Positions 1 through 21,961 of a DNA stretch of 21,961 nt are shown piece by piece. Numbering within the stretch: position 1 is the first letter of the stretch; each line of letters opens with the position of its first letter. The stretch is from a virus. The notes under the pieces were generated by a model. That model worked only from the letters and a program-made list of their open reading frames with translations, was not told where the DNA came from and made no database searches. The position numbers and the translations under genes are program-made. The stretch covers positions 1-21,961 of IMG/VR virus record IMGVR_UViG_3300047094_000555; one strand, 5' to 3'.

Positions 1-134
1 TTTTTCAATCGTTCGATTGCGTTTGCTTTATCATAAGCATCAAACATCCTTTTGTCTCTTTGAATGAGAAGAATGTTCCATCCAATGACAGCAAAGAACG
101 CAAGAAGTCCGTAAGTAATAACTTTAGGGTTCAT
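1..134 (-). CDS. Small single-pass membrane protein, C-terminus cut by window edge
   Basis: The first 44 residues are visible and the frame is still open at base 1. Residues 6-24 are a hydrophobic segment (start VITYGLLAFF) long enough to cross a membrane once. It is followed by the basic stretch RDKR and a helical, charged part, so the positive side probably faces the cytoplasm. The ATG lies 22 bases past the TATAAT of the cassette at 157-215, so this is the first gene of a new transcription unit. Function is not recognised. Confidence 0.6.
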   Translation of the reverse strand, partial: MNPKVITYGLLAFFAVIGWNILLIQRDKRMFDAYDKANAIERLK

Positions 135-156
135 TTGTGGTGTTGTTCATGCCCTT

Positions 157-215
157 ATTATAGGGGATATTCACTGCCAATGGGGGTCTAATGTGCCAGA
201 AGGATTGGTGGCACA
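157..215 (-). promoter_or_regulatory. Cassette A: dyad plus TATAAT promoter
   Basis: TATAAT at 157-162, a 29-bp spacer, then a perfect 7-bp inverted repeat TGTGCCA-N10-TGGCACA at 192-215. There is no good -35 hexamer at 17 bp. The dyad and most of the spacer lie inside the last codons of the methyltransferase gene, which stops at 171. It should drive the gene starting at 134. Being a promoter is inference from the box and from the eleven other copies at the same spacing. Confidence 0.7.
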
Positions 216-1100
216 ATCGTATACAGAAATAATCCACTTTAGGATATTAAAATTCATACGTTTTCTGTAAATGCCACAATTCATTGTAGATTTGAAAGAG
301 GTGAGATAAAAGTCCCTTGTTTCATCTCTCCATTCATTGATGAATGAATTTAGTTTATCAATGTCTAATTTATTTGGAGAATAGAATAGAGAGTAGTTTC
401 TAGAAGTATGTTTAAGGTACTTTTCTCTATCAAAACTTTCAACATTGTCATGAATATGAATACTTCTACCCTTTGTTGAATCTATTGCACACAGAACATA
501 ATTTCCATGAGAAACATTAAATGAAATTGAAGGGTTAGTATTTGTTGGTGGATGTTCCTTTATCTCTTTTCCATTCACATAAATTTTTGTTCCTTTCGAT
601 TTTGGTGCAAAGTATGCAACACCAACAGGAACATCAGTATCGGAAAAAACTTCTTTATCTAGTTTATCCCATGCAATCAATCTATCTTGAAATAAACCAG
701 TATTGTGAAATGTTGATGGTATAATTGCTGCAACATACCCACAATTATTCAACATCAATTCTAAGCAATCAAGATATAGGTCCTGATACTTGATTAAAAC
801 ATTTAATTTCTTTCTGGAGATCGTTGTCTTTGCAAGATATGGAGGATTGGTGATACAAACATCATAACCAATCGGAAAGTTCTTAATCGTATCTTGTCTG
901 ATAATACTATCAATCTTTGGGTCAATATCATAACCTTCCCATTCTTCATCTAGGTATGAATACAATAATCCAGCACCTGCGAATGGTTCAAGAACTTTTA
1001 CTCCTTTTGGTCTCAAACTATTCCATAAAGAAAAAGCATCAGATCCTGCAAAGGGATCTGATGTAGTGTAAAATTGACCCAATAATTGTTTATTATCCAA
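171..1100 (-). CDS. DNA N6-adenine methyltransferase (gamma-class, NPPY)
   Basis: Transfers a methyl group from S-adenosylmethionine to adenine in DNA, by motif. From the chosen start (309 residues), GQFYTT at 8-13 matches the motif-X region of gamma-class enzymes, LEPFAGAG at 37-44 is the AdoMet-binding motif I, and NPPY at 85-88 is catalytic motif IV. The rest would hold target recognition. The gene has no usable ATG. I chose the TTG at 1100 because AGGAGAG lies 5 bases before it; an upstream in-frame TTG at 1121 lacks this. It overlaps the end of the restriction-endonuclease-like gene by 8 bp, so the two are probably co-translated. Its last 14 codons run through promoter cassette A. Could be a lone modification enzyme or half of an R-M pair. 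Confidence 0.85.
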   Translation of the reverse strand: MDNKQLLGQFYTTSDPFAGSDAFSLWNSLRPKGVKVLEPFAGAGLLYSYLDEEWEGYDIDPKIDSIIRQDTIKNFPIGYDVCITNPPYLAKTTISRKKLNVLIKYQDLYLDCLELMLNNCGYVAAIIPSTFHNTGLFQDRLIAWDKLDKEVFSDTDVPVGVAYFAPKSKGTKIYVNGKEIKEHPPTNTNPSISFNVSHGNYVLCAIDSTKGRSIHIHDNVESFDREKYLKHTSRNYSLFYSPNKLDIDKLNSFINEWRDETRDFYLTSFKSTMNCGIYRKRMNFNILKWIISVYDCATNPSGTLDPHWQ

Positions 1101-1770
1101 GCAATCTCTCCTGAAACTCAATGTGATTCACAACCCAAATGTTATCGGTTTGTTTCTCTTTCAAAGATGCAAACTCTTCTCCATCAATAAGCATAACATA
1201 AATCTTATCTTCTTGTCCAAACTCTTTTGCCCACTCAATATATTGGTTCATTTCATGCAGAACATTATCTTGATGCCCACCAGCACCAATAACAATCTTA
1301 GCAAAAATGTATCCACTTTTAGGTCCATCAAAAATACCATCAATGGACTTTAGTGCATGAATATCTTTGTTTAAGTTTTCTTTCTTAAACTCTTTTTTGG
1401 TCATAATTTTACCATTTTTGCAAGGTCGAAGTTCGTCAACCCCACAACAACGGATATTGTAATTATACTTTTTCATTTCAGTAGCAACGCCATCAATAAT
1501 GAAGGATTCATCCTTTTTACCTTGACGACTTGCATTTTTTGCAATAGCAATGGCAACGGTCTTACTGAATACAATGCTATTTGCACATTCAGTTAACAGA
1601 TCATCATAATCAAAGTCAAGTTCATCAAGCAAACGATCAATTGCTTTATCATTTGCAATCTTCACAAGTTCGGAATAAGAAGGGGAGTTCTTATTCAATT
1701 CTTCTGCGATAATATAATTGTTGTATTTTTGACGCTCACTGCGAAGATCGGCAACGTCTGTGGTGAACAT
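1093..1770 (-). CDS. Type II restriction-endonuclease-like protein paired with the methyltransferase
   Basis: 225 residues from the ATG at 1770. An in-frame TTG at 1803 would start upstream of the TATAAT box and is rejected. The C-terminal half reads SIDGIFDG, then IFAKIVIGAGGHQDNV, then KIYVMLIDGEEF. This order resembles the core of EcoRI-type PD-(D/E)xK enzymes: an acidic turn, a strand with lysine, a glycine-rich GxxQD stretch, and a hydrophobic strand ending in DG/EG. The usual acidic residue two before the lysine is replaced by phenylalanine (FAK), so catalysis may be altered or lost. First gene of its unit, with a terminator and TATAAT just upstream, and overlapping the methyltransferase by 8 bp. 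The assignment rests on motif pattern and pairing, not on a search. Confidence 0.5.
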   Translation of the reverse strand: MFTTDVADLRSERQKYNNYIIAEELNKNSPSYSELVKIANDKAIDRLLDELDFDYDDLLTECANSIVFSKTVAIAIAKNASRQGKKDESFIIDGVATEMKKYNYNIRCCGVDELRPCKNGKIMTKKEFKKENLNKDIHALKSIDGIFDGPKSGYIFAKIVIGAGGHQDNVLHEMNQYIEWAKEFGQEDKIYVMLIDGEEFASLKEKQTDNIWVVNHIEFQERLLG

Positions 1771-1791
1771 GGTTTCTTTTGAACTGTTGGT

Positions 1792-1850
1792 ATTATAGGG
1801 CAAAACCCGTTGGAACGGGAGATGATGTGGACACTAAGACAAGTGGCACA
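1792..1850 (-). promoter_or_regulatory. Cassette B: dyad, terminator and TATAAT promoter of the R-M pair
   Basis: TATAAT at 1792-1797, a 29-bp spacer, then a dyad at 1827-1850 (left half TGTGCCA, right half TGTCCAC). The spacer holds a terminator-like hairpin. The dyad directly abuts the stop codon of the preceding gene (1851). The ATG at 1770 lies 21 bases past the -10 box. Confidence 0.75.
1801..1819 (-). terminator. Hairpin with short T run inside cassette B
   Basis: On the minus strand CCCGTT is followed by AACGGG and then TTTTG, a short rho-independent-type terminator. It would end the unit reading 2899-1851 just before the TATAAT that restarts transcription. Confidence 0.65.
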
Positions 1851-2174
1851 TCAATGATTTAATTCATTGGTAATTGCTTTGATTTTTTTTATAATGTCAA
1901 CAAGGGATTGAATCTTATCAACAATTACATCAAAATCTTCTTCTGTCTTACCAGCAAGTGCTTCTTGTAATCGTTCAACTGCGGCAGCAGTTTGTATAGT
2001 TAAATTAGAGTCATTCATTGATACTAACGAATAATTAGTTTGTTTATCTATATTTTTGATAATTAAAGATAACCTTTCCTTTTCATCTGATGTTTCTGCC
2101 ACTTCTCTTGCAATTATGAGAAAATCATAAATTGCATCGACTTCCGCATCAGTGAAAAGAAAAGGTTTTTTCAT
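1851..2174 (-). CDS. Unrecognised helical protein, 107 residues
   Basis: Starts MKKPFLFTDAEVDAIYDFL and is predicted by eye to be mostly helical, with alternating acidic and hydrophobic positions (AAAVERLQEAL near 64-74, VDIIKKIKAI near the end). No Cys, no membrane segment, no motif I know. The ATG shares its first base with the stop of the 54-residue gene upstream (TAATG). Last gene of its unit: the TGA abuts the dyad of cassette B. Confidence 0.75.
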   Translation of the reverse strand: MKKPFLFTDAEVDAIYDFLIIAREVAETSDEKERLSLIIKNIDKQTNYSLVSMNDSNLTIQTAAAVERLQEALAGKTEEDFDVIVDKIQSLVDIIKKIKAITNELNH

Positions 2175-2338
2175 TAGGCAGTAAGTCCAACATCCATTAC
2201 GGGTTCATCATCATTATACTCAAGAATTGCTTCTCCAGCATCGTGATTAAGTTGCTCATAAATGCTTTCATAAATCCAATCACAACAGGGTTGGTCATCC
2301 TCAACAAGGAGTTTAATAGTGATAGTTACTTCTTTCAT
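2174..2338 (-). CDS. Small acidic protein, 54 residues
   Basis: Opens with a beta-strand-like MKEVTITIKLLVEDDQ, then a CC pair at 18-19, then an acidic C-terminal half (ILEYNDDEPVMDVG). Overlaps its upstream neighbour by 4 bp (ATGA) and its downstream neighbour by 1 bp, which supports translation. No function recognised. Confidence 0.7.
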   Translation of the reverse strand: MKEVTITIKLLVEDDQPCCDWIYESIYEQLNHDAGEAILEYNDDEPVMDVGLTA

Positions 2339-2601
2339 TTTTTAATACTTTGCTTGAGTTTCAGACGGACAACTTCATCATCAATACATTCACCGATTAC
2401 CTGATAAATGTAATCAGTATTTCCTACTTCATAAAGAACTTCACAAGCATCTTCATCAGGAAGATATTGCTCTACAAAGTTCTCATCCATAGTGAATACA
2501 TCAGCAGGACTGAAAACAAATGCAGCAACATAGGCATCTTCACCATACGTTGCAATCAGGTCATCAACCCGTTGCTTGAGATTAGCAAGATTGCGATACA
2601 T
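2335..2601 (-). CDS. Unrecognised acidic protein, 88 residues
   Basis: Starts MYRNLANLKQRVDDLIATYG, has an acidic centre (YLPDEDACEVLYEVGNTDY) and a basic tail (KLKQSIKK). The start follows the previous stop as TGATTATG, a junction that recurs at three other gene borders in the window. The size and alternating pattern suggest a small folded alpha/beta protein; I cannot name it. Confidence 0.75.
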   Translation of the reverse strand: MYRNLANLKQRVDDLIATYGEDAYVAAFVFSPADVFTMDENFVEQYLPDEDACEVLYEVGNTDYIYQVIGECIDDEVVRLKLKQSIKK

Positions 2602-2603
2602 AA

Positions 2604-2777
2604 TCAGAAAGAAACGTAAGGGTGGTCGGGGTCAAGAACTTGAGTTGTATGGTCCGAGAAATGAAAACTATTCATCGGATAAAACTCATCATTGGCAATG
2701 TCATAAATTGACACGTCAGACTTCAATTGCTCCAGAGTGAGAGTCTGAAGAATCTCCAAAAGATTTTGATAAGTCAT
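2604..2777 (-). CDS. Small unrecognised protein, 57 residues
   Basis: I start it at the ATG at 2777 (MTYQNLLEILQTLTLEQLK) instead of the in-frame site at 2846. The ATG at 2777 overlaps the stop of the upstream basic peptide as TGATG, and the extra 23 upstream residues only re-read that peptide's gene in another frame. The N-terminal half is a leucine-rich amphipathic helix; the C-terminal half is polar (FHFSDHTTQVLDPDHPY). Confidence 0.65.
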   Translation of the reverse strand: MTYQNLLEILQTLTLEQLKSDVSIYDIANDEFYPMNSFHFSDHTTQVLDPDHPYVSF

Positions 2778-2899
2778 CAGATTACTTTGAGTTTGCGTTT
2801 GATGTGTTGCAATGCTTGTTTTCTTGCTTTGAGTTTCCCCTTGCAAGAACCTTTGGTGTTTTTACGTTTTCCTGAGTTGTGCTGCCAATTCGGAGTCAT
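2777..2899 (-). CDS. Very basic 40-residue peptide
   Basis: MTPNWQHNSGKRKNTKGS followed by a lysine/arginine-rich helix (about 13 K or R among 40 residues, almost no acidic ones). AAAGGGGAGGG directly before the ATG is a strong ribosome-binding site and decides this start over the ATG at 2923. First gene of the unit from cassette C. The charge suggests nucleic-acid or ribosome binding, but that is inference. Most of the gene was hidden under a longer frame. Confidence 0.6.
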   Translation of the reverse strand: MTPNWQHNSGKRKNTKGSCKGKLKARKQALQHIKRKLKVI

Positions 2900-2923
2900 C
2901 CCTCCCCTTTGCTTGATGAACAT

Positions 2924-2982
2924 AGTATAACACCCTCCCCGAGCAAACGGGAAGGGTGATGGACAGTCCTACGACTGGCACA
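2924..2982 (-). promoter_or_regulatory. Cassette C: dyad, long hairpin and TATACT promoter
   Basis: TATACT at 2924-2929, a 29-bp spacer, then a 24-bp dyad at 2959-2982 whose halves differ (TGTGCCA left, TGTCCAT right). The spacer is nearly all one hairpin. The stop of the preceding gene (2986) lies 3 bases before the dyad. Confidence 0.7.
2931..2958 (-). terminator. 11-bp hairpin filling the spacer of cassette C
   Basis: CACCCTTCCCG pairs with CGGGGAGGGTG (one G-T wobble) across a short loop. Only TT follows, so it may work as a terminator without a full T run, or as an RNA end protector. It directly adjoins the -10 box. Confidence 0.6.
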
Positions 2983-2985
2983 CTG

Positions 2986-3150
2986 CTATTTCTTTAGACT
3001 CCTAGTTTCCAATCTATTAACAACCATTCCTTTCCTAATCATTTTCATCATTGCTTCCTGTGCGGATTCAAGTTGAAAATAACAGGCAAACTTCTGCTCT
3101 CCCATAAACTCATACTCTACAGTATAAAACTCATTATCGAGTTTAGGCAT
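2986..3150 (-). CDS. Small unrecognised protein, 54 residues
   Basis: Reads MPKLDNEFYTVEYEF, then QKFACYFQLESAQEA, then a methionine- and lysine-rich helix (MMKMIRKGM). The pattern is strand-strand-helix. It overlaps the end of the HNH gene by 8 bp and is the last gene before cassette C, so it may travel with the nuclease. Confidence 0.65.
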   Translation of the reverse strand: MPKLDNEFYTVEYEFMGEQKFACYFQLESAQEAMMKMIRKGMVVNRLETRSLKK

Positions 3151-3619
3151 AGGTGTATTCTTTCCATTCAGGAACGTTTGACCTATCCAGAGAGAATAGC
3201 ATCTTGTTGAGTGGTTTTCTTGGAACAGTTTGAAGAACTAAGTTGGTTTCTTCTAGGAGTTTATCACTCTTTCTAGTATTGCAAGGCATACAAGCAACAA
3301 CTAGATTCTCCCAAGTATCTCCACCACCACGAGAACGTGGAATGATGTGGTCAATAGTAAGTTGTTTAGTCGAACCACAATACTGACATTTATGCCCATC
3401 ACGTTTGTAAATCATAGTACGAGATGGTTTGTTCTGTGCGAGTTTCTCATAGGGCAACTTAATATAATTGACCAGTCGAATGACTCTCTTACCGAGTGCC
3501 TGTGCTTTATTCTTCATAAGAAGCACAATTGCTCTCTTCCAATTAGTGAAGTTAATTGGTTCGTAAGATGCGTTCAGAACAAGTATAGTTTGGTTTGGTT
3601 CAATTTTTAAGTAGTCCAT
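3143..3619 (-). CDS. HNH endonuclease
   Basis: 158 residues. Zinc-binding CQYC at 78-81 and CMPC at 110-113 flank the HNH core: TIDHIIPRSRGG at 88-99 with catalytic Asp90-His91, and the Asn at 105 of WENLV. The first 60 residues are a basic region typical of the small free-standing HNH proteins shared by cyanobacteria and their phages. It should nick or cut DNA; in phages these act as homing enzymes or in packaging and host DNA breakdown, and the sequence does not say which. It has its own consensus promoter at 3640-3669, unlike every other gene here. Confidence 0.92.
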   Translation of the reverse strand: MDYLKIEPNQTILVLNASYEPINFTNWKRAIVLLMKNKAQALGKRVIRLVNYIKLPYEKLAQNKPSRTMIYKRDGHKCQYCGSTKQLTIDHIIPRSRGGGDTWENLVVACMPCNTRKSDKLLEETNLVLQTVPRKPLNKMLFSLDRSNVPEWKEYTYA

Positions 3620-3639
3620 AAGAGTATTTGAGTGGAATG

Positions 3640-3669
3640 ATTATACTTCCATTAGTATCTAGATGTCAA
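3640..3669 (-). promoter_or_regulatory. Consensus sigma-70 promoter of the HNH gene
   Basis: TTGACA at 3664-3669, an 18-bp spacer, and TATAAT at 3640-3645, both hexamers exact. TTGACA overlaps the last codons of the metallophosphoesterase, whose TAG stop lies in the spacer. No dyad is present at the cassette distance, so this is a different promoter class that host RNA polymerase could read unaided. Confidence 0.75.
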
Positions 3670-4429
3670 AGAATTTATCTGGAAAGAATCCAGTATCTTG
3701 ACCTGGATAACCACCAGGATTACAAACAACACGACAACCATCAATCATATAATCAAAGGCATTGTGAGTGTGTCCGTGAACCCAGTATTTGATTTGTGGA
3801 TGATTCACAATAACATCATCAAGATTACTACAATAAGCACCGTTAGCATTTTTCTTATATTGCTGCGGAATCGACTGATAACTCGGTGCGTGATGACTGA
3901 TGACAAATACGTTTTCATTCAGTGTTTGTAGTTGCTTGAGAAGATACTTCTTACTATCCTTATGAAAAGCAAGAGTATCCGATGGATTCATCTTCCGATA
4001 CTTCGGAGTGATACGAATAACTTTATAGTCATTCATACACTGTGCTGCTTCCATCATCTCTAGAGCATTTTCATTACGAAAATCACTCCATAAAGTGAAA
4101 CCAATGAAGTTCCAGTTGTTGATTGTTATTGTATCATTATCAAGGAGATGGAAATTATGAGGAAGATTCTCTTTTAATTTCTTTTTGGTCCCTTCATAGT
4201 TATATCCATAGAACTCATGATTTCCCATCACATAAAGAACTTTATTATAGTTCTTGCTGCAATCATTCAAGAATCTATCATAGACTGCGTGGATATATCC
4301 ATCAGTCTTGAAATGCTTGGCACAAAGAATGTCTCCAGCAAGAACTAGAACATCACCTTCACCAACATCAAATACTTGACAAGCAACAAAGTGCTCCAGG
4401 TGTAAATCACTAAGAACTTTGAGTTTCAT
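3659..4429 (-). CDS. Calcineurin-like metallophosphoesterase
   Basis: 256 residues with the full metal-binding set in order: SDLHLEH at 7-13 (Asp8, His10), GDIL at 32-35, GNHEFYG at 69-75, SHHAPSY in the C-terminal half and HGHTH near the end. This is the dinuclear-metal phosphoesterase fold, acting on phosphate mono- or diesters; the substrate cannot be told. Similar enzymes are common in T4-like cyanophages, and relation to nucleotide or RNA end processing is only a guess. It lies between the tRNA gene and the HNH gene in one unit. Confidence 0.92.
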   Translation of the reverse strand: MKLKVLSDLHLEHFVACQVFDVGEGDVLVLAGDILCAKHFKTDGYIHAVYDRFLNDCSKNYNKVLYVMGNHEFYGYNYEGTKKKLKENLPHNFHLLDNDTITINNWNFIGFTLWSDFRNENALEMMEAAQCMNDYKVIRITPKYRKMNPSDTLAFHKDSKKYLLKQLQTLNENVFVISHHAPSYQSIPQQYKKNANGAYCSNLDDVIVNHPQIKYWVHGHTHNAFDYMIDGCRVVCNPGGYPGQDTGFFPDKFFDI

Positions 4430-4445
4430 TGTTATAGTTGGATAA

Positions 4446-4519
<74 letters not shown>

Positions 4520-4603
4520 AAGAGACCCTCCTGTTTGTGCATTATTAAGAGGCATAGAGGGTGTGGGACTTACTTAAAGTTTGGACCTTTAATGCCCGTA
4601 ATT

Positions 4604-4855
4604 TTAACCGTTAAGGACTTGAGATTCAGTTTCCTCTGGGTCAAGTTTATTTAGTACAAACTGAATTGGTTTCAGTTCTTCTTTAAGGTCGTTCTCAAGT
4701 TCCTTGAAAGTCTCAACCAGTGCCTCAAAGAGTTCAGAACCAGTCAAATCTTCGTAATCATAATCATCAAAGACGTTTTCACGGAAATACTCAGTGAGTT
4801 GGTCTTTCAGAGATTCAACCATTTGTCGGGAAGCAGATTTGCTACGACGTGCCAT
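4604..4855 (-). CDS. Unrecognised acidic protein with basic N-terminus, 83 residues
   Basis: MARRSKSASRQ gives a positive head; the rest is acidic and helical (YFRENVFDDYDYEDL, then ALVETFKELENDLKEELK). It lies next to the tRNA gene, with 84 bp between them that hold no clear gene or promoter. Ribosome-binding sequence is weak. Confidence 0.75.
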   Translation of the reverse strand: MARRSKSASRQMVESLKDQLTEYFRENVFDDYDYEDLTGSELFEALVETFKELENDLKEELKPIQFVLNKLDPEETESQVLNG

Positions 4856-4891
4856 AATAAAGTTAAAGTAAAGGAATCAGAACAAGAATAA

Positions 4892-5116
4892 TCAGAGAGT
4901 GCTTACAGCACCTTCAGCATCAGTAAGAGACACATAACCGTCATCTTCAGAATCCACAGGTTGAGTATGATTCTCAAGAACAGTGGAGTCATAATTATCA
5001 AGTGCTTCAATCAGTTCAGCACCAGTTTCTGCATTAGTCAGATTGACAATCAGTTGAGCACCAGCAGAGTTGGTATCAACGATTTCAGAAGCAAGTGCAA
5101 TCAGTTTAGCAGACAT
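4892..5116 (-). CDS. Unrecognised acidic protein, 74 residues
   Basis: MSAKLIALASEIVDTNSAG leads into an alanine-rich amphipathic helix (NAETGAELIEALDNY) and an acidic, threonine-rich tail. No Cys and no aromatic core, so probably helical and highly soluble. Separated by 36 bp from its downstream neighbour, looser packing than elsewhere. Confidence 0.75.
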   Translation of the reverse strand: MSAKLIALASEIVDTNSAGAQLIVNLTNAETGAELIEALDNYDSTVLENHTQPVDSEDDGYVSLTDAEGAVSTL

Positions 5117-5176
5117 TTAATAAAAAGTCAAGTGAACAAAAGGTGGATAACTTTAGGGCAAATCCATTCCCAGAAA

Positions 5177-5320
5177 TCAAGCAATCACAGGATACTCAAT
5201 TTCAATTTCATCTTCGTCAGGAAGACCCATCTGAAGACTAATATAATCTTCATAGTCAACACCGAGAAACTTCTGTGCAAAGTCCTCGTAATCATCGTGA
5301 AGAATACAAGTGTCAATCAT
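5177..5320 (-). CDS. Very acidic 47-residue protein
   Basis: MIDTCILHDDYEDFAQKFLG followed by an Asp/Glu-rich half (LPDEDEIEIEYPVIA). AGGAGG lies 7 bases before the ATG, the best ribosome-binding site in the window. First gene of the unit from cassette D. Small, strongly negative early phage proteins often inhibit host enzymes or mimic nucleic acid, but nothing in the sequence shows the target. Confidence 0.7.
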   Translation of the reverse strand: MIDTCILHDDYEDFAQKFLGVDYEDYISLQMGLPDEDEIEIEYPVIA

Positions 5321-5348
5321 CTTGAAACCTCCTTGACTTGATGAATAC

Positions 5349-5407
5349 ATCATAGCAGGTTTGCCCTGCTTTGTAAAGTGTTATGTGCCAGAACGATTAG
5401 TGGCACA
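5349..5407 (-). promoter_or_regulatory. Cassette D: perfect dyad, hairpin and TATGAT promoter
   Basis: TATGAT at 5349-5354 preceded by TGC (extended -10). A perfect 5-bp hairpin GCAGG-GCAAA-CCTGC at 5355-5369 adjoins the box. After 29 bp comes the perfect dyad TGTGCCA-N10-TGGCACA at 5384-5407. The stop of the preceding gene (5415) is 7 bases before the dyad. Confidence 0.75.
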
Positions 5408-5414
5408 AGTGGTA

Positions 5415-5585
5415 TCAAACGTCATACCACTTATATTCATTGAAGTGTTCTTGATAGAACAACAGTTCAATTTCATCTGTAGTAATACTTAGCAGATGAT
5501 TATATTCTTTCATCCCTTGAGTGCAGACAAGTTCCATAACTTCAAAACATTTCTGACAATAATTGTAAGTATCAATTTTTAGCAT
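5415..5585 (-). CDS. Small CxxC protein, 56 residues
   Basis: CQKC at 10-13 and a third Cys at 21 in MLKIDTYNYCQKCFEVMELVC could bind a metal or be redox active. The C-terminal half is acidic-aromatic (LLFYQEHFNEYKWYDV). It overlaps the end of the upstream gene by 14 bp and is the last gene before cassette D. Confidence 0.65.
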   Translation of the reverse strand: MLKIDTYNYCQKCFEVMELVCTQGMKEYNHLLSITTDEIELLFYQEHFNEYKWYDV

Positions 5586-5838
5586 TATCTTCTAGTTCAA
5601 CTCCGAAACGTTGAAGCACATAAGGGAAACAATCAGCACATTCCTGAATAATATAATCTTCTTGGTTATCATCGCATTGCTTATACAAATCCTCAAGAAG
5701 AGTATGTGCATAAGCACGGATAATGTCCTTGGGGTCCATTGAATCAATTACTTCATCAACAAACTCCTCAAGGAAGTTATCTCGAACTGTTGGGTCTTCC
5801 GTAAGTTCAGTTGCGAACTCTTCGATTGTTTTAGTCAT
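5572..5838 (-). CDS. Unrecognised acidic helical protein, 88 residues
   Basis: Started at the ATG at 5838 (MTKTIEEFATELTEDPTVR); the in-frame TTG five codons earlier is inside the neighbour. Acidic helices run to about residue 55, then a three-Cys stretch (QCDDNQEDYIIQECADC) and a hydrophobic end (FPYVLQRFGVELED). No family recognised. Confidence 0.75.
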   Translation of the reverse strand: MTKTIEEFATELTEDPTVRDNFLEEFVDEVIDSMDPKDIIRAYAHTLLEDLYKQCDDNQEDYIIQECADCFPYVLQRFGVELEDNAKN

Positions 5839-5839
5839 C

Positions 5840-6070
5840 TCAATAAGATTCAATTTCTGCCAGTTTCTTTTGCTGTCGCAGTTCCTTCACAATCATCTGA
5901 AGTTCAGCAATGTCTTCATTCAGAATTGTAAGGTCATCATACATCATTTCTGCCTGATAAGCACTCCTGCATTTTTTGTATTGCTTGGAGAGTTTATCGA
6001 ACTTTTTCTTTGCTTCCTTGAGATCTTTTTCATACTCGGGAAGTGTTTTTTCGAATTGTTGATAATTCAT
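5840..6070 (-). CDS. Coiled-coil protein, 76 residues
   Basis: Residues 8-35 are a lysine/glutamate heptad region (LPEYEKDLKEAKKKFDKLSK) and 46-70 form a second one (LTILNEDIAELQMIVKELRQ), so probably a two-helix hairpin or dimer. It overlaps by 4 bp the stop of the 41-residue membrane peptide gene, so the two are translated together. Confidence 0.75.
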   Translation of the reverse strand: MNYQQFEKTLPEYEKDLKEAKKKFDKLSKQYKKCRSAYQAEMMYDDLTILNEDIAELQMIVKELRQQKKLAEIESY

Positions 6071-6192
6071 TTGCGATAAGGACTAGACCAGTAAGAACGA
6101 AAAACGGAATAAACAATAACAACAGTGCTGATAACACCAACCAAACCGATAAGGGTAATGGCATCACCTGTAAATGCGTAAGACTCGGGCAT
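6067..6192 (-). CDS. Single-pass membrane peptide, 41 residues
   Basis: MPESYAFTGDAITLIGLVGV with a hydrophobic core from about 12 to 29 and a basic-aromatic tail (FRSYWSSPYRK). GAGG lies 2-3 bases before the ATG; the stop overlaps the next gene as ATGA. A longer frame (6030-6263) covers the same bases but reads through the promoter, so I reject that one. First gene of the unit from cassette E. Confidence 0.65.
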   Translation of the reverse strand: MPESYAFTGDAITLIGLVGVISTVVIVYSVFRSYWSSPYRK

Positions 6193-6215
6193 AACCTCGA
6201 TTGATTTACCTTAGT

Positions 6216-6274
6216 ATCATAGCACCTCTTGGGTGCTTCATCAAGTAGTAATGGACAGTCCAAAAACCGTCCAT
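6216..6274 (-). promoter_or_regulatory. Cassette E: variant dyad, hairpin and TATGAT promoter
   Basis: TATGAT at 6216-6221 preceded by TGC. Hairpin GCACC-CAAGA-GGTGC at 6222-6236 adjoins it. At 29 bp lies a 24-bp dyad of the other sequence type, ATGGAC-N12-GTCCAT, at 6251-6274. Confidence 0.75.
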
Positions 6275-6294
6275 CGTTATACTTATGTATTCAA

Positions 6295-6585
6295 TCAACC
6301 CACAACATCTTGGTAAGTATTCCGAACATTTTCTACAAGATTATCACGTTTCTCTTGAGTTGTAAGGTTTGCAAGGACAAACCGCACAGTTGCATAAACA
6401 CCAACAACCTGCATCAGAGAATTGAAAACAGGAATACTATCAACAATCTCAACAAATCCGTGAAGAATGAGTTGAGAAACAATCACGACGGTGAAGATAC
6501 CAGCAGTCAATCCTGCTTTCCTCAGAACTTCATCAGTAATGTTTTCAGTGTAAAACTCTTTGACAGTGTTAAAATTGAATTGCAT
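6295..6585 (-). CDS. CAAD/CURT1-like two-helix membrane protein
   Basis: 96 residues. An amphipathic N-terminal helix (about 7-25) leads to membrane helix 1 (about 26-44), the turn IVDSIPVFNSLMQVVG at 47-62, membrane helix 2 (57-74), and a charged helix ending TYQDVVG. This helix-turn-helix layout and the IPxFNxLxxxVG turn match the CAAD domain, which anchors cyanobacterial aminoacyl-tRNA synthetases in membranes and is related to CURT1 proteins that bend thylakoid membranes. So it may act on host thylakoid architecture. The match is by memory of the family pattern. It is the last gene before cassette E. Confidence 0.6.
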   Translation of the reverse strand: MQFNFNTVKEFYTENITDEVLRKAGLTAGIFTVVIVSQLILHGFVEIVDSIPVFNSLMQVVGVYATVRFVLANLTTQEKRDNLVENVRNTYQDVVG

Positions 6586-6602
6586 TGTTTTGGTTAATTG
6601 AA

Positions 6603-6770
6603 TTACTTGTCAAACTTTTCTAGAAACTCATCTATCCTTTCAATCTTTGCAGTATAATCTGCAACTAAATCGTGATGAGGATAGTTGTAATACTCTGGAC
6701 GTTTAAGGCAATCAAGCAAGTGCTGCTTAACTGACTTCCGAATCTCACATTCTATTTGTATTCCAGTCAT
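6603..6770 (-). CDS. Small unrecognised protein, 55 residues
   Basis: MTGIQIECEIRKSVKQHLLD, then a His/Tyr-rich middle (YYNYPHHDLVADY) and a helical end. I chose the ATG at 6770, 9 bases past GAGG and overlapping the previous stop as TGATG; an ATG two codons upstream is possible. No motif known. Confidence 0.65.
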   Translation of the reverse strand: MTGIQIECEIRKSVKQHLLDCLKRPEYYNYPHHDLVADYTAKIERIDEFLEKFDK

Positions 6771-7033
6771 CACCATTTACCTCGTTGAAGCATAATCTTT
6801 TTGATTTCCTCAAAGATAAACTTCTTCATCTTCTTATCCTCAGTTGCCTCGTATGCAAGATACAAACGATTTAGATAGTCATCTTGTGTGTTAATTTTAA
6901 CCACCTTAGTATTTGTTGTGCCAATATCACGCAAAGGGGAACCTGCTTTTACTTTTGCTTTACCGAAGTTTCCAGAAACAACACCTTGAGTGCGGAGTTT
7001 GGGTTTGATTTTAGAAAGGTTGGAGGCAGTCAT
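6770..7033 (-). CDS. Basic unrecognised protein, 87 residues
   Basis: Starts MTASNLSKIKPKLRTQG at the ATG at 7033. The in-frame open stretch to 7105 runs through the promoter and is not coding. The first 45 residues are basic, glycine-rich and probably disordered; the last 35 form a lysine-rich helix pair (KKMKKFIFEEIKKIMLQRGKW). This layout suits a nucleic-acid-binding tail, by inference. First gene of the unit from cassette F. Confidence 0.7.
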   Translation of the reverse strand: MTASNLSKIKPKLRTQGVVSGNFGKAKVKAGSPLRDIGTTNTKVVKINTQDDYLNRLYLAYEATEDKKMKKFIFEEIKKIMLQRGKW

Positions 7034-7054
7034 CGTCCCTTTGAGGATGCTCTT

Positions 7055-7113
7055 ATTATAGGGCAAACCCGACCTCTCGGCAGGGTATCTGTGCCAGTTC
7101 CACAAGTGTCTCA
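7055..7113 (-). promoter_or_regulatory. Cassette F: half dyad, terminator and TATAAT promoter
   Basis: TATAAT at 7055-7060, 29-bp spacer, dyad at 7090-7113 with a strong right half (GAACTGGCACA) and a weaker left half (TGAGACA). The first three bases of the left half are the stop codon of the upstream gene. Confidence 0.75.
7064..7085 (-). terminator. Imperfect hairpin with TTT in cassette F
   Basis: CCCTGCC and GGTCGGG pair with one mismatch across GAGA, followed by TTTG. A weaker terminator that would end the unit reading 9173-7111. Confidence 0.5.
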
Positions 7114-7278
7114 GTCGTTAGTCAAATGCCGATACTGGAGTTTATCCATATAATGATAAATTGTATCATCATTATAGAACTCATAGAATCTTTGAGGATT
7201 CCTTTCTCTCATAGTTATGAGCATATTCACCCACCGATAATCACAATCAATTTCATAACCAAGATGGAGTTCATTCAT
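7111..7278 (-). CDS. Small unrecognised protein, 55 residues
   Basis: MNELHLGYEIDCDYRWVN, then RERNPQRFYEFYNDDTIYHY, rich in Tyr and Arg. Its TGA is the first half-site of the cassette F dyad. It overlaps the gene upstream by 8 bp. Last of the 7111-9173 unit. Confidence 0.65.
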   Translation of the reverse strand: MNELHLGYEIDCDYRWVNMLITMRERNPQRFYEFYNDDTIYHYMDKLQYRHLTND

Positions 7279-7426
7279 TTTTAATACAAGAGAGTTGTCT
7301 TTGAAGTTCTACTTTAATGGGAATAAGGTGGGATACAAAAAAATGCTCGTATTCATTGTCTTTCACTAATTGTGAAAGATTTTCAATCTGAATAAGAGCA
7401 AGATGAAATTTAGTTTCCTTGTTCAT
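7271..7426 (-). CDS. Possible divergent member of a tandem small-helical family, 51 residues
   Basis: MNKETKFHLALIQIENLSQL followed by a helix with a late Cys (LQRQLSCIKNE). The length and two-helix pattern are like the three genes upstream, but conserved positions are few, so membership is weak. Overlaps both neighbours (8 and 17 bp). Confidence 0.6.
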   Translation of the reverse strand: MNKETKFHLALIQIENLSQLVKDNEYEHFFVSHLIPIKVELQRQLSCIKNE

Positions 7427-7586
7427 ATGCTGGTTCAACGTATGCTGATTTAACCTCTAAAAAGAGTTCATTTAGAATAGAATCACAAATCTGATAGTTC
7501 TTACTATTCAAAGGAACTGCGTTCATTTGATAATATCTTACTGCATCATAAATGAGTTTCCTTTGTTCTTTAGATAAATTATTCAT
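7410..7586 (-). CDS. Tandem small-helical family member, 58 residues
   Basis: Start set at the ATG at 7586 (MNNLSKEQRKLIYDAVRYYQ), which overlaps the previous stop by 8 bp, rather than the in-frame ATG at 7610. It shares SKE, A-R-YQ, Y--C and LNEL in order with the gene at 7770-7931, so the two are diverged duplicates. Two helices joined by a polar loop. Function unknown. Confidence 0.7.
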   Translation of the reverse strand: MNNLSKEQRKLIYDAVRYYQMNAVPLNSKNYQICDSILNELFLEVKSAYVEPAYEQGN

Positions 7587-7773
7587 CTTTTCTACAACAA
7601 GGAGCATCATTTATATTATAATTTTTTAACTTTATAGAGTAAAGTTTATCAAATACTTGATTTACTTTTAAATTATAAAGTTCTTCAAGTCTAGTTTGGT
7701 CTTGCTTAGAGAGGAGAATTAAAGAACTAATTAAAATATCAACCTCACCATTTTCAAGGTCAATCGAGTTCAT
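7579..7773 (-). CDS. Tandem small-helical family member, 64 residues
   Basis: MNSIDLENGEVDILISSLILL, then LEELYNLKVNQVFDKLYSIK, and a CC pair near the end. It keeps the same two-helix spacing as the genes on either side, with low identity. The 4-bp ATGA overlap with the upstream copy and 8-bp overlap with the downstream copy suggest repeated tandem duplication. Confidence 0.7.
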   Translation of the reverse strand: MNSIDLENGEVDILISSLILLSKQDQTRLEELYNLKVNQVFDKLYSIKLKNYNINDAPCCRKDE

Positions 7774-7931
7774 CGGACTTGTTCTCTTTGTTGAGTATAA
7801 GTCAAATCATACAATTCATTTAGAACTTTTTGACACTTAGTATAAATTGTTGAATCTTGAATATTTTGATGCTGATATTTACGAATAGCAGCAAAAACTT
7901 CTTCTAGTAATTCTTTTGATACTTCTATCAT
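7770..7931 (-). CDS. Tandem small-helical family member, 53 residues
   Basis: MIEVSKELLEEVFAAIRKYQ, then a polar loop, then TKCQKVLNELYDL. Aligns without gaps over its first helix with the gene at 7410-7586 (SKE...AxRxYQ) and again over the second (C--xLNEL). This is the best-matching pair in the tandem array. Confidence 0.7.
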   Translation of the reverse strand: MIEVSKELLEEVFAAIRKYQHQNIQDSTIYTKCQKVLNELYDLTYTQQREQVR

Positions 7932-8089
7932 TTGATGCAACTTACAGAAATTTGAATGTTCTTAAATGACTCTGCCATTTGACGATACCCTGTGCCAATA
8001 TACAGTTGTCCACCGACAACTGCAACTGCCATAGCACCCCAAAAGATATAATACCATTTAGATTTAATTTGATGTCTCTTGTTCTTCAT
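7928..8089 (-). CDS. Single-pass membrane protein, 53 residues
   Basis: Basic N-terminus MKNKRHQIKSKW, then a membrane helix at about 13-32 (YYIFWGAMAVAVVGGQLYIG), then a short outside part RQMAESFKNIQISVSCIK. Basic residues before the helix predict the N-terminus inside. Such short N-in proteins are frequent in T4-like cyanophages. Overlaps neighbours by 4 and 26 bp. Confidence 0.7.
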   Translation of the reverse strand: MKNKRHQIKSKWYYIFWGAMAVAVVGGQLYIGTGYRQMAESFKNIQISVSCIK

Positions 8090-8231
8090 TTTTCAGTTTT
8101 TCAAGATAATCAGAAATTGCTTTAGTGAAATCCTCTGCGGTCCAAGTATTGAACATACTTTCAGTTGGGTGATTCTCATCCCAAGAGATGTCAAAAGACC
8201 CATCTTCATTTTCCTTTACTTCAATTGCCAT
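8064..8231 (-). CDS. Small acidic protein, 55 residues
   Basis: MAIEVKENEDGSFDISWDEN, then HPTESMFNTWTAEDF and a helix (ISDYLEKLKNEEQET). The N-terminal strand-turn-strand with GSFDISWDE is distinctive and resembles small conserved cyanophage proteins as I remember them. Overlaps the membrane peptide gene by 26 bp. Confidence 0.7.
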   Translation of the reverse strand: MAIEVKENEDGSFDISWDENHPTESMFNTWTAEDFTKAISDYLEKLKNEEQETSN

Positions 8232-8445
8232 AGTCTTCATCCCAAGGTGCTTTACGTTCTAGGATTTTACGAAATCTTTCTTGTGCTTCTGGGTCTGGGG
8301 GTTTGTTGATTGCTTCAACTAAAGCATCATATGCTTCTTTAGAAACATATATCTTTTGTGGTTTCATTCCAAGATGCTTGATGCACTTACGTTCGTATCT
8401 CCATTCTTTATACTTATACCATAAGTTCAAGAAAATGTGTTTCAT
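8221..8445 (-). CDS. DUF1778/TacA-antitoxin-like C-terminal segment
   Basis: 74 residues. The part from 34 to 69 (VSKEAYDALVEAINKPP, then a helix, then ILERKAPWD) follows the pattern of DUF1778 (TacA-type) antitoxin tails, where a helix plus NPP and a Leu-rich helix wraps the GNAT-type toxin. The ribbon-helix-helix DNA-binding part that should come first is missing. Instead there is a basic-aromatic stretch (NLWYKYKEWRYERK). No toxin gene is nearby. It could neutralise a host toxin, or only share the motif by chance. Confidence 0.45.
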   Translation of the reverse strand: MKHIFLNLWYKYKEWRYERKCIKHLGMKPQKIYVSKEAYDALVEAINKPPDPEAQERFRKILERKAPWDEDYGN

Positions 8446-8636
8446 TTTTCTTTTACAGCACAGGAACTACCAGTGCAGTTTAATTCACCAGAAGTTCCAG
8501 ATACTGTAGAAGTATGATATTCAGTTTTATCTGGTTTTATATTTGCATATACCATACCACCAACACAGACACCAACAAGTGTAAAAAAGATAAGATTACA
8601 GAGTTTCATTTGATTAACCTGATTTTGAATTTTCAT
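8442..8636 (-). CDS. Single-pass membrane protein with extracytoplasmic Cys pair, 64 residues
   Basis: A hydrophobic helix at about 12-31 (CNLIFFTLVGVCVGGMVYAN) is followed by a polar, Ser/Thr-rich tail with two Cys six apart (NCTGSSC) that could form a disulfide outside the cytoplasm. An ATG at 8609 has AGG at 8 bases and gives MKLCNLIFF, equally plausible as the start. Overlaps the DUF1778-like gene by 4 bp. Confidence 0.65.
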   Translation of the reverse strand: MKIQNQVNQMKLCNLIFFTLVGVCVGGMVYANIKPDKTEYHTSTVSGTSGELNCTGSSCAVKEK

Positions 8637-8646
8637 CTCTATTTAC

Positions 8647-8889
8647 TCAAAGTTTATTTTGATTCATCACATAAGAATAATAAGAGTCTCTACCCGATAG
8701 ATTCCAAGGGTCAAAGTCTGGTTGATTCATCATATATTCATCTTGCATTTCAATGTATCCAGCAGATAGTTCTTCAAAGAATGCAAGTCTATCAATGTTA
8801 TCCTCTAATGTCAAACGAAAATAGATTGCATTAGAGAATACAGTGAATCCCCATACAATCATTTCCCATTTGTATTTTAGTAGTTTCAC
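8647..8889 (-). CDS. Unrecognised protein with GTG start, 80 residues
   Basis: GTG at 8889 overlaps the upstream stop (GTGA) and has GAGGTG 5 bases before it, so I prefer it to the ATG at 8862. A hydrophobic stretch (MIVWGFTVFSNAIYFRL, about 10-26) may lie in the membrane; the remainder is acidic and aromatic (GYIEMQDEYMMNQPDFDPW). Confidence 0.65.
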   Translation of the reverse strand: MKLLKYKWEMIVWGFTVFSNAIYFRLTLEDNIDRLAFFEELSAGYIEMQDEYMMNQPDFDPWNLSGRDSYYSYVMNQNKL

Positions 8890-9173
8890 TCAAACACCTC
8901 ATAGAATCCAGCAGTTTTTCCAAGTGGTTTTGGTTCCCAACCTTCGGGAAAATTGTCTTGTATAATTTCCCAATCTCTATCAGACTTATCTCCAAAACGA
9001 TTAGTTCCAGTGCGAGTGCTGACCCACATAAAGTATTTACGATTTGCAGACGCAAGAAACAATTCACCACCAGTATCTTGCTCTACAATACAGACGGGAT
9101 TACCTTCCATAATGTTGGCAAGACGATTCTTTGCCTTACTAGACTTAGGTTTTACAATGACTTTGCGTTCCAT
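8886..9173 (-). CDS. Unrecognised protein, 95 residues, related to gene at 19290-19496
   Basis: MERKVIVKPKSSKAKNRLAN, then a beta-rich part with ELFLASANRKYFMWVSTRTG and DWEIIQ. The spaced residues RK-V-V-P-SS-AK-R, then C-V, FL-S-N-KY and D-W-I recur in the protein at 19290-19496, ten kilobases away, so they are paralogues. First gene of the unit from cassette G. A small beta-sheet binding domain is likely; ligand unknown. Confidence 0.75.
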   Translation of the reverse strand: MERKVIVKPKSSKAKNRLANIMEGNPVCIVEQDTGGELFLASANRKYFMWVSTRTGTNRFGDKSDRDWEIIQDNFPEGWEPKPLGKTAGFYEVFE

Positions 9174-9195
9174 TGGACCTTGGATTTATACTGAC

Positions 9196-9254
9196 ATTAT
9201 AGGGCATCTAAGTCCTTTCTGGTGTGTCCTTGTGCCAGTTCGTCAGGTGTCTCA
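9196..9254 (-). promoter_or_regulatory. Cassette G: half dyad and TATAAT promoter inside a gene's 3' end
   Basis: TATAAT at 9196-9201, a 29-bp spacer without a clear hairpin, dyad at 9231-9254 (left TGAGACA, right TGGCACA). All of it lies within the open frame of 9197-9424, whose TAA stop is the middle of TATAAT. A near-late motif TATAAATC follows at 9183-9190. Confidence 0.7.
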
Positions 9255-9424
9255 TCACTGTAATTGACATAAAGATTATCACCACCAATGTTTAGGTGAT
9301 ACATTTTACCGTTGTTGAGGTAGATTCCCAACCATACGGAACGACCTTCTTCCATTGCTTCATAGTGAATCATCTTCACATCCTCAAGGATGATTTCATC
9401 GGGATTCTTAATAAATCTACTCAT
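9197..9424 (-). CDS. Unrecognised protein whose tail is encoded by a promoter, 75 residues
   Basis: Start at the ATG at 9424 (MSRFIKNPDEIILEDVKMIH), with GGGAGGC before it. The core contains EEGRSVWLGIYLNNGKMYHLN, similar to GEGRSVWLQICRNN in the gene at 10485-10778. The last 16 residues (PDELAQGHTRKDLDAL) are read from cassette G, and the stop is part of the -10 box. An older stop in the dyad, as seen in other units, seems to have been put out of frame. Confidence 0.7.
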   Translation of the reverse strand: MSRFIKNPDEIILEDVKMIHYEAMEEGRSVWLGIYLNNGKMYHLNIGGDNLYVNYSDETPDELAQGHTRKDLDAL

Positions 9425-9636
9425 TTTGCCTCCCAAAACTTACCATCAGGACCACAAGAGTAATCAAGTGATTCCCAAGATTTAGCACGGAGCATATCAC
9501 AAAACCTACTTTCGTTTCCAGTTATAAGATTTGTGGAAGTATTTGGTGATTTACAAGTATCGTGTCGGTGTCCCATTCCAAATAGATGAGACAACCAATC
9601 CTTACGATAATGCTTACAATCTTTACAGAGTTTCAT
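9421..9636 (-). CDS. Cysteine-rich probable zinc-binding protein, 71 residues
   Basis: Start at 9636 (MKLCKDCKHYRKDW), with GGGAGAAG before the ATG. Cys at 4, 7, 28, 46 and 61, with His at 9, make a CxxC-type metal site likely. It ends CGPDGKFWEAK, a tail pattern seen in small Cys-rich proteins of many phages. Overlaps the gene upstream by 14 bp. Confidence 0.75.
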   Translation of the reverse strand: MKLCKDCKHYRKDWLSHLFGMGHRHDTCKSPNTSTNLITGNESRFCDMLRAKSWESLDYSCGPDGKFWEAK

Positions 9637-9811
9637 TTTTCTTCTCCCGTCGTTCATCTGCCCTTTTCCTCATCATAGCATTTTCCTGAATAATCTCACC
9701 AAGTTCCATCAGTTCTTGTTTTAGTTCAGGTGTAGAAGTCTTTGCGACCTCATCATAAAATACTGTGATAGCAGTTGTCAAAAGAATGAGTTGTCGGTAT
9801 GTGAGGTTCAT
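9623..9811 (-). CDS. Helical protein, 62 residues
   Basis: MNLTYRQLILLTTAITVFYD is a hydrophobic or amphipathic helix; residues 27-60 form a charged helix (PELKQELMELGEIIQEN, then a run of R, K and E). Probably a dimeric helical protein or membrane-associated peptide. Overlaps the upstream gene by 4 bp. Confidence 0.7.
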   Translation of the reverse strand: MNLTYRQLILLTTAITVFYDEVAKTSTPELKQELMELGEIIQENAMMRKRADERREKKNETL

Positions 9812-10071
9812 TGATATGGGTTCTTAAGGTTATCAAGAATAGATTTAAAGAAAGAAATTCTATCACGACCATATTCTACATCAACACCATGAGAATTGCA
9901 AAAATCTACAATGTCCTTTTCAATGTCGCTGGGATAACAACTATTGAATCGTGAATATGTAATATGATTCTCAAACTCCTTACGCATAATCTCAAAGAGT
10001 TGGAAGAGTTCTTGTTGTGAGAGTTCTACTTCTCTATCAGTAGTAGAATGTCCTTTGAATTGGATTTTCAT
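9808..10071 (-). CDS. Unrecognised protein, 87 residues
   Basis: Begins with a strand (MKIQFKGHSTTDREVEL) and a helix (SQQELFQLFEIMRKEFENH), then a Cys-containing middle (RFNSCYPSDIEKDIVDFCNSH) and a helical end. Alpha/beta by eye. Overlaps downstream by 4 bp, 1-bp gap upstream. Confidence 0.75.
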   Translation of the reverse strand: MKIQFKGHSTTDREVELSQQELFQLFEIMRKEFENHITYSRFNSCYPSDIEKDIVDFCNSHGVDVEYGRDRISFFKSILDNLKNPYQ

Positions 10072-10072
10072 T

Positions 10073-10330
10073 TCAATTTACCTGATAAAGTTCAAGAATC
10101 CGTTTTGCAACTACAATCGCAAGTTCTTTGTTTGCGATAGATATACATTCGGTGAAAAGTTTTGATTTCTCATCAGTTTTCTTTTCACTATACTCCATAT
10201 ACACTCCACCATTATCCGCTTGGAGTTCTACTTTATGAGTTAGACCTTCTGCTTCATCACAAAGTTCATAAACGTCAGTGATACTATGAACAATATCAGT
10301 TCCAGGAACTACATTGTAAGGGGAAATCAT
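10073..10330 (-). CDS. Unrecognised protein, 85 residues
   Basis: MISPYNVVPGTDIVHSITDV, then ELCDEAEGLTHKVELQADNG and a long C-terminal helix (ISIANKELAIVVAKRILELY). First gene past the -10 box of cassette H and overlapping the 52-residue gene upstream by 4 bp. Function unknown. Confidence 0.75.
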   Translation of the reverse strand: MISPYNVVPGTDIVHSITDVYELCDEAEGLTHKVELQADNGGVYMEYSEKKTDEKSKLFTECISIANKELAIVVAKRILELYQVN

Positions 10331-10485
10331 TTGTCAGCAAGTCCTACTGGTGGTTTGATGTCGTTGAGTTCATCATACAGCATTTTTGCGAACCCGTGGT
10401 GGGGTCTTGTGCCAGTTTCAATACTGGTTGAGGTTGCCACAGTCCACATAATATCCAGTTCTTTTTTATCGGGTAGTGGTTTCAT
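10327..10485 (-). CDS. 52-residue protein with a promoter cassette inside its gene
   Basis: MKPLPDKKELDIMWTVATST, then TGTRPHHGFAKMLYDELND and a proline-rich end. It overlaps both neighbours (TAATG upstream, ATGA downstream), which supports translation. The whole of cassette H lies in its coding sequence, so about the last two thirds of the protein are read from cassette and leader DNA. Either the gene has captured the promoter or the promoter resemblance is partly forced by coding. Confidence 0.6.
   Translation of the reverse strand: MKPLPDKKELDIMWTVATSTSIETGTRPHHGFAKMLYDELNDIKPPVGLADK
10372..10431 (-). promoter_or_regulatory. Cassette H: half dyad and TATGAT inside a gene
   Basis: TATGAT at 10372-10377, a 30-bp spacer with a weak hairpin (GACCCC/GGGTTC), and a dyad at 10408-10431 whose right half GAAACTGGCACA is strong and left half (TCAACCA) weak. 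Fully intragenic, so less certain than the others. Confidence 0.5.
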
Positions 10486-10778
10486 TATGAACGATTGAAA
10501 TGATAATGTGATTGCCAGATACTCATACTTTTCTCTTCAATAGTATTCTTAATGTGTCCTGGCATAAACACACGATACTTTTTCATAAACTCTTCTTCTG
10601 TGAGTTTTTCTGTCCCTTGAAGATAATACTCAACATCTACAAACTTTTCCCATCGTTTCTGAAAGTAATCATCTGGATATGATGGAGAGTTATTGCGACA
10701 GATTTGCAACCAGACAGAACGACCTTCACCAGTTGCATAATAATCAATCACATAATATTGATAGAATGGTTCATCCAT
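10485..10778 (-). CDS. Unrecognised protein, 97 residues
   Basis: MDEPFYQYYVIDYYATGEGRSVWLQ continues with YPDDYFQKRWEKFVDVEYYL, very aromatic. The short match GRSVWLxIxxNN links it to the gene at 9197-9424. C-terminal half is helical and basic. Overlaps the upstream gene by 8 bp. Confidence 0.75.
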   Translation of the reverse strand: MDEPFYQYYVIDYYATGEGRSVWLQICRNNSPSYPDDYFQKRWEKFVDVEYYLQGTEKLTEEEFMKKYRVFMPGHIKNTIEEKSMSIWQSHYHFNRS

Positions 10779-11349
10779 TATTCTGCTCTTTCAGTTTCCT
10801 CACTCGTTCCAAAAACTCATCACTCTGCCGATACAATCCTTCAATCAAATCCTTGATGTCATCAATCGCAATTACATCATACTCCATATTCATATTCTCA
10901 CAACGGAGAGCATCAATCATACATTCAAGTGTCATTGCCTGCATATGCTCTGGTGTGATTGGTGTGCCGTGAGGCATCCCAGAACATTCATCATTATAGA
11001 AAGCATTATATCGTGCCAACACAGTATCAGCACGTTCTCTACGTTCCCACTCATCTTTTTCAATCTCAGCAAGTTTCAGCATAGCATCACCGTGCTTTTC
11101 ATAGAGTTCATCAAGGGCAGCAAGTGCCTTATTTTCTGCCTCTCTTTTTTCAGCAATTTCCAACATTTCTTCGTGCGTAAGATTTTCAAGAACAAGGTCT
11201 TTTGCAGCATCTTCCATTTTGTGCATATCCTGTTTGTAGATAAGTTCTTTCAACCTCTGTTTGCCGTATTCAGTGAGTTCGTGTTTTTTGTTGCGAAGTT
11301 CTTCTACTTCTTCTTGTGTGAGATTGACCCACGGCATGTCTTCATTCAT
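10771..11349 (-). CDS. Long coiled-coil protein, 192 residues
   Basis: MNEDMPWVNLTQEEVEELRN begins almost unbroken Glu/Lys/Leu-rich helix to about residue 110 (AENKALAALDELYEKHGDAM, then EIEKDEWERRERAD). A Met/Cys-rich middle follows (ECSGMPHGTPITPEHMQAM) and a last helix DIKDLIEGLYRQSDEFLERV. One of the largest unknowns here. A scaffold or inhibitor role fits the shape, but nothing identifies a partner. Confidence 0.75.
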   Translation of the reverse strand: MNEDMPWVNLTQEEVEELRNKKHELTEYGKQRLKELIYKQDMHKMEDAAKDLVLENLTHEEMLEIAEKREAENKALAALDELYEKHGDAMLKLAEIEKDEWERRERADTVLARYNAFYNDECSGMPHGTPITPEHMQAMTLECMIDALRCENMNMEYDVIAIDDIKDLIEGLYRQSDEFLERVRKLKEQNNG

Positions 11350-11515
11350 CTTTATACTGTTGTGCGTTAAGTGTTCTCCACATTACAATCTGTTCAAAAC
11401 ATTCTCCAAGAGAACGACAGACAAAACTATCTTCATCAATTCCATCAGGACCATCCCAAATTGTTGCAGTATATCCTTTGGTTGGATGTGGAGTATAAGT
11501 GATTTCAATCTTCAT
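11342..11515 (-). CDS. Small strand-strand-helix protein, 57 residues
   Basis: MKIEITYTPHPTKGYTATIW, then DGIDEDSFVCRSLGECFEQI and a helical end. The order beta-beta-beta-alpha with a SLGECFEQI helix recalls the HicB partial RNase-H fold, but it is too short and the similarity too vague to assign. Overlaps the coiled-coil gene by 8 bp. Confidence 0.65.
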   Translation of the reverse strand: MKIEITYTPHPTKGYTATIWDGPDGIDEDSFVCRSLGECFEQIVMWRTLNAQQYKDE

Positions 11516-11703
11516 TGTTCATTTTGCTCCATAGCATACTCCTCCTGTTGTTCCAACTTCCTTTCAAGTTTCTCAATCCTATCACACAACTCGGTGATAA
11601 TACAAATCAAAGAAGGATAACAAATGGTTTCAATATCATTACCATCTTCCATATCAATATAACGGTGATGGCAAAGTTCTTTGGTAAAATTGCGTTCAGT
11701 CAT
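11512..11703 (-). CDS. Small coiled-coil protein, 63 residues
   Basis: First half has three Cys/His pairs (LCHHRYIDMEDGNDIETIC); second half is a heptad helix (ITELCDRIEKLERKLEQQEE). Likely a dimer. The 4-bp overlaps on both sides place it firmly in the unit. Confidence 0.7.
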   Translation of the reverse strand: MTERNFTKELCHHRYIDMEDGNDIETICYPSLICIITELCDRIEKLERKLEQQEEYAMEQNEQ

Positions 11704-12311
11704 CGTAGCATCCCTTTAATTTTTTCAAGACAATGATTAAATCCATCCACAAGTAATTCAGTATCTACATTCTGACTTCCTGCTGCTGATTGTTCTTTCG
11801 GCAACCATCTCTCCACTAAATCTACAAACTCATCACAACAATCAAAAGAATATCCAAGTTCATCTCTTGCCATATTGTAGAGTTTTTGTGCTTGGTGTTG
11901 TTTTATCAACCTATTCACAACCTCATCCATAGGTTTTGGATTATCTTTCTCATCCCACTCTACTTCATCATACCAATCAGGTTCATCAACCACTCCATCC
12001 TCCTTTGCTGCATTCCAACCATACCGAAAGATATTCCAGGATTGAATATCAAATTTAGTTGCATCTGAACCAGTTTCAGGATACTTGCCGAAAACTTCTT
12101 TATATGCTTCTTCTACTGGTGTCTTTGGTTCTTCTACTCTCTTATACTTCACGCCCATAATGATTGCGTATTCTCCTTCTATGAGAACTTTTGAGATGTC
12201 GGTTTCAGTCATTTTAATTTCAAGTTTCATTTCAGGACATTTGGTTCCAGGAGTTGGAAAAGGAATACGAAACTTTTCTTCTCCATTGGTTTTGAAGATT
12301 AAATCACTCAT
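11700..12311 (-). CDS. Member of the VEEPK / WLP-GWN module family, 203 residues
   Basis: Central GVKYKRVEEPKTPVEEAYKE, then SWNIFRYGWNAAKEDG, and C-terminal DLVERWLPKEQ followed by VDGFNHCLEKIKGMLR. The central and C-terminal pieces recur in the same order in the genes at 13898 and (C-terminal only) at 14199 and 16409. So it is the longest version of a shuffled family. Probably several small domains joined by linkers; activity unknown. Confidence 0.75.
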   Translation of the reverse strand: MSDLIFKTNGEEKFRIPFPTPGTKCPEMKLEIKMTETDISKVLIEGEYAIIMGVKYKRVEEPKTPVEEAYKEVFGKYPETGSDATKFDIQSWNIFRYGWNAAKEDGVVDEPDWYDEVEWDEKDNPKPMDEVVNRLIKQHQAQKLYNMARDELGYSFDCCDEFVDLVERWLPKEQSAAGSQNVDTELLVDGFNHCLEKIKGMLR

Positions 12312-12574
12312 CGTTCATTATAAAATACAAATCCTGTTGCTGTCTTTTCGCAATAGTAATAATACTCCTGAAATACACCATTCATAAAGTCATCAAGTGT
12401 TTCCAGTTCATCACTACCAGTTGAATGATAACAGTCTAACACAAAATCCTCATACTCACCAACAAATCCACAACACCTATCACCAAACTTTGATACGTTC
12501 TTGTCTGGGAACAATTCGTAGTATGTGTCTAATACTTCCTGCCCATATTCTTCTAGGATTTCTTCAAGGGTCAT
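12308..12574 (-). CDS. Acidic protein resembling ArdA antirestriction C-terminal domain
   Basis: 88 residues with about 21 Asp/Glu against 5 Lys/Arg. The order F-D-----G-----EDF near 31-44 (FGDRCCGFVGEYEDFVLDC), a helix with FMNGVFQEYYYY, and the end GFVFYNER resembles the third domain of ArdA, a DNA mimic that blocks type I restriction enzymes. Full ArdA is about twice as long, so this would be a one-domain version. By-eye similarity only; a generic acidic phage protein is the alternative. Confidence 0.4.
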   Translation of the reverse strand: MTLEEILEEYGQEVLDTYYELFPDKNVSKFGDRCCGFVGEYEDFVLDCYHSTGSDELETLDDFMNGVFQEYYYYCEKTATGFVFYNER

Positions 12575-12756
12575 AGTTTTACGGGTTGCTGTGGATCTTC
12601 ATACCATACTTTAGAATAGCACAACCAAGGCTCTTGTTTGTGCTCCATCTGCGCCATCCAATGATTACCATATTCATCAACAGCATCCAGATAATGAATG
12701 CGTGTCTTTGGGTCAATCACTCGTGTAATGTGTGTGAATTTTACTCGTTCAATCAT
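12571..12756 (-). CDS. Small unrecognised protein, 61 residues
   Basis: MIERVKFTHITRVIDPKTRI and HYLDAVDEYGNHWMAQMEHK read as a beta-sheet; the rest is Trp-rich (PWLCYSKVWYEDP). Fits a compact beta domain of the kind that binds peptides or nucleic acid, but no family recognised. Overlaps 4 bp on each side. Confidence 0.7.
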   Translation of the reverse strand: MIERVKFTHITRVIDPKTRIHYLDAVDEYGNHWMAQMEHKQEPWLCYSKVWYEDPQQPVKL

Positions 12757-13079
12757 TTTACTCCAAGTAAGTCCTTTTCAAAATCAGTCAAACGAGCAAG
12801 AAGTTCTTGTCGTTTTTGTTCTTTGATTTCTTCTTGTCGTTTTTCTTCCAACTGTTCATCAAGAACATCCATCATATAATCAAAACTATAACATCTCTTA
12901 TCCCAGTTGGTTTCACCTTGTTGATTGATGAATACTGTTTCATCAAATCCTTCTGGATGGAACATTTCGTAGATACGAATTACATAATCACCATCTTTGT
13001 CCTCACAAACCTCAACACTTAAATCAAGTTGTTTTGCTTTGGAAAAGAGTTTGAGAAGTTCAGTTGCTTTGATAGTCAT
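12753..13079 (-). CDS. Unrecognised protein with coiled-coil tail, 108 residues
   Basis: Start at 13079 (MTIKATELLKLFSKAKQLDL), chosen because AGGAGAA stands 5 bases before the ATG; the open frame upstream is not used. Residues 20-65 look like a small beta domain (DGDYVIRIYEMFHPEGFDET), residues 75-108 a Glu/Lys/Gln coiled coil ending LTDFEKDLLGVK. Confidence 0.75.
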   Translation of the reverse strand: MTIKATELLKLFSKAKQLDLSVEVCEDKDGDYVIRIYEMFHPEGFDETVFINQQGETNWDKRCYSFDYMMDVLDEQLEEKRQEEIKEQKRQELLARLTDFEKDLLGVK

Positions 13080-13080
13080 T

Positions 13081-13272
13081 TCAGTTCTCCTCTTGATGAC
13101 GGAATACTTTAGCAAACTCTTCTGCTGCTTCAAATGCAAGTTCAGCACCGAACTTGAACACTTCTCGTCGTTCTTGTTCAGTAATACTTTGCATATTAGA
13201 ACAAGTTTTCAACCACTCAACATAGAGTGTTTGTCCTAAATCAACAAATCGTTCTTGAGAGAAGTCAGTCAT
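13081..13272 (-). CDS. Small helical protein, 63 residues
   Basis: MTDFSQERFVDLGQTLYVEW, then a C-terminal amphipathic helix (KFGAELAFEAAEEFAKVF). First gene of the unit from cassette I. The FGxxxAFEAAEE end recalls the GWxxAxxE ends of other small phage genes, weakly. Confidence 0.7.
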   Translation of the reverse strand: MTDFSQERFVDLGQTLYVEWLKTCSNMQSITEQERREVFKFGAELAFEAAEEFAKVFRHQEEN

Positions 13273-13295
13273 CAGGTGTTTGTTTCTATGAGAGT

Positions 13296-13355
13296 ATTAT
13301 AGACCAAAAGAGCACCCTGTGGAGATGCTCCTGTGCCAGTTCTTCAAGTGTCTTC
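13296..13355 (-). promoter_or_regulatory. Cassette I: half dyad, terminator and TATAAT promoter
   Basis: TATAAT at 13296-13301, a 30-bp spacer with a terminator, and the box at 13332-13355 (right half GAACTGGCACA, left half GAAGACA poor). The TGA stop of the upstream gene (13344-13346) is inside the box. Confidence 0.75.
13304..13330 (-). terminator. Terminator in cassette I
   Basis: Stem GAGCA/TGCTC with an 11-nt loop, extendable by further pairs, followed by TTTTGG. It would end the unit 17447-13344. Confidence 0.65.
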
Positions 13356-13901
13356 CCAACGGAAACCCAAAAGTTTATTCATAAAGAACCGAACAATCGC
13401 AGTCGGTTTCTTATTCATATAATACTTCAAATATCCATTACCGAATGTATAATAACCGACTTCTTTACCACCTGATTTGATTATCAAACTGGAAGTAAAA
13501 TTACTACCACCAGTCGCAGTAAGTTTAGAGTAATCTAATTTTGCTGGAAAACTTCCATTCTTGCGAGCATACTCAATATCCTCAATAATCCTTGTAATCT
13601 TTTTACTAAACTGATACTCTTGGTAATATTTGAGTTGTTCAAACTTATATTTTACATCCTCAATCTGTTTATCAATCTTCTCATCAAATTCCTGTGAGAT
13701 TTCTTCTAATGACTTGCGTGGTAGTTCAAGTTTGAGTTCTTGTGTCTCATTTGGAATTGTGAAGTATTCTTTAATGAGTTCATACTTTTCATATCCTTCA
13801 CTCGCATTAGTAATCAAACACATACACTCAAAGACATTCTTTACATCTTTGAGTGTTTTGATTTTACTTACATCAAGTTTATGATTTAATGGTTCAGTCA
13901 T
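13344..13901 (-). CDS. Unrecognised coiled-coil protein with conserved-looking C-terminus, 185 residues
   Basis: Residues 55-105 are a helix rich in E, K and I (ISQEFDEKIDKQIEDVKYKF). After a glycine-rich turn (TATGGSNFTSSLIIKSGG) comes a beta part and an end with AIVRFFMNKLLGFRWEDT. Last gene of the 17447-13344 unit; its final Thr codon and stop are part of the dyad box. No family recognised. Confidence 0.75.
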   Translation of the reverse strand: MTEPLNHKLDVSKIKTLKDVKNVFECMCLITNASEGYEKYELIKEYFTIPNETQELKLELPRKSLEEISQEFDEKIDKQIEDVKYKFEQLKYYQEYQFSKKITRIIEDIEYARKNGSFPAKLDYSKLTATGGSNFTSSLIIKSGGKEVGYYTFGNGYLKYYMNKKPTAIVRFFMNKLLGFRWEDT

Positions 13902-14206
13902 TTTAACCTCAACTTCAACTTTTCAACACAATCATTCCAACCACAAGCATATCTATCATCACCATCATCTTCATCAGGCAACCATCTTTCAACAATATCA
14001 CAAATAACTTCTCTATTTACAAACTCCAATTGTTCCTTACAAAACATCTCATAAAGTGTCTGTGGTTTTGGTTCTTCTACTTTTTGATACTTCACACCAT
14101 CAATCATTATGGTTTCTTCATCAAGTTTTTGATAAACTCTCATAGTATAATCCATAGCAGAACTTCCATATTTTTTTCGTTCTACGATGATTTCTGGGTT
14201 AGTCAT
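13898..14206 (-). CDS. Member of the VEEPK / WLP-GWN module family, 102 residues
   Basis: MIDGVKYQKVEEPKPQTLYE in the middle and DIVERWLPDEDDGDDRYA, then GWNDCVEKLKLRLK at the end. Both pieces match the larger protein at 11700-12311 in the same order, so this is a shortened copy. Overlaps both neighbours (4 and 8 bp). Confidence 0.75.
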   Translation of the reverse strand: MTNPEIIVERKKYGSSAMDYTMRVYQKLDEETIMIDGVKYQKVEEPKPQTLYEMFCKEQLEFVNREVICDIVERWLPDEDDGDDRYACGWNDCVEKLKLRLK

Positions 14207-14738
14207 TTAGTTTCCTCTTGATTTCGTTCAAACAATCATTCCATCCTTGATTATATCCCATCTCATCTTCTTCATATTCTAACTCATCAGGCAACCATTC
14301 TTCACCCACATAAGTATATCTTCCCTTTCGCACATCGTTGAACCAAAGTCCTTCAAGCAGACGACGAGTTTCACCATCAGTAATACGAACCAGCATCATA
14401 CCATCAGCAGGTTTCTTTTTCTTATACCAAATAACATCAGTTGGATATTCCAGACGATAATAATTCTCACCATTATAAGAGACAATCTCAAATTTACCAC
14501 CAAGTTCAAAATACATTCTTGGTTGAGATTTATGTGTCTCAATCTCTTTGAGGAGTTCAAGTTTCTTTTGAAGCACTTTGATTTCTGCTTCTGTCTTTTC
14601 AATATCAGATTTGAAAGTCATTTGTTTAAAATAAGGAGTAGCATCCATCACACCATCTTTGATTGCTTGTCTAAAAGCATTACGCAATCCATCAGCAACT
14701 TGTTCTGGTGTTTGTGGAGTTGGTTGAAAGTCAGTCAT
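14199..14738 (-). CDS. WLP-GWN module protein with coiled coil, 179 residues
   Basis: Start at the ATG at 14738 (MTDFQPTPQTPEQVADGL), two bases after the previous stop (TGATTATG). The N-terminal helical part has a coiled coil (EKTEAEIKVLQKKLELLKEI) near 48-67; a beta domain follows with EYPTDVIWYKKKKPADG; the end is EEWLPDELEYEEDEMG then GWNDCLNEIKRKLND. The shared tail on a different front suggests module shuffling. Confidence 0.75.
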   Translation of the reverse strand: MTDFQPTPQTPEQVADGLRNAFRQAIKDGVMDATPYFKQMTFKSDIEKTEAEIKVLQKKLELLKEIETHKSQPRMYFELGGKFEIVSYNGENYYRLEYPTDVIWYKKKKPADGMMLVRITDGETRRLLEGLWFNDVRKGRYTYVGEEWLPDELEYEEDEMGYNQGWNDCLNEIKRKLND

Positions 14739-14740
14739 AA

Positions 14741-14947
14741 TCAAAAAGGTGCGTCTTTACGATAAGAAATGTGGAAGTATTCATATTCTTCTTCTGTTTT
14801 TTTCTCTTCCTCTAAAACATCACGGGCACGGTCAGCAATCTGCCTCAAACTAATGCGAGGGTCATTATAAGATGTGGGTGTCCAATTATCACACCAACTA
14901 TCAAGTTCAATAATAACTCGTTCTAATGCTGATTGAGTTTTAGTCAT
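14741..14947 (-). CDS. Small unrecognised protein, 68 residues
   Basis: Start at 14947 (MTKTQSALERVIIELDSWCD), one base after the upstream stop. A helix, then WTPTSYNDPRISLRQIADRA, then an acidic helix and a Tyr/His end. The open frame seven codons further up starts inside the neighbour and is not used. Confidence 0.7.
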   Translation of the reverse strand: MTKTQSALERVIIELDSWCDNWTPTSYNDPRISLRQIADRARDVLEEEKKTEEEYEYFHISYRKDAPF

Positions 14948-14948
14948 T

Positions 14949-15239
14949 TTACCACTCCAACTCCACATAAATACTCCACCCCAAATTATTAGGCAGATTA
15001 TCTTTCAAGTATTCTAACATATAATCCTGTAAATCATAAGCAGTTGGTGAGCATTCTTCAATCAACACACCATACTCCAAATCTTCTTCGTGAATACTAT
15101 ACTTCACCCATACATCCACCACTCGTAGGTCAGCATAATTTACACCACCAAATCGTTCTGTGGAATTCTTATGGAGTTCCAGGGCTTTGTTAGCAACCTC
15201 TTGAATGAGTGTGAGGTTCTTATTGAGTGTTTCGTTCAT
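14949..15239 (-). CDS. Unrecognised protein, 96 residues
   Basis: MNETLNKNLTLIQEVANKAL helix, then an alpha/beta part (ADLRVVDVWVKYSIHEEDLE, GVLIEECSP) and a C-terminal strand (GWSIYVELEW). Compact globular look; no match recalled. Overlaps the upstream gene by 4 bp. Confidence 0.75.
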   Translation of the reverse strand: MNETLNKNLTLIQEVANKALELHKNSTERFGGVNYADLRVVDVWVKYSIHEEDLEYGVLIEECSPTAYDLQDYMLEYLKDNLPNNLGWSIYVELEW

Positions 15240-15454
15240 CTACAATCACTCGCAGGGTCAAAGTCAAGGTATTCTACCACAGGTTCTCTACAATACTCAC
15301 AAAGTCGTTTCTGTGCTTTTTCCAGAGTATCATATCCACCATCAAAATAGACATCAAAAGCAAAGATATTAAACCACCGAAAGAACCATCTCTCTTGTGG
15401 GAAATACTTTGTGGCATTACCATAAGTTTCTTTTTTGATACGATACTTTTTCAT
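15236..15454 (-). CDS. Aromatic-rich protein, 72 residues
   Basis: Basic start MKKYRIKKETYGNATKYFPQ, then a strongly aromatic patch (RWFFRWFNIFAFDVYF), then a helix with CEYC and an acidic end. The pattern is distinctive and should be easy to find in relatives, but I cannot name it. Confidence 0.7.
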   Translation of the reverse strand: MKKYRIKKETYGNATKYFPQERWFFRWFNIFAFDVYFDGGYDTLEKAQKRLCEYCREPVVEYLDFDPASDCR

Positions 15455-15615
15455 AGTTCTCCTCTCTTCACCATTTCACCAATTTCATAAGACAAACCAA
15501 TCACAGTATAAATCGGCAGATACCACCAAATTGAAAATCCTGTGAGTGCTGCGATACCATATAAAGACACAAAATAAAGTGGCAATTTAAGTAGATAAGC
15601 AATAAAAGTTTTCAT
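15451..15615 (-). CDS. Two-helix membrane protein, 54 residues
   Basis: MKTFIAYLLKLPLYFVSLYG and ALTGFSIWWYLPIYTVIGLS form two hydrophobic segments with a short turn, ending in a charged tail GEMVKRGEL. Likely a membrane hairpin with both ends in the cytoplasm. Overlaps 4 bp on each side. Confidence 0.65.
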   Translation of the reverse strand: MKTFIAYLLKLPLYFVSLYGIAALTGFSIWWYLPIYTVIGLSYEIGEMVKRGEL

Positions 15616-15779
15616 CGTATCCCCGTATCAAAGAGGTTTTTGAGTTCATGATAAACAAGCACGACTTCTTTAAAATATGTTAGACCTCCATTATTCTTTT
15701 CAGTTCGTAGAAGTTCGTAGAGTTCTTTTGCTTGTTGCTCTGTGAGTGCAAGATGGTAAGTTTTACTGATTTTAATCAT
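15612..15779 (-). CDS. Small protein sharing an N-terminal module with 17766-18275
   Basis: 55 residues. KTYHLALTEQQAKELYELL at 6-24 matches KTYTLTITEEQARVI in the larger protein at 17766-18275: a strand, then a helix headed by TExQA. The short gene contains only this module and a tail (GGLTYFKEVVLVYHELKNLF). Activity unknown. Confidence 0.65.
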   Translation of the reverse strand: MIKISKTYHLALTEQQAKELYELLRTEKNNGGLTYFKEVVLVYHELKNLFDTGIR

Positions 15780-15997
15780 TGTGGGTCTCCTACAAGTCCA
15801 GTTGGATAAGATGAGTTGAAGTATTCTGCTTCTTCACGACTTCCCCAACCTTCATCGTGTCCTTCATTATAAGCAATTTCATAGATTGCTCGGGCAAAAT
15901 TCAAGATGTCTCCCTCCTCACCACACCATTCATTCACAGAAGTAAGAATATAAAGATGCTCAGAAGCAATCTTTAGGATTTGTTCGTCAGTAATCAT
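15776..15997 (-). CDS. Small protein of a widespread phage type, 73 residues
   Basis: Start at 15997 (MITDEQILKIASEHLYILTS), overlapping the upstream stop as ATGA. The layout MITDEQI-----A--H, then DILNFARAIYEIAYNEGHDE, resembles a short protein repeated in many tailed phages of diverse hosts, whose function is not established. Here it has an added tail with GW and NSSYPTGLVGDPQ. Confidence 0.7.
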   Translation of the reverse strand: MITDEQILKIASEHLYILTSVNEWCGEEGDILNFARAIYEIAYNEGHDEGWGSREEAEYFNSSYPTGLVGDPQ

Positions 15998-16212
15998 TTC
16001 ACAAAATCTCCAATCACAGGAACAGTTCCACAAATCTCATTCACTCTTCCTACTGTTTGGTCTTTGAGTGCTTGACGACACTCCAAGTTCTTATTGTATG
16101 TTTGTTGGAATAATACTCGTTGTTGTTGATCACTATAGGTAATAACAGCAGCAGCAACGATTATAAAAATAGGGATAGTCAAAAATACCCAATCAAATCC
16201 ATCAAATTTCAT
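15994..16212 (-). CDS. Single-pass membrane protein with two outer Cys, 72 residues
   Basis: MKFDGFDWVFLTIPIFIIVA then AAVITYS is one membrane helix (about 8-27). The remainder is polar with Cys near 45 and 61 (ECRQALKD, EICGTVP), possibly disulfide-linked outside the inner membrane. Confidence 0.7.
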   Translation of the reverse strand: MKFDGFDWVFLTIPIFIIVAAAVITYSDQQQRVLFQQTYNKNLECRQALKDQTVGRVNEICGTVPVIGDFVK

Positions 16213-16412
16213 AGTGCCTCCAATTCATCAGCAAGTTCATAAAGCAATCGAGCATCAACTACCATATCTTCTATATCCTGGTCTCTACAACACTGATAGT
16301 ATTGATGTTCATTCACAATAGCACGAATAACAGCAACAACTCCATCTTTTGGAAAGTTGTAAGTATCCTCTGCTTCGTATGCTTTCATAATCTTTTGTGC
16401 TCGTTCGGTCAT
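16209..16412 (-). CDS. Small acidic helical protein, 67 residues
   Basis: MTERAQKIMKAYEAEDTYNF, then PKDGVVAVIRAIVNEHQYYQ, a CC pair and an acidic helical end (LLYELADELEAL). The FPKDGVVAVIRAIVNE piece looks like a conserved core. ATGA overlaps on both sides. Confidence 0.7.
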   Translation of the reverse strand: MTERAQKIMKAYEAEDTYNFPKDGVVAVIRAIVNEHQYYQCCRDQDIEDMVVDARLLYELADELEAL

Positions 16413-16633
16413 AGCAACTCCAATTCATCACAAATAGCATCAATCTCTTTGAGGCATTCATCCCACCCAGCATTAAACATCACATCCAGTTCATCAGTAA
16501 AATCAACCTTATTAGTTCCTGATAGTTGCTTACGAAGTTGTTGAAGAACCTCTTGAAGCATCCAAGCAGTATTGTGTGCTTCACTTTTACAAATAACTTT
16601 TAGGAGTTCTTCTGCTCTTTCTTGGTTAGTCAT
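16409..16633 (-). CDS. Short GWN-type module protein, 74 residues
   Basis: MTNQERAEELLKVICKSEAH, then a helix (MLQEVLQQLRKQLSGTNK) and the tail MFNAGWDECLKEIDAICDEL. The GWDECLKEI tail matches the C-terminal module of 11700, 13898 and 14199, but the WLP piece before it is missing. Confidence 0.7.
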   Translation of the reverse strand: MTNQERAEELLKVICKSEAHNTAWMLQEVLQQLRKQLSGTNKVDFTDELDVMFNAGWDECLKEIDAICDELELL

Positions 16634-16842
16634 TTTAGTTTCTCTTTGAGTTCCTCAATTTTCTTGGACATCATACCAATGGTTTCATAACACCATTCTC
16701 TGTCTTTTTCCAAATCCTCAATCACCAAACGAGCAACTAAGGGCCATTCGTCCTTTGAGTTCTGCCACCAATCCTTATAATCTTTCGGCATAACTTTCGA
16801 GAGTTCCTCATCGTATGCTTGTAGTCGTTCAAGGTCAGTCAT
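16630..16842 (-). CDS. Small protein of a recurrent phage type, 70 residues
   Basis: Start at 16842 (MTDLERLQAYDEELSKVMP). Then DYKDWWQNSKDEWPLVARLV and a C-terminal coiled coil (MMSKKIEELKEKLK). The AYDEELxxxMPxDxKDWW...EWPxxAR pattern resembles a protein seen across many phages; role not known to me. Confidence 0.7.
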   Translation of the reverse strand: MTDLERLQAYDEELSKVMPKDYKDWWQNSKDEWPLVARLVIEDLEKDREWCYETIGMMSKKIEELKEKLK

Positions 16843-17096
16843 CCATCCCACCCATCAAAGTATTCAGTAAAAAAGTTGAAACTCAAACCAACCTTACCAA
16901 GTTGAAAATCTACTCCAAATAAAGAATTAGTAAAAAATGAGAATAGAATGTGTAATCCACCATCACTAAAAACTAAACGACTGGGATTTTCATAATGAAC
17001 CCAGAATAATGTTTTATTGTTGATGATACCAAACTGCCAGGTGCGGTCAGTATCACCATCGTCCCAAACTTTTAGGTTGTACTGATAGGGTTTCAT
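16839..17096 (-). CDS. Aromatic beta-type protein, 85 residues
   Basis: MKPYQYNLKVWDDGDTDRTW begins; then FGIINNKTLFWVHYENPSRL and GGLHILFSFFTNSLFGVDF. Similar order (strand with W/F, then G--LFS-LF---GID) to 18468-18710, probably a distant paralogue. Overlaps 4 bp on both sides. Confidence 0.7.
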   Translation of the reverse strand: MKPYQYNLKVWDDGDTDRTWQFGIINNKTLFWVHYENPSRLVFSDGGLHILFSFFTNSLFGVDFQLGKVGLSFNFFTEYFDGWDG

Positions 17097-17275
17097 TCTT
17101 CATCCTCACAAGGGAACATTTCTTTGTAGGCTTCATCAGTCAGCACAAGATACTCTACATTTTCAGAATCTTTGTGGTCTTCGTAATACATCATACGATA
17201 ATGATTGAATTGGTAGAGGTCTGTGCTGCCGTATTCTACGACACCATCCACTAAACACAAATAATTGAGAGACAT
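17093..17275 (-). CDS. Small acidic protein, 60 residues
   Basis: I start it at 17275 (MSLNYLCLVDGVVEYGS). The open frame to 17374 overlaps the membrane-protein gene 17277-17447 in another frame and is unlikely. The start follows that gene's stop after one base (TGAAATG). Tyr- and acid-rich C-terminal part (YLVLTDEAYKEMFPCEDEE). Confidence 0.65.
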   Translation of the reverse strand: MSLNYLCLVDGVVEYGSTDLYQFNHYRMMYYEDHKDSENVEYLVLTDEAYKEMFPCEDEE

Positions 17276-17276
17276 T

Positions 17277-17447
17277 TCAAATACCAACGATTTTATCAAA
17301 AACAATCCAAACTCCTGCCCAAAGAAGTGCTTCGGTGAAGATTTGAGTTTGGGTTCGTTCTTTTGTAAGAACATTCCAAACCTGATTTACAGCATAAACT
17401 CCAATAAAAAACAGAGAATAAGTTTCAAGTCCAGATAGAAAAGTCAT
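17277..17447 (-). CDS. Two-segment membrane protein, 56 residues
   Basis: MTFLSGLETYSLFFIGVYAV is the first hydrophobic segment and ALLWAGVWIVFDKIVGI the second, with a charged loop (LTKERTQTQ) between. First gene of the unit from cassette J. A longer frame of the neighbour covers its 3' half and hides it. Confidence 0.65.
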   Translation of the reverse strand: MTFLSGLETYSLFFIGVYAVNQVWNVLTKERTQTQIFTEALLWAGVWIVFDKIVGI

Positions 17448-17470
17448 CAGTCCTTTGTGTGTATGAAGTC

Positions 17471-17529
17471 ATTATAGCACAAAAAGACCCCCGATGAAGG
17501 GGGTATGGTCCAGTTCTTCAGGTGTCCTT
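17471..17529 (-). promoter_or_regulatory. Cassette J: box, strong terminator and TATAAT promoter
   Basis: TATAAT at 17471-17476 preceded by TGC (extended -10), a 29-bp spacer filled by a terminator, and the box at 17506-17529 (right half GAACTGGACCA, left half AAGGACA). The TGA stop of the preceding gene (17518-17520) is in the box. Confidence 0.75.
17480..17504 (-). terminator. Strong rho-independent terminator in cassette J
   Basis: ACCCCC-TTCATC-GGGGGT followed by CTTTTTG: six G-C-rich pairs and a T run, the clearest terminator among the cassettes. It would end the unit 21218-17518. Confidence 0.85.
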
Positions 17530-17769
17530 CACTACTTCACATAGTGGAAAAACTCTCACTGAACTGATAAATCCTGGTTTTGTATATTTTTCTCGGTAAT
17601 TTGCTGCGAATATCTTTGCTTCTTCTTTAGTTTCAAATGGACCAAAGTATCGGTGTAGCATATCAAATCTACCACCATCAGGAGTATAAAGACCCACTAT
17701 CCACTTATGAGAATGTTCTGGATAGGTGTCTTGTGAATCTATCCAGTCATAGTATTCATCTTTATTCAT
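17518..17769 (-). CDS. Small protein with a GPF-x-EEA repeat-like core, 83 residues
   Basis: MNKDEYYDWIDSQDTYPEHS, then KWIVGLYTPDGGRFDML, then YFGPFETKEEAKIFAANY. The GPFxTxEEAxxFA piece is like the strand-helix unit of SPOR-type and similar small domains. The protein ends in DT, and its TGA is part of cassette J. Confidence 0.7.
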   Translation of the reverse strand: MNKDEYYDWIDSQDTYPEHSHKWIVGLYTPDGGRFDMLHRYFGPFETKEEAKIFAANYREKYTKPGFISSVRVFPLCEVVKDT

Positions 17770-18275
17770 TTCTCATCCCAAAGTTCAATACATTCTTGCA
17801 TCACAGCAGCAATCTTTTGATTATCTGGTCCACTATCAATTCTTTCCATCTTGGCAAGTGGTTCGGAACCAAACTTCATCGGAGTATCATAATTCACTGT
17901 CATCATTTTCTCCCAGTTCCTTGGAGAGTCTTCACTATTGACAATTCCACTTTCAACAGCATCTACCCAAGAAAGTTTGTGCCTAACTACTTGCTGCAAG
18001 TCCCAAGCAATATCGTGATACCGATGAACCTTTGAACTGCCCACACCAAAACTACTTCCCCAACCGTCAATTCCATCAATCATATGCTTGGATAGAATTG
18101 CAGTCATAATATCCACATCATTATGATATTCTTCCCAATCCATTTCTTTTTGAAGGGGCAACCAATCAAGCATTTCTCTCCATTGCCCACCCATAACACG
18201 GGAAAGCAATTCAGTAGCGTGTTGAATAACTCTTGCTTGTTCTTCTGTAATTGTGAGTGTGTAAGTTTTAGTCAT
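17766..18275 (-). CDS. Unrecognised phage protein, 169 residues
   Basis: MTKTYTLTITEEQARVIQHA (module shared with 15612-15779), then RVMGGQWREMLDWLPLQKE, HMIDGIDGWGSSFGVGS, RYHDIAWDLQQVVRHKLSWV and a C-terminal half with PRNWEKMMTVNYDTP. The middle has many conserved-looking Trp, Gly and His residues, like hypothetical proteins I have seen in unrelated T4-like phages. No catalytic motif recognised. Confidence 0.8.
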   Translation of the reverse strand: MTKTYTLTITEEQARVIQHATELLSRVMGGQWREMLDWLPLQKEMDWEEYHNDVDIMTAILSKHMIDGIDGWGSSFGVGSSKVHRYHDIAWDLQQVVRHKLSWVDAVESGIVNSEDSPRNWEKMMTVNYDTPMKFGSEPLAKMERIDSGPDNQKIAAVMQECIELWDEK

Positions 18276-18276
18276 C

Positions 18277-18468
18277 TCATTCTAAGTGTTTTGGTTTTTC
18301 AGTGTCAAAGGACCACCATTTGGCATCTTTCATATTAAGGCACATTAGAATTGTTTGGTGTTCTCCATCATACAATTTCCAATCACCTTTAAGTTTAGCA
18401 GCATATCTCCGACGATAGGCACAACACCAAACATTTTTAAATATCTTTGCTTTCTCAGTAATTGCCAT
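18277..18468 (-). CDS. Small basic protein, 63 residues
   Basis: MAITEKAKIFKNVWCCAYRR is basic with a CC pair; then KLKGDWKLYDGEHQTILMCL and a Trp-containing end. Might bind nucleic acid through its basic N-terminus. One-base overlap with the upstream gene (TGATG). Confidence 0.7.
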   Translation of the reverse strand: MAITEKAKIFKNVWCCAYRRRYAAKLKGDWKLYDGEHQTILMCLNMKDAKWWSFDTEKPKHLE

Positions 18469-18710
18469 CAGTCATCATACTTTGAAGGCCAATTATAACC
18501 GATAATGTCAATATCAATTCCCAATCGGTAAGTCCAAAAAAGAAGAGAAAAAAGTCTACCAGTTCCAGATGAAACTTGGATATAAGGCCAACCAGCATAA
18601 TCATTCCAACTCACAGAGAATTGAATGAATGACCGATTCTTACCTTTCAGAATAGAAAAGTAGTATTCGTGCCCAAAGTCTTGAAGATATTTGTAATCAA
18701 TGAGTTTCAT
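18468..18710 (-). CDS. Aromatic beta-type protein, 80 residues
   Basis: MKLIDYKYLQDFGHEYYFSI, then SFIQFSVSWNDYAGWPYIQV and GTGRLFSLLFWTYRLGIDI. Shares the order of aromatic strands and the RLFSLLF--GID end with 16839-17096. Role unknown. Confidence 0.7.
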   Translation of the reverse strand: MKLIDYKYLQDFGHEYYFSILKGKNRSFIQFSVSWNDYAGWPYIQVSSGTGRLFSLLFWTYRLGIDIDIIGYNWPSKYDD

Positions 18711-18931
18711 TTGTTTTCAGTTGGTTTAGGTTTTGGTGGAGCATAGGGAACTCTACCAGTCTCATTATACATCAGAATGTCGTATTTGAACTTACATTCA
18801 TATGGTTTTTGATTACACATCTTCAATGTTTCATTAACAACTGATGGAGACTTAACACTGCCACCGATTGCAAATCCAGCAATCACAGAAATAAACAAAA
18901 GTGGATAAAAAACAATAGGTTTAATAGTCAT
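18707..18931 (-). CDS. Membrane-anchored periplasm-facing protein, 74 residues
   Basis: Start at 18931 (MTIKPIVFYPLLFISVIAG), two bases after the upstream stop (TGATTATG). Residues 5-24 are a membrane helix or uncleaved signal; then a polar part with two Cys (KMCNQKPYEC) and a Pro-rich tail. Lies next to the secreted protein gene. Confidence 0.7.
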   Translation of the reverse strand: MTIKPIVFYPLLFISVIAGFAIGGSVKSPSVVNETLKMCNQKPYECKFKYDILMYNETGRVPYAPPKPKPTENK

Positions 18932-18933
18932 AA

Positions 18934-19287
18934 TCAATCCCAACTAACATTTTGCAAAAGAAAACCAGGCATCACATAAGTCCATCCAGTTCCTGCTGGT
19001 TTATAATCCCATTTGTATTCATATTTGTTATGACTATCCCAAGTCATATATCCATTTTGACTATCAAAACGACCTTTAATAGTCAATGCAAATCGGTTAG
19101 AAAAGATATTACGAGTGCGAAGTGCTCCATTTTTTTCTCGGGTTTCAATCACTACACAAGTATCATCATAAAGTTGACCTTCTGACTCAATCGCACAAGG
19201 AGTTTCATACCGAAATGGACGTGTGCTCTCAGTTGCTAGTGCAGGAGAAGTCAGAAAAAGAGATGCAATCAGGAAAAGACTTTTCAT
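18934..19287 (-). CDS. Secreted protein with cleavable signal peptide, 117 residues
   Basis: Start at 19287, giving MKSLFLIASLFLTSPALA as a textbook Sec signal peptide with cleavage after ALA-18. The mature part has Cys in PCAIES and DTCVVIET (likely one disulfide), ETREKNGALRTRNIF, and a Trp/Tyr-rich end (TWDSHNKYEYKWDYKP, GFLLQNVSWD). It is the kind of small exported beta protein repeated in T4-like cyanophages. The target is the periplasm or outer membrane; function unknown. An ATG two codons upstream at 19293 is possible. Confidence 0.85.
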   Translation of the reverse strand: MKSLFLIASLFLTSPALATESTRPFRYETPCAIESEGQLYDDTCVVIETREKNGALRTRNIFSNRFALTIKGRFDSQNGYMTWDSHNKYEYKWDYKPAGTGWTYVMPGFLLQNVSWD

Positions 19288-19289
19288 AA

Positions 19290-19496
19290 TCATTTAACAA
19301 TTTGCCAGTTAGAATCTTGCTTTTTATTTACCGTGAATTTGTATTTACCATTTACGGAAGTCAAAAACATTGTTCCGTTTTGTTCATCATCAACATAACA
19401 ACTATGAAGATGGTCCATTTCAGTATCAAACCTAAGTTTTGCCATACTAGAAACAGGTTCAACACAGACAAATTTACGTTTAATTGTCGCAGTCAT
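19290..19496 (-). CDS. Unrecognised protein, 68 residues, related to 8886-9173
   Basis: Start at 19496 (MTATIKRKFVCVEPVSSMAK), with GAGGAACC before the ATG; the frame upstream to 19526 is inside the neighbour. RK-V-V-P-SS-AK-R at the front and FL-S-NGKY, then DSNWQIVK at the end match 8886-9173, which has about 25 extra residues. So a shorter paralogue. Confidence 0.7.
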   Translation of the reverse strand: MTATIKRKFVCVEPVSSMAKLRFDTEMDHLHSCYVDDEQNGTMFLTSVNGKYKFTVNKKQDSNWQIVK

Positions 19497-19644
19497 ATGG
19501 TTCCTCAATAGAATAGAATGAATCATTTTTCAGGTTTGGAAGCAACTTATTTTCCAATTTTGGCATATACCAATCTTTAATGTGATTGTAATAAAATTCT
19601 ACCACATTGTTATTAACTAATTCATCTGCCCAATTTTCAATCAT
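19480..19644 (-). CDS. Small unrecognised protein, 54 residues
   Basis: MIENWADELVNNNVVEFYYN, then HIKDWYMPKLENKLLP and an acidic end EEPYDCDN. Overlaps the next gene by 17 bp in another frame, unusual but with coherent codon use in both. Hidden below the length usually reported. Confidence 0.6.
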   Translation of the reverse strand: MIENWADELVNNNVVEFYYNHIKDWYMPKLENKLLPNLKNDSFYSIEEPYDCDN

Positions 19645-19805
19645 CAATTTTCAAGAACAACGATAGTAGAAGGAGAAAATACAGACCTTCGAACATATGA
19701 TGCTCGAAGAACTTGTTTGATTGTTGATTTATTAACAAGTTCAATGTCAGAGGGAGTCAAACTCCCCCATCGGATAGAAGCAATATAAAGTTTAATTAGA
19801 TTCAT
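19644..19805 (-). CDS. Small unrecognised protein, 53 residues
   Basis: MNLIKLYIASIRWGSLTPSD, then a helix NKSTIKQVLRASYVRRSV and a hydrophobic end. Basic overall. TGATG overlap downstream and 4-bp overlap upstream. Confidence 0.6.
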   Translation of the reverse strand: MNLIKLYIASIRWGSLTPSDIELVNKSTIKQVLRASYVRRSVFSPSTIVVLEN

Positions 19806-20209
19806 TTATTCATTTGTAGAGTAGGAACAGGCATACCACCTTCGGTAGGAACATAGATGGTTACGTTACCATTCTTGCTACCATCTTCCAGACCAGTGAT
19901 ATAAAGATACTGGAGATACTCACGATTGTCTTTTAGACTATCACCAATGATTTGGTTTGCCTTAGCGACACCAGTAGCACGGATGATCTCAGCATCAGCA
20001 AGCTGTTGTGCAGAATCTTTCTTTGCTTGTGCTTCAAGCACAGCAACCTGGCGAGTATATTCTGCCTTCTGTAGTTCTGCTTTACCAGCAAGAGATTGCT
20101 GCCACACATTATACTGGGGACCACCAATAAAGATGAGACCCCCAACCACAACTACACCAACTGCTACGAGGGCAACACCAGCATCAATAAATCCGTTTTG
20201 GTTTTTCAT
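19802..20209 (-). CDS. SPFH/prohibitin-like membrane coiled-coil protein
   Basis: 135 residues. After MKNQNGFIDAG comes one membrane helix (about 11-29, VALVAVGVVVVGGLIFIGG). Residues 38-90 are an Ala/Glu/Lys coiled coil (AGKAELQKAEYTRQVAVLEA), then LKDNREYLQYLYITGLEDG and TIYVPTEGGMP. The coiled coil with AEIIRATGVAKANQII and the YL--L-I------N--IYVPT end follow the C-terminal half of SPFH (stomatin/prohibitin/HflK-type) proteins, without the SPFH domain itself. Such proteins gather membrane proteases or lipids. It lies 8 bp after the pilin-like gene. Confidence 0.55.
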   Translation of the reverse strand: MKNQNGFIDAGVALVAVGVVVVGGLIFIGGPQYNVWQQSLAGKAELQKAEYTRQVAVLEAQAKKDSAQQLADAEIIRATGVAKANQIIGDSLKDNREYLQYLYITGLEDGSKNGNVTIYVPTEGGMPVPTLQMNK

Positions 20210-20217
20210 AATTTACC

Positions 20218-20409
20218 TCAGTTATAAGTACAAAGTTGAGTAATGCGACCATATTGAATGCCTTCAGACCATTTTCCACCAGCAGCAATGCAGGATTGTT
20301 TGGATGGAACGATAGAGTTGCCAGTAGCAATACTAAACAAAAAAGCACATCCAATACCAGCAATAGCAACAGCAATCAGCAACTCAATAAGAGTGAATCC
20401 GTTTTTCAT
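20218..20409 (-). CDS. Miniature type IV pilin-like protein
   Basis: 63 residues. MKNG|FTLIELLIAVAIAGIG is a complete class III prepilin signal: short basic leader, Gly at -1, Phe at +1, Glu at +5, then the hydrophobic stalk helix. A host prepilin peptidase (PilD) should cut it and methylate the Phe. The mature part is only 59 residues, with Cys at 40 and 60 placed like the disulfide loop of pilins. True pilins have about 120-170 residues, so this lacks the globular head and could cap, block or poison host pili or competence pseudopili. Start and frame are clear; overlaps the downstream gene's spacer by none, the upstream gene by 4 bp. Confidence 0.75.
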   Translation of the reverse strand: MKNGFTLIELLIAVAIAGIGCAFLFSIATGNSIVPSKQSCIAAGGKWSEGIQYGRITQLCTYN

Positions 20410-20594
20410 TTAGAAGAAACGTTAGTTTTGAAAATAAGATTAGCAAGGAATACAATAGCAAGATTTTGCCAAATGGTCAAAGATACATTAAACCAAGACA
20501 GAATCAATCCAAGCAATGCTGCTTCAAAGAATAGTCCAGCAACAGCAAGGACAATTACACCAAAAGCAACACCAAGAGCAGTAGAAGATTTCAT
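20406..20594 (-). CDS. Two-helix membrane protein, 62 residues
   Basis: MKSSTALGVAFGVIVLAVAG and a second hydrophobic segment (LTIWQNLAIVFLANLIF) with GLILSWFNVS between them; possibly three short helices. Overlaps the pilin-like gene by 4 bp, so the two are made together. Confidence 0.75.
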   Translation of the reverse strand: MKSSTALGVAFGVIVLAVAGLFFEAALLGLILSWFNVSLTIWQNLAIVFLANLIFKTNVSSK

Positions 20595-20677
20595 TTTTTA
20601 ACCTTAGAATAAACAGTAAGAGAAAAGTCCATCAGACAATAACCAAAGGCAAATGCTGCCATAATTGTAGTAATCAT
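20591..20677 (-). CDS. 28-residue membrane peptide
   Basis: MITTIMAAFAFGYCLMDFSL followed by TVYSKVKK: one short hydrophobic helix and a basic tail. The stop overlaps the next ATG as ATGA, and its ATG overlaps the previous stop as TAATG. This tight fit at both ends is the evidence for a gene this small. Confidence 0.55.
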   Translation of the reverse strand: MITTIMAAFAFGYCLMDFSLTVYSKVKK

Positions 20678-20832
20678 TATTTCTCCCGAACAACTCGAAT
20701 GCGATCTGTACTATAACCTTCATTCATAAGAGAATGAACTTTTTGCTGTGCTTCTGTCCGATTTAATCCAGAAGCAACGGGTTCCCATCCAGTCGTACAG
20801 TATTCTTCAACAGTATAAAGTTCTTCAGACAT
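20677..20832 (-). CDS. Small unrecognised protein, 51 residues
   Basis: MSEELYTVEEYCTTGWEPVA, then LNRTEAQQKVHSLMNEGYST and a basic end (DRIRVVREK). The layout strand, helix (TEAQQKVxxLxxEG), strand is a frequent small phage domain for binding; partner unknown. 2-bp gap to the upstream gene. Confidence 0.7.
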   Translation of the reverse strand: MSEELYTVEEYCTTGWEPVASGLNRTEAQQKVHSLMNEGYSTDRIRVVREK

Positions 20833-20834
20833 AA

Positions 20835-21218
20835 TCAGACAGCAAGTGCTCCATTAGGAATTTCAACAACTTCGGGATACTTACTCCCAAACTCATTACG
20901 ATTATAGCACACCCACTCACCCTTCAGTGTGTAGAGATATGCGTACTCCTCACCATCGGCAAGATAGTCATACTTGTTTGCATCGTGCCGTGGAGGGCAA
21001 TCATCACCACGTTGAGAGTAGTATTGAGGACCATACTCTTGAACCTTGGTCTCACTATCCCATCGTTCCTCAGTCCAACAAGAACTCATATCACCACCAT
21101 CAATCAGTTCTGCAACTTTATCACGGGTGTTGTAATGAGTATTGAGAATCCGACCCAACCATTCGGGATATGAGTCCCAGTGGTGATACACTGAGAGCAC
21201 AGATTCATCAGAAAGCAT
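20835..21218 (-). CDS. Conserved-type phage protein, 127 residues
   Basis: SVYHHWDSYPEWLGRILNTH near the N-terminus, VAELIDGGDMSSCW in the middle, then QYYSQRGDDCPPRHDAN and a C-terminal beta part with EEYAYLYTLKGEWVCYN. The block YHHWDSYPEWLG...HYNT...LIxGGDMSxxW is a recognisable feature of a family widespread in tailed phages and some hosts with no known function. First gene of the unit from cassette K; GAGGAAGA stands about 12 bases before the ATG. Confidence 0.85.
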   Translation of the reverse strand: MLSDESVLSVYHHWDSYPEWLGRILNTHYNTRDKVAELIDGGDMSSCWTEERWDSETKVQEYGPQYYSQRGDDCPPRHDANKYDYLADGEEYAYLYTLKGEWVCYNRNEFGSKYPEVVEIPNGALAV

Positions 21219-21271
21219 AATGCCAATTCTTCCTCTTGTTGCTATGGTGGGTTCCTCAAATCAACATCTGT

Positions 21272-21330
21272 ATTATAGGGCAACCAGTGCCTCAGTGGTA
21301 GGTGCAGTAGTCAGTTCCTCAACTGCCACA
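21272..21330 (-). promoter_or_regulatory. Cassette K: degenerate dyad and TATAAT promoter inside a gene's 3' end
   Basis: TATAAT at 21272-21277, 29-bp spacer, box at 21307-21330 with left half TGTGGCA good and right half changed to TGACTAC, but inner GAGGAAC kept. The upstream gene reads through it and stops at the TAA of TATAAT, exactly as in cassette G. Confidence 0.6.
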
Positions 21331-21659
21331 ATGTCTTTATACTTTTTCCACCTTCCATATGCAATGTTTTTTATTCCAGATGCGGAATAACCATTTTCTA
21401 TTGCCCATCTTTGGAGTGCTTTGATGATAATTTCCTTTCCATCACTGTAAATTATTCTCCAAGTTTTTGCTCTTGGATTATTGGCACCTTTATAGTTGGC
21501 ATTTCTTTTTATTGCATTTTCCCTAGCCAACTGCCGTTGCCATTGGGAATTAAAGACATAATTACTTAAAATAGATTCACAATTAGATGTATCCCATTCT
21601 ATCCAAATAGGACCATCTATCTCAAGGCAATCATTTATTGCCTGAACGTTGATTTTCAT
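21273..21659 (-). CDS. Probable DNA-binding protein related to homing-endonuclease tails
   Basis: 128 residues. The part from about 55 to 112, with YKGANNPRAKTWRIIYSDGK, then IKALQRWAIENGYSASGIKN and YGRWKKYKDIVAVEEL, has the order strand with WxIxYxDG, helix-turn-helix and a GRxKxYK end. This is the NUMOD-type DNA-binding tail found behind HNH or GIY-YIG homing endonucleases. No nuclease motif is present, so it is a regulator or a remnant. The last 16 residues (VEELTTAPTTEALVAL) come from promoter cassette K. It has the only clear late promoter in the window. Confidence 0.6.
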   Translation of the reverse strand: MKINVQAINDCLEIDGPIWIEWDTSNCESILSNYVFNSQWQRQLARENAIKRNANYKGANNPRAKTWRIIYSDGKEIIIKALQRWAIENGYSASGIKNIAYGRWKKYKDIVAVEELTTAPTTEALVAL

Positions 21660-21681
21660 CTGCTTTATGCTTGGTCTTAAC

Positions 21682-21689
21682 TATTTATA
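21682..21689 (-). promoter_or_regulatory. T4-type late promoter TATAAATA
   Basis: An exact TATAAATA, the T4-family late promoter box used by the gp55-type sigma factor and sliding clamp, lies 22 bases before the ATG at 21659 and just after a terminator. This gene is therefore expected late, unlike the cassette-driven genes. Confidence 0.7.
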
Positions 21690-21690
21690 C

Positions 21691-21716
21691 CAAAAGAGGG
21701 GCATTTCTGCCCCTCT
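21691..21716 (-). terminator. Strong rho-independent terminator
   Basis: AGAGGGGC-AGAAAT-GCCCCTCT with a following TTTTG: eight perfect pairs, mostly G-C, with the A/T ends included. It isolates the 45-residue gene upstream from the late gene downstream. Confidence 0.9.
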
Positions 21717-21754
21717 AATGTGCTTTTGCGACCAAACATAAGCACTATTATTTA

Positions 21755-21892
21755 TCAGATTTCAGGGTCGTCTACACCAAACCAGTCATTCTGACTGAGT
21801 TCATCTTCATCAAAAATATCATTCAAATCTTCGTAGATGTCAAAGTTATCCAGTTCTTCAATTTGCGATTCGTCAAGAAAAATCCGAGTCAT
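21755..21892 (-). CDS. Very acidic 45-residue protein
   Basis: MTRIFLDESQIEELDNFDIY, then a run dense in Asp/Glu (DLNDIFDEDELSQNDW) and an end GVDDPEI. Only one basic residue. The whole unit between cassette L and the terminator at 21691-21716 is this one gene. Size and charge suit a DNA-mimic or enzyme inhibitor; that is inference only. Confidence 0.65.
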   Translation of the reverse strand: MTRIFLDESQIEELDNFDIYEDLNDIFDEDELSQNDWFGVDDPEI

Positions 21893-21914
21893 GCTCTCCC
21901 TTGATTACCTAGTA

Positions 21915-21961
21915 ATCATAGCACGACTCGGATTGGGTGGGGGTCTTCAGTGGACGGTTCT
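21915..21961 (-). promoter_or_regulatory. Cassette L: TATGAT promoter, dyad cut by window edge
   Basis: TATGAT at 21915-21920 preceded by TGC, a 29-bp spacer with no clear hairpin, and the right half AGAACCGTCCAC at 21950-21961. The left half lies outside the window. It drives the gene starting at 21892. Confidence 0.65.

Follow-up and report, generated by a model that had tools for sequence, protein, structure and literature searches.

The gene unit around a small pilin-like gene

The stretch of DNA analysed here (the window) is a 21,961-base IMG/VR virus record, which is a fragment. On its minus strand lies a gene for a 63-residue protein with a prepilin signal, which we call the mini-pilin, within a unit of small genes. 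The features of the gene and its unit are as follows.

20218..20409, minus strand: mini-pilin gene; 63 aa, ATG start, MKNG followed by FTLIELLIAVAIAGIGCAFLFSIATGNSIVPSKQSCIAAGGKWSEGIQYGRITQLCTYN; rests on PF07963, TIGR02532, relatives and purifying selection
20398..20409, minus strand: leader peptide MKNG, with a predicted prepilin peptidase cut following Gly4; residues 2-24 match PF07963
20326..20397, minus strand: pilin alpha1-N-like transmembrane helix; mature residues 1-24, Glu5 at codon 9; AF2 helix at 7-28
20221..20301, minus strand: C-terminal tip, residues 37-63, KQSCIAAGGKWSEGIQYGRITQLCTYN; short helix and beta hairpin in the model, Cys40 and Cys60; near-invariant in 22 relatives
20406..20594, minus strand: mem62, a 62-aa two-helix membrane protein; ATGA overlap with the mini-pilin start
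20591..20677, minus strand: 28-aa membrane ORF, related to S-PM2p011 and S-SZBM1 gp171
19802..20209, minus strand: tail-only SPFH-like protein, 135 aa (PHROG 11227 'protease'); next gene downstream of the mini-pilin
19644..19805, minus strand: 53-aa ORF; ATGA overlap with the SPFH-like stop
18934..19293, minus strand: 119-aa predicted secreted protein with an N-terminal signal, downstream in the unit
21682..21689, minus strand: TATAAATA, T4-type late promoter motif; candidate promoter of the unit, directly after a terminator-like hairpin

ATGA overlaps join the 28-aa ORF to mem62, mem62 to the mini-pilin and the SPFH-like gene to the 53-aa ORF, and the mini-pilin stop codon, TGA, falls within TGAGGTAAATTATG, just before the SPFH-like start. 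These overlaps, with the 119-aa predicted secreted protein downstream, bear out a first-pass annotation of this DNA, which had placed the gene in one unit with an SPFH-like protein, a secreted protein and small membrane proteins. The 119-aa protein is also encoded near the mini-pilin in several relatives, and S-PM2p011 and S-SZBM1 gp171 immediately precede the SPFH-like gene in their phages. The 135-aa SPFH-like protein matched PHROG 11227 (E=2e-52) and, over its C-terminal part, PHROG 200 (E=4e-12); no Band_7 domain was found in it using Pfam. We considered its N terminus, MKNQNGF, as a second prepilin signal and rejected it, as relatives (MTRYDDPNTP, MKPDNTLRN) do not retain NGF and Glu5 is absent.

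A strong terminator-like hairpin lies at 21695-21716 on the minus strand, and TATAAATA stands 22 nt ahead of a 128-aa ORF that may start the unit. The motif is possibly the late promoter of the unit; its placement is sensible, and its count is at chance level. Elsewhere in the window, an Eco57I-type methylase homologue sits at the edge (171-1121, minus; PF07669, E=3e-6), and an HNH endonuclease (3143-3619), a calcineurin-like phosphoesterase (3659-4429) and a tRNA-Arg (TCT; 4445-4520) lie in a row on the minus strand.

A prepilin signal joined to a conserved tip

The 63-aa ORF opens with a class III prepilin signal, MKNG followed by FTLIELLIAVAIAG, which includes Glu5 and is trailed by about 35 residues. 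Two profiles matched above their cut-offs: PF07963 (N_methyl; E=4.3e-8, 32.8 bits versus 21.2), which matches exactly one place in the record, and TIGR02532 (IV_pilin_GFxxxE; E=1.3e-7, 31.2 bits versus 16.3). The protein has the short basic leader ending in Gly and the hydrophobic tract of about 21 residues that mark a class III signal, and a cut after Gly4 would leave a mature start of F1-T2-L3-I4-E5, with Glu5 being E9 of the precursor. The full signal with Glu at +5 that the first-pass annotation had described is therefore present, as is the Cys pair that it had placed past the helix: Cys21 lies within the helix, and Cys40 and Cys60 beyond it.

That annotation had also proposed that cyanophage genomes be searched for short proteins with the GFTLIE signal. 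The gene or a remnant of it occurs in 38 other IMG/VR contigs, 32 of them with an intact signal, so it is not absent from all relatives. Among 22 distinct relatives, Gly is found at -1 in 20, Glu5 in 21 and Leu6 in all. Each of the 18 phage records that we tested has exactly one prepilin-type gene. The DNA beside the mini-pilin matches the marine/estuarine Synechococcus myoviruses S-PM2 and S-SZBM1. The three largest relatives tested (L020, L043 and L044; 225-258 kb) contain psbA/psbD-type genes, two of them in L020, and their psbA-type genes identify them as cyanophages. No full mini-pilin was found in the named phages of the phage collection, where named cyanophages match the signal only, and a megablast of 9 kb of the 258-kb relative against named phages gave no match.

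To gauge selection, we calculated Nei-Gojobori proportions on 15 distinct coding sequences. Over the whole gene, pS was 0.35 and pN 0.17. These values and the 38 other contigs argue that the ORF is not due to chance; the proposal of the first-pass annotation holds in that 20218-20409 belongs to a phage and encodes a miniature pilin-like protein, kept in relatives. It is hardly conceivable that host pilin DNA was picked up by chance or that the gene is an assembly artefact. Viral collections do hold full-size host-like pilins, but the 22 distinct relatives and the purifying selection on 15 coding sequences contradict such an origin, as do the several positions that the gene takes among phage genes and the psbA/psbD genes on near-complete members.

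Constraint is concentrated at the C terminus. For the last 26 residues (38-63), pN was 0.058 versus a pS of 0.36, revealing strong purifying selection; for residues 1-26, pN was 0.26 versus a pS of 0.32. When parsimony changes per column were counted on the 22 distinct proteins, the mean was 1.4 in residues 38-63 versus 5.2 in the non-motif columns of the helix. The six motif columns G-1, F1, T2, L3, E5 and L6 had nine changes in total, fewer than random helix columns (permutation p 0.0017), and the same comparison for G-1, T2 and E5 alone gave p 0.016. The pattern in these sequences suggests that the helix may drift if it stays pilin-like at its start, and that the tip may not.

The apparent constancy of the tip is inflated, since the tip was also used in search patterns. 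We rejected the idea that its invariance is purely an effect of those patterns: a search seeded on mem62 only recovered a prepilin-type gene in 13 of 80 loci, and every one had the same tip, although many of these loci are the same contigs. In some relatives, the tip is found with a changed or missing signal. L047 has lost both Gly-1 and Glu5 and keeps the tip, as does L041, which has Ser at -1. In L023 (494-637), the start of mem62 is fused in frame to the tip; in L025 (5877-6081), mem62 runs out of frame into the tip region; and L050 (6001-6111) has a tip remnant with no signal. The deletion and fusion forms in L023, L025 and L050 are possibly real variants, or possibly assembly chimaeras.

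An AF2 model built from the 22-sequence input (mean pLDDT 75, pTM 0.37) predicts a helix at residues 7-28, a short helix at 37-42 and beta strands at 46-52 and 55-61. The predicted helix ends near residue 28, and the alpha1-C segment and globular beta-sheet head usual for major pilins are absent from the model, which is why we call the protein mini-pilin-like rather than a pilin. The earlier description of it as a headless pilin stands in that there is no full head, but it is not simply headless, as the short C-terminal tip is its most conserved part. Such conservation implies that the tip has a job of its own.

Searches of Pfam, NCBIfam and PDB gave no significant match to the tip, and a fold search of the 63-aa model against PDB and BFVD yielded nothing below E=0.7. 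In a scan of GTDB genomes with the mini-pilin, the matches listed were essentially signal-driven, and a plasmid search returned signal matches only. The K..C...GG.W stretch of the tip weakly resembles the T4-like gp8 baseplate wedge (E=0.24 over 15 residues; the Peetri wedge reads 'SKEACIAAGGAW'), which would fit a protein of the virion or of lysis with a T4-type structural motif as its tip. We consider this very improbable, because the match is short and not significant, a prepilin-type membrane protein would be odd in a virion, and the neighbours are not virion genes.

An accessory cassette beside SPFH genes

The mini-pilin gene is an accessory cassette, missing from most phages that have the same neighbours. 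ATGA joins mem62 directly to the SPFH-like gene in L190, L197, L210 and other phages; the window and several relatives have the mini-pilin in a 200-nt slot between the two. The flanking DNA is 87-91% identical to that of the empty-site phages L190, L197 and L210. The mini-pilin start, ATGAAAAACGGATT, resembles the start of the SPFH-like gene, ATGAAAAACCAAAACGGATT, and this likeness may have helped insertion. The cultured phages S-PM2, S-SZBM1 and S-SRM01 have the SPFH-like gene with no mini-pilin beside it, and mem62 is encoded in at least 241 viral contigs.

In other settings, the mini-pilin follows a lipoprotein gene of the S-SRM01 gp138 type, or precedes a gp137-type gene or a gene for a 270-aa Band_7 protein (PF01145, E=2.6e-19). 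In 33 of the 38 loci, which are not independent lineages, the same strand has an SPFH gene 0.1-1.8 kb downstream. The partner is of two types, the 135-aa tail-only form and the 270-aa Band_7 form. Five loci have no downstream SPFH gene: L016, L017, L018, L022, which is cut by the contig end, and L050. Across the 38 loci, the neighbours are SPFH, lipoprotein and small membrane genes, and no other pilus gene is among them.

Dozens of cyanophage-like contigs pair mem62 with the tail-only SPFH protein (19802-20209 in the window; relatives in L190-L266), which lacks a Band_7 domain, and similar SPFH tails with about 60% identity are found in Salmonella, Klebsiella and Erwinia phages. In several cyanophage-like contigs, the SPFH gene or the mini-pilin has as its neighbour the gene for a 160-aa phage lipoprotein (S-SRM01 gp138; L036 1940-2422 and homologues), for which Pfam gave nothing significant. 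The same membrane module has a phage CP12 gene (PF02672) close by in L004, L038 and L042, 1-2 kb upstream of the mini-pilin, and in L036 (796-1008).

The steady association with SPFH genes raises an explanation in which pili are untouched. The prepilin helix would be a mere inner-membrane anchor, and the protein a subunit, with a periplasmic tip, of a phage membrane module that comprises mem62, an SPFH or tail-only SPFH protein and the lipoprotein. Such a module could remodel the envelope, scaffold a protease or block DNA injection by other phages. The same-strand SPFH gene in 33 of 38 loci, with two distinct SPFH types in the role, fits this explanation, as do a tip far more conserved than the helix, the L047 protein that keeps its tip with no prepilin motif, and the in-frame fusion of the mem62 start to the tip in L023. 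However, a plain anchor has no need of Gly-1, Thr2 or Glu5, a charged residue within a membrane helix is costly, and Glu5 is kept in 21 of 22 relatives; moreover, in unrelated phages this pilin helix comes back with other tips. We find a mere anchor somewhat less likely than an effect on host pili, yet it is the leading rival, sustained by the link to SPFH genes, by how constant the tip is and by L047.

Possible interference with host type IV pili

Our tentative reading of the sequence evidence is that the mini-pilin uses host PilD and the type IV pilus (T4P) platform as a false minor pilin, and that interference with pilus assembly is its most likely effect. The host SRP/Sec pathway would insert the protein, and the prepilin peptidase PilD would cut it after Gly4. 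The product would be a 59-residue inner-membrane protein consisting of a single alpha1-N helix that includes Glu5, plus a small tip facing the periplasm and perhaps closed by a Cys40-Cys60 disulfide. Its helix could let it pass for a minor pilin at the assembly platform of the T4P or of a pseudopilus. As it has no alpha1-C and no full head, it would most likely starve, cap or misdirect pilus assembly during infection. The outcome could be less DNA uptake or less pilus-dependent re-infection, and the mini-pilin may act together with the neighbouring phage SPFH membrane module.

The prepilin motif has been retained in a helix that otherwise drifts, and this agrees better with a protein recognized by PilD and the pilus machine than with a mere anchor. 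A prepilin signal suffices to insert proteins into the membrane; processing depends critically on Gly-1, whereas Glu5 is not required for the cut but is needed for homopolymer assembly (PMC4471445). Since Glu5 is not needed for processing, its retention points to assembly, and entry into the platform is favored because nearly all relatives keep a residue that an anchor alone would not need. Many prepilin peptidases are promiscuous and accept foreign substrates (PMC4471445), and some Synechococcus (picocyanobacteria) build T4P from GFTLxE pilins (PMC7994388). Against a role in pili, the tip is kept in L047, which has lost Gly-1 and Glu5, and in L041, with Ser at -1; conservation peaks in the tip instead of the helix; and the genes regularly found alongside, for SPFH, lipoprotein and small membrane proteins, do not encode pilus proteins.

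A protein that lacks a full pilin head might also fail to be incorporated into a filament. A working minor pilin would co-assemble into, or prime, the host pilus or competence pseudopilus, display the tip and alter pilus binding, for example in aggregation or in contact with new host cells. The retained motif with Glu5 and the invariant, binding-like tip are compatible with such a role, and filaments can incorporate odd subunits beside normal ones (PMC4471445). Yet the protein lacks alpha1-C and its tip is tiny, which would place the tip close to the filament core or the membrane instead of exposing it, and a lytic phage would have little obvious gain. We regard a working minor pilin as improbable.

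The first-pass annotation had suggested that the protein might stall the host pilus machine or exclude other phages. Pseudomonas phage Pf4 encodes PfsE, an inner-membrane protein some 30 residues long that binds PilC and removes pili (PMC8764522), and by analogy with it both are plausible. The comparison with PfsE, another tiny phage inner-membrane protein aimed at T4P, is one of working only: unlike the mini-pilin, PfsE has a conserved YXWGW motif, which is absent from the 63-aa protein, and no prepilin signal (PMC8764522). The known phage T4P blockers Aqs1, D3112 gp05, PfsE and QDWS Gp21 hit PilB or PilC, or the expression of PilA (PMC11436027, PMC8764522). Phage imitation of the pilin itself, if true, would be a different route from these blockers, which are outside the pilin family. 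Shut-off of pili during infection is directly testable in a transformable, piliated Synechococcus. The PADLOC anti-phage defence models gave no match to the mini-pilin at E up to 1.

Phage genes annotated as pilins exist already, and by sequence the mini-pilin shares only the signal with them. PHROG 3433 ('pilin'; marine cyanophages ACG-2014f and S-CAM7) is likewise a phage gene in Kyanoviridae with a GFTLIEL signal. It differs in its length of 127 aa, its longer Cys-containing head and its downstream partner gene, PHROG 3415. The mini-pilin matched the 127-position PHROG 3433 profile over residues 2-22 only (E=0.0011), short of a full-length match, versus 5.9e-78 for the ACG-2014f pilin. In S-CAM7 (L033, NC_031927; 4028-4330), the annotated 'pilin' start lies inside the signal, and an upstream in-frame ATG restores the full GFTLIE. 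The 'PilE-like' protein of Acinetobacter phage vB_AbaM_Acibel004 (AHY26712) also has a prepilin signal and a short Cys tail (39% over 63 aa, E=0.1), but it has 107 aa and four Cys, and the tip is not shared.

Among cellular pilins, the best PDB match was Geobacter short PilA (geopilin domain 1; 2m7g, 6vk9, 7tgg and 9egp; E=4.9e-6), a 61-residue chain with a class III signal. This PilA is a major filament subunit; the match to the mini-pilin covers residues 2-25 only, and PilA has no Cys tip. Tad/Flp pilins are defined by Glu5-Tyr6 in the helix, and the mini-pilin has Glu5-Leu6. We found no description of a phage mini-pilin in the literature searched, and the short form with its near-invariant tip, its cassette behavior and its SPFH partners did not come up there either.

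Short pilin-signal proteins with other tips occur more widely. A GFTL-x-ELMIV DNA pattern run against viral contigs gave 75 complete ORFs among the matches listed, with mature lengths of 114-192 in 51 and of at most 102 in 24; the sample is shaped by the pattern and by the matches listed, and these frequencies are not estimates. Many of the 51 longer ORFs are probably host-like pilins. Among the matches listed, most of the short ORFs above 60 residues have two Cys close to the C terminus, frequently in the form C[IV].G[YF].F...Q[VI]..E.G.G..C. These short proteins are predicted to form one helix and beta strands, and their contigs reach several hundred kb. One set (A5: L027, L028, L029, L071, L080, L112, L117, L125, L136 and L137) comes from a diverse range of large phage contigs and has a C..G[YF].F...Q...G.G..C tip, for which Pfam and PHROG gave no significant match. 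Like the mini-pilin, its members have a prepilin signal, a mature length of about 60-90, a C-terminal Cys pair and predicted beta strands after one helix; unlike it, they come from other phage types, and their tip is not similar to C...GGKWSEGIQYGR.TQLC.

One plan, a signal, a short stretch and a Cys pair, appears again in large phages that are unrelated and whose tips differ, so what they have in common is the pilin helix. One could go further and propose a class of pilus-jamming proteins that is common to large lytic phages and has gone unrecognised, built from a pilin helix and a swappable Cys tip, and that in cyanophages such as these the mini-pilin and the SPFH/lipoprotein module shut down or repurpose host T4P; we think this extension rather unlikely. 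The recurrence itself suggests that the pilus platform may be a commoner phage target than annotation shows. PHROG 10597, 11263 and 13280, which have 59-72 positions and no annotated function, match the same prepilin signal.
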